The translations under genes were made by a program, and so were the position numbers. A model generated the notes under the pieces. That model was not told the DNA's origin, did no database searches, and saw only the letters and a program-made list of their open reading frames with translations. A DNA stretch of 64,000 nucleotides from Synechocystis sp. PCC 7338. Lineage in GTDB: Bacteria > Cyanobacteriota > Cyanobacteriia > Cyanobacteriales > Microcystaceae. The stretch spans positions 1,535,488 to 1,599,487 of the forward strand of contig NZ_CP054306.1 of the NCBI RefSeq assembly GCF_018282115.1. The letters run 5' to 3'. Below are positions 1 to 64,000 of the stretch, in pieces. Each line of letters starts with the position of its first letter. Position 1 is the stretch's first letter.

Positions 1-2
1 TG

Positions 3-830
3 ACCTTAACTTTTGAGTTTGAAACTTTGCAAGTTAATGCGAACGGAATAGTAGTAACGAAAAGAAAATGTGTTGCCAATTGCTTTCGTCAGAACTTAAA
101 CTCGGAAACTTTTTTAGAGATGGTTTTGATACCCAGCGGTATATTTATGATGGGGGCACCAGCAGAAGAAAAAGATAGCCTTAATTGGGAAAAACCTCAG
201 CATAAAGTTACAATTCCTGCATTTTGGATGAGTAAATACCCTGTTACACAGGCACAGTGGAAGAAGATAATGGGTAATAATCCTTCCCGTTTTAGGGGAG
301 AAAATAAACCAGTGGAAAAAGTTAGCTGGGAGCAATGCCAACAATACTGCAAAATTTTATCAGAGAAAACCCAAAAACAATTTAGATTACCCAGTGAAGC
401 AGAATGGGAATATGCTTGCAGAGCCGGCACTAATAATGAGTTCTATTGTGGCCAGACTATAAACTGTAATTTGGCAAACTATGACTGTCAATATTCATAT
501 AAAGGGGAAAATTCTGGTACTTTCATTAATCAAACTACAGATGTTGGTAAATTTCCAGCTAATGGTTTTGGACTTTATGATATGTGCGGTAATGTTTGGG
601 AGTGGTGTCAGGACAATTGGCATAGTAGTTACCAAAATGCTCCGGCATCTGAAAAACCATGGATTGACACAAAAATATTTGGTAGTAAGGATAAAAAACG
701 TGTAAGAAGAGGCGGTTCTTGGCGTAATAAGCCGTCGTATTGTCGTTCTTCAAGTCGCAGTAGTTTTGAACAAGATTGTGTAGATATTACCCTAAGTTTT
801 CGTTTAGTTATGGAAAATATTCCACAATGA
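3..830 (+). CDS. FGE-sulfatase (formylglycine-generating enzyme) domain protein, 5' end cut by window edge
   Basis: The reading frame is open to the left edge. The first internal start is a TTG at position 27, but the residues before it (LTFEFET) continue the same domain, so the true start lies outside the window. The protein has the FGE/SUMF1-type fold signature: EMVLIPSGIFMMG near the start, then YPVTQAQW, PVEKVSWEQC, RLPSEAEWEYACRAG, GLYDMCGNVWEWCQD and a C-terminal RRGGSW followed by SFRLV. Family members oxidise a cysteine in sulfatases or act as uncharacterised ligand-binding or effector modules in bacterial multi-domain systems. No sulfatase gene is in view. The frame is AT-rich with no HIP1 site, unlike the core genes. 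It ends 6 bp before the convergent GTPase gene. The domain call is firm, but the substrate is unknown. Confidence 0.85.
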   Translation, partial: TLTFEFETLQVNANGIVVTKRKCVANCFRQNLNSETFLEMVLIPSGIFMMGAPAEEKDSLNWEKPQHKVTIPAFWMSKYPVTQAQWKKIMGNNPSRFRGENKPVEKVSWEQCQQYCKILSEKTQKQFRLPSEAEWEYACRAGTNNEFYCGQTINCNLANYDCQYSYKGENSGTFINQTTDVGKFPANGFGLYDMCGNVWEWCQDNWHSSYQNAPASEKPWIDTKIFGSKDKKRVRRGGSWRNKPSYCRSSSRSSFEQDCVDITLSFRLVMENIPQ

Positions 831-836
831 AAATTA

Positions 837-2093
837 TTATTTTGCTGCTGGGCAGTTGGGCGTAATTTGTAGTTGTTTGTTAACCATGGTTTGCCAGTTT
901 TCATCTGCTTGCCATCTGCTAATAAAAGCATTTGACCCCACTAGCTCCTCCGTTGAAGATGCTGAAATACGACAAAAACGATCAATAGCAACTGGCACTA
1001 ATCCTTTTTTTGCTTGGTTTATGCCGGTACTAAATAATAGCTGATCCAGCTTTTTTTGACAGTTTTGATTAACATTATCAGAATTATTTACCATTTTTTC
1101 CTGTACTGTTTTAAGTTGTTCTTCTTCGTCGCTCCATGTTTGATTGCAGGCATCACCAGTGGTAGAGTTATTATTTTGTAACTGACTGCTTAGACCCAAT
1201 AAAGCTAAAGCTGAAAGAATTATTAAACTGAAGATACCAATACTCATTATTGTCTTTTTATCGATAAAAATACTAGATTTGGGTACCTCAGCAAATTGCA
1301 GATTTTGATTAATTTTACCAGTCGCAATCCAGTAAAGGGGATAAACTATGCCAAAGGGATTCCATGCGTTAGGAACTTTTATCCCTCCCGCCTCATGACA
1401 GTTAGGATTAAATGAGTTTCCAACCATACCATAGGCAGAACAAGCAAAATATTCAATCGCAAATTCACTCTGGCTATTCCAGTCTTCTAAAAGCTCATAG
1501 GTTAGGGGAAATGCCTTGCGGAAAAATCCCTTGAGGTCTTTAAGTGAATTCCAGATTTTCGGTTGATCTGCTTTGGAAATAACTATGGCTATCCTGTAGT
1601 TTTCATAGGTATGATTAGATAACTCTTGTCTGAATATTTCAATTCTTTCTCGATAATAATTATCTTTAGAAGACGGAGAGAGTCCGTCTACTATAATTAC
1701 TAGTCCAGAAGATATACTACATTCAAGCAAGAATTTTTGAGTTCTTTCTTCGTCTCTAAACTCTACTAAACCATCAAAATACTCACCAGCAGAATCTGCA
1801 CAATTCAAGTAAAAAGATTGTGTTTTTTGATCGATAAGTGAATAGCTACCTATGTCTACACGAAAGCTATATTCGGTCAGTGAGATATCAGTAGGACATA
1901 AAAGAAGTCCTTGTCTTAATGTATTATTTGCTGATTCAATAAGTCGATGAGAATTTCCACTAAGAGGTTCAACTTTTTTGATGGGCCAACTCATTTTCTT
2001 TTCAGCTAAGCTTGCCAGAGCAACCAGAAACGTGGATTTCCCCGAGGCTCTTGGGCCGATAATGATAATTTGACCTTGGCTAGTAGTGACCAT
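837..2093 (-). CDS. Membrane-anchored P-loop GTPase-like protein (double-GTPase type)
   Basis: 418 aa with an ATG start. The N-terminal half is a TRAFAC-like GTPase: Walker A GPRASGKS at residues 13-20, a DxxGE motif (DSAGE) at 100-104, a SKAD element at 173-176 matching the guanine-specificity motif, and an SA element near 219. One hydrophobic span at about 281-301 anchors it, followed by a roughly 115-residue C-terminal region with several cysteines and no recognised domain. It resembles the double-GTPase/GAP-associated families seen in bacterial conflict systems, but that assignment is from motif reading only. It lies tail-to-tail with the FGE gene, so the two are not one transcript. AT-rich and without HIP1 sites. 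No function is assigned beyond nucleotide binding. Confidence 0.7.
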   Translation of the reverse strand: MVTTSQGQIIIIGPRASGKSTFLVALASLAEKKMSWPIKKVEPLSGNSHRLIESANNTLRQGLLLCPTDISLTEYSFRVDIGSYSLIDQKTQSFYLNCADSAGEYFDGLVEFRDEERTQKFLLECSISSGLVIIVDGLSPSSKDNYYRERIEIFRQELSNHTYENYRIAIVISKADQPKIWNSLKDLKGFFRKAFPLTYELLEDWNSQSEFAIEYFACSAYGMVGNSFNPNCHEAGGIKVPNAWNPFGIVYPLYWIATGKINQNLQFAEVPKSSIFIDKKTIMSIGIFSLIILSALALLGLSSQLQNNNSTTGDACNQTWSDEEEQLKTVQEKMVNNSDNVNQNCQKKLDQLLFSTGINQAKKGLVPVAIDRFCRISASSTEELVGSNAFISRWQADENWQTMVNKQLQITPNCPAAK

Positions 2094-2585
2094 GATTTTA
2101 CTTTGATAGATAAATAGGCAACAAAATAATTGATGGTATTGCTAGGACATCACAATTTTACTTTAATATTTTTTCTTTTAGCCTTATGTCCCGTGTCACA
2201 TACTCTCTCAGAGTCCGACCAAATAAGGATTCTCCAACTCCAAAGCTAGATGTGTTTTACCCGCCAGGCGATCGCCGATGTAAATAATACCCAGTTTCTT
2301 CAGTCTCCTTAAACGAAGTAAATAAAGTTAAGAAATTGTGACTTACCTGGCTTAAACATGAAAATACTATATTTGCCCGTCAAGTCAGGCCAGTCAGGAT
2401 TCAGGAAAGCAACCCCCCTAACAGGGAAGACTAACAAAATTAATACTCTTTGTCTAAGATAATGAATAAATTGTAAAATCTCTTAATAACTCAGTTCTTG
2501 ATTGCAATCGCAAGCTACCATAGCAAAAAATCAATTGTAAGCATTGCGTAAATTAGGAAAACTCACTCACATAGACTAATTGAGT
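2094..2585. other. Intergenic region between divergent genes
   Basis: 492 bp between the GTPase gene and the secreted hypothetical, which point away from each other, so promoters for both should lie here. I see no convincing -35/-10 pair. It contains one HIP1 core near 2268 and the antisense P-loop fragment described separately. The remainder is AT-rich with no open frame of note. Confidence 0.6.
2208..2327 (-). pseudogene. Decayed P-loop NTPase fragment
   Basis: Read on the minus strand, this stretch gives a 40-codon open frame without a start codon. It includes GIIYIGDRLAGKTHLALEL, in which GDRLAGKT fits the Walker A pattern GxxxxGK[ST]. It stops at TGA (2210-2208). A second frame just downstream on the same strand continues with GESLFGRTLREYV and ends at TAA. 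I read this as the remnant of a P-loop protein gene broken by frameshift or deletion. It lies directly upstream of another P-loop GTPase gene on the same strand. The motif could arise by chance in so short a frame, so confidence is low. Confidence 0.35.
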
Positions 2586-3344
2586 ATGTCTACAATGAAT
2601 AAAACTAAGTTACTTTTGACGGCATGTCTTTTAATCGGTTGCTCTAAATCAACTCAAGCTGAGACGTTTTCCCTTGACTTAATCCCAGTAGAAGAATATC
2701 AACAACAATTTAACGAGAGAGAATCAGAAGGAGGACAGCTTTTTTGTAAAAACAGCCCTAACGAAAAGATTCAATTTAATAATTGCTCAAAATTTCAACA
2801 GCTCCGGAGTCAAGGGTGTTACGGTGCCACCACATATGAAATAGCAGTTGAGATAAATTATGTTGATGTCTGCGCCCAAATAGACCTAATGAAAAAAGCC
2901 CACTCCTTCGATCAGCAGTATTTTCAATTAGACTCTCCCCATTGGTGGAAGCAACTTCCGGCTCAAATTATTCCCATGAGAGGCGGAATTTATAGCGAGG
3001 AGTCCTGGGACAATGAAACAAGAAAACCTAGCCAACTCACAAAAGACAAACTTCTCGAAGAGCTGGAGTTTCAGAAAATTGCTGTGGATAATCAATCAGT
3101 CGAGCTTATTCTGAGTGCAACTGCGGCAGATTGTGGCGTGATTAACGATACATTTACACTTTCAGCCATACTATTATCGGACTTTGACCAAGATGGCATA
3201 GCAGAACTATTGATTAAAGGCGATCGGCGTAATGTATCCCAAGACTGTCAGCTTGGAACAGGAAATATTATTGGAGGAAGTTCAACCATCGTCCTGAAAA
3301 AAAGTGGCGCAGATGAGAATATTTCAGTAATAGCTACTTTATAA
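2586..3344 (+). CDS. Secreted hypothetical protein, probable lipoprotein
   Basis: 252 aa from the ATG at 2586. A TTG at 2580 and an ATG at 2595 are alternatives, and no clear Shine-Dalgarno decides. The N-terminus MNKTKLLLTACLLIGCSKS is a signal sequence with a lipobox-like LIGC; cleavage after TQA by signal peptidase I is the alternative. The body has paired cysteines and a C-terminal acidic segment DFDQDGIAELLIKG that looks like an FG-GAP or calcium-binding loop. No family is recognised. It stands alone between the GTPase region and the methyltransferase and is AT-rich, consistent with accessory DNA. Confidence 0.65.
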   Translation: MSTMNKTKLLLTACLLIGCSKSTQAETFSLDLIPVEEYQQQFNERESEGGQLFCKNSPNEKIQFNNCSKFQQLRSQGCYGATTYEIAVEINYVDVCAQIDLMKKAHSFDQQYFQLDSPHWWKQLPAQIIPMRGGIYSEESWDNETRKPSQLTKDKLLEELEFQKIAVDNQSVELILSATAADCGVINDTFTLSAILLSDFDQDGIAELLIKGDRRNVSQDCQLGTGNIIGGSSTIVLKKSGADENISVIATL

Positions 3345-3470
3345 ACTAAAAGATTAACGATAGTTTATATTTAAGTGACAGATAAAAATAAATTGATATC
3401 CCAGAAATTCACTTTTATATAGTTGAAATTAGTGCAAAACTCATCCTAGTTTAATTCTTAACAATAGGAC

Positions 3471-4739
3471 TCAATTTTCTGCCGACAAATATCGACTAGC
3501 CTGGGGCAAATTGTAGCCTAATAATTTGCGGTCTTGGGGCTCCAGTTCATAAACTGGCAAATCTTTAATGGAAAAATTCAATGCATCCATAACCTGTTCC
3601 CCCAAAGCCTTGGCCAGTAAAGGTACAACAGAATTGCCAATTTCCCGAAAGCCATGCCAGATGGTGTTGTGAAACTGAAACCAATCCGGATAGGTATGGA
3701 GTCTCGCCGCTTCTCTGACAGTAATACATCGAGGTAAGGCGTAGTGTATTGGCCTAGGAGCAGTGTAAGCACCTTTATCACTGGCCGTGCCAGCCCTCAG
3801 CGTATTGCATAAACCAGTTTTTGATAGGCGTAAAAATCGGCTAGTTTTTTCCACTGTTCCAGGAAGGGTGTCAGCAAATCTTTTGATTGATTTTTCAGTA
3901 TGCTGGGAACCAATATGACCATAAACTACACTATCAACCTTACGTTTATGACAGAGCAAAAATGCCCCATTGGGATGGATAGTATAGCTTTTTCTCCTAG
4001 CTGAATGATCTAATAGATCTGCTGGAATACCCCTATCTTCTCCAGTTAAATAAGGAACATGGGGAGTTAAATCATCAATGGCTCCCCCACAGGTAAATAG
4101 GGGTTGATAGTTTATAGTAGAGGATGATTTTTGAGTAGTTTCATATTGTTCTACTTTGTCAAGATCGAGATGGGAAGGTAATGGATAGGTGGCAGGAGCG
4201 ACATCTTTTCTAGAGCCAATAATGATTAATCTTTTTCGTTTTTGAGGAGCGCCATAAAGGGATGCATCTAGCACTAAAATTGGTTTTTCGATGTGATAAC
4301 CAATGGCTTCAAATTCCCTAACTAACTCTTCTAAAAATTTTTTATGTTTTCCAGATTGCATGCCTGGAACATTTTCAAATAAAAAATATTTGGGTTTGAG
4401 AGCCCGAATTATTCGCACATATTCAAACACCAACGAGTTACGGGGGTCATCCAACTGCCTTTTGCCCATCAAGGAAAAACCCTGGCAGGGGGGCCCTCCA
4501 GCAATTAGATCTACTTCATCCCCATAACCCTTACTTTTTAGCTGTTGGAGAATCTCTTGGGCCGAAACCTGGGCAATATCCCGACAAATGGTGGCCCCAT
4601 AGGGAAAATTGTGATGATGAACCAGGCAATGTACGGCGTCAACTTCCACTGCGGCGGCAATGTCAAACCCTGCGGCTTCTAAACCCAAGGACATGCCACC
4701 ACAGCCCGCAAACAAGTCGATGGCAATGGGTCTGCCCAT
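3471..4739 (-). CDS. C5-cytosine DNA methyltransferase, orphan (CGATCG-specific type likely)
   Basis: 422 aa, a usual single-domain length. Motifs in order: I (DLFAGCGG, residues 8-15), IV (GGPPCQGFS, 81-89, catalytic Cys85), VI (ENVPG, 122-126), VIII (QKRKR, 166-170), a target-recognition region at about 190-310, IX (TVREAARLH) and X (GNSVVPLLAKALG). It transfers methyl from AdoMet to C5 of cytosine. No restriction endonuclease gene is adjacent. From memory, Synechocystis PCC 6803 has an orphan methyltransferase (slr0214, M.Ssp6803I) next to guaA that modifies CGATCG, the core of HIP1. The same neighbourhood here makes that specificity likely, but it is inferred, not read from the protein. 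guaA lies 84 bp upstream on the same strand. Confidence 0.93.
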   Translation of the reverse strand: MGRPIAIDLFAGCGGMSLGLEAAGFDIAAAVEVDAVHCLVHHHNFPYGATICRDIAQVSAQEILQQLKSKGYGDEVDLIAGGPPCQGFSLMGKRQLDDPRNSLVFEYVRIIRALKPKYFLFENVPGMQSGKHKKFLEELVREFEAIGYHIEKPILVLDASLYGAPQKRKRLIIIGSRKDVAPATYPLPSHLDLDKVEQYETTQKSSSTINYQPLFTCGGAIDDLTPHVPYLTGEDRGIPADLLDHSARRKSYTIHPNGAFLLCHKRKVDSVVYGHIGSQHTEKSIKRFADTLPGTVEKTSRFLRLSKTGLCNTLRAGTASDKGAYTAPRPIHYALPRCITVREAARLHTYPDWFQFHNTIWHGFREIGNSVVPLLAKALGEQVMDALNFSIKDLPVYELEPQDRKLLGYNLPQASRYLSAEN

Positions 4740-4823
4740 GTTTTCTTGTTTTTTATTAACGGTTAAATCTAGTTTTGTTGCCTGGAAGTGGGGAATTTAT
4801 TTATGTCTTCCCCATTGTTCTCA

Positions 4824-6452
4824 TCATTCCCACTCAATGGTGCCAGGAGGCTTGGAAGTGATGTCATAAACCACCCGGTTAACGCCCTTAACTTCGTTGA
4901 CAATGCGATTGGAAATGGCTTCGAGAATATCGTAGGGGACCCTAGCCCAATCGGCGGTCATGCCGTCTTCACTGGTGATGAAGCGCAACACAACGGGGTG
5001 GGCATAGGTGCGTTTGTCCCCCATTACGCCCACGCTACGGATGGGCAGCAGTACGGCAAAGGCCTGCCAATAGTCGTGGTAAATGCCCCGTTTAGAAATT
5101 TCGTCCCGCACAATGAAATCCGCATCCCGGAGAATGTTTAACCTTTCTGAGGTAACTTCCCCAATAATACGAATGGCTAGGCCCGGGCCTGGGAAGGGAT
5201 GGCGGCGGACAATTTCTTCTGGCAGGCCAATGGAGCGACCTAGTTTACGGACTTCATCTTTAAAAAGTTTGCGGAGGGGTTCCACTAGCTTAAAGCGGAG
5301 ATTTTTCGGTAGACCACCGACGTTATGGTGACTTTTGATTTTTACTGCCACCCGTTCGCCGGTTTTGGGGTCAACATTGCTGTCGGCGGACTCAATCACG
5401 TCGGGGTAGAGGGTCCCCTGGGCCAGGTAATCGAAGGGGCCAAGGCGTTGGGATTCTTCTTCAAACACCTGAATGAATTCGTGGCCAATCAGACGACGTT
5501 TTTCCTCCGGATCGGTTACTCCTTCCAACTGCTTGAGGAAACGATCCCGGGCATTGACGTATTGGACAGGAATATGAAACTGATGATCAAACAGTTCCAC
5601 CAACCGTTCCGGTTCCCCTTTACGCATGAAGCCCTGGTCAATGAACATACAGGTGAGGTTGTCGCCGATCGCCCGATGGAGCAGAAAGGCCAAGGTTGAG
5701 GAATCCACCCCACCGGATAGGGCCAACAATACTCGGCGATCGCCTACTTGGTTCCGCACTTCCCGAATGGATTCTTCGATGAAAGCGTCGGTTGTCCAGG
5801 TGGGGTCGCAGTGGCAAATATGATAAACAAAGTTGCGGATCAGGGCAATGCCCCCTACGGAATGGACAACTTCGGGATGGAATTGCACCCCAAATAGGGC
5901 CCTTTGGTGATCGGCGATCGCCGCACAGGGAGTGTTATCGGTGTGGGCCAATACCTCAAAGCCCAAGGGTAGATCCACACAGGAATCCCCATGGCTCATC
6001 CACATAGTACTACCGTTTTCTACATTGGTAAGCAGGTCGGTGGGGTCATCAATGTGCAAACTCGCCTTGCCATACTCCCCCCGCTTGGCCCGTTCCACCC
6101 GGCCGCCTAGTTGTTTGACCATCAGTTGCATGCCGTAGCAGACCCCCAACACGGGAACGCCCAACTGAAAAATTTCTGGGTCACACTCGGGAGCCCCCTG
6201 GTCATAGACGGAATTGGGACCACCGGAAAGGATGATGCCCTTGGGTTTAATTTCCCGCAACTGCGCCGCTGTGGTGCGATAGGACAAAACTTCCGAGTAA
6301 ACCTCGGTTTCCCGGATGCGTCGGGCAATTAGTTCCGAATATTGGGAACCAAAGTCTAAAATGATGATGATCTGCCCCTTGAGGCGATCGGAAACGCGGT
6401 CCAGCAGAGGATGGTCGCTTACAACGGGGGGAATGGGGATTTGGGTAGTCAC
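4824..6452 (-). CDS. guaA: GMP synthase (glutamine-hydrolysing)
   Basis: 542 aa, full length. It converts XMP, glutamine and ATP to GMP in purine synthesis. The N-terminal class I glutamine amidotransferase domain has Cys105 in GVCYGMQ and the partners His192 and Glu194 in QFHPE. The ATP-pyrophosphatase domain has the P-loop SGGVDSS at 246-252. The C-terminal dimerisation domain ends with the conserved PPGTIEWE. It starts from ATG at 6452, preceded by an N-terminal extension of about 25 residues before the amidotransferase core, common in cyanobacteria. The methyltransferase gene follows 84 bp downstream on the same strand and could be co-transcribed. Confidence 0.97.
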
Positions 6453-6677
6453 GGCGATCGGCAGTCAGGAATTTATACTGGAGGTGAGGGCGAATCCCCA
6501 GGCAAACCTCAGAAAGACTAGATTCGTGGTGTTGTTTCCGGGTCTAACTGACGGCAAGGCCATGGTCGTCAACAATCCCAGTATTCTACCCCAATACCTG
6601 AAACCCAGAATAACCCACCGCAAATCTGCGCTAAGATGGGGGCGGAAAATTGCAGAAGTTCTTCTCAAAAATTCCCT

Positions 6678-6762
6678 GGAGAGGTGGCAGAGCGGTTGAA
6701 TGCGGCAGACTCGAAATCTGTTTTGGGGCAACTCAACGGGGGTTCGAATCCCCCCCTCTCCG
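6678..6762 (+). tRNA. tRNA-Ser(CGA)
   Basis: 85-nt cloverleaf with a class II variable arm. The acceptor arm is GGAGAGG/CCTCTCC with discriminator G at 6762. The anticodon stem GCAGA/TCTGT encloses loop CTCGAAA, so the anticodon is CGA, reading UCG. The long variable arm lies around 6720-6737 and the T arm has TTCGAAT. CCA is not encoded. Confidence 0.96.
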
Positions 6763-6997
6763 TATCAGGATTAAACCGGCAAAACTAACAGTTGATTTGA
6801 GGGCTGGTCAGGGTTGGACAAAACTGTTTCCCCAGCCCCTAGTCTGCCCCTGAGATTTACCATTACTGAAATTTACCTAAATTTTTCTTGACATAATGGT
6901 GAGAGATACATTAGGAAAGGGCTTGTCGGCGAAACTATTCCGCTGTTAAGTTTGTCTTTTTTAACCAGATTCGGTCTCCCCGTGCCCAGCAATTACC

Positions 6998-9628
6998 GTG
7001 TTTAAATCCTTTTCCCGCAAGCTTAAGCGTTCCACTGTCGACTTTCTCCACCAGTTAGCTAACACATTGGAAGTGGAGGAAGAGGACAAGTCTTCGGCCA
7101 AGGCAGGGGAATTTCCCAATGGGCCAGATTCTTCTCCCCAGGGGGAACCGATCGCCGAGTTATCGGAGGATTTATCTGGGCCAGCGGCCAACTTAGCGAA
7201 GCCAGAACTAGACCCGGGCCATGGCAGGGAAATGGTGACCGCCATCAATATTCAAAATGTTCGGAATGGGGCCTCAACCCCGGAAGAAATTACAGCCGTT
7301 GAATCAGGTCAAGGCAACGGCAATAGCCATGTTGCGGTGGTGCCTCCCAGTGTTTCCCCATCGGCAGATGCCCCCCCTTCATCCTCTTTGGACCGGAGTA
7401 ACCGGCGGCGGCGCCGAAGAAGAAGGAGTAAAGAAAATAAGGCTTCTTCCAAAGCGCCCCTGGCCCTAACTACTGGTCTGAAAAGCCTGGGGCGATCGGT
7501 GTCCCGGTTTACCCAACAACCCCGATTTTGGTTGGTGTTTGGTTTTGGCTTGGGGGCCGGGGTCGGTACCTCTGCCTTGGCCTGGGGCTTTTACCAGTTG
7601 GAGACCATGACCCAAGTGGCGATCGCCGATGTGGTGACCTATGCTCCTCCGGGCACCATGACTATCAAAGCGGCCAATGGTGCCACTCTCCAGGAAATTG
7701 GCAACGTTAGCCACGATACGGTGACTATGGGTAAAATCCCCCCCCTCATTGAGCAGGCCTTCATCGCCAGTGAAGATAGTCGCTTTCGGGAACACCGGGG
7801 TATCGATCCCCAGGGCATTATCCGGGCATCCCTGTCCAATGTTCAATCCGGGGACGTGGTACAGGGGGGCAGTACCATTACCCAACAGTTGGCCCGGTTA
7901 GTATTCTTAAATCAGGATCGTACCCTAGCCAGGAAGTTGAAGGAAGTGCGACTGGCCCAAAAAATTGAGACCGCCCTGCCCAAGGATCAAATTCTGGAAC
8001 GCTATCTAAATTTAATTTATCTAGGCTCTGGAGCCTACGGGGTGGCGGATGCGGCCCACGCCTACTTCAGTAAGACCCCGGAGGAGTTGACCTTAGGGGA
8101 AGCGGCCACCTTAGCAGGGGTGGTGCCGGCCCCTAGTGTTTATTCCCCCCGACAGAATTTAGAGTTGGCTACCCGTCGCCGTAATGAAGTGCTGAACCGT
8201 ATGGCAGAGGTGGGCTTTATTACCTCCGCAGAGGCCCAGGCGGCGATCGCCGAGCCCTTGAAAATAAATCCCAGTCCTTTGAAGCGGTTTAATCGAGAAG
8301 CGGAATTTTTCACCGACTACATTTTGGATGAGTTGCGGGCTAAATTGCCGGAGGAGGAACTCCAACAGGGGGGGTTAACGGTGAAGACAACCCTTAATAA
8401 CCAATGGCAAGAGGAGGCTCAAACCATTCTCACCAATGCAGTGAAGAAATATGGCCGCTGGCAACGGTTTTCCGAAGGGGCGATGGTAGCCATGGATCCC
8501 CGCACCGGGGCGATCAAAATGATGGTGGGGGGCAAGGATTACCAAGGCAGTCAATTTAACCGGGTGACCCAGGCCAAACGGCAACCAGGTTCTACTTTTA
8601 AGCCCATTCTCTACGGAGCGGCGATCGCCTCGGGTATTTCCCCCAACAAAAGCTATCCCAACGTGCCCATTGATATTGGCGGTTACCAACCAGCTAACTA
8701 CGGTGATAGTTACAGCGGTGGCAACATGTCTTTGCGGGATGCCCTCACCAGTTCCGTGAACGTAGTGGCGGTGCGTTTACTGCTGGATGTGGGTTGGAAT
8801 CCGGTCATTAACCTAGCCAGGCAAATGGGCATTAGTTCCAAACTAGAACCCACCTATTCCCTTGCCCTCGGGGCCTGGGAAATGACCCCTCTAGAAATGA
8901 CCAGTGCCTACGGAACCTTTGCCAATAAGGGTATCCATGTGCAACCCTACGCCATCCAAAATGTGGTCAACACCAAAGGGGAAGTAATTTACAAAGCCGA
9001 GCACAAACAAACCAAAGCCCTAGACCCGGACAGCAATGCCATTATGACTTCCATGATGCGCAGTGTGGTCACCTCCGGCACCGGTCGTCCAGCCGGACTA
9101 GGCGATCGCCAGGTAGCAGGTAAAACGGGGACATCGGACGAGGCTAAGGATCTGTGGTTTATTGGTTACATTCCCCAACTGGTGACGGGGGTATGGTTGG
9201 GTAACGATAATAGTCGCCCCACCAATGGGGCCAGCACCACCGCGGCCATGGTTTGGGGACAGTTTATGCGGGATGTCACCAAGGGAATTCCTGTTGAATC
9301 CTTTCCTGCCATGCCGAAAAATCCGGACCAGCGCAAACCCAGCATCAAAGCTGAGCCGATTAAGCGCCGGGTGAAAGTTCTTGCCCCCCCTAGCTCAACG
9401 GAAACGGACGGCCAAACCACCACGGATCGGCCCCGTCGTCGTCGCCGTACCCAGACCAACACAGCCCGCCCCAGCAATACCCAAACCGCTAGGAATAACG
9501 CTCCAGCTTCTGCGTCCTCCGCTCCCCCCAGGACAGTCAGTACCCCGGCACCGGTTTCTGCCCCCGCTGCTGCGTCTCCTGCCGATAGTGGATTACCGGC
9601 TCCTCCTTCAGTCCGCAAATCGGAGTAA
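6998..9628 (+). CDS. Class A penicillin-binding protein (PBP1A-like glycosyltransferase/transpeptidase)
   Basis: 876 aa with a GTG start. It polymerises and cross-links peptidoglycan. The cytoplasmic N-terminus is unusually long (about 175 residues) with an acidic first half and an arginine run at 136-143. There is one membrane span at about 177-197. The GT51 domain carries EDSRF at 259-263 (catalytic Glu) and GGSTITQQ at 290-297. The transpeptidase domain has the SxxK motif at Ser532-Lys535, SVN at 586-588 and KTGT at 709-712. A low-complexity Pro/Ala/Ser/Thr tail with another arginine cluster follows. All catalytic motifs are intact. From memory, this corresponds to sll0002 of PCC 6803. It is convergent with sppA. 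Confidence 0.95.
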   Translation: MFKSFSRKLKRSTVDFLHQLANTLEVEEEDKSSAKAGEFPNGPDSSPQGEPIAELSEDLSGPAANLAKPELDPGHGREMVTAINIQNVRNGASTPEEITAVESGQGNGNSHVAVVPPSVSPSADAPPSSSLDRSNRRRRRRRRSKENKASSKAPLALTTGLKSLGRSVSRFTQQPRFWLVFGFGLGAGVGTSALAWGFYQLETMTQVAIADVVTYAPPGTMTIKAANGATLQEIGNVSHDTVTMGKIPPLIEQAFIASEDSRFREHRGIDPQGIIRASLSNVQSGDVVQGGSTITQQLARLVFLNQDRTLARKLKEVRLAQKIETALPKDQILERYLNLIYLGSGAYGVADAAHAYFSKTPEELTLGEAATLAGVVPAPSVYSPRQNLELATRRRNEVLNRMAEVGFITSAEAQAAIAEPLKINPSPLKRFNREAEFFTDYILDELRAKLPEEELQQGGLTVKTTLNNQWQEEAQTILTNAVKKYGRWQRFSEGAMVAMDPRTGAIKMMVGGKDYQGSQFNRVTQAKRQPGSTFKPILYGAAIASGISPNKSYPNVPIDIGGYQPANYGDSYSGGNMSLRDALTSSVNVVAVRLLLDVGWNPVINLARQMGISSKLEPTYSLALGAWEMTPLEMTSAYGTFANKGIHVQPYAIQNVVNTKGEVIYKAEHKQTKALDPDSNAIMTSMMRSVVTSGTGRPAGLGDRQVAGKTGTSDEAKDLWFIGYIPQLVTGVWLGNDNSRPTNGASTTAAMVWGQFMRDVTKGIPVESFPAMPKNPDQRKPSIKAEPIKRRVKVLAPPSSTETDGQTTTDRPRRRRRTQTNTARPSNTQTARNNAPASASSAPPRTVSTPAPVSAPAAASPADSGLPAPPSVRKSE

Positions 9629-9683
9629 CTGGGCCATTGTGGTCTATGAATCCGGCATCATTTGGTCGGGAAATCCGCTTCAT

Positions 9684-10517
9684 TCATCGGTAAAGCCAGA
9701 GGGGTTGGCCGCTAGTGGATACCTCAAATTCACACCATTTCAAGGTTTCCGTTAAACCAAGGTTATCGGCCATGATCTGTAGTTGGCTGTCGCCACTGGT
9801 GAGTCTTTTGAGGAAAGGTTTGGGGTCTTCAATGGTATCCAGTTCTGCTTTGTCTGGATCCAAGCCCGCCAAAGTAGCCGCCCATTGCCTGGCCTCCTCC
9901 TCTGTGCCCAGGCGATCAACTAAACCCAATTCCAAGGCCTGTTGCCCGGTAAAAATTCGTCCGTCGGCAAATTCTTTGACTTTTTCCACTGCCAAATTGC
10001 GCCCCGCCGCCACCGTGGAAACAAATTGCCCGTAGCTGTCATCAATCAAAGCCTGCAAAATAGACTGTTCCTCCGGCAGTAATTCCCGGTCAAAGGACAA
10101 AATATCTTTATAGGGCCCTGACTTAATCACCTTAAAAGAAACCCCCACTTTCTCTAGCAATCTCTCCAGGTTATTGCCCCTTAAAATTACGCCAATACTG
10201 CCGGTGATGGTGCCAGCGTTGGCCATGATGTGAGGACAACCCATGGCGATATATACACCCCCAGAAGCGGAAATGTTACCAAAACTGGCAACAACTTTGA
10301 TTTTTTCACTTAATTGCTTTAATTTGGTGTAAATTTCCTGGGAATCCACTATTGTGCCCCCAGGGGAGTCGATGCGGACTAATAGGGCAGGATATTTTTT
10401 TTCTTCCACCGTCTTGAGAGCCTTCAACACTGCTTTGCGGGTTCCACCGGCGATCGCCCCGGTTACTTCAATGCGAGCAATTTTTTTACGGGTACTGGTT
10501 TTGAAGGGCCAAATCAT
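9684..10517 (-). CDS. sppA: Signal peptide peptidase SppA, short form (protease IV family S49)
   Basis: 277 aa from the ATG at 10517. A TTG at 10532 would add five residues. It is the short single-domain S49 form. The segment NISASGGVYIAMG holds the nucleophilic Ser and GPYKDILS holds the general-base Lys downstream, both as expected of SppA. The lead-in GAIAGGTRKAVLKAL and RIDSPGGTIVDSQEI is typical. There is no obvious transmembrane segment at the N-terminus (WPFKTSTRKKIARIEVTG), so it may be peripheral or soluble. The family cleaves leftover signal peptides, and in cyanobacteria SppA homologues are linked to light acclimation. recG lies upstream on the same strand. Confidence 0.93.
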   Translation of the reverse strand: MIWPFKTSTRKKIARIEVTGAIAGGTRKAVLKALKTVEEKKYPALLVRIDSPGGTIVDSQEIYTKLKQLSEKIKVVASFGNISASGGVYIAMGCPHIMANAGTITGSIGVILRGNNLERLLEKVGVSFKVIKSGPYKDILSFDRELLPEEQSILQALIDDSYGQFVSTVAAGRNLAVEKVKEFADGRIFTGQQALELGLVDRLGTEEEARQWAATLAGLDPDKAELDTIEDPKPFLKRLTSGDSQLQIMADNLGLTETLKWCEFEVSTSGQPLWLYR

Positions 10518-10744
10518 AGATTTTAATAGCAAAAGGGATTACAAAACAGTTAATCAATGGGGAACCATTCTAACAAAGAAAGACTAGGACAATGGAAACC
10601 ACCGATGTATTTCTGGTTAGAATTTGTTTGTAAAATTTTATCCAGTTCCTTAAATATTCTCATTAAAGCTCCGTCAATATTGGGGGATTTCCACTTAGTT
10701 TCCCCTCCAAATTTGTGGGGTCAGGAGGGCCTTTAAACACGCTC

Positions 10745-13213
10745 TTAGGTTAATATTTCTCCCCTCAATAACTTTTCATACCTCTGAGCTAATTTAGTTT
10801 TTAAATTGGGATATTGAGCTAAGGATGGATCTTCGACAATTAGTTGTTCTGCCGCTTCTCTGGCCATCAATAAAACATCCTGGTCTTCCACCAAACTTGC
10901 TAGGGCAAAATCCGGTAATCCTGACTGCTTGGTGCCCAAAAATTCCCCCGGCCCTCGCAGACGTAAATCCATTTCTGCAATGAAAAATCCATCTTGGGAC
11001 TGTTCCATTACCCCTAATCTTTGCCGGGCATCGGGACTTTTGCTATTGGTCACCAATAAACAATGGGACTGGTGGCTTCCCCTCCCTACCCGACCCCGTA
11101 ATTGGTGCAGTTGGGAAAGGCCAAAACGTTCAGCATTCTCAATTACCATGACGGTGGCATTGGGCACATCCACCCCTACTTCAATCACTGTGGTGGAAAC
11201 AATAATTTCCGTCACTTTTTCTCGAAAAGCTTGTAATACTGCTTCTTTTTCTGTGCTTTTTAATCGACCGTGCAAAAGACCGATGTTAAAGTTAGGAAAA
11301 ATTTTTTCACTTAAATGTTTATGCTCTTCCACCGCTGCTTTGATATCTAACTTTTCCGATTGTTCGATTGCCGGAAAAATAATATAAACCTGACGACCCT
11401 GGGCCACTTCCCGTCGAATCAGTTCGTACATTTGGGGCCGTTCCTTGGTGGTGATCACACTGGTGCGAATGGGCTGACGGCCGGGGGGCAATTCATCAAT
11501 TTGGCTCACTTCCAAATCTCCATGGAGCGTTAAAGCAAGGGTGCGGGGAATGGGGGTGGCGGTCATGCTCAGTACGTGGGGAGCATTGCCTTTGGCTAAC
11601 AATTTGGCCCGTTGCTGCACTCCAAAACGGTGTTGTTCATCAATGACCACTAAACCTAGGCGCTGGAAATTAACCGGCTCTCGAATGAGAGCATGGGTTC
11701 CCACTAGTAAGGGTAATTGACCCGTGGCTAAATGGCCGTGGATTTCCCTTCTTTTGGCAGTTTTAGTGGATCCAGTTAACAATTCCACCGGCAAATGGAG
11801 CAAATTAAACCAACCCACCAACTTTTGATAATGTTGTTCCGCCAAGACTTCCGTGGGTGCCATCAGGGCCGCTTGGTAACCCCCTTGGAGAGCGGCTAAA
11901 ATTGCGAAGACCCCCACCACAGTTTTCCCCGATCCCACATCTCCCTGGACGAGGCGATTCATGGGGCTAGATTGACTTAAATCCTCTAGAATTTCATTGA
12001 CTACCCGCTGTTGGGCTTGGGTTAAACGGAAGGGTAGCAAATCACTAAATTTTTCTAACAATTCACCGCTGGGCGTAAAAATAGCGCTCTGTTGTTGTTG
12101 TTTTTGTTCGTAACGTCTTTGCAAAAATCCTAATTGTAAATAAAAAAATTCATCAAACACTAATCGCCTTCTTGCTAAACTTAGCTGTTCCCCATTGTCA
12201 GGAAAATGGATTTGGGCAATGGCAGTTTTTAAATCAATTAATTCATACTTTGCTCGAATTTCCCTCGGTAAAGGATCGGACAATTGGGCGATCGCCGGTT
12301 GACAAGCTAAAACCAATTTCCGTAAAAAATCCGCTGTTAGACCTTCGGTGAGGGGATAAACGGGTAACACCCGACCCACTTTAAAAGAGTCAATGCTAGG
12401 ACTATGGCGATCGAGCACCTCAATTTCCGGATTATCCAGGGTCAGACCAAATTTATTGGCTTTGACCAAACCGGAAGCGGCCACGACGGCATGGGGGGGG
12501 TAAAGTTTTTTAAGGGTTTCCTGCCAAGCTCGATGGGCAAAACGTCTGCCAGCGTAGAAACGGGATAGTTTGATGCGCCCCGTCTGATCCCGCAACTGGA
12601 TTTGCAGAATAGTTAAATTCTGATTTTTGGGACTGGTAAAACAAGTGCAATTTACCACCCGCCCCACAATGGTTACCGTTTCCCCCGCTGTTAATTCAGC
12701 AATGGTTACCTGTTGGGCATAGTCCAAATAATCCCTGGGGAAATAGAACAGCAAATCTTCGGCCGTGGCCAAACCCAGGCTGTTGAGCAATTTAGTTTGA
12801 TGTTGGCTCTGGGAAAGTACGGTTGCTAAGGGGGTGTGGAGTTCAACCCGACTTGATTGAGAGCGACGGGACTCAGAAACCCGGGGACGATTGACCAGGG
12901 CTGGGGGAGCCGTTTTCCCGACCGCATCGACACAGGGAGATTCCAAACTGCGGCGCAATTGATGTAAAAAACGACGGGTACTGGCCACTAAACTTTTTCT
13001 TTCCGCCTGCTCCAGTTGATCGTACTGGGCAAACCTTTGGGCAAACTCTCGCCACTTTTGGCGATCAACCGGGGGAGTACCAGGGGGGGGAGGACTGCCA
13101 AAACTCAAACAAAGGAAGTCTCCAAAGCGGTGCTGTTTACCCTGCAAATTCTGAAAGCCCCGCTCCACTTCTACGGTCAAAGCCTTCTGTAAACGAGGCC
13201 AATCAACGGACAC
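10745..13213 (-). CDS. recG: ATP-dependent DNA helicase RecG
   Basis: 822 aa. It unwinds branched DNA and remodels stalled forks. There is an N-terminal extension of about 125 residues before the wedge/OB domain (about 150-290), as is usual in cyanobacteria. Helicase motifs: Walker A GDVGSGKT at 424-431, TEVLAEQH, DEQH at 525-528, TATPIPRT at 551-558, then the second RecA lobe with LLHGRLKS, STTVIEVGVDVPNA and QLRGRVGRG. The TRG-type end includes LRGPGEFLGTKQSGLPDF. It is full length with all motifs. It shares its direction with sppA, with a 227-bp gap to that gene. Confidence 0.97.
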   Translation of the reverse strand: MSVDWPRLQKALTVEVERGFQNLQGKQHRFGDFLCLSFGSPPPPGTPPVDRQKWREFAQRFAQYDQLEQAERKSLVASTRRFLHQLRRSLESPCVDAVGKTAPPALVNRPRVSESRRSQSSRVELHTPLATVLSQSQHQTKLLNSLGLATAEDLLFYFPRDYLDYAQQVTIAELTAGETVTIVGRVVNCTCFTSPKNQNLTILQIQLRDQTGRIKLSRFYAGRRFAHRAWQETLKKLYPPHAVVAASGLVKANKFGLTLDNPEIEVLDRHSPSIDSFKVGRVLPVYPLTEGLTADFLRKLVLACQPAIAQLSDPLPREIRAKYELIDLKTAIAQIHFPDNGEQLSLARRRLVFDEFFYLQLGFLQRRYEQKQQQQSAIFTPSGELLEKFSDLLPFRLTQAQQRVVNEILEDLSQSSPMNRLVQGDVGSGKTVVGVFAILAALQGGYQAALMAPTEVLAEQHYQKLVGWFNLLHLPVELLTGSTKTAKRREIHGHLATGQLPLLVGTHALIREPVNFQRLGLVVIDEQHRFGVQQRAKLLAKGNAPHVLSMTATPIPRTLALTLHGDLEVSQIDELPPGRQPIRTSVITTKERPQMYELIRREVAQGRQVYIIFPAIEQSEKLDIKAAVEEHKHLSEKIFPNFNIGLLHGRLKSTEKEAVLQAFREKVTEIIVSTTVIEVGVDVPNATVMVIENAERFGLSQLHQLRGRVGRGSHQSHCLLVTNSKSPDARQRLGVMEQSQDGFFIAEMDLRLRGPGEFLGTKQSGLPDFALASLVEDQDVLLMAREAAEQLIVEDPSLAQYPNLKTKLAQRYEKLLRGEILT

Positions 13214-13350
13214 AGATACCTCAACTAAGTTGCTTTGTTTAATTCTTTCACCGTACAGTATAGTTTCTAACTCAACCTGAAACCTGTGAGTTGCAGACTT
13301 TCCATCTGTTTTAAAATACCGATAATAATCGTGTAGAATAACTCAGAACT

Positions 13351-13776
13351 TTGCCTCTGACTAATAGCACCTTGGAGAGATTTGAGTTCATAGTGAATGG
13401 ACCTCCTGTATCACAACAAGCTCGTAGACGTGAACGTCTCAGGGCGTGGAAAATAATGGTGCGGGAAGAAGCGGAGAAATACTGGCCACCAGAGCAAAAA
13501 GCAGCCATTGGCCCAATCATGCTGAAAATAACCTATTTTTATGATTCTGTTGCTATAGATGTGGACAATATTGTCAAGCCAATTCAGGATGCCATAATTG
13601 GATTAGCTTACATTGACGATGATCAAGTTACTGACGTTCTTGTCAGTAAGCGGAATTTGTTAGGTAACTTTAGAGTAGAAAACATGACACCGACTCTAGC
13701 AGAAGGATTTTCCCGTGGAAACGAATTTTTGCATATTGTCGTAAGTGAGGCTCCTGATCAAGAGGTAGTTATCTAA
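13351..13776 (+). CDS. RusA-like endodeoxyribonuclease (Holliday-junction resolvase family)
   Basis: 141 aa if the TTG at 13351 is the start; TTG 13372 or GTG 13390 are alternatives, as there is no clear ATG or Shine-Dalgarno. The diagnostic RusA segment is present: DVDNIVKPIQDAIIG followed by YIDDDQV, giving the acidic residues that bind metal. RusA proteins are typically prophage-borne and cleave four-way junctions. Here the N-terminal half is short. The stop overlaps the start of the next gene by one base (TAATG), so the two are translationally coupled. AT-rich with no HIP1 sites; probable acquired island between recG and the ABC1 kinase. Confidence 0.72.
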   Translation: MPLTNSTLERFEFIVNGPPVSQQARRRERLRAWKIMVREEAEKYWPPEQKAAIGPIMLKITYFYDSVAIDVDNIVKPIQDAIIGLAYIDDDQVTDVLVSKRNLLGNFRVENMTPTLAEGFSRGNEFLHIVVSEAPDQEVVI

Positions 13777-14456
13777 TGACAATCCCAACTGCAAACCTAG
13801 AAAGAGAGCGATTACTGCAACTAGCGGAAGAATATCGTAACAAGGGATACGAGATTTTTTTTCATCCCAATTCGGAAGATCTACCTCATTTTCTTAGGAA
13901 TTATCGCCCTGATATGATTGTACGGAAGGGAGATGAAGCTGTGATCATTGAGGTTAAGTCTCGTAGTTCACTTAATTCTTCCTCTAGACAATACTTGCAG
14001 AATCTAGCCCAATCTGTGGAGCAGCATTCTGGTTGGCGACTTGAGTTAGTGATGACTAATCCAGAGGATTATGTGTATTCTCCACAAACTGAAAACTCCC
14101 TTCAAGCACCTGAAATAAAAACAAAACTACAAGTGGCGAGACAACTTGTAATACAACATCCGGAATCAGCTATTCTCTATTCCTGGTCTCTTGTTGAGGC
14201 AACCTTAAGGCTTATTGCAGAGCACGAAGAGATTAGTTTACAAGGGCTTGATCCACTTTATCTAGTCAAACAATTAGTAACGAAGGGAGTTATTTCCCGT
14301 CCTGAGTATCAGTTACTCATGGATGCGCTTTCACTACGCAATAAAATTGCCCATGGTTTCAAAACGTCCCAAAGTGCATCAGAATTTGCATATCAGATAA
14401 TCAATGCAACGGAAGAACTACTAAAAACCTTGGATGTTGATGTCAAGGGTTGCTAG
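13776..14456 (+). CDS. PD-(D/E)XK nuclease-like protein with C-terminal HEPN-like region
   Basis: 226 aa. The N-terminal half (about 1-95) looks like a restriction-endonuclease fold of the REase AHJR-like type: RPDMIVRKGDEAVIIEVKSRS gives the PD...ExK metal site at about residues 46-64. The C-terminal half (about 115-220) is all-helical and contains LRNKIAHGF, an R-x4-H motif of the kind found in HEPN RNases and HEPN-like partner domains. The gene is coupled to the RusA-like gene by a one-base overlap. Together they form a compact nuclease pair of unknown role, possibly defensive. Nuclease activity and the HEPN label rest on motif reading only. Confidence 0.7.
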   Translation: MTIPTANLERERLLQLAEEYRNKGYEIFFHPNSEDLPHFLRNYRPDMIVRKGDEAVIIEVKSRSSLNSSSRQYLQNLAQSVEQHSGWRLELVMTNPEDYVYSPQTENSLQAPEIKTKLQVARQLVIQHPESAILYSWSLVEATLRLIAEHEEISLQGLDPLYLVKQLVTKGVISRPEYQLLMDALSLRNKIAHGFKTSQSASEFAYQIINATEELLKTLDVDVKGC

Positions 14457-14791
14457 TAAATTCATGCTATCAGTGGGGGCAGCGATTGGGTTAGCCGATA
14501 CCAAAACACCACCTCAAATATGTTTAGTACGAAAAGACTCAACAAAGAGTTGGCTGAGTTGACATAACCGGAGAGAGAATTGCGGCCAAGCTAAACTCAA
14601 GATTAGCCAAAGACGGTTTTCCCCATCCTAACCCAGGTAGCCAGGGCCGACCCATTGTCGTTAGAATGCCACTGGAAGCCTAGCATTGGCAACATTTAGC
14701 CATTTATCCCAGGACTCCTCCTCAAACTGTGCCGCTGTTGGCCCCGATGGGAACCAGCAAGCAAAATTAAGTAATTATTAAAACTATCAAT
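14457..14791. other. Intergenic region with decayed frames
   Basis: 335 bp between the nuclease pair and the ABC1 kinase. No HIP1 site and no clear promoter is visible. It holds the broken reading frame listed separately. The last 30 bp before the kinase start are AT-rich. Confidence 0.55.
14518..14770 (+). pseudogene. Decayed open reading frame, family unknown
   Basis: A short frame begins at the ATG spanning 14519-14521 (MFSTKRLNKELAELT) and hits TAA. A second frame of the same strand then runs ERIAAKLNSRLAKDGF and GRPIVVRMPLEA, meets a TAG, and continues in frame with HWQHLAIYPRTPP to a TAA near 14770. The protein-like composition across one frameshift and one in-frame stop suggests a broken small gene. 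I do not recognise the family. Confidence 0.35.
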
Positions 14792-16837
14792 ATGCCTCCA
14801 GTCCCCACGCCCGTTGCCACCGCCGAACAAGATCGCGATGTAGTGGTGATCGACGCAGTGGTGGAAGAAATTCGTCCTCCCCGTTTACCTAAAAGTCATC
14901 TGGAAGATTTGGGACCCGTTAGTGATATGTTCCCGGAAAGTTGGGAATATAACCCAGATTTGATCATGGAATTTTATCGTAAGCGGCCGTTGCAGGTGTT
15001 GGGTCGTTTAATTAATATTTTGTTTCCCCTACTCCAGTTTGTCCTGGGCATTTGGTGGGAAAAATTGAGGGGCAAAGACCCCACTGTTTCCAGAGCTAAG
15101 GCTATTCAACTGCGGGAATTATTAACTAACCTGGGCCCCACCTATATCAAAGTTGGTCAAGCCCTTTCCACCAGGCCTGATTTAGTACCACCAGTTTTTT
15201 TGGATGAGTTGACAACGTTACAGGATCAATTACCTTCCTTTCCCAACGAAGTTGCCTATCGCTTTATTGAAGAAGAATTGGGGGCACGCGCTGGGGAAAT
15301 TTATGCAGAATTGTCCCCGGAGCCCATTGCCGCTGCCTCTTTGGGGCAAGTGTATAAGGGTAAGTTAAAAACTGGAGAAGACGTAGCAGTAAAAGTACAA
15401 AGACCAGATTTAGTTAAGCGCATTACCCTGGATATTTACATCATGCGTTCCCTCTCCCTCTGGGCCCGGCGATCAGTGAAGAGATTACGCTCTGATTTGG
15501 TGGCTATTACCGATGAATTGGCCAGCCGGGTATTCGAGGAAATGAATTACTTCCAAGAGGCGGTTAACGGAGAGAGATTCGCCCAACTGTACGGTGGTTT
15601 GCCAGAAATTTATGTGCCTAGTATTTATTGGCAGTACACCGGGCGGCGGGTTTTGACCATGGAGTGGGTGGAAGGAATTAAGTTAACCAATATTAAAGCT
15701 ATCCAAGCCCAGGGCATTGACGCAACCCATTTAGTGGAAGTGGGAGTCCAGTGTTCCCTGCGGCAATTGTTGGAACATGGTTTTTTCCACGCCGATCCCC
15801 ACCCCGGTAATTTACTGGCCATGGCCGATGGACGTTTAGCCTACCTGGACTTCGGCATGATGAGTACTATCCAGCCTTACCAGCGCTATGGTTTGATCGA
15901 AGCTGTGGTCCATTTGGTCAATCGAGATTTTGACTCTTTGGCGAAAGATTATGTCAAACTAGACTTCCTCAAACCGGATACGGATTTGAAGCCAATTATT
16001 CCCGCCCTGAGCCAGGTATTTGGTAATGCATTGGGGGCCAGTGTGGCGGAGTTAAACTTTAAGAGCATCACCGATCAAATGTCGGCCATGATGTATGAAT
16101 TTCCTTTTCGGGTACCAGCCTATTACGCCCTGATTATTCGTTCCATGGTCACCCTAGAAGGCATTGCCATTGGCATTGATCCCAACTTCAAGGTGTTGAG
16201 TAAAGCCTATCCCTATATTGCTAAAAGACTGTTAACGGATCAATCGGAAGAACTACGCACTTCCCTGAAGGAATTACTGTTTAAAGAAGGCAGTTTCCGC
16301 TGGAACCGTTTGGAGAATCTATTGCGTAATGCCAAAAATTCCCCTGGATTTGATTTTGATTATGTGCTTAATGAAGCAACAGAATTTTTACTTTCAGACC
16401 GGGGGCAATTCATTCGCGATCGCCTAGTGGCGGAATTAGTGAATGGTATTGATCAACTGGGGCGCAATACTTGGCAACAGGTCAGCCACAATATTCAGGA
16501 AAGAATTGGTTTCCTGGGCGACCTAGGTAATGGCAACGGCAAGACCCATCAGACCAAGACGATAAAAGTTGCACCTCAGCCCGCCATCGCTCAACAGGAG
16601 GAAACATGGCAACATCTGCAAAATCTTTGGCAAATCCTGAAAGATACCCCGGGTTTTGACCCCCTCAAGTTTGTGCCGGTGTTGAGTCAAATTATTGTTA
16701 ACCCCACTTCCCGTCAGATGGGACAACAGGTGGCGGAAGGATTACTGCAAAGGGCGATCGCCAGGGTAATCAGGCAATGGGCCCTGGCCTTGGAAAGTCA
16801 GCCCAACCCAGCCATCAAAATCCGCAATGCGGCCTAG
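14792..16837 (+). CDS. ABC1/AarF-family atypical kinase
   Basis: 681 aa. UbiB/ADCK-type protein-kinase-like ATPase; in cyanobacteria and plastids these act in isoprenoid quinone metabolism and membrane stress responses. Signature elements: KVGQ at 120-123, the alanine-rich loop AAASLGQV at 180-187, a lysine at about 201 in VAVKVQRP, HADPHPGN (His333, Asp335, Asn340) and DFG at 353-355. A hydrophobic segment near residues 71-90 precedes the kinase fold, and the C-terminal 250 residues are helical with no named domain. From memory, it matches sll0005 of PCC 6803. The aminotransferase gene follows on the same strand. Confidence 0.95.
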   Translation: MPPVPTPVATAEQDRDVVVIDAVVEEIRPPRLPKSHLEDLGPVSDMFPESWEYNPDLIMEFYRKRPLQVLGRLINILFPLLQFVLGIWWEKLRGKDPTVSRAKAIQLRELLTNLGPTYIKVGQALSTRPDLVPPVFLDELTTLQDQLPSFPNEVAYRFIEEELGARAGEIYAELSPEPIAAASLGQVYKGKLKTGEDVAVKVQRPDLVKRITLDIYIMRSLSLWARRSVKRLRSDLVAITDELASRVFEEMNYFQEAVNGERFAQLYGGLPEIYVPSIYWQYTGRRVLTMEWVEGIKLTNIKAIQAQGIDATHLVEVGVQCSLRQLLEHGFFHADPHPGNLLAMADGRLAYLDFGMMSTIQPYQRYGLIEAVVHLVNRDFDSLAKDYVKLDFLKPDTDLKPIIPALSQVFGNALGASVAELNFKSITDQMSAMMYEFPFRVPAYYALIIRSMVTLEGIAIGIDPNFKVLSKAYPYIAKRLLTDQSEELRTSLKELLFKEGSFRWNRLENLLRNAKNSPGFDFDYVLNEATEFLLSDRGQFIRDRLVAELVNGIDQLGRNTWQQVSHNIQERIGFLGDLGNGNGKTHQTKTIKVAPQPAIAQQEETWQHLQNLWQILKDTPGFDPLKFVPVLSQIIVNPTSRQMGQQVAEGLLQRAIARVIRQWALALESQPNPAIKIRNAA

Positions 16838-16940
16838 GTGATGGTTGCCATCGATTCCAACCAAAATTTTGCTGAGTCGATATCAGACCAGTGCCGGTCA
16901 ATGCGACAATGGGAGGTTACGTCCCCAAATTGCCTTGGTA

Positions 16941-18125
16941 ATGAGTCTGAATTGGATTAGTCGCGCCGATCGCCTACAAGCCTTACCCCCCTACGTTTTT
17001 GCCCGTCTAGATGAGTTAAAAGCTAAGGCCAGGGAACAAGGCCTGGACTTAATTGACTTGGGCATGGGCAACCCCGACGGCAAAGCCCCCCAACCAATCA
17101 TCGAAGCGGCGATCGCCGAGCTGGAAAACGCTGAGTCCCACGGTTATCCGCCCTTTGAAGGCACCCAAAGTTTTCGTCAGAGCATTACCCGCTGGTACGC
17201 CCGCCAATATGGAGTGGATTTAGACCCCGATTCCGAGGCGTTACCGTTGATCGGCTCCAAAGAGGGCCTGGGTCATTTAGCTTTGGCCTATGTTAATCCA
17301 GGAGACCTGGTCCTAGTGCCCACCCCTTCCTACCCCGCCCATTTCCGGGGGCCTTTGATTGCCGGGGCGAAAATTTATCCCATTATGTTATCGGCAAAGG
17401 ATAACTGGTTAATTCAACTGGACCAAATTCCTGAGGCGATCGCCCGCCAGTCCAAAATTCTTTACTTTAACTATCCCAACAATCCCACCACCGCCACGGC
17501 TCCTAGGGAATTTTACGAAGCGGTGACCGACTGGGCCCGCCATTACGAAATTATGCTGGTCCATGACCTCTGCTATGCGGAATTGGCCTTCGACGGTTAT
17601 CAGCCCACCAGCTTGCTAGAAATTCCCGGCGCCAAGGATTTTAGTGTGGAATTTCATACCCTTTCTAAAACCTATAATATGGCTGGTTGGCGGGTAGGTT
17701 TTGTGGTGGGCAACCAGGAAATTATCCAAGGTTTGAGAACCTTAAAAACCAACCTAGATTATGGTATTTTCCGAGTCGTACAAAAAGCGGCAGAAACAGC
17801 CCTGAGTTTACCCGAAAGTTATATTGAAGTGGTTAAAAAACGTTACCAAGAACGGCGGGATTTTGTTATTAGTGGTTTAAGTAAATTGGGTTGGGCTATC
17901 ACTCCCTCCCAAGCCACCATGTATCTTTGGGTTCCCTGTCCGGTGGGCATGAGTTCCACTGATTTTGCCCTTACTGTGTTGGAAAAAACCGGCGTGGTGA
18001 TGACCCCCGGTAATGCCTTTGGAGAAGGGGGAGAAGGCTACGTCCGCCTAAGTTTAATTGCCGACAGCGATCGCCTCGGGGAAGCTTTACAACGCATTGA
18101 ACAGGCGGGTATTCGTTATAGTTGA
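16941..18125 (+). CDS. PLP-dependent class I/II aminotransferase (aspartate/LL-diaminopimelate type)
   Basis: 394 aa from the ATG at 16941 (MSLNWISRADRLQALPPYVF). An upstream TTG at 16845 would add 32 residues lacking family similarity. Fold-type I aminotransferase features: IDLGMGNPDG, the YFNYPNNPT segment binding PLP, VHDLCYAEL, the Schiff-base lysine in TLSKTYNMAGWRVGF, and the C-terminal arginine in YVRLSL. It is annotated as AspC-like in relatives (sll0006 from memory), but substrate choice between aspartate, alanine and LL-diaminopimelate cannot be read from the sequence. It lies 103 bp after the ABC1 kinase and probably shares its transcript. Confidence 0.93.
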   Translation: MSLNWISRADRLQALPPYVFARLDELKAKAREQGLDLIDLGMGNPDGKAPQPIIEAAIAELENAESHGYPPFEGTQSFRQSITRWYARQYGVDLDPDSEALPLIGSKEGLGHLALAYVNPGDLVLVPTPSYPAHFRGPLIAGAKIYPIMLSAKDNWLIQLDQIPEAIARQSKILYFNYPNNPTTATAPREFYEAVTDWARHYEIMLVHDLCYAELAFDGYQPTSLLEIPGAKDFSVEFHTLSKTYNMAGWRVGFVVGNQEIIQGLRTLKTNLDYGIFRVVQKAAETALSLPESYIEVVKKRYQERRDFVISGLSKLGWAITPSQATMYLWVPCPVGMSSTDFALTVLEKTGVVMTPGNAFGEGGEGYVRLSLIADSDRLGEALQRIEQAGIRYS

Positions 18126-18166
18126 GTCAATTAGTTAACGGTCAAATCCCCTGGGGAGCAAAGTAG

Positions 18167-18742
18167 ATGGTTTTAGCCGCCACCAAAGTACCAACCCTTT
18201 CCCTGGAATCCTTCTTGGCCCTGCCGGAAACCAAACCGGCCCAGGAATATTGCCGGGGCATTGTTACCCAGAAACCTATGCCTAAAGGTAAACACAGCAC
18301 AATCCAGTTTGAGTTAGCAGTTGCTATCAATGCCCAAGTGAAGCCCGAAAAAATTGCCTATGCTCTGCCGGAACTTCGTTGTACCTTTGGCGAGCGCTCC
18401 ATTGTGCCAGACATTGCAGTAATCCGTTGGCAAAACCTACCTTTAGACAGTGATGGTGAGATATCCGACCGATTTGATCGGGCCCCGGATTGGCTTATAG
18501 AAATTCTTTCCCCGGACCAGTCAGTCACCCTGGTGATGGAAAAAATTATTTTTTCTCTCAAAGCCGGCACAGAATTGGCATGGTTAGTGGATCCTATGGC
18601 TAAATCCATTACGGTTTTCACGGCCAGCCTACCCCAGGTGTATTTAGCTGAAACTGAAATTCAAGAATCCCTAACCGTTTTTGCTGAGCTTGAAAATTGG
18701 TCCATTACCGCCGCCGAGGTGTTTGATTGGTTAAAAATTTAG
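18167..18742 (+). CDS. Uma2 family (DUF820) putative endonuclease
   Basis: 191 aa with an ATG start. The Uma2 fold belongs to the PD-(D/E)XK nucleases, which are highly expanded in cyanobacteria. Visible motifs: an N-terminal TLSLESFLALPET, a central IVPDIAVIRW (metal-site Asp), DWLIEILSPDQ (Glu), and the typical ELAWLVDP strand. Between these the usual lysine-bearing helix reads VMEKIIFSLKAG. Its role is unknown; it has been suggested to act with mobile DNA or as a regulatory nuclease. It starts 41 bp after the aminotransferase stop. Its 3' end sits 44 bp before the next start. Confidence 0.88.
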   Translation: MVLAATKVPTLSLESFLALPETKPAQEYCRGIVTQKPMPKGKHSTIQFELAVAINAQVKPEKIAYALPELRCTFGERSIVPDIAVIRWQNLPLDSDGEISDRFDRAPDWLIEILSPDQSVTLVMEKIIFSLKAGTELAWLVDPMAKSITVFTASLPQVYLAETEIQESLTVFAELENWSITAAEVFDWLKI

Positions 18743-18786
18743 CATGGCTTAACTGCCTAAGTTTTAAAGCAATAATAGTGCTGTCA

Positions 18787-19287
18787 ATGTTGCATCGATT
18801 GATTAAATCATTTTTAATTACCATTTTTGTGCTTATATCTCTCGTGGGCTTTTCCGCCCAGGCGATCGCCGGAGAAGCAAATTTGTTATGGCAGGGAGAT
18901 GGGGGTTACCAAGTTCGAGCCCATGTGACTTACCCAGATGAATTTACTGACAAGTCAACAAAAATTATGCAGGTAACCGGATTGCAAACACTCCAAAACT
19001 TAACTGAACTAACAGTGCAAATTCTTAATGATCAAGGTCAAGTATTAGCAAGTTATGATAACGTCGGCAATGGTCAGGCCAAGGGTAATAACTTCCTCCA
19101 ATTCCGATTTGATCCCATTAGTAAAACCATTAAAGGTTGGCTTGATATCGGTGGAGCCGGAGCTAACGATTATTTTCTAAAGGGTCAACCGGACGCCAGT
19201 CTGGATCTTTTTCATCTGGATGAATATGGTAATGAGTTTAAAATTGACCATAACAATGGTGCAATGGACATTAGAGCTGGTTTTTAA
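18787..19287 (+). CDS. Secreted hypothetical protein
   Basis: 166 aa from the ATG at 18787; a longer reading from 18727 would overlap the Uma2 gene and places a poor leader ahead of the signal sequence. The N-terminus RLIKSFLITIFVLISLVGF with AQAIAG is a signal peptide with probable cleavage after AIA. The mature part is about 135 residues, predicted beta-rich from its alternating pattern, with DQGQVLASYDNVGNG and an aspartate/glycine-rich end. I recognise no family. It may be a periplasmic or exported cyanobacterial protein. Confidence 0.7.
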   Translation: MLHRLIKSFLITIFVLISLVGFSAQAIAGEANLLWQGDGGYQVRAHVTYPDEFTDKSTKIMQVTGLQTLQNLTELTVQILNDQGQVLASYDNVGNGQAKGNNFLQFRFDPISKTIKGWLDIGGAGANDYFLKGQPDASLDLFHLDEYGNEFKIDHNNGAMDIRAGF

Positions 19288-19347
19288 GACAAATATCAAG
19301 AGGTAATACGAGAGACCATAATGGGAGTCAAGACACCGTAAATTGTA

Positions 19348-22026
19348 TTAATCTCCTACAGTCACAGTACCCATGTCATAAATACCAGTTTTATCGGCCG
19401 GAATCTCAAAGCGAATGGTCCGGGGAGGATCACTGAACAATTGCAATTCATACTCCCCTGGCCCCAGCCCTGTCAGCGCAAATCGTCCCGCCCGGTTAGT
19501 GAACAACTCCAAGGGCGACCAACTGGGATCGGATAAAGACCTGACTTGCCCCACTTGAAGCGCAATGGGTTCCCCCGCTTTATCCACCAAAGTCCCCCGC
19601 AAAAACACGGTGGATTCCGTACCCACTGTGATTAAAGTGCCACTTTTATAGCTAGGCAACAAATTAAAGACGGCATTGCCCAAGTCATAGCCAAGGGGCA
19701 TATTAGGAGCGTCCACCCGCATTGTGGTTAAAGTATAGGAGCTTAGATCCGGCACTACCCCGGGCCCGACATAATTAGCTTCCGCCACAGGACCGTATAA
19801 GCCAGGATTGATTAATACTAGCTGATCTGCAAAATTGGGGTTACGGCTAAAAATGACGAAACTATCCCGCACTGGTCGACTCCAGCCAAAACGTCCATCA
19901 GCATAAACCAAGGCCGTACCAAAATTTAAGTTAGTGCGATGACTGGACTGGTCATAGTCATGGTTAAGATTAATATCCCCCACAAAGCCTCGGTAAGTCA
20001 GCCCTAGGCCAGTGCCAAAATAGCCGGGATTGGGATTATTACTCAAATTAACGGTGGTGTTAACGCTGTTGTATTGGGCGGGACTACGGGATGTCCAAGT
20101 CAGGGTGCTGGCCTGTTCCCGTTGACTGCTTAGGTTACTACGGGCCGTGAGGGATTGGAACTGGGAGGTTTGCAAAAAGTTGAATAATACCTGAGTTTCT
20201 GTTTGTCCCGACTGGTCTAAGCGATTATTCAGGGTCAAATTAACTTGTAAACCCCTTCCCAAATTAGTGGTGAAACCGATCGCCGCTCGGTAGGCATTGG
20301 GCTGGCCGAAACTACCAAGCTGATAACCCAAACCGAGGTTAATGCCCAAACCATCGATTAAAGTTTGACTGTAGTTGGCTCCAAAAGACCAGGAAATATC
20401 ATTGGTGGCAGTGCCGAAAAAGTCCAATGGATCGGGGGTAAAGCCGATGGGAAAACTACCAAAACGCTGAAAATAGGGGCCCAAATATTCCACTTCCAAA
20501 CCAAAATTAGGTAATCGGGCTTGGTTCCCCCCCAGGGCCAAAAATTGATACCGTAGTCGGAAGGCATGGTCTAAACCGTTGCCATCATTCTCCAGGGCCG
20601 CATCCCAACCAAAGTTGCCCACGGAAGTGGCCAGGGTGCCTTCCATGCCAATCACCTGCTGGGAACCTGCCGCCTGTAGATAACCCCCTAGGGTGAGGGT
20701 AGAAGTAATACCCTGCCGGTAAAAGCCGCCAATAATGGGCCGGGAAGTGTCATAGTTACGCACCCCATTGGTGGTGTAGGCCGGGACCCCTACCCCCAAG
20801 CCAAATTGATTCAAGCCCACCTCCAACAGATCCGTCGCCAGGGGCGCTGAAAAGGATAGCTCCTCCACCCGCCCCGCACTGTCGGTAATTTTCACCGTCA
20901 CATTATTGAGCCCCGTATTCAGCCCAAAATTACGAATATCTTGAAGCCCCGCCGGTAATTGTAGGGTTTGCCGCAAAAGCCCATTAACAAAAATCTCCAC
21001 CCTGGCTGGACTTTCCAGCAAAAATTCGAACTGCCCTGTGGGCCTAGTAGTCAAATAGGGCTGGAGGGAAAAATTGCGGAACATCGCAAACCCTACCATG
21101 GGCACAAAGGACTGATAACTGCGGGCAGTGCTAAACAGATCACCCAAAACATAGCGGATGGCATTATCCGGATCATCCTTCACCAAACGAATATCGGAGC
21201 GAGTCCAGGGATTATTGCTCTGCTCAGCAAAACTAGCACTACCTTCGAGAACCCAGCCTTGATAATTAAGAGCCCCTTCTACGCCCAAATTCAGGGCTTG
21301 GCGGCCCAAATCACCGGTGCCATCCCAGGCATAGGGTTGGGTCCCAATTAAGTTGACAAAACCACTGAAGTTACTGGGACGTAGGGCTGTGGCGGCCCCT
21401 AGGGGAAGTTGTAAATTACCGGAGCCATAAACAATAGTTTTACGGAGATTGGGGGGAATAATAATCCTCAGTTCTAGCAACTGGTCATTAAAAGTGGCGT
21501 CGAGACCAACACTTTGCAGGGCCGCTAGGGTTAAATTGCCACTGTTGTCCACCAAATCAGCCAACCTTATTTGTATATCAGGTCTGGCATACTCTTCCAT
21601 TTTCGACAACAAAGTAGAGGCAGTGATTTGTAGGCTACTGCTCCCTCCCAGGGAAACAAACACCACAATTTGTCCCTGTTGTAAATCGTTGATGAAAAAC
21701 GGTGCCACCAACCGTTGTACCCCAGTGGGGCGGGGTCGACCGAATACCCGTTCGAATAAATCATCCTCATTGCCCAAATTGGCCGGTGTCGGCTCAGAAG
21801 GTGTGGCGGTCTGGTTATCTTCCTCTGTTTGTCCCGGTTCTGGAGGTGTGGTTTCCATCACCGGAGTTCCCTGTCCTAGTAACAAATCCACAGCAAAATC
21901 GGGAGGGGGAAAATCAGCACTAAAAGTTTCTGCCCTGGCGGACTGAGCTAGGACTAGCCCGACGACAGTGATCAGGCCGTTGCTCCAAATAATTGCTAGT
22001 ACTGTCGAGTAGAATCGAAACACCAT
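19348..22026 (-). CDS. Outer-membrane fimbrial-usher-like protein
   Basis: 892 aa. A signal peptide ends near SARA-ETF. After an acidic, proline-rich segment, the body is a long beta-rich region with many alternating aromatic/glycine strands. The segment VEIFVNGLLRQTLQLPAG and LNNVTVKITDSAGRVEELSFSAP matches the part of ushers around the plug and barrel. The C-terminal 80 residues form a carboxypeptidase-regulatory-like domain (RGTLVDKAGEPI, TNRAGRFALTGLGPGEYEL). In proteobacteria ushers export pilus subunits with a periplasmic chaperone, but no chaperone or subunit gene is near, so the role here is open. It could be another kind of outer-membrane translocon. Confidence 0.8.
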   Translation of the reverse strand: MVFRFYSTVLAIIWSNGLITVVGLVLAQSARAETFSADFPPPDFAVDLLLGQGTPVMETTPPEPGQTEEDNQTATPSEPTPANLGNEDDLFERVFGRPRPTGVQRLVAPFFINDLQQGQIVVFVSLGGSSSLQITASTLLSKMEEYARPDIQIRLADLVDNSGNLTLAALQSVGLDATFNDQLLELRIIIPPNLRKTIVYGSGNLQLPLGAATALRPSNFSGFVNLIGTQPYAWDGTGDLGRQALNLGVEGALNYQGWVLEGSASFAEQSNNPWTRSDIRLVKDDPDNAIRYVLGDLFSTARSYQSFVPMVGFAMFRNFSLQPYLTTRPTGQFEFLLESPARVEIFVNGLLRQTLQLPAGLQDIRNFGLNTGLNNVTVKITDSAGRVEELSFSAPLATDLLEVGLNQFGLGVGVPAYTTNGVRNYDTSRPIIGGFYRQGITSTLTLGGYLQAAGSQQVIGMEGTLATSVGNFGWDAALENDGNGLDHAFRLRYQFLALGGNQARLPNFGLEVEYLGPYFQRFGSFPIGFTPDPLDFFGTATNDISWSFGANYSQTLIDGLGINLGLGYQLGSFGQPNAYRAAIGFTTNLGRGLQVNLTLNNRLDQSGQTETQVLFNFLQTSQFQSLTARSNLSSQREQASTLTWTSRSPAQYNSVNTTVNLSNNPNPGYFGTGLGLTYRGFVGDINLNHDYDQSSHRTNLNFGTALVYADGRFGWSRPVRDSFVIFSRNPNFADQLVLINPGLYGPVAEANYVGPGVVPDLSSYTLTTMRVDAPNMPLGYDLGNAVFNLLPSYKSGTLITVGTESTVFLRGTLVDKAGEPIALQVGQVRSLSDPSWSPLELFTNRAGRFALTGLGPGEYELQLFSDPPRTIRFEIPADKTGIYDMGTVTVGD

Positions 22027-22227
22027 TGACCTAGATTAGGGCCTGTCAGCAAAGTCTAACAAACAGGTTTTCCATGGACGGCGATCGCCAAAATGTGAGG
22101 GGAATACTGCCCCAGTCACCTTTTAAAGCAAAGTGGTGGGCTAAGCACCACGTCAAATCCAGAGCCGCTTGGGAATAACCCTGCCGAAAAAATCTTGGGC
22201 TTCGATTAAAATTTTGTCAAGAAACAA

Positions 22228-22298
22228 AGCGGGTAGGGGGAATCGAACCCCCAACTAAAGCATGGGAGGCTTTCGTTTTACCACTAAACTATACCCGC
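22228..22298 (-). tRNA. tRNA-Gly(CCC)
   Basis: 71-nt cloverleaf on the minus strand. The acceptor is GCGGGTA/TACCCGC with discriminator U. The D arm includes TAGTTTAGTGGTAAAA, the anticodon stem AAAGC/GCTTT encloses loop CTCCCAT (anticodon CCC, reading GGG), and the T arm has GGTTCGATTCC. CCA is not encoded. Confidence 0.96.
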
Positions 22299-22412
22299 GC
22301 AAGACTTCCACCATCTTAAAACATTAGGGAGCCCCCGCCTAGATGGTTGTCTTCTATTTTGAAATTTCCTCCACCGCCTGCGGGAGAAAGTTTAGAGTTA
22401 TTTTAGTCCTCA

Positions 22413-22447
22413 ACAAAAACCCCCTCTCTATTGCTCAGAAAGGGGGC
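22413..22447 (-). terminator. Rho-independent-type terminator after ftsH
   Basis: On the minus strand, a GC-rich stem (CCCCCTTTCT with AGAGAGGGGG, small loop GAGCAAT) is followed directly by TTTTTG. It lies 47 bp past the ftsH stop, in the right orientation. Confidence 0.8.
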
Positions 22448-22493
22448 TATATGGTCGCCTAAGCTTGAGTGTTTCGCTGGAGGAGTTTAATCA

Positions 22494-24359
22494 CTAAACG
22501 AGCAAAGCTAGTTTGGCGTTGTTGCTGGCTAGGAGAGTTTGCAACTCTTCAGAATCGACGGTTTCTTTTTCGACTAGCATTTCCGCCAGTTGATCCAAAA
22601 TACCCCGGTTCTCTAGCAAGACCTGCTTGGCCCGTTGATAGGCTTGGTCTACTAATTGACTTACTTCCTCATCGATCGCCGCGGCAGTTTCATCGGAAAA
22701 GTCCCGGTCAGAGGCAATATCCCGACCAAGGAACACCCCACCACCCTGACGACCCAAAGCTACCGGGCCCAGGCGATCGCTCATGCCGAAACGGGTTACC
22801 ATCTGGCGGGCGACGCGGGCAACTTGTTGGAGGTCATTGGAAGCACCGGTGGTGACTTCTTCTTCGCCGAAAATAATTTCTTCGGCAATGCGGCCTCCCA
22901 GGGCAACGGCCATCTGATTTTGCAGATAGGAGCGGGAGTATAAACCGGATTCCATGCGGTCTTCACTGGGGGTGAACCAGGTTAAACCACCAGCCCGGCC
23001 CCGGGGAATGATGCTAATTTTTTGCACTGGATCGTAATCCGGCATCAAAGCTCCCACCAAAGCGTGGCCAGCTTCGTGGTAAGCCACCAAGGTTTTGCGT
23101 TTTTCGCTCATTACCCGATTTTTCTTCTCAGGACCAGCCAACACCCGGTCAATGGCATCGTTGACTTCGTCCATGGAAATTTCGGTCAAGTTGCGACGGG
23201 CGGCTAAAATAGCGGCTTCGTTCAACAAGTTGGAAAGGTCCGCACCGGTGAAACCAGGGGTACGGCGGGCAATTTTATCCAAATCTACATCTTGGGAAAG
23301 GGTTTTGCCCCGGGCATGGACATTGAGGATTTCTCGACGGCCAGCATAGTCAGGACGGTCTACCACCACTTGACGATCGAAACGACCGGGACGCATCAAA
23401 GCGGAGTCCAGTACGTCGGGGCGGTTAGTGGCAGCGACAATGATAATGCCAGTGTTGCCTTCAAAGCCGTCCATTTCCGTTAGTAACTGGTTGAGAGTCT
23501 GTTCCCGCTCATCGTTACCACCACCGAGGCCCGCGCCCCGTTGACGACCAACGGCATCAATCTCATCGATGAAGACAATACAGGGAGCATTGGCTTTGGC
23601 TTGCTCAAATAAATCCCGTACCCGGGAGGCTCCCACACCGACAAACATTTCCACAAATTCTGAGCCGGAGATGGAAAAGAACGGTACTCCAGCTTCCCCC
23701 GCAACGGCTTTGGCTAAAAGGGTTTTACCGGTACCGGGAGGGCCCACCAGGAGCACACCTTTGGGAATCTTGGCTCCCAATTCGGTAAAGCGGTCGGCGT
23801 TTTTCAGGAAGTCCACCACTTCGGTGAGTTCTAGTTTGGCTTGCTCAATGCCGGCCACGTCCCCGAAGGTAACTTGGGTTTGGGGTTCCATTTGCACCCG
23901 TGCTTTGGATTTACCAAAGTTCATGGCTTGGGAACCAGGGCCACTCTGGGCCCGGCGAAAGAGGAAGAAAATCCCCACCAGGAGCAAGATGGGCAAAAAT
24001 AGGGTGCTGGCGATGCGGAACCAGAAGCCTTCGTCGCTCTGGGGCTGGACGGCAATATCCACGTTGTGTTGGGTGAGGATATTGATCAAGTCTGGATCGT
24101 TGGGCAGATTAACCAAGTAGGGAGGGCCACCGCTGGGGTTGGGCACTTGGGCTTGGGTCCGGTCGGCGCTGAGGTTAACCCGTTCGATCTGATTAGCTTC
24201 TACCCGATTGACGAAATCGCTGTAGCTGAGGGTTTCTCTAGTTTGGGTCGGACGGTCGAAAAAGGCCGATGCCAACGCTAAAACGACAATCAACAGCAAG
24301 GCATATAGGCCCGCGTTACGCCATTTTTTATTATTTTTGCTCACGCTAGAACTCTCCAA
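22494..24359 (-). CDS. ftsH: ATP-dependent zinc metalloprotease FtsH (FtsH1 paralogue by gene order)
   Basis: 621 aa. Thylakoid or plasma-membrane AAA protease degrading membrane proteins. Two transmembrane spans at about 15-33 and 114-134 flank a short lumenal/periplasmic domain. The AAA module has GPPGTGKT at 206-213, Walker B FIDEIDA at 263-269 and the SRH at 311-329. The zinc site HEAGH is at 428-432, with a downstream acidic ligand region. Cyanobacteria have four FtsH paralogues. The gene lies near lipA, pxcA and lpxC as slr1604 (FtsH1) does in PCC 6803 (from memory), so FtsH1 is the likely assignment; a tree would settle it. A clear terminator follows. Confidence 0.96.
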
Positions 24360-24498
24360 TAGTGAGTGTAGTTATCATATTCCACCAGCTAGCAATGGAT
24401 GTGGTGGAGAATAAACAGTTGTTAACTTATGTTAACGCTTCTCAGAAACAATTGGCCACTGTACCGAAAAAATGCTAGGGGTACGGGCTATGTTACTG

Positions 24499-25827
24499 TC
24501 AGTCCCCCTGGGTTGGGGTAAAGCGTTTAAACTCCTGCTCCAGGGAATCCTGGTCGGTGCGGTAGGTGATGTCCGCCTGGGTGATGACGGTGCTGGTGGC
24601 CCAATCTTGGGCAAATTCTAGTTTAGCTTTGAGGGGGGGGGAGGGCGGTTGTAGAAGTTTGGCCCGCTGTTGCCGATCGCCGTTGCGATGTTCCAGTTTT
24701 TGATTACGTTGTTGTAACCAGAAGTACCTCACCAAGGGAATGGCTAGGAAGCCCACCGCATAGGCCACCAGGAGGCCGTAGATGCTCTGGATAAAATAAA
24801 CGAGTTCTCCCAAATCAAGCTCAGCCCCGTAGGTTTTTAGCATGACCCCCAAACTCAAGGCCAAAACTAGGTTGACTCCCCCTAAGGCGATCGCCGCTAT
24901 TTTTTGTCCCGCAGAAGCCTGACTAAATTTCCAGGGTTTTTCCCGCAGGTAGGAAGCTAGGGTGGTGGATTGGCGCTCCTGGGCACTGATTTGCAGATCG
25001 GGGAAAGTGTAAATTAGCTCACCGTTGTGGGAAACCTGGGGGTAGCCATTAAAGCGGGCCAAGACAGGAATCATGTAGTCCTCATTTTCCCGGTTGAACT
25101 TGGTCACATTATCCAAATAGGGGGCGGCCTGTTCGGCGGCGATCGCCCCACCGTTATTGCGAATTAAACTACCCAGGGTTTGCCAACGTTTTTCCTCCAA
25201 ATCTTCATTGGGGTCGCCATCCCCAAATAGAAACGAAAAAATTGCTTCGAGGAAGTTAAGCTCGTTTTTATTTTTATCAGACTTTTTCTTGTCCCGTTTT
25301 TGCCGCCCACCATCGGGACTGAGCAACCAAAAAATATCCCCCGGCCAGAAAAATATTCCACCACCACCACCGCCACTGCGATTGCTTCCCCCAGAAAAGT
25401 TAAAGCCCCCATCGTTATCATTATCAGATTTGGAATTGACAGCAATGACAATGGCAATAATGGCCACCAACATCAACAGAATCGAAAGAATAAGGATAAT
25501 ACCAAAGGAAATACGGATCAGGTAAAACAAGACCTGCCAAATGCTCTGGAGCCAACTCTGAAACCGCAAGCGCCAATATTTATTGCGGAGAATATTGCGG
25601 AATTGCTTGGGGAAAGCAAACACAATCTCGCCGGATTCCGCCACTTGGAGATGGCCCTCCACCTCCGACGCCAAGGTCAGTAACCCCTGTTGGGTTTGGT
25701 TAATTTCTAGGCCCGCTTGGCTGGCCACGTCCCCCACCGTGACCACATAGTCCAACTGCTCCACGGCGGTCATAATTTGGGGATTAAAGGCGACACTCAT
25801 TCCACTGCCCTCGGACGTGACAATCAT
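24499..25827 (-). CDS. Conserved cyanobacterial/plastid-type membrane protein of unknown function
   Basis: 442 aa from ATG 25827; ATG 25800 (MSVAF) is an alternative. Two similar halves are visible: each begins with a segment reading like a winged-helix or sensor module (VTVGDVASQAGLEINQTQQGL with GEIVFAFP, and GGAIAAEQAAPYLD with GELIYTFP), followed by hydrophobic spans (about 103-130, then two near 315-365). Between them lies a low-complexity linker rich in Asp/Asn/Ser/Gly (about 132-162) and then Lys/Asp. The pattern resembles a protein family conserved in cyanobacteria and chloroplasts of unproven function. It shares strand with ftsH, 139 bp upstream of it. Confidence 0.75.
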   Translation of the reverse strand: MIVTSEGSGMSVAFNPQIMTAVEQLDYVVTVGDVASQAGLEINQTQQGLLTLASEVEGHLQVAESGEIVFAFPKQFRNILRNKYWRLRFQSWLQSIWQVLFYLIRISFGIILILSILLMLVAIIAIVIAVNSKSDNDNDGGFNFSGGSNRSGGGGGGIFFWPGDIFWLLSPDGGRQKRDKKKSDKNKNELNFLEAIFSFLFGDGDPNEDLEEKRWQTLGSLIRNNGGAIAAEQAAPYLDNVTKFNRENEDYMIPVLARFNGYPQVSHNGELIYTFPDLQISAQERQSTTLASYLREKPWKFSQASAGQKIAAIALGGVNLVLALSLGVMLKTYGAELDLGELVYFIQSIYGLLVAYAVGFLAIPLVRYFWLQQRNQKLEHRNGDRQQRAKLLQPPSPPLKAKLEFAQDWATSTVITQADITYRTDQDSLEQEFKRFTPTQGD

Positions 25828-25886
25828 TAAAATTATTCTTCTAGTATAGAGAGAAGATTTTTTGTCGATATGTGGGTTTAGTGGTT

Positions 25887-26417
25887 ATGAATGTGCGTTT
25901 TCCTCACTTTTGTTTAGGCTTAATATTTGCTAGCTTGGTATGCGGCGCTGGAGCTCTCCCCCTAGCCGCAGCGGAACGGGTGGTGCTAACCTATAGCGTT
26001 TTCCGAGAATCGGTCTCCATTGAAGAGTTGGGGGAATTGAGTCGCACTGGAAAGGTGTCTTCCTCCCTCAAAGCCTATTTAAAAATGGCCAATAAGGATC
26101 CTGAAGAATTGCGGGGTTGGCTCAATCAACCGTTTCAGGCAGATCCGGTTACCCTCTCCCGAGTACTTAACAGTTTTGCCGGAGAATATGTGCTCAATCA
26201 GGTCGGTCAGGTAATCCACACCCCTTCCAAGCGGGACAATAAAGAAGCCCTGCGGGGAGCCATTATTACTTCTGCAGAGAAAGATAATCAGGTACGGCTC
26301 ATCGAAGTGCTGGAAAATTATCCCACCCCAGAACTCCATGTCAACGGCGATCGTCTAATGGAACTGTACCAGCAGGTGGAAGGGTTGACAGCCATGTTGG
26401 GTCGTTTGCCTTTTTAA
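25887..26417 (+). CDS. DUF1400-type protein (N-terminal domain of cyanobacterial hydrolases), secreted
   Basis: 176 aa from ATG 25887; a GTG at 25872 would add five residues before the signal peptide. The signal peptide runs through GLIFASLVCGAGALPLAAA with cleavage near AAA-ERV. The mature part VVLTYSVFRESVSIEELGELSRTG, LNQPFQADPVTLSRVLNS and IRTP-like IHTPSKRDNKEALRGAII are the hallmarks of DUF1400, usually found ahead of an alpha/beta hydrolase domain. Here only the DUF1400 module exists, with no hydrolase domain after it, so an enzymatic role is not supported. Divergent from the membrane-protein gene. Confidence 0.8.
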   Translation: MNVRFPHFCLGLIFASLVCGAGALPLAAAERVVLTYSVFRESVSIEELGELSRTGKVSSSLKAYLKMANKDPEELRGWLNQPFQADPVTLSRVLNSFAGEYVLNQVGQVIHTPSKRDNKEALRGAIITSAEKDNQVRLIEVLENYPTPELHVNGDRLMELYQQVEGLTAMLGRLPF

Positions 26418-26564
26418 TCGAACTCTGACTTTTACCATTTCCTCAAATCTCTAATACCTGTAGATACCTCTGCTTTGGTTTAATTTTTCTTATTTTCTGC
26501 CTAACTTGGCCAGGGCTAGTGTATTTTTATGACTTAATGTCTTATTTGTTAATGATTTAGGCAA

Positions 26565-26834
26565 ATGAGTGGGCCACGATCTGAATTTGATCCTCGAAAA
26601 AGCCAATCTAATAAGATCAAGCATGGAATAAGCTTTACTGAAGCTCAATTTTTGTGGTCAGACAATCAAAGAATTCAGATTTCAGCCCGTACCAATGATG
26701 AGCCTCGCTTTGTTGTAGTTGGTATAATCGAGGATAAGCACTGGTCAGTGGTGATTACTTATCGTAGTGAAAGAATTCGGATTATTTCAGTTAGTTGTTC
26801 CAGAAAAGAGGAGGTAAAGCTCTATGAAGGCTGA
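26565..26834 (+). CDS. brnT: BrnT family type II toxin
   Basis: 89 aa with an ATG start. BrnT toxins are RelE-fold RNases. The family lead EFDPRKSQSNKIKHGISFTEA is clear, followed by NDEPRFVVVGII, WSVVITYR and RIRIISVSCSRKEE, matching the strand order ending in the RxISxRxAxxxE pattern. In this protein the usual second arginine of that pattern is Cys (SCSRKEE), so activity may vary. The start of brnA overlaps its last 11 bp, giving a coupled operon. Low GC, isolated between core genes. Confidence 0.87.
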   Translation: MSGPRSEFDPRKSQSNKIKHGISFTEAQFLWSDNQRIQISARTNDEPRFVVVGIIEDKHWSVVITYRSERIRIISVSCSRKEEVKLYEG

Positions 26835-27057
26835 GAATTTTGATCGTAAGTTTGACGCAGGAGAATCAATTCTTGAATACTTGGATTTATCCCGAATTCA
26901 AAGGGGGAATGATAACGAAGACGAAGAAGAAATTGTTGCACTGACATTGCCGCCGTCCACTATTCTCGCATTAAAGGCAGAGAGTCAACGGATCAACCTC
27001 CCATTGAATATAATGCTAAAAAAATGGATTGAAGAGAAATTGTCAGCCTCATTTTAA
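26824..27057 (+). CDS. brnA: BrnA-like antitoxin
   Basis: 77 aa. It is the partner of the BrnT toxin and overlaps its gene by 11 bp. The N-terminal FDRKFDAGESILEYLDLS is the toxin-wrapping segment common to BrnA/CopG-type antitoxins, and VALTLPPSTILALKAESQRINLPLNIMLKKWIEEKL is the ribbon-helix-helix DNA-binding part. Such antitoxins repress their own operon, so an operator is expected just upstream of 26565. Confidence 0.85.
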   Translation: MKAENFDRKFDAGESILEYLDLSRIQRGNDNEDEEEIVALTLPPSTILALKAESQRINLPLNIMLKKWIEEKLSASF

Positions 27058-27454
27058 GTAAGCAATCTAAGGTTTTGTGTAAATGTAGGTTGTTGGGATA
27101 TTGGATGAAAATTTTTATTGGTGTTAAGAACATCTTGCAAACGTACTTAAACAGCTTCCCGGGGCTCAACTCTGAGAGGAATTCGAATTTAAACTCCGCC
27201 ATATTGCCAGGATTTTTTAATGCAGTTCAAACACTCTAGGGAGACATTTTCCTCTGAGGTGGCATGGAGCAAACAAAGTTTCTTTTCCCAGATATTAATT
27301 CAACCAAGCAAAAATGCCACAATTGGCTGTCCTTACTCAATAGCAATGCCGGTGAGCTCAGCTAGTTTAGTATTTTTGCTTTTAAATCGTTTAAATTTAC
27401 TGAAGTGGTCTAAATCTAGCTATAGTATCCCCATCAACCATCTTGAGCAATGCC
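27058..27454. other. Intergenic region between brnA and lpxC
   Basis: 397 bp, AT-rich. No HIP1 site, tRNA or repeat was found. Frames that stay open here either run into lpxC out of frame or are short. It must hold the lpxC promoter, but no clear -35/-10 pair stands out. Confidence 0.5.
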
Positions 27455-28285
27455 ATGGGACACACTATCAAAGCACCTCTGACTGTCCAGGGAGTTGGAC
27501 TGCACTCTGGAGTGGAAACCACCGTTACCCTTTGCCCAGTGGCGGCGGGAAAGGGTCGTTATTTCCAGCGGGTGGATTTGCCCAAAAAGCCCATTATTCC
27601 AGCGGATTTGACCTGGGTGCGGGAAGCCATGCTTTCAACGGAGCTAGGGGAACCCGGGGCAACGATCAGGACAGTAGAACATTTACTTGCGACCTTGGTG
27701 GCCTTGGACATTAGTGATTTACGCATTGAAGTTAACGGCCCGGAAGTGCCTCTGCTGGATGGTTCTGCCCTTAGTTGGTTAGCGGCGATCGCCAGGGTGG
27801 GGACCAGGCCCCAATCAAAGAAAAAGCAAGAGCAGCCCATTGTGATTACAACCCCTTTGACCTGTCAACTTGAGGATGCGTTTGTGGCGGCCTTTCCCTG
27901 TGCAACTACCCGCTTCAGCTACGGAGTAGATTATCCCTATCTACCCATTGGTAAACAGTGGTACACTTGGGAACCGGCCCAGGAAAAATTTGCCACGGCG
28001 ATCGCCCCAGCCAGAACTTTTGGCTTTGCGGATCAGATTGAAAAGTTGCGCCAGGCCGGACTAATTAAGGGGGGCAGTTTGGAAAATGCTTTGGTGTGCG
28101 ATAAAGAGAAATGGCTCAATCCCCCGTTGCGCTTCCCCGATGAGCCGGTGCGCCATAAGCTCTTGGATTTGCTGGGAGATTTAAGTCTATTGGAAAAGAT
28201 TCCCCAAGCCCATTTTGTCGCCTATAAAGCTAGCCATAAACTCCATACCCAGTTGGCGCAGAAAATTGCCGACACCTACAGTTAA
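27455..28285 (+). CDS. lpxC: UDP-3-O-acyl-N-acetylglucosamine deacetylase
   Basis: 276 aa from ATG 27455 ([19 protein letters not shown]); a TTG four codons upstream is less likely. It performs the first committed step of lipid A synthesis. The HSG motif near the N-terminus, TVEHLLATL (zinc His), LLDGSA and [15 protein letters not shown] (second zinc His and Asp) are present, with a final [11 protein letters not shown]. At 276 aa it is slightly short compared with about 305 in E. coli. The gene ends 12 bp before a convergent gene. Confidence 0.95.
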
Positions 28286-28296
28286 AAACGGTCGAT

Positions 28297-28674
28297 TTAG
28301 GGCGCTTTCGGTTCTGTCAAAATAATTTTGCGTTGCTGGGGATTGTGACGGGGGCTTAATTCCTCCATAATTTTGCGGCTCTGGCTGGGGTCAAAACTAC
28401 GGTGGAAGTCACTGCGGAGTTGCTTAACCCTGGCTTCCGTTTCCTTTACCTGCATTTGAATTTCGTTGAGTTTATTCTGTTGGGTTTGTTGATGGGGCAA
28501 AAGTCTGGCGATCGCCATAATGGAAACCACCACAAAAACACCATTGAGGCCCAGCTTGAAAAGAATTTCCCACACTAGCCACTTATGTTCAGGTTGAAAC
28601 TTTTGTTCGGGGCGCTTACGACTTCTGGAACGGGGACGGCGGGGATTACTGGATTTGAACGTTTGGGCAGTCAT
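28297..28674 (-). CDS. Small conserved hypothetical with one membrane span and coiled coil
   Basis: 125 aa from ATG 28674; the longer reading up to 28761 has no family-like content and runs into the psaM terminator. The basic N-terminus (RRPRSRSRKRP) is followed by a span at about 48-70 (LGLNGVFVVVSIMAIARLL) and a coiled coil of about 40 residues (QQNKLNEIQMQVKETEARVKQL). This pattern fits septum- or membrane-associated small cyanobacterial proteins, but no function is known. It is convergent with lpxC. Confidence 0.7.
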   Translation of the reverse strand: MTAQTFKSSNPRRPRSRSRKRPEQKFQPEHKWLVWEILFKLGLNGVFVVVSIMAIARLLPHQQTQQNKLNEIQMQVKETEARVKQLRSDFHRSFDPSQSRKIMEELSPRHNPQQRKIILTEPKAP

Positions 28675-28753
28675 GGCGGGTAATTTTTGAGCCGGAGATA
28701 GCAAGAGGTCTGACAACTCACACCGGACTCTAAAGATGCCAGCATTTCCCCTA

Positions 28754-28786
28754 AAAATCAATAGGGCGCAACGAAATCACGCCCTA
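28754..28786 (-). terminator. Terminator after psaM
   Basis: On the minus strand TAGGGCG and CGCCCTA form a perfect 7-bp stem with an 11-nt loop, followed by TTGATTTTT. It starts 29 bp beyond the psaM stop. Confidence 0.82.
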
Positions 28787-28814
28787 AGGATCGGATTATA
28801 CGGCCGACGTTGGT

Positions 28815-28910
28815 CTACTTATAAAGTTCCGTGGAGAGACGGAAAGCGAGGAAAGCAGGCAGGAGAGCAACCACTAAGGCTGCCAAAATTTGGGTGTCAG
28901 ATAATGCCAT
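28815..28910 (-). CDS. psaM: Photosystem I reaction centre subunit XII (PsaM)
   Basis: 31 aa, encoded by 96 bp. The protein is one hydrophobic helix: MALSDTQILAALVVALL followed by PAFLAFRLSTELYK. The sequence matches PsaM as I recall it from Synechocystis. It is a stromal-to-lumenal single-span subunit at the PSI trimer interface. An AGGAG ribosome site lies about 10 nt before the ATG, and a strong terminator follows, so it is probably a monocistronic transcript. Too short for ordinary length cut-offs. Confidence 0.96.
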   Translation of the reverse strand: MALSDTQILAALVVALLPAFLAFRLSTELYK

Positions 28911-29071
28911 GGATAGTTAACTCCTAGATAAAAACAGATCGTGAGAAACATTAACAACACTTTGCAATATGGGGGCAGTTTTGGGAAACAAGTTGTTACA
29001 AGTCTTTAGAAAACTCGATATTTGCCCAAATCCTATCCCCAGGGTGGCCAACTGAATAACCTAGTTTTAGG

Positions 29072-29521
29072 CTAGAGTTCTCCCCGGATTTCCTCCACCA
29101 CGCCATCCCGGAGCACCAACTCCACCCCCATTTTTTGCACCAGGTTATCCCCTTTTTGGAGGCGGAAAAAGCTCTCCATCTGCCCCTGGATCACTTCCTG
29201 GTTGAGTTCTAATAACTGCACCTGTTGCATTTGTTGCAAGGCTTGGTTTTTCTGCTCAAGGATTTCGCTCTTTTGTTGATTGACCTGCATTTGAATATTT
29301 TCAATTTGCTGGCTGACATTGGCAGGCAGGGGCACCAAGCTTTGTTTTTTGATTTCGGCGATCGCCCGTTGACTTTGGGCATCAAGTTGTTGCACCTGAT
29401 TATCCATCTGACCCACCTGGGCTTGGAGTTGTTGTTGCATCTCCTCTTTCCAGCGGGGGGTAACAATTACCTTGAGGGTGACGGGACGCTTGAGCAGTAA
29501 TGTGTTGTTAGTATCGTCCAT
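29072..29521 (-). CDS. YlqD family protein
   Basis: 149 aa. The order is a short beta N-terminus (LLLKRPVTLKVIVTPRWKEE), a glutamine-rich coiled coil at about 27-115, and a small C-terminal beta domain (GDNLVQKMGVELVLRDGVVEEIRG). This matches the YlqD family, which is found in Firmicutes and cyanobacteria and has no proven role. It is soluble and without a signal peptide. It lies on the minus strand downstream of the NnrU/Z-ISO-like gene, separated by 92 bp. Confidence 0.85.
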   Translation of the reverse strand: MDDTNNTLLLKRPVTLKVIVTPRWKEEMQQQLQAQVGQMDNQVQQLDAQSQRAIAEIKKQSLVPLPANVSQQIENIQMQVNQQKSEILEQKNQALQQMQQVQLLELNQEVIQGQMESFFRLQKGDNLVQKMGVELVLRDGVVEEIRGEL

Positions 29522-29613
29522 AAAATTGAATTAAACCTAAAACTAGGGAAAGGGTTACATTGCAGTGCATCCCCAGAATATCTTCCCAGTGCGGTTAAAC
29601 CAAGCTAGAAGCC

Positions 29614-30381
29614 CTACCAATTGACCCTAGAAGTCATTACCATCAACCAAGGATGGCCCCACCACAGCAGGGCAATGAAGCACATTACCCCCACATAGGC
29701 TGGTTTAATAAATTCCTGCCACACCAGGGTCTGCTTTCCCTCCCAAATCGCTTGAAAGGGAATAATGGAAGTTCTTTGCTTGACCTGCAAAAAAGCCTCG
29801 CCATATTTCTGGTACCAACGGCGATCGCCATGCCAGACTGCAAAGCAATGGTGGGCAATTAGCCCCACACTAGTGACCAAAGTAAAAGTGGTTCCTAACC
29901 AGAGCGTATGGGCCAGACACCAGATTACCTGGCCGACCATTTGGGGATGGCGACAAATGCGAATAATGCCTGTTTCATAGAGGTGAATTTCCGGCTTTTG
30001 GATAGCGGCAATTTCCAAGAGGTTAAAAGTGGCCGGGAAAAGAAAGAAAAAGGAGAGGGCAGACAAAATCCATACCAGGGGTTTAACTCCCGTGACTCCC
30101 TGCACTTGCCAGAGTTGGAGGCCGTCATAGCGGTGGTTGAAAAAGTAAATAATCAAACCCGTGGCCAGGGGAATACTCACCAGGGCAAATAAAACTCGAT
30201 AGCCCCTAGCGCCAATTTTGCTTTCCCCCCAGGGTCGTAGGGCCGCTAAGCCACTATGAGCTATTGCAAACAGCAAAAGATAGGCAGCAATAATGCCATG
30301 ACTAGGGGTTAACCAGGGCCAGGGGGAGGAAATATCAAACAAGGCCAAAGGATTCAACGGAGGAAAGGGGGCAAAAACCAT
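29614..30381 (-). CDS. NnrU/Z-ISO family membrane protein (15-cis-zeta-carotene isomerase candidate)
   Basis: 255 aa from ATG 30381 (MVFAPFPPLNPL); a GTG at 30462 would add 27 residues that include a hydrophobic run. Six or so membrane spans. The family pattern includes SHGIIAAYLLLFAIAHSGLA, AHSG being a haem-ligand-type element, GARGYRVLFALVSIP, and RHPQMVGQVIWCLAH. Z-ISO isomerises 9,15,9'-tri-cis-zeta-carotene using a haem cofactor; NnrU was named for denitrification loci. In a cyanobacterium the carotenoid role is more likely, but the sequence alone does not decide. Confidence 0.8.
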   Translation of the reverse strand: MVFAPFPPLNPLALFDISSPWPWLTPSHGIIAAYLLLFAIAHSGLAALRPWGESKIGARGYRVLFALVSIPLATGLIIYFFNHRYDGLQLWQVQGVTGVKPLVWILSALSFFFLFPATFNLLEIAAIQKPEIHLYETGIIRICRHPQMVGQVIWCLAHTLWLGTTFTLVTSVGLIAHHCFAVWHGDRRWYQKYGEAFLQVKQRTSIIPFQAIWEGKQTLVWQEFIKPAYVGVMCFIALLWWGHPWLMVMTSRVNW

Positions 30382-30536
30382 GGAAAAGTGTACGGGGTCA
30401 ATGGCCAACAGCGAAACGGCGATCGCCAACGGTGACAGTTGACAAACAATACATTTTCCCACACCCCTATGCCCAAAGACGGCTTAGAATTGAGTATTGC
30501 TGTTTCTGTACCGTCCCGCCCCCTAGGTAATTTGCC

Positions 30537-30866
30537 ATGCAGCGCACCCGATTAAATACCATCGTTGAAGTTCGTGGCCAACAACTTGCTCAATTTTTCA
30601 GGAATCCCTGGCGGCGTATTTCCCTAAGTTTATTAGCCTTTTTATTAGGCTTTTTTGTTGGGACTGCCGTAGCGACCACCGCCGGTCAGAATGCCCAATG
30701 GGACGTAGTTTGCGCCGCCTTTATTCTGCTTTTTTGTGAATTTACTAACCGTTGGTTCTATCGCCGGGGGGTGAAGATGGGAGAAATACGGGCAGACGTA
30801 TTCAATATTTTTAAAATGGGAGTTTCTTACAGTTTATTTTTGGAAGCTTTCAAATTGGGTTCTTAA
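30537..30866 (+). CDS. ycf20: Ycf20 family protein (DUF565)
   Basis: 109 aa with an ATG start. Two hydrophobic segments at about 30-50 and 57-72 follow the N-terminus RTRLNTIVEVRG; the central FFRNPWRRISLSLLAFLLGFF and C-terminal NRWFYRR...FNIFKMGVSYSLFLEAFKLGS are typical of DUF565/Ycf20. In algae Ycf20-like proteins are tied to non-photochemical quenching and thylakoid function. From memory, it matches sll1509. Divergent from the Z-ISO-like gene; the next gene on the strand starts 54 bp later. Confidence 0.9.
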   Translation: MQRTRLNTIVEVRGQQLAQFFRNPWRRISLSLLAFLLGFFVGTAVATTAGQNAQWDVVCAAFILLFCEFTNRWFYRRGVKMGEIRADVFNIFKMGVSYSLFLEAFKLGS

Positions 30867-30920
30867 AGATATTCGTAACAGAATCATGCTTAATTTAAAG
30901 ATTCAATTTAGGTTTGGCAA

Positions 30921-31661
30921 ATGATATCATTGATTAGCTTTTGGTTATTTTTTGCCTTCAGTTTACGACAACCCCAACAAAGACAATTTTTAATTAATAA
31001 ACCTTGGCAAGACTGGTTATTGGATGGCACAGGTTTAGCCGTGCAGGGGGCAATTATTCCCCTGCTGCAATTGTTACTGGTAATAAAATTTTATTCCCTT
31101 ATTATTCCCCAGTGGCAACATAGTTTTAACCTGTTTCCCGCATGGCAATTTTTACTAGGCTTTGTGGCCATTGATTACGTTTATTACTGGAGCCATCGAG
31201 CCTTGCACAGTAAATTATTATTTCCCATTCACCAAGTCCACCACACCGTTAGTCAAATGGATTTGGTTAGCTGTGCCCGCAATACCCTCTGGTCTAGTTT
31301 ATTTTTGCCCTACGTTTGGTTAAATAGCCTCATAATTTATTCGTTGCAGGATGCTAGAGGATATATTTTGGCCATTAGTTGCACCTATTTGCTGGATTTA
31401 TGGCGACACAGTTCCCTGAATATAAATAAAGGTTCTTTGTTACACTATTACTTAAATGATTGGTTGATTTTGCCCCAAGACCACGGCCTACATCATCACC
31501 AAATTAGTAAGGGGAATTTTGGCGCTAATTTAAAGTTTTGGGATAAAATTCACGGCACTTATTTGGGAGATATGCCACATTCCCAGATAGATCAACTTCC
31601 TAAGATAGGTATTAAACTACACTTAGCTTTATGGCAACAACTTTTTTGGCCATTTGCTTGA
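30921..31661 (+). CDS. Sterol desaturase/fatty acid hydroxylase superfamily protein
   Basis: 246 aa. A membrane di-iron protein: two to four hydrophobic spans with histidine boxes HRALH (HX3H), HQVHH (HX2HH) and HGLHHH. After these comes NFGANLKFWDKIHGTY, typical of C5-desaturase-like hydroxylases. The substrate cannot be read from the sequence; related cyanobacterial proteins act on carotenoids or lipids. Its GC is lower than its neighbours, and the 231 bp after it are notably AT-rich. Confidence 0.85.
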   Translation: MISLISFWLFFAFSLRQPQQRQFLINKPWQDWLLDGTGLAVQGAIIPLLQLLLVIKFYSLIIPQWQHSFNLFPAWQFLLGFVAIDYVYYWSHRALHSKLLFPIHQVHHTVSQMDLVSCARNTLWSSLFLPYVWLNSLIIYSLQDARGYILAISCTYLLDLWRHSSLNINKGSLLHYYLNDWLILPQDHGLHHHQISKGNFGANLKFWDKIHGTYLGDMPHSQIDQLPKIGIKLHLALWQQLFWPFA

Positions 31662-31892
31662 AAATGGAGTGAAAAATAATTCAATTCTACAAAAAAATAA
31701 TATCTAAAAACATCCTTAATAATCAAAATTCAAGTTTCTCAAACTAAAAAACTGGGAATGATAAAATTTTTTGTAAACTAGGTTGTTGGAAACAAAAAAT
31801 CAAGGATGTTAGCTACTCTAGGAAAAATTTTATGATCACTCCCCCAAAAACTCAGAAGTGTCGCCATCCAATTTAATTTATTTTAAACTGCC

Positions 31893-32510
31893 ATGACTTT
31901 GTTGAGTAAACTCCTGGCATTATTTCCAGGCTTAGTAGTTACTTTAGCCTTTACTTGTGCCATTTTCTTGGTCATGACTCAGGCTTGGTGGTGGCTACTA
32001 TTGCTAGTGTTAATTATTTACGGTTTGCCCTTGCTAACCTATCGAATTCACCAACTCTTTTATCCTCTACAACCGGGACTTAGTTATTTGGTGGGAAGAA
32101 ATTATGTTCCTTGGTGGGGAACCTATCAAATCCAACTGATTTATAACACCTTTCCGGCCCTCGAAAGATTACTGCACTTTGTCCCAGGTTTATTTTCTCT
32201 TTGGCTCCGGTTATGGGGTTCCATCATCGGGAAAAACGTACTCTGGACTCCCAGCATACAAATCCTGGACCGGGGAATGCTACACATTGGCGACCGAGTG
32301 ATATTTGGTCATCGAGTTACTTTCGTGGGCCACGCCATCAAACCAAAACGGCATAATCTCCTGCTTTATGTTGAACGGATCACAATTGGTAACAATGTTT
32401 TTATCAGTGCGGGGGTAGGTCTTGGCCCTGGAGTGGTGATCGCCGATGGAAGTTATATTCCCTTTGGCAAAAAGATTTTTCCACGGCAAAAGATTGGCTC
32501 CAAAAAATAA
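31893..32510 (+). CDS. Membrane-associated left-handed beta-helix (hexapeptide) acyltransferase-like protein
   Basis: 205 aa with an ATG start. The N-terminus has two hydrophobic segments (LLALFPGLVVTLAFTCAIF and WWWLLLLVLIIYGLPLL). The C-terminal 90 residues carry repeated short turns, IGDRVIFGHRVTFVGHAI, ITIGNNVFISAGVGLGPGVVIADGSYIPFG, fitting a small left-handed beta-helix of the LpxA/DapH transferase type. The helix is short (about four coils) and the usual catalytic His is not certain. An acyl- or acetyltransferase of envelope lipids or sugars is possible. It is convergent with lipA, ending 12 bp before that gene's stop. Confidence 0.7.
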   Translation: MTLLSKLLALFPGLVVTLAFTCAIFLVMTQAWWWLLLLVLIIYGLPLLTYRIHQLFYPLQPGLSYLVGRNYVPWWGTYQIQLIYNTFPALERLLHFVPGLFSLWLRLWGSIIGKNVLWTPSIQILDRGMLHIGDRVIFGHRVTFVGHAIKPKRHNLLLYVERITIGNNVFISAGVGLGPGVVIADGSYIPFGKKIFPRQKIGSKK

Positions 32511-32521
32511 ATCACGGCGGC

Positions 32522-33397
32522 CTAACGGGGGAAACGGGCCATCAAAGTTTGCACCTGTTCTGCATGGTAGGAACTGCGAGTCAAAGGGGAAGCCACCACC
32601 TGCAAAAAGCCAATGGACTCACCGTAAACTCGCCAAGCATCGAATTGATCCGGAGTGACAAATTCCTGAACTCCCAAATGTTTTTGGCTAGGTTGTAAAT
32701 ACTGACCAATAGTTAAAATATCGCAGTCTACCCCTCGCAGTTCTTCCATTACCTGTCGTACTTCGGTGTCTGTTTCCCCCAGCCCCACCATAATGCCGGA
32801 TTTAGTGTAAACCTTGGGCAAGATTTGCTTAGCTTGGTTGAATAACTCCAGGGATTGACCATAATCTGCCTGGGGCCGCACCCGTTTATAAAGTCGGGGC
32901 ACTGTTTCCATATTGTGATTTAACACCTCTGGAGCTGCTTCTAACAATGTTGCCAAGGCCTGCCAATTGCCGCACAAATCTGGAATCAAAACCTCAATGG
33001 TGGTGCCTGGAGAAATTTTGCGGGTCGCTTCTATGCAACGAACAAACTGGGAGGCTCCCCCATCGGGTAAATCATCCCGATTAACCGCAGTAATCACCAC
33101 ATGCTTGAGATTTAGTCTTTTCACCGCAGCCGCTAATCTTTCCGGTTCCGTCGGGTCCAGGGGCTGGGGACGCTTCTCAAAATCAATATCACAATAGGGA
33201 CAAGCCCTTGTGCAAGCAGGACCCATAATCAAAAAAGTCGCCGTCCCGGCCTGAAAACACTCGCCAATGTTGGGACAGGAAGCTTCTTCACATACGGTGT
33301 TTAATTGCAAATCCCGTAGAATATCCTTAACACTGCCCACCCTCTGCCATTGGGGCGCTTTGACTCGGAGCCAATCCGGTTTGACGGTCACGTCCAA
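32522..33397 (-). CDS. lipA: Lipoyl synthase
   Basis: 291 aa, full length. Radical SAM enzyme that inserts two sulfurs into octanoyl groups on lipoyl domains. The auxiliary cluster ligands [12 protein letters not shown] and the radical-SAM motif CTRACPYCD (CX3CX2C) are intact, with [29 protein letters not shown] and TRSSYHAEQ (the C-terminal R-S-S-Y motif). From memory it matches slr1598. It starts from ATG 33397. Confidence 0.97.
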
Positions 33398-33646
33398 TCT
33401 CTCCTGCTATGGGAGATCCGATTGTACCAAAAATTCTTAACGGCCTTTCTCTGCACCTGGGGGACAAGGGAAGAGTCCTGTTCCACTGACCCAGACAAAC
33501 GGGGAAATCTGGATTGATGGTTGAAAACTTTGTTCCATTTCTCTATTCATGGTCAAGGCACGAAACCCTGAAAATACCTGGGTCTACCGGGAAATTTATC
33601 TCCTGATGTTCTCTAAGCAAGCCAACCCTAAAAGTTAGAATGGTTG

Positions 33647-34054
33647 ATGGACAAGGTTTTCTCCCATACCGCCATGACACAAGCCAATGCTGATCCCTGT
33701 TTTGAAACCGGACATATTTGCCCCATTCAGCATGTGGTGGATTTACTGGACAATAAATGGTCGATTTTGGTGTTGCGGGAACTGTTCAAGGGACAACGAC
33801 GCACGGGCCAGTTGTTGGATGCTTTACCCGGTTGCAGTACTAAAACCCTGACCCTAAGACTCAGGCAACTGGAAACCCATGGCATTATCAATCGGGATGT
33901 GTATCCAGAAATCCCCCCCAGGGTGGAGTATTCTCTTACTGCTAGGGGTAGGGAAATTCAGCCAGTGCTGATCGCTATGCACAAACTGGGCTCCGACTGG
34001 CTAGAGCAGGAATCTTGTGAATGTAGCATTGTGACCGGCGAAGGGGCAAACTAA
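33647..34054 (+). CDS. HxlR-type winged-helix transcriptional regulator
   Basis: 135 aa from ATG 33647; a TTG immediately before and an ATG at 33674 are alternatives. HxlR/MarR-like fold: CPIQHVVDLLDNKWSILVLREL is the family signature, with the conserved Cys 9 residues before the Asp-Asn-Lys-Trp element, then RRTGQLLDALPGCSTKTLTLRLRQLE for the recognition helix and the wing RDVYPEIPPRVEYSLT. Such regulators sense redox or reactive electrophiles in several bacteria. The C-terminal CEC pair may add a redox switch. It precedes ccsA by 292 bp and is not clearly its operon partner. Confidence 0.9.
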   Translation: MDKVFSHTAMTQANADPCFETGHICPIQHVVDLLDNKWSILVLRELFKGQRRTGQLLDALPGCSTKTLTLRLRQLETHGIINRDVYPEIPPRVEYSLTARGREIQPVLIAMHKLGSDWLEQESCECSIVTGEGAN

Positions 34055-34346
34055 CACCCCCTGCAATGTTTTCGCTCCTGGGCCAACTCTGCATGATGAC
34101 TGGAATTTCTGCTTGCTTCCTCTCATTAGTTAAGTCAATTTTCCCACTCCAACCATGACCAAACGATGAAATTTTGTCCCCTCTGGGCATTGCTAGGAGC
34201 TAGGGAGATGGAAACCCTTGTTAGACCCAACCTAGATGGTGGTGGCCCAAGCAAATACCAGACTGGCGATCGCCGTTGCCGGGAACTCAACAGCCGCTAG
34301 GATATTAAAAAGCCCATTCGCTTAATCTTGTTTAGAGTGCATCGCC

Positions 34347-35351
34347 ATGAATCTAGTCAGCCTGGAAAATTTTTTAGACAATACTGCCTTCCTTGTGCTT
34401 TTGCTGACCATGTTTGCCTACTGGGTGGCGGTGGTATTTCCCAAACCATGGTTAGTGCAGGGGGCTAGTGGGGCCATGGCGATCGCCAATTTGACTATTA
34501 CGGCTCTGTTGGGGGCTCGGTGGCTAGAAGCGGGCTATTTTCCCATTAGTAATCTTTACGAATCTCTATTTTTCCTGGCCTGGGGCATTACGGCGGTCCA
34601 TTTCATTGCTGAGCGCATGAGCCAGAGCCGTTTTGTCGGGGCGGTCACCAGTCCGATCGCCTTGGGCATTGTAGCTTTTGCCGCCTTAACCTTGCCGGTG
34701 GACATGCAACAGTCTGCTCCCCTCGTACCGGCGCTGAAATCTAACTGGCTGATGATGCACGTCAGTGTGATGATGGTCAGCTATGCCACCCTCATGGTGG
34801 GCTCCCTATTGGCGATCGCCTTTTTGTTTGTCACCAGGGGTCAGGCGGTGGAGCTCCGGGGTAGTTCCGTTGGTACAGGGGGATTCCGGCAAGGATTGGT
34901 GAAAGGCAATAACCTCAATGCCTTGAGTGGTCTAAGTCCCGCCCTAGAAGGGGTAAACGGTAACTCTGGCAATGTGGCGGTGCTGGAAAAAACTACCTCC
35001 CCCCCCACCATCACCCTTTCTCCCCAACTGCTTACCCTGGCAGACACCTTGGACAATATTAGTTACCGTATTATTGGCCTGGGCTTTCCCCTCCTCACCA
35101 TTGGCATTATTGCCGGAGCCGTCTGGGCCAACGAAGCTTGGGGTTCCTACTGGAGTTGGGATCCCAAGGAAACCTGGGCGTTAATCACCTGGTTAGTGTT
35201 TGCCGCCTATCTCCACGCCCGCATCACCAAAGGTTGGCAGGGCCGCAAACCCGCTATTTTGGCCGCCAGCGGTTTTACGGTGGTCTGGATTTGTTATCTG
35301 GGCGTCAATTTATTGGGTAAAGGTCTCCATTCCTACGGTTGGTTTTTGTAA
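34347..35351 (+). CDS. ccsA: Cytochrome c biogenesis protein CcsA (system II haem handling)
   Basis: 334 aa. About eight membrane spans. The haem-handling WWD-type signature [18 protein letters not shown] is intact near residue 265, with conserved histidines in the flanking loops (HVSVMM at about 139, HSYGW at the end). With Ccs1 it delivers haem to apocytochromes c on the lumenal/periplasmic side; ccs1 is not in this window. From memory, it matches sll1513. A 38-residue insertion of low complexity (about 175-225) lies between spans. Confidence 0.95.
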
Positions 35352-35579
35352 TTCTTTTACAATCTAGGCCTACCATCCAAAAATCTTTAGGGCGATGCCA
35401 GTCCTGTTTTCCTTACTGTGTTGTCTGCTGTTCAAATATTTACCTAAGGATGTGTGCAAGCACATCTTTTTTTTGATAAAAATTGCGGTCAGAAGTGGAA
35501 TTTCGGCAATCCCCCCAATGTCTTTCCTGGAAACCGAATCTATCCTAGGAGGGGAAATTTTAAGATGGAACCATCAAAG

Positions 35580-35613
35580 GTTAATCAACCCCTCCCATAC
35601 ACTAGGAGTTAAC
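35580..35613 (+). promoter_or_regulatory. RNA-thermometer-like hairpin in the hspA leader
   Basis: GTTAA (35580-35584) pairs with TTAAC (35609-35613) and CTCC (35592-35595) pairs with the ribosome site GGAG (35605-35608), leaving an asymmetric internal loop on the 5' side. The ATG follows at 35617. This architecture fits the described Synechocystis hsp17 RNA thermometer, in which heat melts the stem and frees the Shine-Dalgarno. Confidence 0.85.
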
Positions 35614-35616
35614 ATT

Positions 35617-36045
35617 ATGTCTCTCATTCTTTACAATCCCCTGCGGGAAATGGATAGCTTCCAAAAGCAAATGAACCAACTGTTTGATGAGGTTTTTGTG
35701 CCCTCGGAGCGCCAAGGATTTAACCCTAAAGCAGAATTAACTGAAACCGAAGAAGCCTATGTGCTCAAGCTCGAATTGCCCGGCATTAGCCCCGATAATT
35801 TAGACATCCAAGCCACTAGGGATGCGGTGACCGTCAGCGGCGATCGCCAAGATACCCACAGCACTGAAAAAGATGGTGTGCGGCGTACCGAGTTTCGCTA
35901 TGGCAGTTTTCACCGGGTCATTCCCGTGCCCGGGGCCATCCAAAATTCAGAAGTTAAAGCTAACTATGATGCTGGCATCTTAACTCTCACTTTACCCAAA
36001 GTGGAAGAAGCAAAAAATAAAGTAGTGAAAGTTCAATTGTGTTAA
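35617..36045 (+). CDS. hspA: Small heat-shock protein HspA (Hsp17, alpha-crystallin family)
   Basis: 142 aa from ATG 35617 (MSLILYNPLREMDSFQ), with AGGAG 9 bp upstream; the longer open frame from 35395 crosses the leader and is not coding. ATP-independent chaperone binding unfolding proteins and thylakoid membranes. The alpha-crystallin domain runs from NPKAELTETEEAYVLKLELPG to GAIQNSEVKANYDAGILTLTLPK, with the GILTLTLPK signature. The IxI-like tail reads VVKVQ. Regulated after transcription by the leader hairpin. From memory, it matches sll1514. Confidence 0.97.
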   Translation: MSLILYNPLREMDSFQKQMNQLFDEVFVPSERQGFNPKAELTETEEAYVLKLELPGISPDNLDIQATRDAVTVSGDRQDTHSTEKDGVRRTEFRYGSFHRVIPVPGAIQNSEVKANYDAGILTLTLPKVEEAKNKVVKVQLC

Positions 36046-36092
36046 TAGTGTCATTCCCCTGGCTGGGGCAATCACTATCTGAGATTTCTAAA

Positions 36093-36127
36093 ACCTCCTT
36101 TCCCTAGGGATTGGGGGATTTTTTTCT
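36093..36127 (+). terminator. Terminator after hspA
   Basis: A GC-rich hairpin (CCTCC with GGGGG, inner CCCTAGGG) is followed by ATTTTTTT. It lies 48 bp past the hspA stop. Confidence 0.75.
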
Positions 36128-36277
36128 TTCTTTATAAGAACACAATTAATAAAGTTACTGTATATTGATTAATTTAATTGAATTGATAAAATTAATTTTT
36201 CTTAACTTAAAATTTGTCTTGTTTTAAATATTTAGATATTATCCAAGGGACTTGTTAGCCTTAATTTTTAATAGAAA

Positions 36278-37933
36278 ATGTTTAGATCAGGAATTTTTCT
36301 GGAACTTCCAATACTCTCCAAGACAGCACCATTGCTGAGTCAAATTGCCGGTGATACGGCAAATATTGTCGGTGTAGCCGGAGAGAATCTAACGGAATCC
36401 CTAATTGGCTTGGGTAAAGCCCTGGTAATCCTAATTGTCGGTTGGTTGGTGGCCAATATCTGCAGAAGTATTACCACCAAAGCATTCCAAAAAACCCATT
36501 TGGACAATATCCTTGCCGCTAAATTTCTCGATAGCGACGAAGCCAAAACTCCCCCTGTGGAGCGATGGTTGGGAGACTTTGCTTTTTGGATTGTGCTCCT
36601 ATTCACCCTAGTAGCTTTTTTTAATGCTCTGGATCTAGAAGCAGTATCGGAACCTTTGAACGGTCTGCTTGAACAAATTACTGTTTTCTTCCCAAGAATT
36701 ATTGGGGCTTTAATTTTAGGTGCCTTGGCCTGGGCGATCGCCACTTTGGTTAAGCTTGTTTCCAGCAAGGCCCTGGGAGAATCGGGTTTATCCCAAAAAC
36801 TGGGCCTGACATCCGAGGACGATGACTCAGAAAAAGCCACCAACGCCGCCAATAACTTGGGGGAAACCATCGGCAATGCCCTGTACTGGTTTATTTTTCT
36901 ATTGTTCCTACCTTCCATTCTCAACACCTTGGGATTACAGGGAACTTTAGAGCCAGTGCAGGGATTGTTAGACCAAATCCTACTGGTACTGCCCAACGTC
37001 CTCGGCGCAGTCATTATCGGCACCGTGGGCTGGGTGGTGGCCAAAATTGTCAGTCAAGTGGTTACTAATTTGGCCGATGGCATCGGCATTGATAGTTTAG
37101 GAGAGCGTTTCGGACTGCGGGGGGGAGAAGGTCGCCAAAATTTGGCCGATATTCTCGGTGTTTTTGTTTATGTACTAATCTTGATTCCGGTGGCCATCAC
37201 AGCCCTGGATGCATTACAGATTAACGCCATTTCTGAGCCAGCCACCGCCATGCTTGACCAGGTAATGGCTTTGTTACCCAAACTTTTTGCCGCCAGTGTG
37301 GTCATGGTTTTAGCCTTTGTGGCGGGGCAGTACGTTGCTAACCTAGTTAGTAGCCTGTTGAGTTCCATTGGTTTTGACAATCTCTTTGAACTGCTTGGCT
37401 TTAATCTCAATAGTCCTCAGGATTCCGTTGACCAATCCGTTGAAGTGGAGGGGGAACCTAAGGCAAACCTTCCCACTGGCGTGGCATTGAAAACTCCCTC
37501 CCAGTTGGGGGGCATCATCGTCCTAGTGGGCATCATGTTAGTGGCGACCCTAACGGCGGTGGATATTCTGCAAATTGCCGCCCTCACCACGGTGATGGGG
37601 GTCATTCTCCAGGTGGCGGCCCAGGTGTTAATTGGCTTGGTAATTTTCACCTTTGGTCTCTATCTGGCCAATTTGGCGTTTAAGTTAATTACCAGCACCG
37701 GCACCCATCAATCCCGCTTACTTGGCCACACCGCCCGTATTTCCATTCTGGTATTGGTTTCGGCCATGGCTCTGCAACAAATGGGCATTGCCCCCAATAT
37801 TGTTAATTTAGCCTTTGGTCTTTTGACTGGTGGTATTGCCGTGGCGATCGCCTTAGCGTTTGGGCTTGGGGGTCGGGAAGTTGCCGGGGAAAAACTTCGT
37901 CAATGGCTGGATTCCTTTGATGAAGACAAGTAG
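36278..37933 (+). CDS. Repeat-type membrane protein of the conserved TM-helix/mechanosensitive-channel-like family
   Basis: 551 aa, with five repeats, each a hydrophobic helix of the form (F/V)LPNVLGAVIIGTVGWVVAKIVSQVV followed by an amphipathic stretch and a helix of the next unit (near residues 45, 130, 230, 325 and 430). The final segment (LLTGGIAVAIALAFGLGGREVAGEKL) matches the pore-helix end of MscS-type channels. The usual MscS beta domain is absent. Such proteins are annotated as putative small-conductance mechanosensitive channel relatives, but gating and ion choice are unproven. Leader 36046-36277 is AT-rich. Confidence 0.8.
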   Translation: MFRSGIFLELPILSKTAPLLSQIAGDTANIVGVAGENLTESLIGLGKALVILIVGWLVANICRSITTKAFQKTHLDNILAAKFLDSDEAKTPPVERWLGDFAFWIVLLFTLVAFFNALDLEAVSEPLNGLLEQITVFFPRIIGALILGALAWAIATLVKLVSSKALGESGLSQKLGLTSEDDDSEKATNAANNLGETIGNALYWFIFLLFLPSILNTLGLQGTLEPVQGLLDQILLVLPNVLGAVIIGTVGWVVAKIVSQVVTNLADGIGIDSLGERFGLRGGEGRQNLADILGVFVYVLILIPVAITALDALQINAISEPATAMLDQVMALLPKLFAASVVMVLAFVAGQYVANLVSSLLSSIGFDNLFELLGFNLNSPQDSVDQSVEVEGEPKANLPTGVALKTPSQLGGIIVLVGIMLVATLTAVDILQIAALTTVMGVILQVAAQVLIGLVIFTFGLYLANLAFKLITSTGTHQSRLLGHTARISILVLVSAMALQQMGIAPNIVNLAFGLLTGGIAVAIALAFGLGGREVAGEKLRQWLDSFDEDK

Positions 37934-38006
37934 CCGAAGCCCACTGGCCCCTAAATTGCTATGGGCAGTCTGGGGTTGGCAAAAATCAATAAGTTAGTGC
38001 TTATTT

Positions 38007-38040
38007 AGTCCCTGTTAGATAATAATGGGGACTTTTTTTT
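38007..38040 (+). terminator. Terminator after the repeat-type membrane protein
   Basis: AGTCCC (38007-38012) pairs with GGGGACT (38026-38032) around a short loop and is followed by eight T. It reaches the stop codon of the convergent ParA-like gene. Confidence 0.82.
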
Positions 38041-38935
38041 AGCCAAAAGCTTCCACTTTCTGCAAAAATTCCTGGGTTAATTTAATAAAAGCTTTAGAGC
38101 CCGCCGTATTGGGCATAGACGTAACCACCGGCATAAAACTATCCACGGCCTTGGCCACATTGACATCCATGGGGATAGACTGCTGAAAAAGTTGTCCTGG
38201 GGTAAAATCCGTTTGCACCCGTCGCATTACTTGGTTATAGTAACGACTCATCAAGCCGCCACCGGACAGGATGAATACCACTCCAATTAGGTTGATGTTC
38301 AGGGGATCATCGGACGCTTTATGGCTTTCTTTCAGTTTTTCAATTCTTCTTTCTAGTAACTGCATCCCCACCACCGATAAAGGTTCCGGGCGGGCCGGCA
38401 ACAGATAAAAGTCACTGGCCGCAATGCCACTGCGGGTCAGCAGATTATAGCCAGGGGCACAGTCGAGGATGACAAAATCGTATTCTTCTAGCACCGGCGC
38501 CAACATTTCCTTGATCAACGTCCCCTCAAACTTATTCCACACCGTCTCAAAGTTCGGATTTTCCGTGGCGATCGCCGCTTGGTGGAGCTTTTCTGACACC
38601 AGATATTCATCGTAAAGTTCAATGTCTCCCGGTAGCAATTCCAAACCCTCAATGCCGCAGATTTCCGGGCAGATAATGTCAAAAATGTCCAACTTACTGT
38701 AAGGATTGGGCTGGATGGCATTGCCCAACAAATAACTGAGGGTTTTACCTTTTTTGCGAATACCGGCGAACTCATGGGGCGCCATCAAACTGAGGGTGGC
38801 ACTAATTTGAGAATCCAAGTCCAGCACCAAAACCCGTTTTTGAAAATATTTGGCCAGACAGGTGGCTAAGTTAACGGTCAAAGTAGTCTTGCCGACTCCT
38901 CCCTTCATATTGACGGTGCTGATGATTTTGGCCAT
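38039..38935 (-). CDS. ParA-family ATPase, orphan
   Basis: 298 aa from ATG 38935 (MAKIISTVNMKGGVGKTT); a TTG two codons upstream is an alternative. It has the deviant Walker A KGGVGKTT, Walker A' VLDLDSQISAT and Walker B VILDCAPGYN. No parB gene or parS-like repeat is adjacent. It therefore belongs to the orphan ParA/MinD-like ATPases, which in cyanobacteria position carboxysomes, chemotaxis clusters or other cargo; cargo is not readable here. From memory it matches slr1597. Divergent from gifB, sharing a 417-bp region. Confidence 0.9.
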   Translation of the reverse strand: MAKIISTVNMKGGVGKTTLTVNLATCLAKYFQKRVLVLDLDSQISATLSLMAPHEFAGIRKKGKTLSYLLGNAIQPNPYSKLDIFDIICPEICGIEGLELLPGDIELYDEYLVSEKLHQAAIATENPNFETVWNKFEGTLIKEMLAPVLEEYDFVILDCAPGYNLLTRSGIAASDFYLLPARPEPLSVVGMQLLERRIEKLKESHKASDDPLNINLIGVVFILSGGGLMSRYYNQVMRRVQTDFTPGQLFQQSIPMDVNVAKAVDSFMPVVTSMPNTAGSKAFIKLTQEFLQKVEAFG

Positions 38936-39234
38936 GGGCAATAGGAGTAATGAAAAACTTTGGCAATGTTACAGGCAAGGGGGACTATGGTAGGTAACCC
39001 TTCTAGCAGACAGAGCACTCCCGGTCTTAGGTTCCAGCTCAATAATCAAATAAAAAGTCAATGGATTCCATCGATCCCATCGGGGAAAGCCATGCCAGAC
39101 CGAGCCGTCAGAAGGAAGATGAAGTTGGGCCAAATCTGCGCCAATGGCTCTTTGTTCTGCTGTGGACAGCCCTTAAATAAATGTTAAGAAATGCTCACTT
39201 AACAGGGTAAACCTTGACATGATTTCGCAAAAAC

Positions 39235-39248
39235 GTAAAAATGGATAC
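39235..39248 (+). promoter_or_regulatory. NtcA-binding site upstream of gifB
   Basis: GTA (39235-39237), eight bases, TAC (39246-39248): a perfect GTAN8TAC NtcA consensus. NtcA is known to repress gif genes under nitrogen limitation, and the position, about 12 bp before the riboswitch, fits repression near the transcription start. Confidence 0.88.
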
Positions 39249-39257
39249 AGAAAGTAA

Positions 39258-39320
39258 ATCGTTCATCTTCTCTTTTTGAAGAAGACGGAAGTAGGGATAT
39301 ATTCCTGAAGGAACGCGCCT
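39258..39320 (+). promoter_or_regulatory. Glutamine riboswitch (glnA RNA motif) in the gifB leader
   Basis: P1 is formed by CGTTC (39260-39264) and GAACG (39311-39315). An internal hairpin (CTTC..TTTTTGAAG) is followed by the conserved core ACGGAAGTAGG and then CCTGAAGGAACGCGCC. These match the described glnA RNA. In Synechocystis the gifB leader element turns on IF17 synthesis when glutamine is high. It lies 32 bp ahead of the start codon. Confidence 0.93.
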
Positions 39321-39352
39321 CCTCTACCTTCAACAACAATTAGGAGCGCACT

Positions 39353-39802
39353 ATGCAATTAAGTTACCGTGGAGTCAGTTACGACTACAATCCCCCCAAA
39401 GTGGAAACCGAAGTTTTGGGTCTAGTCGGCAGTTACCGTGGTTTGGACTATCGTTTCCGCCGCACCACTGCCAAAAACGTTATTCAGCCCAATGTCAATT
39501 TAACCTATCGGGGAGTTTCCTTTAACCCCGCTCGGGATTTACAGCCCGAACTGTACACTGCCAGCAAAAAAGTGGAAGTCGCTGCGGCCCCCAGCCAAAT
39601 TTCTTTCCAAGATCGGGTCCGGGCCCGTCTGCACAGCAAAACCCAGGCTATTAAAAAACGCCAGCAATCTTTGTTGGTACGTTTAGCCGAGGAAATTGGT
39701 TTGAATACGAACCAAGCTGTTAACAGTGCTGTCCGCATCCAAGGTAAAGTTTTGGCGAATTTTCGTTCCGACTATGCCAGTCAAGGCGTGGCCATGAGCT
39801 AG
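39353..39802 (+). CDS. gifB: Glutamine synthetase inactivating factor IF17 (GifB)
   Basis: 149 aa, the length known for IF17. AGGAG lies 6 bp before the ATG. The N-terminal half carries three short YRG-type repeats (SYRGVSY, SYRGLDY, TYRGVSF; DUF4278-like). The C-terminal half is basic and amphipathic (RVRARLHSKTQAIKKRQQSLL), corresponding to the inhibitory part shared with IF7. IF17 binds glutamine synthetase type I and blocks it when ammonium is plentiful. The NtcA site and glutamine riboswitch upstream support the call, as does its place next to pxcA (sll1515 from memory). Confidence 0.93.
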   Translation: MQLSYRGVSYDYNPPKVETEVLGLVGSYRGLDYRFRRTTAKNVIQPNVNLTYRGVSFNPARDLQPELYTASKKVEVAAAPSQISFQDRVRARLHSKTQAIKKRQQSLLVRLAEEIGLNTNQAVNSAVRIQGKVLANFRSDYASQGVAMS

Positions 39803-39870
39803 TTTGATTTGACTTTCCGGCCCTAAGTTAGTTATTCTTACCTACTAATTAGTCGCCTCAATTATCCTAT

Positions 39871-39907
39871 TTCCCCCTTGAGCACTACGCTTGGGGGGAA
39901 TTGTTTT
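39871..39907 (+). terminator. Terminator between convergent gifB and pxcA
   Basis: TTCCCCCTTGAG and CTTGGGGGGAA form a long stem and are followed by TTGTTTT. It lies 68 bp after gifB. On the opposite strand the stem is followed by an A/T mix, not a clear T run, so it mainly serves gifB. Confidence 0.75.
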
Positions 39908-39913
39908 GCCCAG

Positions 39914-41236
39914 TTACTCATTCATATTGCGGTAAGTAGCCACGGCGGAAGGGGAAATACCATTCAAATAACGGAAGATCCAATATTTAAAGACTGTGTC
40001 TAAAATTACCGGAAAAGTAGCAATGAAAAGAAAGTTAAAATCTTGATTTTCCGGCAAGCCAAAATGACGGGCGATACTGGCTAAAATTACTTCCCAACCG
40101 TGGGGAGAGTGGAAACCAACAAACATATCCGTAAAAAGAATAATCAAAAATGCTTTAGCCGAGTCGCTCAAGCCATAGACAATTTCGTCAATAAATTCTT
40201 TTAAAACTTCGATTTCCCGTTTACTGTTGACCAAAACAAGCGAAAAAGCCACCAGGGAAAAAATATCAGCAAAAATATTGGCGATCGCATTGGTACTGAC
40301 GCGGCGATAGGTTTCGGAAATTTCCTTGGCTTTTTCCGCTAGCTTTTCCTCTTTTTCTGCCGGGGAAAGTTTTTCGCCAAAACCCAATAGTTCTCGAAAG
40401 CGGAGGGATTCTTCAAAATGACTCAATTCTTGATAGGCTTCTGCTTCCATACTCTGGTTAATGAACACAATTTCGTTATTGCGCTCAAAAAATGATTCCA
40501 CCGAAGGCAAAAGAAAAAATGTTTTAGTTAATTGGTGGGCTAGAAGGGGCACAATAATTAAGGTCAAAACAAATTTAATGGAAAGGGCAGTTTTATAGCG
40601 GGAATTGCGATACTGTTTGAGCACTTTTTGCTCTGTATCACTGGACTGGGGATCCATTTCCTGCTTCAGACGGTCGATGGTGCGTAAAAAAGAACGGGGT
40701 AAAACACCCGATTTTTGGGTAGCAGTGTCCACCTTTTGTTGGGTATCTTCCTGTCGAATATATTGAAAACCTTCCCGACGTTTTTTGTTGACTTGCCGTT
40801 GTTTGTTAGCAGCTATGGCGGGTAAATCTAGCACACCACCATTGGGAAGTTTCTTGGGGGGGTTAACCAGAGGGAGTTCACCGTCGTAGCGTTGCAATAT
40901 GTCATCAACAAATTGCAGTTGATCGAGAATATATTCCGTTTGTGGATCCTGTTTAACTGCCGGATCTAGGCTCAAAATTTTGACAAATTCTTGATCACTG
41001 TTGAGGTGGTAAATTTCCTGCTCTATTTTCCTCAGATGCCTTTGGATCTGGTTAGCAAAATAGGTGACGGTGTCGGCACTGTAATCGCAATTTTCTGGCC
41101 CTATTTTTTTGCCTTGGAAGTATTGATCTTCAATTTCCTTTATTTTTAGCGCAGACCGGAAGGCTTGCTCCAGAGATTTTTGTGAAGATCTGCCAAACCA
41201 CTGGGTTGCCCCTTGCCACCAATTTGTTAAATCCAT
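39914..41236 (-). CDS. pxcA: Proton extrusion protein PxcA (CemA family)
   Basis: 440 aa. Inner-envelope protein needed for light-induced proton extrusion and linked to inorganic carbon uptake. The long hydrophilic N-terminal half (about 1-210) is charged and helical. The C-terminal CemA domain has four spans: about 225-245, 318-335, 362-380 and 405-420, with the motif FVGFHSPHGWE and PVILDTVFKYWIFRYLN at the end. From memory, it matches slr1596. Convergent with gifB. Confidence 0.96.
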   Translation of the reverse strand: MDLTNWWQGATQWFGRSSQKSLEQAFRSALKIKEIEDQYFQGKKIGPENCDYSADTVTYFANQIQRHLRKIEQEIYHLNSDQEFVKILSLDPAVKQDPQTEYILDQLQFVDDILQRYDGELPLVNPPKKLPNGGVLDLPAIAANKQRQVNKKRREGFQYIRQEDTQQKVDTATQKSGVLPRSFLRTIDRLKQEMDPQSSDTEQKVLKQYRNSRYKTALSIKFVLTLIIVPLLAHQLTKTFFLLPSVESFFERNNEIVFINQSMEAEAYQELSHFEESLRFRELLGFGEKLSPAEKEEKLAEKAKEISETYRRVSTNAIANIFADIFSLVAFSLVLVNSKREIEVLKEFIDEIVYGLSDSAKAFLIILFTDMFVGFHSPHGWEVILASIARHFGLPENQDFNFLFIATFPVILDTVFKYWIFRYLNGISPSAVATYRNMNE

Positions 41237-41417
41237 TGACTGATGATTGGGTAAAAAAACAGCTAAGATGTTGTTTGATAAGGTTGTCTGATAAAGTTTT
41301 TGTTTTCGTTCAAGCTTCCCAAACTACGGTGGCGGAGGGTTTGACCCGTAAGGTTTTGGGATTGAGCAATACAGGGAATCTTAGCAGAACAAACGGGAAC
41401 TATCAGGGGTAAAAAAT

Positions 41418-43493
41418 TTGGCAGAAATAATCTGGCTAGAAGGGCTATCGCTCAGCGGTAAAACCCATCGATTAACCCAGTTATATGGCCAGTGGTGGCG
41501 AGGTTTAGAATTTCGCCGGGGTCTGGATCAACCGATTTTGGCTTTGGTATTGGCGGCTAATGGCCAAACCCGACGACGCTTAAGCCGCAGTTTGGAGGGG
41601 GAAATCGGCGGCGACGCACCGGTAATGGGCAAAACTCCCCTGGGAATGATGAGGGAGGATGTGCATTTATTTTGGCCGCTATTGCTAGAGGAAGGGATTA
41701 CCCAGCAACTTTTTCCTGCCCAGTTGCGACCGGAAACAGAACAATGGTTAGCGATGGAACAATGGCAGAGTCAATATCCAGGGCGAGATAACTCCCTAAA
41801 TGCGGCCCAGAGGTCTAGGTTAGTCCGTAATTTACTGGATTTGGGCCAGTTGGCGGGGGCGGCAGGTTGGTCCGATCGCCAGGTGCTGACACGATTGACA
41901 GCGGGGAAAATCCGGGTAACCCCAGGAGAAATTACCGCAGAAGAGGCGATCGCCTTTTGGCAACATTGGCAGCAATGGTGTTTGGAAAAAGGATTTTTAA
42001 CCTATGGGCTAATTTTTCACTGTTATGGGCAATATTTACTGAAAAAGCCGCAATACCAGCAGTATTTACGCCAACGCTACGACGCAATTTTTGCTGATGA
42101 CGTGGACGACTATCCGGCGATCGCCGTGGATTTGTTTAATCAGTTGCGACCCCATTGTTCCTGGGCTGTATTTAGTTTTAACCCAGATGGTCAGGTGCGC
42201 TTGGGATTAAACGCCGATCCCAATGCGTTGGCGATGCTTGCCCAGGGAGCTAAGGTGGAACGGTTGGAACGACCAACGGGCATTGCCCCCCAGTTATCGG
42301 CCCAAGTGTTGACCCTGCTCAAAGACCCCCGATCACCGGATATATTGCCTCCCCAGGTGCAAGCTTTACAAACTTTTTCCCGGGCCCAACTGCTACGGCA
42401 AACGGCGGATAAGATCATTGCAGCGATTCACCAAGGAGAAATCAAGCCCCAAGACATTGCCATCATCGCCCCCGGTCTGGACGAAATTGCCCGCTACAGT
42501 TTTTTAGAAATTTTTAACAAAGCTGGCATCGACATCATTGCCCTCAATGAGCAACGCCCCCTCACCAGTGCCCCCTTAATTCGCAGTTTATTAACTTTGT
42601 TGGCTCTGGTGTATGACCTGGGGGAATGGGCCCGCCGGGAGCAGGTGGCGGAAATGTTGGTGATGCTGAGTGAACGGCGTTCTGGAGGTCACATCAAGCT
42701 GGCGATCGATCCTGTGCGGGCAGGGCTATTGGCAGACACTTGCTACGCCATTAACCCCCAAACTCCGGCCCTGATGCCCATAGAGCAATATCCCCGCTGG
42801 GATCGTTTCGGCTACCAAGCCAGCCAAGCCTATGGCGCTTTACGGGATTGGTTGACCAAGCAAAAACAAGCCCTAATTCAGGAAACTTTGTCGCCGGTCA
42901 CCATGCTAGATAGAGCGATCCGTGAACAACTTCCCCCAGAACATCAACTCACCTATGGGGAATTAACTTCCCTACGGGAACTGATGGAAACTCTCCAGCA
43001 CTTTTGGCGGGTGCAGGGCAAACTCCAAAGCGATGCTTGCCGTGACGGGGAAAGTCTACCCCAGATCAAGGAAAAGCTGGCCCTATTTTTACAACTGCTC
43101 GGTCAAGGTACGGTTACTGCTCAGCCCCGACCGGATATTCCCGACTGGCTACCCCCACCGCCGGCTATTACCCTGGCGACCATTTATCAATATCGTTCCC
43201 TCCGTAGCCAACACCGCTGGCACTTCTGGCTTGATGCTGGCGATCGCCTCTGGGAAATGGGGGGAGCATCCCAGTTGTTTGGATCACCACTGTTAATACG
43301 CCATCGAGAACCCAAGCCCTGGACAGAACCGGAACAATTACAGTGGGACCAGGAACGCTTTGAGCGAATCGTGCGGGATTTATTAGCCAGGGTGACGGAA
43401 AAACTAGTGCTCTGTCACAGTGAAATTAGTGTGCGCGGCACAGAACAGGTGGGTAGGCTCTTAAATATTATCCAACGGGCCCACAACCTATAG
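41418..43493 (+). CDS. Helicase-like protein with degenerate SF1 motifs
   Basis: 691 aa; TTG start at 41418, since no ATG fits the N-terminal EIIWLEGLSLSGKTHRL. Walker A (GLSLSGKT) is clear. The expected UvrD motif II DExQD reads FADDVDDYP near residue 236, and motif III is not recognisable. Later elements (IAIIAPGLDEIARYSFLEIFNKAGI and LTSAPLIRSLLTLLALV) follow the UvrD/AddB-like order. No C-terminal nuclease motif is seen. I infer a helicase fold that binds DNA or ATP but may not translocate, as in AddB-like subunits. Gene and length look intact, and HIP1 sites are present as in core genes. Confidence 0.72.
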   Translation: MAEIIWLEGLSLSGKTHRLTQLYGQWWRGLEFRRGLDQPILALVLAANGQTRRRLSRSLEGEIGGDAPVMGKTPLGMMREDVHLFWPLLLEEGITQQLFPAQLRPETEQWLAMEQWQSQYPGRDNSLNAAQRSRLVRNLLDLGQLAGAAGWSDRQVLTRLTAGKIRVTPGEITAEEAIAFWQHWQQWCLEKGFLTYGLIFHCYGQYLLKKPQYQQYLRQRYDAIFADDVDDYPAIAVDLFNQLRPHCSWAVFSFNPDGQVRLGLNADPNALAMLAQGAKVERLERPTGIAPQLSAQVLTLLKDPRSPDILPPQVQALQTFSRAQLLRQTADKIIAAIHQGEIKPQDIAIIAPGLDEIARYSFLEIFNKAGIDIIALNEQRPLTSAPLIRSLLTLLALVYDLGEWARREQVAEMLVMLSERRSGGHIKLAIDPVRAGLLADTCYAINPQTPALMPIEQYPRWDRFGYQASQAYGALRDWLTKQKQALIQETLSPVTMLDRAIREQLPPEHQLTYGELTSLRELMETLQHFWRVQGKLQSDACRDGESLPQIKEKLALFLQLLGQGTVTAQPRPDIPDWLPPPPAITLATIYQYRSLRSQHRWHFWLDAGDRLWEMGGASQLFGSPLLIRHREPKPWTEPEQLQWDQERFERIVRDLLARVTEKLVLCHSEISVRGTEQVGRLLNIIQRAHNL

Positions 43494-43516
43494 ATTTGAG
43501 CAGAATTGAAATTTGT

Positions 43517-44704
43517 TTATGCTATGGCCACTGCCCGCAAATTAGTTTTGACCTTTAGTAATAAATCCTGGGGTAAAAAAGGCTTTTGCAGATTATCATT
43601 AACGCCAGACATTTTTGCCTTGATGTTATGGACTAAATTGTCATTCTCCACCATCAACATAATTGGTACCCCCTTGAGTTGGGGAGATTTACGACAAAGG
43701 GAAGCCAACTGATAGCCATCCATTTTTTCCATGTCAGCGTTAATCAAAATTAAATGAGGATTTTGACCTTGGAGGGAAGCCAAAGCCTTAAATGGATCAG
43801 TGATAGTGTTAACTCGATAACCGCTTTTTTCTAAGGTATATTCAACAATTCGTTGGTGAGTTTGATTTTCATCCACACTGACCACCAAAGGACGATTATC
43901 AATGGCAATTTCCTGATATGGGAGCATGGTGATGTCACCCGTCTTGATTAAGTTTCGCATGGCGATCGCCAATTGAAGAGTGCTCAATTTGGTGGCACTG
44001 GCAATGTCATAAAGGCAGTGTAAATCCTCCAAACTCTGCTGAAAAATTTTCCAGAATTCTTCTGTGGTCTCGAAATTAGATCTGGTCAAAATCCCCTGCA
44101 ACTTCCGGACATCCTGCACCAAAGGCCGTTGAAAGGGAGAGTTAATCTCTGAGCGTAGCTCCCACCAGTAGCTCACCTTTTTTTCGATGGGACTCACCGC
44201 CTGCTCCAGATTTAGGTTCAAAAAAAGATGTCTTAATTTGTTGTTAGGATCTAGGCGATACTCGGTTTTGGGTAGGGAAAGGGCCTGGACTAGAGCCTCT
44301 TGGGTAAACTGGGTTAACACTGACCGGGTTTGCTGAAAGGAAAAATATTTTCTTTTCCATAGCTCACAGATATAGTTGTAATCACTGTCCAACTGGGTCG
44401 GTAATTGCAGATGACCCTGCTGGAACAACTTACCCAACATATAATTCAGACGCTTGCCATTACCCACCGCGCTGTTGGCAAAATGTATCTTGCCGTTGCC
44501 CAAGTAAATCTGCCAATCAACAAATTCGTCAAAGGGATTGCGGATAACCAATTGACCAGTGAATTGCTCGGCCATTAACTGCTCCAACAGTTCCCGAGGA
44601 ATTGCCCGTTTAATCTCATTATCTTGAGATTTTGGAAGCCTAGGAAGCGGCAATTGATTAGCCATGGCACGATCCTCGAAAAAGGGCAGGGTCAAAGCGG
44701 TCAT
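43517..44704 (-). CDS. PatA-type response regulator with DUF4388 and a degenerate receiver
   Basis: 395 aa; ATG 44704 or 44665. The N-terminal domain (LLEQLMAEQFTGQLVIRNP...) is the PATAN/DUF4388 region seen in cyanobacterial PatA proteins. The C-terminal 120 residues form a CheY-like receiver: acidic pair in VSVDEN, KPF near the end, but the phosphoacceptor position in LILINADMEKMDG is Asn rather than Asp. Typical PatA receivers carry Asp here. It may therefore not be phosphorylated in the ordinary way. The EAL gene lies upstream on the same strand. Confidence 0.88.
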   Translation of the reverse strand: MTALTLPFFEDRAMANQLPLPRLPKSQDNEIKRAIPRELLEQLMAEQFTGQLVIRNPFDEFVDWQIYLGNGKIHFANSAVGNGKRLNYMLGKLFQQGHLQLPTQLDSDYNYICELWKRKYFSFQQTRSVLTQFTQEALVQALSLPKTEYRLDPNNKLRHLFLNLNLEQAVSPIEKKVSYWWELRSEINSPFQRPLVQDVRKLQGILTRSNFETTEEFWKIFQQSLEDLHCLYDIASATKLSTLQLAIAMRNLIKTGDITMLPYQEIAIDNRPLVVSVDENQTHQRIVEYTLEKSGYRVNTITDPFKALASLQGQNPHLILINADMEKMDGYQLASLCRKSPQLKGVPIMLMVENDNLVHNIKAKMSGVNDNLQKPFLPQDLLLKVKTNLRAVAIA

Positions 44705-44777
44705 AAAAATTTTGAAGTTAGTATCGATTTAGCTAGAGATAAACGACGGAGCCGATGCCCGCAATTTTGAAAACCTA

Positions 44778-45686
44778 CTAAGCGGCGATCGCTTTGGTCG
44801 AAGTTCTGGCAGGAGAACAATGGTGGAGATAGTGAGTCATTCTGTCTTCATTGAGGGGACAACTAAAGAAAAAGCCCTGGAGCACATCACACTGCAAAGA
44901 TTGAAGTAAATGGAGTTGGCTTTCCGTTTCCACACCTTCCGCCACCACAATCAAATGCAAACGTTGGCCAAGGTTGATGATGCTTTCGAGGATAACTTCC
45001 GCCTTTTGGTGCATCTCTAGATCCGCTAAAAAAGACTTGTCAATTTTTAGGGTGTGGACAGGTAGTTCCTTCAGCACCGATAGGGAAGAGTAACCAGTAC
45101 CAAAATCATCGATCGCCAAACGCACTCCCAACCGTTGCAAGTCACAAAGAACCCCAATAGTGTGCTGTAAATCTTTAAAAATTAATCCTTCGGTCACCTC
45201 CAACTGCAGTTGGGCTGGGGGCATGGCCGTTTCCTCCAAAATCCGCTGGACTGTCTCGACAAAGTCAGCTTTCTGCAACTGTTGCAAGGATAAATTCACC
45301 CCCAACAAAAAGGGAGGCACCCCCTGGGCCTGCCACATTTTATATTGACGACAAGCCGCTCCCAACACCCATTCGCCAATGGCCGTCACCAGTCCCACTT
45401 CCTCCGCTATGGGAATGAACTCTGTCGGGGAAACACTACCCAACCTATGATCTTGCCAGCGGATCAGGGCCTCTACCCCCACCAAATTAATTCCCTGCCC
45501 ATCCCATTGGGGTTGAAAATCCAGGCTGAAACCACGCTCTGTCACTGCTTTAGTTAGAGCCTGTTTAATATATTGCTTGCGCTCAAAATAATCATTGCTC
45601 TCCTCTGTGGAAGCTGGAGTGGTAATCTCAGGCTGAGAAAAATTATTCTCAGACAAAGACCGGGGAAGGCGTGGAAATATAAACAT
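44778..45686 (-). CDS. Stand-alone EAL-domain cyclic-di-GMP phosphodiesterase
   Basis: 302 aa from ATG 45686; TTG at 45704 would add six residues. EAL domain at about 45-290 with the expected residues of an active enzyme: EALIRW, NLSLQQL, LEVTEG, AIDDFGTGYSS, KIDKSFL, VAEGVETESQ, QGFFFSCPL. There is no GGDEF, PAS or other sensor domain; the first 35 residues are low complexity. It hydrolyses c-di-GMP to pGpG. A tandem TTAAG array lies 128-188 bp upstream of its start and may control it. The PatA-like gene follows 74 bp downstream. Confidence 0.93.
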   Translation of the reverse strand: MFIFPRLPRSLSENNFSQPEITTPASTEESNDYFERKQYIKQALTKAVTERGFSLDFQPQWDGQGINLVGVEALIRWQDHRLGSVSPTEFIPIAEEVGLVTAIGEWVLGAACRQYKMWQAQGVPPFLLGVNLSLQQLQKADFVETVQRILEETAMPPAQLQLEVTEGLIFKDLQHTIGVLCDLQRLGVRLAIDDFGTGYSSLSVLKELPVHTLKIDKSFLADLEMHQKAEVILESIINLGQRLHLIVVAEGVETESQLHLLQSLQCDVLQGFFFSCPLNEDRMTHYLHHCSPARTSTKAIAA

Positions 45687-45813
45687 AGATTTTCCGGGAT
45701 TCAATGGAGATGACTCCGGGGGAGGAGTTTGGCGACTGGCGGACTCTCTGTTGAGTCCTACCTAGGGCCAGGGACAAAGCAGAATCAACACATAGGATTA
45801 ATAAGGAAAAATC

Positions 45814-45873
45814 TTAAGATTTTCTTAAGACTTTACACCAAGATTATTAAGAGATTGTTAAGCCACTGTTAAG
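45814..45873 (-). repeat. Tandem TTAAG array with 11-bp period (OmpR/Pho-box-like operator)
   Basis: TTAAG occurs at 45814, 45825, 45847, 45858 and 45869: all on one 11-bp grid, with only the 45836 slot degenerate. On the minus strand the units read CTTAAC, CTTAAC, CTTAAT, CTTAAG, CTTAAG. The 11-bp direct-repeat spacing is that of OmpR/PhoB-type dimers on DNA, and cyanobacterial Pho boxes are repeats of the type PyTTAAPyPy. The array lies 128-188 bp before the EAL start. The regulator is not identified. Confidence 0.75.
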
Positions 45874-46015
45874 AATTGTAACAGGGTTTCAGGAGGGAGG
45901 CAATCAGCTAATGGATTCAATCCCTTTGCTCAGCTAGAACCTAGGCTTTGTGGATAAATTCAATTAACTGGAGTGGATATTAACTAGCCTGGCGATTGAT
46001 AATCCGTAACATTGA

Positions 46016-46192
46016 GCACGTTTACCTTTTGATGGTGGGACAATATGCACAAAAGATTTGTTGAAGTTGCGTTACTTGCATTTTAAGGTTGACTTTGATA
46101 GCAAAACGCTGACAGGGGTCATTGAAGTCAAAGTTGGAGTGGGCTTGAACCATCCCATTTGTTCGGATAATGGTTTTATGGAGTTGAATTGA
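46016..46192 (+). pseudogene. Short open frame without a start codon, possible gene remnant
   Basis: A plus-strand frame of 58 codons runs to TGA at 46190-46192. It reads LLKLRYLHFKVDFDSKTLTG and IEVKVGVGLNHPICSDNGF, which has the look of a folded domain's end. There is no ATG; a TTG near 46043 could be used. I do not recognise it; a remnant is more likely than a gene. Confidence 0.3.
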
Positions 46193-46228
46193 GTTTATTC
46201 TATTCACGACTGGTAGATATGGTCGGTA

Positions 46229-47149
46229 TCAACTATCACCTTTGATCCATAAATTAGGGGGCAAAGGAGCAGTCAAGATTATGCTCTCTTGGGTACGGGG
46301 ATGGAGAAAACCCAGTTGGTAGCTGTGGAGGGTGTAGCCGCCGTCACTTGGTCGGGCTTTGGCTTGGGGATTGATGGGAAAACCACCGGGGCCGTAGAGG
46401 CGATCGCCAAGCAAAGGGTAGCCCAAGCTGGCCAGATGAATGCGAATTTGGTGGGGTCGGCCTGTGGTAATGGCCACTTCCAACCAGGTTTTTTCGGGGG
46501 AGCGGGCTAAAATGCGGCCGTAACTGTGGGCTGATTTTCCGTAGGCAGTGGCGGCGTAGATGTATCCCAGTTGAGGGTAGGGAATTTTACCAATCGCCTG
46601 ATGACAATCAAATTGTTCCGGTAGGGGGCAGGGACCAATGAGGGTGCGGTAAATTTTGCGGCAAAGATTTTCCCGAAATTGACGACTGAGTTCCCGCCGG
46701 CCCAGGGCAGAACGACCAAGCAACAAAAGCCCCGAAGTGCCGGTACCCAGGCGATGCAGGGGAAACAAGGACTCCTGGGGAAACTGAATTTTTAGTTGTT
46801 CCAGAACTGTGTGGTAAACAAAATCTCCCCCCGGCAGAACCGGTAATCCCACTGGCTTATCAATGGCCCAGAGGTCTTCATCTTGGTACAACACTGGCAA
46901 AGTTAGGGGCACATCCGGCTCAGCCCAGGGCGATCGCCAATAAGTGAGAGTCTGCCCCGCTTGCAAAGGATAGGAGGGATTAACGGTTTTACCATCTACT
47001 TCAATTTGCCCCAGTTCAATGCGTTCTTGCCAAACCTGGCGATCGGAATGGCCATAGCGTTGACTGTAGAAATCCAACACTGTTTGACCCACCACTTTGG
47101 CGTTGATCCGGTCAGTGTAAAGCCAACCTTGATTAAGCTTATTTCCCAA
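46229..47149 (-). CDS. RluA-family pseudouridine synthase-like protein, catalytic Asp replaced
   Basis: 306 aa with a TTG start. An S4-like RNA-binding region (about 25-70: IELGQIEVDGKTV) precedes the RluA core. The signature HRLDxxTSGLLL reads HRLGTGTSGLLL at 132-143, so Gly135 stands where the catalytic Asp is expected. Downstream elements are present (TGRPHQIRIHLASLGYPLLGDRLYG). Whether this family uses another Asp or is inactive cannot be told from the sequence. Apart from the swap it looks full length. Confidence 0.85.
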   Translation of the reverse strand: MGNKLNQGWLYTDRINAKVVGQTVLDFYSQRYGHSDRQVWQERIELGQIEVDGKTVNPSYPLQAGQTLTYWRSPWAEPDVPLTLPVLYQDEDLWAIDKPVGLPVLPGGDFVYHTVLEQLKIQFPQESLFPLHRLGTGTSGLLLLGRSALGRRELSRQFRENLCRKIYRTLIGPCPLPEQFDCHQAIGKIPYPQLGYIYAATAYGKSAHSYGRILARSPEKTWLEVAITTGRPHQIRIHLASLGYPLLGDRLYGPGGFPINPQAKARPSDGGYTLHSYQLGFLHPRTQESIILTAPLPPNLWIKGDS

Positions 47150-47314
47150 TCAATTGCTCCTCAATTTTCCCCCTTAAGCATAGTGTTACAAAAAAAGTCT
47201 TTGAGGGGAGTCCAGGTAAGGCTCGCCACAGACATTGAATAAAAGCTATTATTGTTTTGCCAATCATTGATATTTGTCAGGTAAATTTAACTCTGTCAAC
47301 TGCCTATCTCAGAT

Positions 47315-48457
47315 TTAAAACTGCTCCATAAATTGACGGTCAATGTAATCCTTAAGCTGCCACCAACAGTGGCCGCAACTAGCCCAAGGCCCCCAAAGGG
47401 CGATCGCCTTGCCATCTCCAGTACCCAACAAACTCAAATATTGGGATTGGGGGATAAATGGTTTAAGGGTTTGGCCGAGGAAAAATCGTTGCAAATTATC
47501 AAACAATGGTTTTCCCTGACGTACCGCAAACACCCCCGCTTTAGGCCGTGGATGGTCGATCATAGTCGCCACATCCCCCGCCGCAAAAATATGCCGATGG
47601 GCATAGTTCTGTAAGGTTGGTTTGACGGAGATGAAGCCCCGGCCATCTAGACTTAAGCCGGATTGGGGTAACCAAGGGGCCGAGCTGGCTTGGGTAACTA
47701 AAAACACGCTATTGACCGATCGCCAATGGTCATCGCTCCAAAGTTTGTAACAGGTTAATGGACTATCAGCGGGGAAAAACTCGGGCTCAATGGTGGTGAC
47801 AGGGCAATTTAGTAACACGGTAATATTTTGCTTCGCTAACAGTCTGTCAATCAGTTTTCTGCCCTGGGCACTGTGGTGGGGCAAAAGGGTCGCGCCCCGT
47901 TGCCAAATTTGCACATCCAAAGCCATGGCCGGGAAAAGCTTCGCTAAACGAGCTTGCACATTAAAGGCCAACTCCACGCCCCCAGCCCCTCCCCCAGCGA
48001 TCGCCAAGGTGAATTTTTCCGGTCGTTTTTGGTCAATGTTCTGCAACAGAGCTTGCCAAGCGGACAAAAATTGGGGCACTGGCTTAGCGGGAATGCCATA
48101 CTCCGCCCCGGCAATATTATCAAGGAAGGGAGTACTACCAATGTCCAGGGCAAGGCAATCAAAACTTAATTGTTTCCCTTGCTGAGTGGTCAACAAATTG
48201 CGCTCCGGGTCAACGGCGATCACCCTATCTTCCACAAAGTTAACCCCTGCTGAAGCACACAGTCTGGGTAAATCAATATGACTTTCGACATGGGAATAAA
48301 AACCCGCCACATGCCCCGGTAACATACCGGAATAGGGAGTTTGGCTAACATCGCTGATTAACGTTAGATCCACAGCAGCCAGGGGACGGCGACGCCAATG
48401 TTTGAGCACCAAAGCATGGCTATGGCCTCCCCCCACCAGCAGCAGTTTTTTGGCCAT
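47315..48457 (-). CDS. FAD-dependent pyridine nucleotide-disulfide oxidoreductase (NDH-2/SelD-fused type)
   Basis: 380 aa. Two Rossmann folds: LLLVGGGHSHALVL binds FAD (GGGHSH), and AIAGGGAGGVELAFNVQ binds NAD(P)H. The conserved SQTPYSGMLPGHVAGFYSHVE and IFAAGDVATMIDHPRPKAGVFAVRQGKPLFDNL are typical of the dehydrogenase domain found fused to selenophosphate synthetase in many cyanobacteria. Here it is a single domain with no SelD part. It likely oxidises NAD(P)H and passes electrons to a quinone or other acceptor, but the acceptor is unknown. No redox-active CxxxxC pair is seen, as in NDH-2. Confidence 0.85.
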   Translation of the reverse strand: MAKKLLLVGGGHSHALVLKHWRRRPLAAVDLTLISDVSQTPYSGMLPGHVAGFYSHVESHIDLPRLCASAGVNFVEDRVIAVDPERNLLTTQQGKQLSFDCLALDIGSTPFLDNIAGAEYGIPAKPVPQFLSAWQALLQNIDQKRPEKFTLAIAGGGAGGVELAFNVQARLAKLFPAMALDVQIWQRGATLLPHHSAQGRKLIDRLLAKQNITVLLNCPVTTIEPEFFPADSPLTCYKLWSDDHWRSVNSVFLVTQASSAPWLPQSGLSLDGRGFISVKPTLQNYAHRHIFAAGDVATMIDHPRPKAGVFAVRQGKPLFDNLQRFFLGQTLKPFIPQSQYLSLLGTGDGKAIALWGPWASCGHCWWQLKDYIDRQFMEQF

Positions 48458-48496
48458 TGTTGTTGCTCAACTAGATCGGCAGTGATATCAGGGGGA

Positions 48497-49384
48497 CTAA
48501 ATTTCCGCCACCGCCCGCTCAATCAAACGATGGGCCAGGGTTTGAATGCCCGTATGTTCGTAGTAATTGGTGGACATGTCAATGAAGGCGGCCAGGTAAT
48601 CCATCTTGTCCTCCGTCACCTCCATGAAATTCCGCAATTTGCCCAGCAGTTTTTCCCTCGTAATCTGGCGATCGCCCGCAAAGCTAGTCATCCAGCCCTG
48701 CACAGAACCAAAACTTTCACCGATAAAATCCAGTTGACTGCTGGTGCTATTGCCAGGGATAAGGGGCTTAATTCTGTTGAAAGTCTTGTTTTCTTCCAAC
48801 TCCTTGGGGGTTAATTTTTCCAAAAAGTCCATGGTGGTCAGGACAAAACTAGGGCCAAAGGGAATGATGCCGTCAAAACTGATCAGGGCCGCCATGCGGA
48901 TCAAGGACTCGCCGCTGTAGTCCGTCAGGGAACGGACAAAATCCCCAATGCTATTGCCGGGAATGCCATTAATTTGGCAGAAAGCCACCAATTCCGCCAC
49001 CAATTTAATGGACAGGTCAATGGCCTGGGCTTTTTGAGGATTGGGGGTAATTTTATTCAAAAAACCGAGGAAATTAATACTTTCCCCCACCTTATTGGCC
49101 AGGGCCGCCGCTCCCAGAGCACTGTCGGTGGAGTCCACGGTTTGGTAGAGCCAGAGGGCATTCTGATAACCTTGGGACTTATCGTTAAACAACCACACTG
49201 CCCGATCGCCGATTTGTTTCACCAAGGCAGGATCGGTCTCCCCGGTCACTTTTTTAATCGTATTTTCAAAACCGACCAAATTTTCCCATTGCCCCGGCAC
49301 GACAAAATCGAGAGAATTGAGCAACGTCACCGTCAACCCGCCTGTAGGAAGGTCATCCACTAATTTAAAAATCGGTTTACTCAC
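48497..49384 (-). CDS. Conserved hypothetical protein
   Basis: 295 aa with a GTG start. Soluble and mostly helical, with no signal peptide or membrane span. Visible elements: FVVPGQWENLVGFENTI, GDRAVWLFNDKSQGYQNALWLYQTVD, ANKVGESINFLGFLNKITP and DKMDYLAAFIDMSTNYYEHTGI. I know no function; it appears to be restricted to cyanobacteria. It lies on the same strand downstream of the lipoprotein gene (55 bp apart) and may share its transcript. Confidence 0.75.
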   Translation of the reverse strand: MSKPIFKLVDDLPTGGLTVTLLNSLDFVVPGQWENLVGFENTIKKVTGETDPALVKQIGDRAVWLFNDKSQGYQNALWLYQTVDSTDSALGAAALANKVGESINFLGFLNKITPNPQKAQAIDLSIKLVAELVAFCQINGIPGNSIGDFVRSLTDYSGESLIRMAALISFDGIIPFGPSFVLTTMDFLEKLTPKELEENKTFNRIKPLIPGNSTSSQLDFIGESFGSVQGWMTSFAGDRQITREKLLGKLRNFMEVTEDKMDYLAAFIDMSTNYYEHTGIQTLAHRLIERAVAEI

Positions 49385-49439
49385 GGGAAAAACTCCTATT
49401 TAATCGCTTTACTATGGGCGGGCAGTTTTACAAACAGTT

Positions 49440-49961
49440 TTAATTTCTGGCACTCAAATTTTCTAGCCCCTTAAGGTCAAATCGGCCCAACCAAGCTTCC
49501 CTGTCCTGGAGCGTAAACGACGGCGATCGGGATAAAACCTTGACCTGATAACGATCGCCCACCAACAGAGCCGTGCCAGTGGTACCCTGTTGCACCACAG
49601 GAAAACCGTCAATAGCTTGGGTACTGGCCTTAAATTTATCCGCTGCGTTGGGATTATTTTTGACGTCATTGATGGACATCACCGCCACATCCTGGCCATT
49701 TTGCTTGAGTTTAATTTCCGCAAAGCCCTGCTTCTCCTGAGCAAAAACCCGTTCATACTCCCCATCAGCCTGGGGGAAAAAGACATTGAATTCTCCCCCC
49801 TTGGTGGATTCCTTGGTGACGGCATCTGCGCCCCGTTGGGTGCTTTCCTGTTGGGCCTGGTCAAATTGGGAAGGGGGTTGGCTGGTGCAGCCGGCGGCGC
49901 CAAACCAGAGTAGGCCCAGCACCAGGGTCAGGGATAGGAAGCGGGTGAGTCTTTTTCTCAT
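49440..49961 (-). CDS. Lipoprotein with a beta-rich domain, PsbP-like in outline
   Basis: 173 aa from ATG 49961 (MRKRLTRFLSLTLVL). The signal has a lipobox GAAGC, then CTSQPPSQFDQAQQES. The mature part resembles small lumenal/periplasmic lipoproteins: EFNVFFPQADGEYERVFAQEKQGFAEIKLKQNG, VVQQGTTGTALLVGDRYQVKVLS and EAWLGRFDLKGLENL. It could anchor to the thylakoid or plasma membrane. No cofactor site is visible and the PsbP resemblance is loose. Confidence 0.75.
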   Translation of the reverse strand: MRKRLTRFLSLTLVLGLLWFGAAGCTSQPPSQFDQAQQESTQRGADAVTKESTKGGEFNVFFPQADGEYERVFAQEKQGFAEIKLKQNGQDVAVMSINDVKNNPNAADKFKASTQAIDGFPVVQQGTTGTALLVGDRYQVKVLSRSPSFTLQDREAWLGRFDLKGLENLSARN

Positions 49962-50011
49962 GGTGGGGGGGATAAACGTCGACAGCAAAGGGGAAAATGG
50001 TAGATAGGGAG

Positions 50012-50085
50012 CGAGGTTGGCCGGAGTCGAACCGGCGGCCCAGCGCTTAGGAGGCGCTTGCTCTATCCGTCTGAGCTACAACCTC
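50012..50085 (-). tRNA. tRNA-Arg(CCT)
   Basis: 74-nt cloverleaf. Acceptor GAGGTTG/CAACCTC with discriminator G; D arm TAGCTCAGACGGATAGAGC; anticodon stem AGCGC/GCGCT around CTCCTAA (anticodon CCT, reading AGG); T arm CCGGTTCGACTCCGG. CCA is not encoded. Confidence 0.96.
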
Positions 50086-50266
50086 ATATCAACAATTTAT
50101 TCTGCCATATCCCCTAAATCATACCCTGAGCGGTGAAACCGGCCCCCGGTCAATTTCCCTGGTAGGGTACAATTCTTAATTGGCTTAGCTTTGTTTAATT
50201 TACAACCCGCCTGTCTTGGACAACGAGGGCCCGACCGGCACCCAGGGGCGTTTAGGATCGAGTTCA

Positions 50267-51130
50267 GTGGATTTATTTCAAACCTTTCAGACCCATAATC
50301 CTGTTATTGGCGTTGTACACCTCCTACCATTGCCAACTTCGGCCCGTTGGGGAGGCAATCTCACCGCCGTCATTGAACGGGCGGAACAAGAAGCCACGGC
50401 CCTTGCCGCTGGGGGGGTGGATGGCATTATTGTGGAAAACTTTTTCGATGCCCCTTTCCCCAAACAAAGGGTTGATCCGGCAGTGGTCAGCGCCATGACC
50501 TTAATTGTCGATCGCCTGCAAAATTTGGTGGTGGCCCCGGTGGGGATCAACGTTCTGCGTAACGATGCCCATAGTGCGTTGGCGATCGCCAGTTGTGTGG
50601 GGGCAAAATTTATCCGGGTTAATGTGCTCACGGGGGTCATGGCCACGGATCAGGGCTTGATTGAAGGCAATGCCCACGAGCTGTTGCGCTATCGGCGGGA
50701 ATTGGGCAGTGACGTGGCCATCCTCGCCGATGTGTTGGTGAAGCATGCCCGACCCTTGGGTACGCCCAATTTAACCACCGCCGTAACGGATACCATTGAA
50801 CGGGGTTTGGCCGATGGCATTATCCTGTCTGGCTGGGCCACGGGCAGTCCCCCCAATCTAGAAGACTTGGAGCTAGCCACCAACGCCGCCAAGGGCACTC
50901 CAGTGTTCATTGGCAGTGGAGCCGACGAGGATAATATTAGCCAGTTAATCCAAGCGGCCAACGGAGTAATTGTGGCCAGTTCCCTCAAACGCCACGGCAA
51001 TATTAACGACGCTATTGATCCCATCCGGGTCTCGGCTTTCATTGAAGCCATGGCCGAGGGGTTAAAGACCAAGCCCACTAAGTCAACCGGGGTGGATGCT
51101 CCCACGGGGACAAAATCAGTGGTCTGTTGA
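50267..51130 (+). CDS. btpA: Photosystem I biogenesis protein BtpA
   Basis: 287 aa from the GTG at 50267, preceded by AGGA at 9-nt spacing; the TTG at 50216 would add 17 unlike residues. BtpA is a peripheral thylakoid protein that stabilises PSI reaction-centre polypeptides, especially in the cold. The TIM-barrel-like pattern includes VIGVVHLLPLPTSARWGG, GGVDGIIVENFFDAPF, GAKFIRVNVLTGV and PVFIGSGADEDNISQLI. All elements are intact. From memory, it matches sll0634. thiE follows 116 bp downstream on the same strand. Confidence 0.96.
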   Translation: MDLFQTFQTHNPVIGVVHLLPLPTSARWGGNLTAVIERAEQEATALAAGGVDGIIVENFFDAPFPKQRVDPAVVSAMTLIVDRLQNLVVAPVGINVLRNDAHSALAIASCVGAKFIRVNVLTGVMATDQGLIEGNAHELLRYRRELGSDVAILADVLVKHARPLGTPNLTTAVTDTIERGLADGIILSGWATGSPPNLEDLELATNAAKGTPVFIGSGADEDNISQLIQAANGVIVASSLKRHGNINDAIDPIRVSAFIEAMAEGLKTKPTKSTGVDAPTGTKSVVC

Positions 51131-51246
51131 GGATTTTGTCGTTTAATTACAAAATTTTGCTGGATTTAGCCAAATGAGTTTCCCTAGCATCAACTTGGGG
51201 AGTAAATGTGGCGAAAAACCCGTTTTTTCCTATCTGAGCTAAACAG

Positions 51247-52257
51247 ATGCAAGAATCTTCTCCTACGGCGATCGCCAGAATTTTGGATGCCAATTTAAAC
51301 CGGGCCCGGGAAGGGTTACGGACGGTGGAGGAATGGTGCCGTTTTGGTTTGAACCATCAACATTGGGCGGAGGAATGCAAACAACTGCGGCAAGCCTTGG
51401 CTCCCTGGCACCAGGATGATTTGCGGGCGGCCAGGGACACGCCGAATGATGTGGGCACCCAATTGACCCATGCCCAGGAAGCTCAGCGGACAGATGTACG
51501 AGCCCTGTTACAAGCGAACCTCTGTCGGGTGGAAGAGGCGTTAAGGGTGCTGGAGGAGTACGGCAAACTGCGAGACCTGGCCATGGGAGCCTGTTGCAAA
51601 CAGTTACGCTACCGGGTTTATGCCCTGGAAAGTGAGTTGTTGGGGGCTAAATTAGTGCAAAGATTGAGGCAATGTTCCCTTTATCTAGTCACTTCACCGC
51701 AAGAAAATTTACTAGCTACAGTGGAAGCGGCTCTGCAAGGAGGATTGAAGTTAGTCCAGTATCGAGATAAGGACACGGAAGATCAGTTCCGGTGGCAACG
51801 GGCTAAGGATTTGCGACAATTATGCACCCAGTACGGAGCTCTATTTTTGGTCAATGACCGAGTGGACTTAGCCCTAGCAGTCAATGCCGATGGGGTGCAT
51901 TTGGGACAGCAGGATTTACCCATTGCGGTGGCCCGTCAACTACTGGGGCCCGAAAAAATCATTGGCCGTTCCACTACCAACCCGGAAGAAATGGCCAAGG
52001 CGATCACCGAGGGAGCGGACTATATCGGTGTAGGCCCTGTGTATGCCACCCCCACTAAAGCTGGAAAAAAACCTGCTGGTTTGGAGTATGTTCAGTATGC
52101 GACCGCCCACTCCTCGGTGCCCTGGTTTGCCATTGGGGGAATCGATGGGTCAAATCTCGCAGAGGTGATGAAGGCCGGTGCCACTCAGATTGCGATCGTC
52201 CGGGCCATTATGGAAGCCCCAGAGCCTAGCCAGGCCACGGCCCAATTGTTGACCCAG

Positions 52258-52278
<21 letters not shown>
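51247..52278 (+). CDS. thiE: Thiamine-phosphate synthase with N-terminal extension
   Basis: 343 aa. Couples HMP-PP and HET-P to thiamine phosphate. The C-terminal TIM barrel (about 135-343) has LYLVTSPQ, LKLVQYRDKD (pyrophosphate-binding Lys/Arg), LFLVNDRVDLALAVNADGVHLGQQDLP, IIGRSTTNPEEMAKA, YIGVGPVYATPTK and AIGGIDGSNL. The first 130 residues are the ThiN-term/DUF-type extension found in cyanobacterial ThiE, with LDANLNRAREGLRTVEEWCR. The 3' end overlaps the convergent ycf45-like gene by 21 bp. From memory, it matches sll0635. Confidence 0.95.
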
Positions 52279-54027
<1,749 letters not shown>

Positions 54028-54205
54028 TATGGTGGTAAGGGCTGGGTTTATAAAATTTTCTAATTACCTATGAAGATAACAAAGGAATCTCCAAAACTGG
54101 CCTAATTTCTGCCAAAATCAATTGGTAACATTGAAATACAGCTATTCTCGCGGCACTCAAACAAAGTATCGTCCGAGAACTGCTTCATATCAAAGGTACT
54201 AATAA

Positions 54206-55582
54206 ATGACAACTACCATACACTGCAGAGTTATCCGCCAATCATCCTCCGGCGACCACCAGAGTTTGTCTAGGTCTTTGTTAAAAAAATTAGTCGTGGT
54301 GGGCATGGGATTGACCTTGCTCAGTTTCGGTGTAGCCCCCGCCTTTGCCCAAACCTTGAGCGAAAAAATTGTCGCCATGGAAAAAGCTCGGGAACAGGAA
54401 TTCGCTACCTATTTTGGGGAAAGTCTAGCCGAAGTGACCCAAACCCCAGAGGATATTGCCCTCACTCTACAAAAAATTAGCGCAGAAACCGGCAAAAAAC
54501 CCGCTGTGTTATGGGTCATTCCCGAAAAAGAATTTTTACATTTAGTATTAGTTACCCCCGACTTAGACCCCATTGTGGTGGATTTACACGACGTACCGGA
54601 GGCAGTGTTAAGGCCGGTGGTGTCCACTTTTCAGCGGGAATTACAACTATCTCAAACCGTCAATCGCCGGGAGGCCGCCCAGCAACTGTACCAGTGGATT
54701 ATTGCCCCCTATGCTGAAACCCTGGAAGCCCAAGGCATTGACACCCTGCTCTTTTGCTTGGGCAATGGGGTGCGGGGTTTACCCATGGCGGCCCTATTTG
54801 ATGGCCAGGAATATCTCTTGGAAAAATACAGTCTAACCAACATTCCCGCTTTCAACTTAATTGATAGTGATTACAAACCACTCCGCCCCGGCAATATTCT
54901 AGCCATGGGGGCATCGGAGTTTGCCGACCAAAGTCCTTTGCCAGCAGTGCCAGTGGAATTGGAGAATATTGTCTGGGAAATGGCAGTCAATCGTCCGGCG
55001 ACAGACCGTTGGCAGGCAGAAACTTTCCTCAACCAAGATTTCACCGTCGATCGCCTCCAGAAGGAGCTAGAACAAAAACGTCCCACCATTGTCCATTTAG
55101 CTACCCATTCTTCCTTTCGTTCCGGGAAACCAGCCAACTCCTACATCGAATTTTGGAACGATAAATTAGCTTTAGACAAAGTTAATCAGATCAATTGGCA
55201 ATCCCCGGCGGTGGAACTACTGGTACTCAGTGCTTGCCAAACTGCCCTGGGGGATGACGAGGCAGAACTAGGTTTTGCTGGCCTAGCCCTGAAAGCCGGG
55301 GTTAAATCGGCCGTAGCCAGTTTCTGGAATGTGGATGACGGGGCAACATTGGTGCTGATGACTGAGTTCTACCGGCAATTGGGCCAAACCTCTACCAAAG
55401 CCGAAGCCCTGCGCCAGGCCCAACTGAAAATGCTCCGGGGGGAATTGACCTCTGAACTGGAACAGGCGGGCATTTCCCGGGGGGCGATCGCCCTGCCACC
55501 ATCCTTAATCAACTTGGGGCAAACGAATTTTTCGGCGCCCTACTACTGGGCATCCTTCACCATGCTTAGTAGTCCTTGGTAG
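54206..55582 (+). CDS. Secreted CHAT-domain cysteine protease-like protein
   Basis: 458 aa. A signal peptide spans about 25-48 (LKKLVVVGMGLTLLSFG), cut after AFA. The CHAT peptidase domain fills 140-458: FCLGNGVRGLPMAALFDG, then the catalytic His in TIVHLATHSS (His301) and Cys in LLVLSACQTALGDD (Cys344), followed by GLALKAGVKSAVASFWNVDDGAT. This is the caspase-like clan with a His-Cys dyad. No TPR repeats precede the domain, although many CHAT proteins have them. Export implies a periplasmic or extracellular target, unknown here. Divergent from the ycf45-like gene. Confidence 0.9.
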   Translation: MTTTIHCRVIRQSSSGDHQSLSRSLLKKLVVVGMGLTLLSFGVAPAFAQTLSEKIVAMEKAREQEFATYFGESLAEVTQTPEDIALTLQKISAETGKKPAVLWVIPEKEFLHLVLVTPDLDPIVVDLHDVPEAVLRPVVSTFQRELQLSQTVNRREAAQQLYQWIIAPYAETLEAQGIDTLLFCLGNGVRGLPMAALFDGQEYLLEKYSLTNIPAFNLIDSDYKPLRPGNILAMGASEFADQSPLPAVPVELENIVWEMAVNRPATDRWQAETFLNQDFTVDRLQKELEQKRPTIVHLATHSSFRSGKPANSYIEFWNDKLALDKVNQINWQSPAVELLVLSACQTALGDDEAELGFAGLALKAGVKSAVASFWNVDDGATLVLMTEFYRQLGQTSTKAEALRQAQLKMLRGELTSELEQAGISRGAIALPPSLINLGQTNFSAPYYWASFTMLSSPW

Positions 55583-55753
55583 GTATTGGTAAGCACTGAT
55601 AATCCATATTTTTTCCTACTAATCTCCCTCATTATCTCAGGAGGAGAAAGCAAAAAATCTGGTGGGAGCTTGGCAAATTCCATCTATGGATGGGTGCGTT
55701 TAGACTCAATGTTATGATCTATTTAACACACCCTTCTATCCCACTTTTTGGCA

Positions 55754-56995
55754 ATGGCTTCTGTTTCTTCCCGGCCTAGTAATGGTCTTTCCGCTCCAGA
55801 ATCCAGCACTGTTCCCTCCCCTCAGCAAATCAGTGCCCAGAGGAATATTGCCGACTCCATTTCTCCCCGTATTCCCGCCGCCAACACAGCCCAAATTATC
55901 AAACTCCAGCACCATCTGGAAGGACACCGAGGCCAGCGGTTTATCTTGGTAATTCAAGATTTTCCTGACCCCGATGCTCTCTCCAGTGCCTGGGCATTTC
56001 AACTGATTGCAGCCCAGTACGAAATCCAGTGTGAAATTGTCTATGCTGGCACCCTTTCCCACCAGGAAAATATTGCTTTAGTGAAGTTAACCGGCCTGCC
56101 CGCTAAGCGCTGGGGTCCACAAACGCTCAAGGATATTGACCTCTCCGATTACCAAGGTTGTGTGTTGGTGGATAGCCAGGGCACCAATAGTCAACTAATG
56201 CCTTTAGTACAGGAAGCCGATATTGCCGTTGTGGTGATTATCGACCACCATAGTCAGCAGGAGGAAGTAGAAGCAGAAAATGCCTTTGTGGATATTCGTC
56301 CGGGCAGTCGTTCCACCGCCACCATTTTGACGGAATATCTCCAGGGGGGCATGTTGGATTTCAACAGCAGTAACCCCACCCACGTTAAATGTGCCACAGC
56401 TTTGATGCACGGCCTGCGCTCCGATACCATTAACCTGCTCCAGGCCCAGGAAGCGGAGTTTATGGCGGCGGCCTACCTCAGTCGCATCTATGACGCCCAG
56501 TTACTCAATGCCGTGTTGCAATCGGCCCGCTCCAAACGGGTGATGGAAGTGATTGAGCGGTCTTTACAAAATCGAGTCGTACAAAATAACTTTTCCTTGG
56601 CCGGGGTAGGTTATCTCCGCTACGAGGAACGGGATGCCATTCCCCAGGCGGCGGACTTTTTAGCCACGGAAGAAAACGTACACACCGCTTTGGTTTACGG
56701 CATTGTCCATGACCGGGCCAATGATATTGAGTTGGTCATTGGTTCCCTCCGCACCAATAAGCTAACCCTAGACCCCGATGAATTTTTGAAAGATAGCTTG
56801 GGAATGGACGGTGCTGGGCGCTACTACGGCGGTGGCCGGGACATGGCTGGAGGATTTGAAATTCCCGTCGGTTTCCTAACGGGATGTAATGACCAAGCGG
56901 AATACACCAAACTAAAATGGGAAGTGTTTGATCGCCAGTTGAAGCAGAAGTTTTTCCGCCTTATTAACCCCGACCATCGGGTGGTTCATTCTTAA
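55754..56995 (+). CDS. DHH/DHHA1 phosphoesterase (NrnA-like nanoRNase/pAp phosphatase)
   Basis: 413 aa from ATG 55754; TTG 55748 would add two residues. The DHH core reads QDFPDPDALSSAWAFQ (metal-binding Asp pair), ADIAVVVIIDHHSQQ (DHH motif) and a C-terminal DHHA1-like GGGRDMAGGFEIPVGF. The serine-rich first 35 residues are probably disordered. NrnA homologues clear nanoRNAs and 3'-phosphoadenosine-5'-phosphate. A long TSS-like insertion between DHH and DHHA1 is not unusual. Substrate is inferred from the family only. Divergent to the DUF39 gene by convergence: they end 57 bp apart. Confidence 0.88.
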   Translation: MASVSSRPSNGLSAPESSTVPSPQQISAQRNIADSISPRIPAANTAQIIKLQHHLEGHRGQRFILVIQDFPDPDALSSAWAFQLIAAQYEIQCEIVYAGTLSHQENIALVKLTGLPAKRWGPQTLKDIDLSDYQGCVLVDSQGTNSQLMPLVQEADIAVVVIIDHHSQQEEVEAENAFVDIRPGSRSTATILTEYLQGGMLDFNSSNPTHVKCATALMHGLRSDTINLLQAQEAEFMAAAYLSRIYDAQLLNAVLQSARSKRVMEVIERSLQNRVVQNNFSLAGVGYLRYEERDAIPQAADFLATEENVHTALVYGIVHDRANDIELVIGSLRTNKLTLDPDEFLKDSLGMDGAGRYYGGGRDMAGGFEIPVGFLTGCNDQAEYTKLKWEVFDRQLKQKFFRLINPDHRVVHS

Positions 56996-57052
56996 TGCCG
57001 GCTAGGATCTCTATAGCCCAGGGAAAATTGGGTTTCATCAAACCAGGCTAGC

Positions 57053-58249
57053 CTAAATCGACAAATTACCGATGGGGTCTTGGGCCATAAACATGCGATC
57101 AGTGGGTAGAGATGCCACGGGTTCCGTGAGGGAAAAGGTGCCGGCCTCTAGCCAAGCCTTGAGGGTTTCCGCCACTTCCCTGGAACGCGCAATACTGGCC
57201 AAAGGGGCCACTCGTACCGTTTTGCCTTCAATGATAATTTTGCCGCTTTTAAGCTGGCCGTAGGTGACCAAACCGAAGGTAGGTCTGACCCGACGGGGAA
57301 TGGAAAAATCCACTACCGGAGCCACAATGTCTTCATCTTTGACGGCACATTGCTCAATTACCTGTTCATTCAACACTGGAATGGGTACCCCCACTCCCAA
57401 CATTAAAGAGGGGCCATAGTTTTTTAGGTAACAACCCCTCACCCAATAGGCATCCATTTGTTTGGCATCGCCAATGAGGGCGAGGGTGGCCGCTGGGCCG
57501 ATGGGAGTGTGGTTGGGCAGACGTTTTTGCAAAGGAAAATGCTGGGTGCCTTCCCAGGCAATGTAACCCACGCCTCCCCCCAGGAAGATTTTGGTGCCAA
57601 TGCCGATCGCCTGGAGGAGGGGGTCGTTAAACAGGGGGCCAATGGCGCCGGGGTTGGAGTACACCGCATTGCCCAGGCGGGGTTGCAGAGGGCCTAGGTA
57701 GGTATAAAGTAGGCGATCGCCACCATTCACGCCCACAATGAAATTTTGGTAAAGATTGCGGGGGTTGTAGAGGTAAAACTGATTGATGCGGTCGGTGCTA
57801 ATCACCGTCTCCAGGGTAGTGCGGGGATAACAATCGGTGCCCTGGCCCACAGCCCGCAGAGGCAGACTTTTACCAGCAATTAAGTCTTCAATAATATGAC
57901 CACCGCCCCTTTCGGCCAGGCTGTCCCCTTCGTTGAGGTTATCGCCAGTGTTGGTAATGTCCGCCGCCGCCGTAGCGCCTAAATATAAGTCCACCGCTCC
58001 AAAGCCTGCATAGGCCGGAATGCCATCTAGCCAGCATTGACGAATTTTAATGGGGGGATCCGTTTGTCCGAGGTTAATCACCGCCCCGGAGGATTCCATT
58101 GGCTCAAAAGTTCCAGTGCAGACCACATCCACCTGTGCTGCTACCTTTGCAATTCCCAGTTCCCCTACTTGAGCTTTGACCTGCTCCGCTGTCCAAACTG
58201 TTGCTTGTCCCCGGCTGAGTTTATCGTTAATTTCGGCGATCGTCCGCAT
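57053..58249 (-). CDS. Homocysteine-biosynthesis protein (DUF39, sulfur incorporation)
   Basis: 398 aa with an ATG start. HcyBio family: members with partner proteins convert aspartate semialdehyde to homocysteine in methanogens. Conserved elements: VVCTGTFEPMESSGAVINLG (Cys44), QCWLDGIPAYAGFGAVDLYLGAT, GGGHIIEDLIAGKS, GTDCYPRTTLETVIS (Cys141 or nearby), LGGGVGYIAWEGTQH and the proline-rich end. The two cysteines fit the expected sulfur-carrying sites. No ferredoxin-like partner gene is next to it; a small DUF2949 gene lies 13 bp upstream. Confidence 0.88.
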   Translation of the reverse strand: MRTIAEINDKLSRGQATVWTAEQVKAQVGELGIAKVAAQVDVVCTGTFEPMESSGAVINLGQTDPPIKIRQCWLDGIPAYAGFGAVDLYLGATAAADITNTGDNLNEGDSLAERGGGHIIEDLIAGKSLPLRAVGQGTDCYPRTTLETVISTDRINQFYLYNPRNLYQNFIVGVNGGDRLLYTYLGPLQPRLGNAVYSNPGAIGPLFNDPLLQAIGIGTKIFLGGGVGYIAWEGTQHFPLQKRLPNHTPIGPAATLALIGDAKQMDAYWVRGCYLKNYGPSLMLGVGVPIPVLNEQVIEQCAVKDEDIVAPVVDFSIPRRVRPTFGLVTYGQLKSGKIIIEGKTVRVAPLASIARSREVAETLKAWLEAGTFSLTEPVASLPTDRMFMAQDPIGNLSI

Positions 58250-58262
58250 GGCGATGGCCCTA

Positions 58263-58466
58263 CTAAAACTTTTCTAGCCAGTCAAAAATCCGGTCTAATT
58301 CTTCTAAACTAATTAACCCATACTGCCAGAGAATAATGGGTAGGTTATTACTGTTGTCGATGGCGTTACAGGCGGTACGTTCGGCGACTGCCAGGGATTC
58401 TGCCGGTAGAGAAAGGTCTTGGCGGAGAAAATTTAAAAGACTTTGATAATAGTTGGGTTGACTCAT
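58263..58466 (-). CDS. DUF2949 family small protein
   Basis: 67 aa, with ATG at 58466. Helical; NYYQSLLNFLRQDLSLPAESLAVAERT, LPIILWQYGLISLEELDRIFDWLEKF is the DUF2949 pattern. Unknown function; limited to cyanobacteria. It lies 13 bp upstream of the DUF39 gene on the same strand, so they are probably one operon. Confidence 0.85.
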   Translation of the reverse strand: MSQPNYYQSLLNFLRQDLSLPAESLAVAERTACNAIDNSNNLPIILWQYGLISLEELDRIFDWLEKF

Positions 58467-58907
58467 GGGGGACGGAAAAAAATTTTATAAAATTTGGACT
58501 CTATTTCGGGTTAGCTAGCTGAATGCAGCCAAAACTTTTGCTACGGCCATTGCAACAATCCTCCCGTCTCCGTCGTCGCTGAATGACAATGGATAGAAGG
58601 ACTCACTTTTTATTCCACACACCCAAATATTGAAGGTTTTGGCCAGGGGACAACCATGGGACATAGCCCAAACAACCAAAACTTTGCAGCCATTCTAGAA
58701 CTAAAGTCCTGTAGACAAATTTAGACAGGCCACGAGCTAGATACTAGCCTAGGACAGTCTTCTCTGCTTGCAATCTATCTTGCGACATATTCGGGCTTTG
58801 GAACCGAAGCAATAGTTAAATAAAGCTTAAGGTTCGGCAATGACGTGGGCGAAACAAGGAATCGTTTCCCTCGGGCTACTATTCTTACCACACTCCCACC
58901 CCAAAAG
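58467..58907. other. Intergenic region upstream of DUF2949
   Basis: 441 bp between two minus-strand genes. No HIP1 site and no open frame of note. A small hairpin near 58848-58869 (GAAAC..GTTTC) is visible without a T run. It may contain a promoter or an unmapped small RNA, but nothing can be supported. Confidence 0.5.
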
Positions 58908-59939
58908 CTAGCCAACAAAAATTTTCTGCAATAAAGCTTGATGTTGGAGGGCAGATTTTTGCAAAGGATTTCCCCCTGTCCAGGGTTGCCGCCGTTGAAA
59001 ACATTCTTGCCAAACTCGGCTTAGTTCCTGGCTATCCATGGGCAAATTGACTAACTCCCAACCTGGTAGCCTCACCTCTGCCATGAGACGACTAACCTTG
59101 GGATCGTAACTAAGGGCAAAACAGGCACTGCCTTCCGCCGCCGCCATGATTAAACTGTGGAGTCGCATGCCAATGGTGAATTCTGCCCCCCGGAATAAAC
59201 CTTTACATTGCCGGGGATCTGGGCGGTAAAGAATTTCATGACTGCCCGGTAGTTCCACGGCGATCGCCTCGGCAATGGCTAAATCCTGGGATTTTTGCAG
59301 GGGAATGAGCCGCAAATGGGTTTGGGTCTGTTGTTGAAAATCCTTGAGGGCTTGGGTAATTACCGCCAAACGTTCCAGGGTCAATAGATGATGGGCCCGC
59401 AAATTCACCGCCACCATGGGCAAGGGGCTGGGGGGAGGCACCATGGGGTCGGCGGCCAGGGACCAGACAGGATCGGCGGCCAAATAGGCCTGCAATCCCC
59501 ATTGCCCCACCAATTGGAGGGAGTCTTCATCCCGCACGCTGATGCCGCTACACCCCCTGAGCACCCGTTGGGTAAACCAGCGCAGCGGTAGCCGTGTCAG
59601 GGGGCCAATGCCCTGGGCCCAGGCAATGGTTTTTAACCCCCGCATCTGGGCGATCGCCATCAAACCACCGTAATAGAGGGGACTAACCACACTGGTCACA
59701 TCCTGCATTAAACTGCCTCCCCCCCAGATAAAACCGTCACATTGCCCCAAAAGTTGCCAAATTTTACTCCAATTTCGGTTGTAGTGGGTTTCAACACCGT
59801 ATCTCTCCTCAGTGGTCTGGGGATTGGCAGATAGCACCACTGGCTCTACCGTAGCAGGAAGCATTTGCAGTAAACAGACCAAAAGGGCCTCATCCCCGGC
59901 ATTATCTTGACCGTAGTAACCGCACAGAATGACACGCAT
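58908..59939 (-). CDS. csaB: Polysaccharide pyruvyl transferase (CsaB-like)
   Basis: 343 aa with an ATG start. CsaB adds ketal pyruvate to cell-wall polymers, the anchor for S-layer proteins with SLH domains. The family pattern: LCGYYGQDNAGDEALL, FIWGGGSLMQDVTS, GCSGISVRDEDSL, YLAADPVWSLA and GAEFTIGMRLHSLIMAAAEG (the nucleotide-binding H-S-L-I loop). All are intact. No SLH protein gene is in view. Divergent from the SLC13 transporter gene, sharing 75 bp. Confidence 0.93.
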   Translation of the reverse strand: MRVILCGYYGQDNAGDEALLVCLLQMLPATVEPVVLSANPQTTEERYGVETHYNRNWSKIWQLLGQCDGFIWGGGSLMQDVTSVVSPLYYGGLMAIAQMRGLKTIAWAQGIGPLTRLPLRWFTQRVLRGCSGISVRDEDSLQLVGQWGLQAYLAADPVWSLAADPMVPPPSPLPMVAVNLRAHHLLTLERLAVITQALKDFQQQTQTHLRLIPLQKSQDLAIAEAIAVELPGSHEILYRPDPRQCKGLFRGAEFTIGMRLHSLIMAAAEGSACFALSYDPKVSRLMAEVRLPGWELVNLPMDSQELSRVWQECFQRRQPWTGGNPLQKSALQHQALLQKIFVG

Positions 59940-60014
59940 TGTTATCGGACTATTTCCTCTTGTGGACTCGCTAGCAATGGGGAAGAATTTGTTTAATTAT
60001 CTTTTGGAATAACT

Positions 60015-61841
60015 ATGGCCTTTTTGCAAACCTGGCTGGCAGACTATCAAATTCCCCTCACTCTGGCAGTTATTGTTTTTGCGTTGGTGATGTTTGTGCT
60101 GGAGTGGTTACCCATCGACACCACCGCCATTCTGGTGGCCGTGATTTTAATGGTGTTGGGTTTAGTCACCCCCACGGAGGGTTTAGCGGGGTTTAGCAGT
60201 TCCGCCACCGTCACCATCATGGCCATGTTCATTTTAAGTTACGGCATCACCCGCACCGGCATCATTCAGGTTATTCGGGATAGTTTAATCAAATTTGGGG
60301 GCAATAGTTTACGGCGGCAACTGCTACTGATGGGGCTGATTGTGGGGCCTAGTTCTGCCTTTCTCAACAATACGGCGATCGTCGCCATTTTTTTGCCCAT
60401 TGTGGAAGAGTGGGCCCGACAAAGACAGATTTCTGTTTCCAAGCTATTAATTCCCCTGTCCTATGCCACCATTTTGGGCGGGATGATCACCCTCCTGGGC
60501 ACCTCCACTAGCATTTTGGCCAGTGGCTTGGCGGAAAAACTCACCGGGCAAGAATTTAGTATTTTCCAGTTCACGCCCCTGGGTTTACTTACTTTTAGCG
60601 TTGGCATCACCTATGTTGTCCTGGCGGCCCCGGTTCTGTTACCGGCGAGGCGGAGTGTATCCGATGGCAATGTAGCCGCAGAGTATCAAATTAAGGATTA
60701 CGTCAGCGAAATTATTATTCCCCCCCGTTCTAGCCTGATTGGCCAAACCCTGCGACAGAGTGAAATTCAGCGCAAATTTGACATTGACGTGCTGGAAATT
60801 ATCCACAACGACACCCATTTTCCTCAACCCTTGGCCGATCGGATATTGACCATGGGGGATATTTTGTTGGTGCGGGCCGGACGGGAAGATTTACTCAGAA
60901 TTAAAGATGAACGGGGCGTAGAAATTCTAGCTGATGTGCAATTTGTTGATGCGGAAGGGATTAGTGGAGGTCCGTTGGAATCGTCCGAAGAAAAGGTGGC
61001 GGAGGTACTGATTCTTTCCAATTCCCGTTTAATTGGTTCTACCCTGAAGGATTTGCGTTTTCGTCAACGCTATAACGCCACGGTCATTGCCATTCGTCGG
61101 GGGGAAGAATTAATCCGCCAGCGTTTAGGAAAAGTGCGCCTAAAGTTTGGTGATTTATTACTGCTCCAGGGCCCTAGGGAAAGTTTCCTTGGTTTGCAGA
61201 CCACCAGGGAACTATTAGTGTTGGAGGAAAAACCCCTCGATAATCTCCGTCTCGATAAGGCCAAAACGGCGATCGCCATTGTCGCTTTGGTAATTATCAC
61301 AGCGGGGTTAGATATTTTGCCCATTAGCGTCACCAGTTGGGCTGGAGTAATGGCCATGGTGATTAGCGGTTGCCTGAAGCCGGGGGAAATTTACGGGGCC
61401 ATTCGTTGGGATGTGATCTTTCTCTTAGCAGGGTTAATTCCCTTGGGCACCGCCATGGAAAATTCCGGCACCACCGCCTGGTTCGCTAGTTTTTTGGCCG
61501 ACACAGGGGGCCACCTTTCCGGCTACGCTCTGCTACTTTTGTTTTACCTCGCCACGGCCCTGCTAACGGAAATTTTGTCCAATAATGCCACCGTAGTGTT
61601 AATGTTACCCATTGCTTTTCAGGTGGCCCAAAGTTTGGGTTTAAATCCGTTGGCATTTATGTTTGTGGTCACCTTTGCCGCTTCCAATAGTTTTATGTCC
61701 CCCATAGGCTACCAAACCAACACCATGGTTTATGGCCCCGGGGGCTATCGTTTTACAGATTTTGCCCGCATTGGTGCCCCCTTGACCGTTATTCTGACCA
61801 TAGCTACGCCCCTATTGGTCATGCTCATCTATGGCGTGTGA
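60015..61841 (+). CDS. SLC13/DASS-family anion transporter with two RCK-C domains
   Basis: 608 aa with an ATG start. Two halves of about five membrane spans are separated by a cytoplasmic insert at about 210-395 with two TrkA-C/RCK-C repeats: IIIPPRSSLIGQTLRQSEIQRKFDIDVLEI and LSNSRLIGSTLKDLRFRQRYNATVIAI. The first half has the FLNNTAIVAIFLPIVEEWA loop (Asn-Thr motif) and the second has EILSNNATVVLMLPIA, the paired SNT-like sites of divalent-anion/sodium symporters. Sulfate, phosphate or dicarboxylate are possible; the family in PCC 6803 (sll0640, from memory) is linked to sulfate. The RCK domains suggest nucleotide or second-messenger control. Confidence 0.93.
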   Translation: MAFLQTWLADYQIPLTLAVIVFALVMFVLEWLPIDTTAILVAVILMVLGLVTPTEGLAGFSSSATVTIMAMFILSYGITRTGIIQVIRDSLIKFGGNSLRRQLLLMGLIVGPSSAFLNNTAIVAIFLPIVEEWARQRQISVSKLLIPLSYATILGGMITLLGTSTSILASGLAEKLTGQEFSIFQFTPLGLLTFSVGITYVVLAAPVLLPARRSVSDGNVAAEYQIKDYVSEIIIPPRSSLIGQTLRQSEIQRKFDIDVLEIIHNDTHFPQPLADRILTMGDILLVRAGREDLLRIKDERGVEILADVQFVDAEGISGGPLESSEEKVAEVLILSNSRLIGSTLKDLRFRQRYNATVIAIRRGEELIRQRLGKVRLKFGDLLLLQGPRESFLGLQTTRELLVLEEKPLDNLRLDKAKTAIAIVALVIITAGLDILPISVTSWAGVMAMVISGCLKPGEIYGAIRWDVIFLLAGLIPLGTAMENSGTTAWFASFLADTGGHLSGYALLLLFYLATALLTEILSNNATVVLMLPIAFQVAQSLGLNPLAFMFVVTFAASNSFMSPIGYQTNTMVYGPGGYRFTDFARIGAPLTVILTIATPLLVMLIYGV

Positions 61842-62040
61842 GCTTGATTTTTAGCCGGAGTTAGGGAAATTGAGCAATTTTTAACCTGGATTGAAAAGCT
61901 ACCTTTCTCCCTGAATCCAGTCCATGGATTCCCTCTTGCTTGGATAACAAAAGTGGATCAAGACTTTGCCAAAGTTTGTAGAGTATTTCTCAAGCTTTCC
62001 AGTCAATATTTTTGCTACTTAACTATTTGTCTTTTTCTCC

Positions 62041-63570
62041 ATGGCCAAACTAAATCTTGCCCGCCGTCTCGATCGCCTGCCACACTTTGAATGGTGGCTC
62101 TGGTTGGGCATTTTTTGCCTGGGGTTGATAGGAACTTTAAACCATGCTCCTTGGCGAGATGAAGTTAATGGCTGGTTAATTGGTCGAGATAGTGTTGCTT
62201 TTGCTGATTTTTGGCGTAATGTGCGCTACGAAGGGCATCCTCTGCTTTGGTATGGGTTGCTTTGGTTACTAAACCAATTGACCCCTAACTTGCTGGCCAT
62301 GCAATTATTTCATCTGGCCTTGGCCATGGCGGCGATCGCCATTTTTTTGCGTTATAGTCCCTTTCCCCGCTGGCAAAAGTTAATCTTCTGTCTCGGTTAT
62401 TTGCCTTTTTATGAATATCTCCTCATTAGTCGTAACTATGCGTTGGGCATACTAGGATTGTTCGCCTTTTGTGCCCTGTTTCCCCGCCGCCAACAGACCT
62501 ATCTCCCCTTGGCTTTTTGTTTAGCCTTCATGGCCAACAGCAACGCCTATGCCTTAATGATCAGTGTCTGCCTGGCGATCACCTTGGGGATGGAATGGAT
62601 TTGCCAAAAACCGTTGGGGGTTACGCTCCAGGCTCCTTGGTGGGACAGGGCAGTAAGTGTTTTGTTCTTCACTGCGGCCGTGGCCCTGTCGGTGATGGTA
62701 ATGGTACAACCGGGGGACAGCACCCTCCATGGAGGAGCGGATCAATGGATTTTGCACTGGGATTGGTATCGTTTGGGGCAGGCTTTGAGCCGAGTTTGGA
62801 ATGGTTACATCACAATTTTAGTCCCTTCCGATCGTCGACCTTTGGACTTGGGGCTTTTCAGTTTTTTTTCCCTGATTTTTTTGGTGATTTGGTCATTATA
62901 TTTTAGTGATTATCCGCTGATTTTACTTTTTTATTTGTTAGGTAGTGGGGGGATTTTACTATTCACCTACGGTAGATTTTTAGGTGCCCCCAGACATTTT
63001 GGTAGCCTTTATTTGGTTTTAATTGCTAGCTATTGGTTAAAATTTTACCTATCTCCTACCCCCTTGCTGCGGGAAAAATTTTGGTTGAAACTGAAGCAAT
63101 GGAGTCAAAGACTAGTCCCTTATTTATTTAGCTTAATTTTAGTTTGTCAATTAATTGGTGGTTTAGTGGGGTACACCAGAGATTTACTTTTACCCTATTC
63201 GGCTAGTCGAGCAGTGGCAAACTATTTGGTAGATCAAAATCTAGCAGACGCAACCCTAGTGGGGAGTAACGATTTTATGGTCAGCCCCATTGCGGCCCAT
63301 CTCAATAGAAAGATTTATTATCCAGAAAGTCAGGCTTTAGGCAGTTTTGTGATTTTTACAGCCCAAAGACAGGAAGTGGATCAAAAGCAAATCTTGCAAC
63401 AAATTGATCAACAATTGGGGCTGAAGCTCGCTCCACCGGTAATTCTGATTTTAAACTCACCCTTAGAAGTAACCCAACCCGGCTTAATCATCATTGCCTT
63501 AGACGAATTTCGCCATAGTTTTATCCGAGAGGAGCAGTATTATCTTTACCAAATTGATCGGCAAAACTAA
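62041..63570 (+). CDS. GT-C type membrane protein (ArnT/PMT-like glycosyltransferase candidate)
   Basis: 509 aa, with ten or more hydrophobic spans. The first extracytoplasmic loop reads HAPWRDEVNGWLIGRDSV with YEGHPLLWYGLLWLL: the Asp-Glu pair after a short N-terminal span and the conserved H-P-P/L-like element are GT-C features of lipid-linked sugar transferases. A second loop near the end has LVGSNDFMVSPIAAHLN. Substrates are unknown. The 3' end overlaps the convergent GGDEF gene by 50 bp. Confidence 0.75.
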   Translation: MAKLNLARRLDRLPHFEWWLWLGIFCLGLIGTLNHAPWRDEVNGWLIGRDSVAFADFWRNVRYEGHPLLWYGLLWLLNQLTPNLLAMQLFHLALAMAAIAIFLRYSPFPRWQKLIFCLGYLPFYEYLLISRNYALGILGLFAFCALFPRRQQTYLPLAFCLAFMANSNAYALMISVCLAITLGMEWICQKPLGVTLQAPWWDRAVSVLFFTAAVALSVMVMVQPGDSTLHGGADQWILHWDWYRLGQALSRVWNGYITILVPSDRRPLDLGLFSFFSLIFLVIWSLYFSDYPLILLFYLLGSGGILLFTYGRFLGAPRHFGSLYLVLIASYWLKFYLSPTPLLREKFWLKLKQWSQRLVPYLFSLILVCQLIGGLVGYTRDLLLPYSASRAVANYLVDQNLADATLVGSNDFMVSPIAAHLNRKIYYPESQALGSFVIFTAQRQEVDQKQILQQIDQQLGLKLAPPVILILNSPLEVTQPGLIIIALDEFRHSFIREEQYYLYQIDRQN

Positions 63571-64000
63571 AGTGACGGTTACGGCCGGCCTTTTTCGCTT
63601 TAAATAGGGCCCGATCTGCCCGGTCAATTAATTCTTTGGGAACCATATTTGGGGATGGCACCATGGTGGCGCTGCCAATGCTCAGGGTGAGATGGGGTTG
63701 AATGATGGAACCACGGTGGGGGATTCGAGCCTGCTTAAAGATTGCTTGTAGATGGGCCACCAAGACCTGGCAACCCTGATGATTGGTTTGGGGTAACACC
63801 AGGGCAAATTCTTCCCCACCATAACGGGCCGCTAAATCGGTACCCCGCCTGATCACTTTTTCGATCAACTTAGCCACTTGTTTGAGGCATTCGTCCCCCT
63901 GGAGATGGCCATAGGTGTCGTTGTATTGTTTAAAAAAGTCGATGTCACACAAAACTAGGCTGAGATATTGATGGCTTTTAGCTAATTTTTGCCATTGTTG
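63521..64000 (-). CDS. GGDEF-domain diguanylate cyclase, 5' part beyond the window
   Basis: The frame stays open to the right edge, so the start and any N-terminal sensor lie outside. The visible 159 codons hold most of a GGDEF domain: LVLCDIDFFKQYNDTYGHLQGD, RYGGEEFALVLP (intact GGEEF active site), LTLSIGSAT and DRADRALFKAKKAGRN. It makes c-di-GMP from GTP and would oppose the EAL protein at 44778. An RxxD inhibitory site five residues before GGEEF is present as RGTDLAARYGGEEF. It overlaps the convergent GT-C gene by 50 bp. Confidence 0.92.
   Translation of the reverse strand, partial: QQWQKLAKSHQYLSLVLCDIDFFKQYNDTYGHLQGDECLKQVAKLIEKVIRRGTDLAARYGGEEFALVLPQTNHQGCQVLVAHLQAIFKQARIPHRGSIIQPHLTLSIGSATMVPSPNMVPKELIDRADRALFKAKKAGRNRHFSFADQFGKDNTAPLG

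Follow-up and report, generated by a model that had tools for sequence, protein, structure and literature searches.

What a phased row of short repeats upstream of an EAL-domain gene is for, which regulator would bind it, and in which direction it would act are the questions raised by an intergenic gap at 45705-46228 of the window, the 64,000-nucleotide stretch of Synechocystis sp. PCC 7338 DNA analysed here. This 524-bp gap separates the EAL gene from its upstream neighbour, an RNA pseudouridylate synthase gene identified by domain search (46229..47149, minus strand). The initial annotation described five exact TTAAG cores on a single 11-bp grid, and the window letters match exactly, with cores at 45814, 45825, 45847, 45858 and 45869 and, as also described, a degenerate slot at 45836. 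The array is oriented on the minus strand, as is the EAL gene, and on this strand its units read CTTAA. TTAAG was dropped as a separate plus-strand motif, its reverse complement on the gene strand being the Pho core. Judged by its letters and their conservation, the array is a real, conserved operator-like element of PhoB/OmpR type, for which the function set out below is a proposal.

Sequence, simulation and retention in two relatives together define a six-slot array with an 11-bp period and five CTTAA boxes (45811..45873, minus strand). Box 1 is CTTAACAG (45873-45866), box 2 is CTTAACAA (45862-45855) and box 3 is CTTAATAA (45851-45844), followed by the degenerate slot 4, TGGTGTAA (45840-45833), box 5, CTTAAGAA (45829-45822), and box 6, CTTAAGAT (45818-45811), all read from the window sequence on the minus strand. 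With its spacers, the array reads CTTAACAG tgg CTTAACAA tct CTTAATAA tct TGGTGTAA agt CTTAAGAA aat CTTAAGAT.

The EAL gene (44778..45704, minus strand), defined by its ORF, domain and motifs, starts at TTG 45704 or ATG 45686. Its product contains an EAL domain (E 7.3e-68) with the signature motifs EALIRW, NLS, EVTE, DDFG, KID, EGVE and QG, and the closest sequence with a solved structure is 4rni, which bears the name Motility regulator. The initial annotation spoke of a c-di-GMP phosphodiesterase; the domain and motifs agree with this, and the protein is a predicted phosphodiesterase whose activity is a prediction only. The next gene (43517..44704, minus strand; domain search) encodes DUF4388, which we take to be the PATAN domain, followed by a receiver domain, the architecture of a PATAN-CheY response regulator. 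The 73-bp gap between the two genes suggests that they likely share an operon. A second pair is encoded in the same genome (G000:C1:806000-816000), where EAL and DUF4388-receiver genes are followed by a BLUF gene in the Pix arrangement. The window pair is a paralogue of this Pix pair (EAL 50%, regulator 51%). Gene order suggests slr1594/Rre5 as a putative PCC 6803 counterpart of the window regulator; slr1593, also considered as a counterpart, was unsupported when checked. PixE is reportedly thought to bind the pilus motor PilB1 (PMC7690835). The EAL-regulator gap of the Pix locus is one 11-bp unit longer in the window genome (G000) than in one of its relatives (G001).

Chance alignment of the cores, which had been judged very unlikely, was modelled with 20,000 first-order Markov sequences of the length and composition of the 524-bp gap. 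In none of the 20,000 did four or more TTAA cores share an 11-bp grid, and in 43 exactly three did, while for TTAAG the simulated maximum was two (167 sequences). Comparison of periods 6 to 21 revealed none except 11 that exceeds three TTAA across the whole window, and TTAAGN6TTAAG has four matches there against 0.18 expected. The five-core pattern has a single occurrence in the 3.83-Mb genome (3,832,803 bases in four contigs, the first of 3,704,690) with up to three mismatches allowed, and a reversed-pattern control has none. The many equally good arrays at random sites that the initial annotation would have counted against its reading thus did not turn up in the genome-wide scan. A looser pattern, with only three TTAA spaced by 11 bp, stands out less, occurring at eight genomic places (11 matches per strand versus three per strand in the reversed control). 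Besides the array itself, these comprise two places at PstS-like and porin genes, a pair close to a C39 exporter gene and three elsewhere.

G000 was compared with four further genomes from its genus (G001-G004). Two of the four contain a clear EAL orthologue, with 91% (G001) and 73% (G002) identity, and before each orthologue all five TTAA cores occupy identical slots (111011). The array is therefore present in all three genomes with a clear EAL orthologue, and the absence of conservation in relatives, which had been named as a ground for abandoning the idea, was not observed. Between the window and G002, the array is 0.78-0.85 identical in 60-column windows, compared with 0.34-0.72 for other upstream sequence. 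Ten of the 63 array columns vary among the three genomes, including none of the 20 TTAA columns (P = 0.015) and one of the 25 CTTAA columns. Conservation starts some 10 bp upstream of the array itself, with TGTTACAATT, which is invariant in G000, G001 and G002. In G002 the array, EAL gene and regulator gene occur together, and an 18-kb stretch contains no ORF matching the upstream pseudouridine synthase. A family-wide DNA search of 50 genomes matched seven, the same three over 75-96 bases and four further genomes over 24-31 bases only (E 1.1e-4 to 6.4e-4). G003 and G004 encode more distant EAL-regulator pairs without the array. By BLAST identities rather than a tree, both EAL proteins are nearer to the Pix pair, as is the regulator of G003, while that of G004 is about equally close. 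On these identities, the two pairs were not counted as clear orthologues and were set aside as counter-examples. A second block around AATGTTACGGAT (window 45940-46020, minus strand), upstream of the array, is identical in three genomes.

The spacing had been ascribed to an OmpR/PhoB-type regulator, which is supported by the 11-bp period, an 8-bp box plus a 3-bp spacer. The motif of SphR consists of repeated YTTAAYYW units, usually set 3 bp apart (PMC13226834), and PhoB binding in PCC 6803 requires each of three TTAA cores (PMC11126600). Three tandem TTAA cores, those of boxes 1-3, are present in all three genomes. Compared with YTTAAYYW, CTTAACAG has two mismatches and CTTAACAA and CTTAATAA have one each, a total of four in the 24 positions of boxes 1-3, and boxes 5 and 6 have two each. 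A search for triple YTTAAYYW with at most three mismatches gave no match in the window; the array itself has four. The sequence of boxes 5-6, CTTAAGA, is atypical for Pho: G occupies position 6 in 8 of 15 array boxes versus 1 of 39 Pho boxes, and A occupies position 7 in 13 of 15 versus 7 of 39. The proposed connection to phosphate is supported by the Pho resemblance of boxes 1-3 and weakened by boxes 5-6, and the observation that the cores differ from PyTTAAPyPy proved in part to come from reading the opposite strand, CTTAAGA in boxes 5-6 being a real departure.

Two profiles were used to score the array. With a profile of 21 of the 30 published sites and three boxes, the array ranks first in the window at 17.7, and its counterparts in G001 and G002 score 15.5 and 14.3; simulated maxima are 13.3-17.0 (six runs), true genus sites score 21.3-25.7 and pstS1 scores 15.8. 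Elsewhere in the G002 locus, a site reaches 17.6 and so exceeds the G002 array. With two boxes the array is outside the top six of the window, and with six slots it is third. A genus Pho profile of 39 boxes, with the EAL-array locus left out, gives scores for boxes 1-3 of 26.1, 22.2 and 22.0. True sites, withheld family by family, score 18.5-27.8, and 20 simulations yield no more than 20.2. The core of this profile is partly circular, however, because its pstS2, porin and exporter sites had themselves been picked up with the CTTAA pattern. Boxes 1-3 would appear acceptable as Pho boxes, good in the genus profile and marginal in the published one. In G000, the gap between the EAL gene and pixE contains a Pho-like triple that scores 18.4 with the published profile; it was set aside, as neither G001 nor G002 has a counterpart and it resembles an additional 11-bp unit.

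Three CTTAA at 11 bp occur four times in the window genome and nine times in the five genomes, with none in the reversed control. The nine triples are found at EAL genes (three), OprB-SLH porins (three), PstS-like genes (two) and near a C39-ABC exporter (one); these assignments derive from Pfam for G000 proteins only and from near-identical starts for those of G001 and G002. In PCC 6803, pstS2 is among the published SphR/PhoB targets, and published PhoB targets there include the porin slr1908 and the secretion cluster sll1552/slr1651. We infer that the porin, PstS-like and exporter genes found here are counterparts of these targets. The published PCC 6803 sphX site is also found letter for letter in G002. 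We consider SphR (also named PhoB) the most likely binder of the array, with slightly better than an even chance.

A promoter scan of 45650-46250 revealed four promoter-like sites versus 1.2 expected. One candidate, P1 (45875..45903, minus strand), identified by the scan and the strain motifs, has the form TTGCCT-17-TACAAT with a TG before the -10 (-35 at 45903-45898 and -10 at 45880-45875, both on the minus strand). P1 has nine of 12 consensus matches, with a -10 that is invariant in three genomes and a -35 that varies, and is the sole window match to TTGCC-N17..19-TANAAT (0.81 expected). TANAAT and TTGCCAA are the mapped promoter motifs of PCC 7338, where the median leader is 42 nt (PMC8155712). 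P1 ends 1 bp before box 1, and its spacing predicts a start site at 45867..45870 (minus strand) and a leader of about 182 nt; relative to this start the boxes would lie at about -5 to +58. The top-scoring promoter match in the scan is TTAACA-18-AATAAT (10/12), located inside the array, the -10 of which is lost in G002. The initial annotation had regarded a position within the transcript as evidence against its idea, and the predicted start of P1, the best-conserved candidate, implies exactly that position. An array inside the transcript could still be an operator, though its position would speak for repression, whereas activation is the sign usually assumed.

The boxes of urtA, which is repressed by SphR, are likewise near the -10 (PMC13226834), and it is this similarity together with the position of P1 that leads to a repression reading. 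If SphR is the binder, repression is the somewhat likelier sign, with position leaning only slightly that way, and activation has a little less than an even chance. The 182-nt leader and the second promoter match led us to lower our estimate for repression from a slightly higher one. We therefore propose, as a reading with an even chance of being correct, that the array is a multi-box SphR operator over the start of the EAL-PATAN operon, repressing it on phosphate starvation. RNA polymerase would start at P1, just upstream of the array. During phosphate starvation, phosphorylated SphR would fill the boxes from about -5 to +58 and block initiation or escape. The predicted phosphodiesterase and its PATAN-CheY partner would then fall, and c-di-GMP would tend to rise.

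Alternatively, SphR could activate the operon on phosphate starvation, with the promoter lying within the array or beyond its downstream end, and c-di-GMP would then fall, as it does through RapA; we regard this as rather unlikely. Most Synechocystis Pho genes are activated (PMC13226834), RapA is a Pho-activated phosphodiesterase (PMC3032545), and a shorter leader would suit the strain median. However, no -10 (at least four matches, with A2 and T6 required) follows box 6 in G000 or G001, and G002 has one at offset 21, whereas in sphX and pstS1 the -10 comes 19-20 bp after the last box. A weak -10 is in itself no bar to activation, as the true pstS2 sites also have no clear downstream -10 in two of three genomes; the porin and exporter sites follow no single rule.

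Another binder of the OmpR family is unlikely, whether RpaB acting on the -10 via HLR1 in response to light or redox, or a regulator that prefers CTTAAnA. HLR1 consists of two 8-bp repeats with a 2-bp spacer. An HLR1 (RpaB)-like match with two mismatches was found by motif scan at 45865..45882 (minus strand), and GTTACAATTCTTAACAGT resembles the scpB HLR1, TTACAATAGTTAACAT (PMC6331805). However, the window contains four such matches versus 2.18 expected, so the match is not significant alone and was not adopted as an explanation on that basis; G001 has a third mismatch, and the 11-bp period of the array is that of Pho boxes while that of HLR1 is 10. CTTAAnA is distinct from CTTAAYY, and nine of the 18 CTTAAnA direct repeats in the five genomes are inside the array, but the other nine are equal to noise (eight in the reversed control). 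Ten OmpR-type regulators were compared, using 51 of 54 matches and omitting three weak ones. For eight, a reciprocal best hit exists in each of the four relatives, and none of the ten follows the distribution of the array by occurring in G000, G001 and G002 but not in G003 and G004, which led us to reject a clade-specific OmpR regulator. ManR, for which a motif shared with the mntC promoter would be expected, was also rejected, as no comparable array lies within 500 bp before the matches of three ZnuA-family genes, the candidates for mntC; the ManR motif was not found in the accessible part of PMC7020235. An extension of repression by SphR, in which starvation raises c-di-GMP in this Synechocystis clade by SphR closing the operon and an RpaB-type half site on the -10 adds a light input, such that the promoter weighs phosphate against light for pilus behaviour, is distinctly unlikely.

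An RNA element, with a leader hairpin built from boxes 5-6 and direct repeats of secondary importance, is very improbable and was rejected. The predicted fold of the leader has a z of -3.21 in the window strain, and the box 5-6 hairpin appears in predicted folds of three genomes. However, palindromic cores produce such a hairpin automatically, G002 has lost the inner pairs of this one, the remaining fold is not common to the genomes, an Rfam search gave no match, and boxes 1-3 are left unexplained.

The array shares CTTAA cores, an 8+3 bp period and three tandem boxes with the Pho boxes of PCC 6803 SphR/PhoB, and lies on the gene strand, as in pstS2. Reported Pho sites contain two to four motifs (PMC13226834), whereas the array has five cores in six slots; it also differs in the CTTAAGA of boxes 5-6, in following rather than preceding its promoter candidate, and in being a new target type. 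Boxes close to the -10 are shared with urtA, though those of the array run downstream of it and repression is here only proposed. RapA of Pseudomonas fluorescens (PMC3032545) offers a parallel for Pho control of a c-di-GMP phosphodiesterase, which is proposed here; RapA is activated, whereas the geometry of the array suggests repression, the opposite sign. The PixD-PixE blue-light locus likewise has an EAL gene and then a PATAN-CheY regulator but, unlike the window locus, has the BLUF protein PixD and no conserved array. The operon would be a new target whose array is unusually long, and not a system of a new kind.

A literature search found no paper joining Synechocystis, c-di-GMP, phosphate starvation and the EAL domain. 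Among the broader literature matches listed, judged by title and the start of the abstract, there was no cyanobacterial phosphate-to-c-di-GMP circuit, and c-di-GMP is not mentioned in the main text of the PhoB paper (PMC11126600). If SphR controls the operon, phosphate supply would set the phosphodiesterase and a pilus-regulator-type protein together, linking phosphate supply to cell surface behaviour through c-di-GMP. The five-box row would also be suited to the study of cooperative SphR binding.

Two further features were observed at other sites. Two triple-TTAA arrays lie 2.5 kb apart (G000:C1, about 1462122 and 1464674) near a C39-peptidase ABC exporter gene, and recall the PhoB-controlled sll1552/slr1651 cluster. 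At an OprB-SLH porin gene in three genomes, strong triple Pho-type boxes point away from the porin gene.
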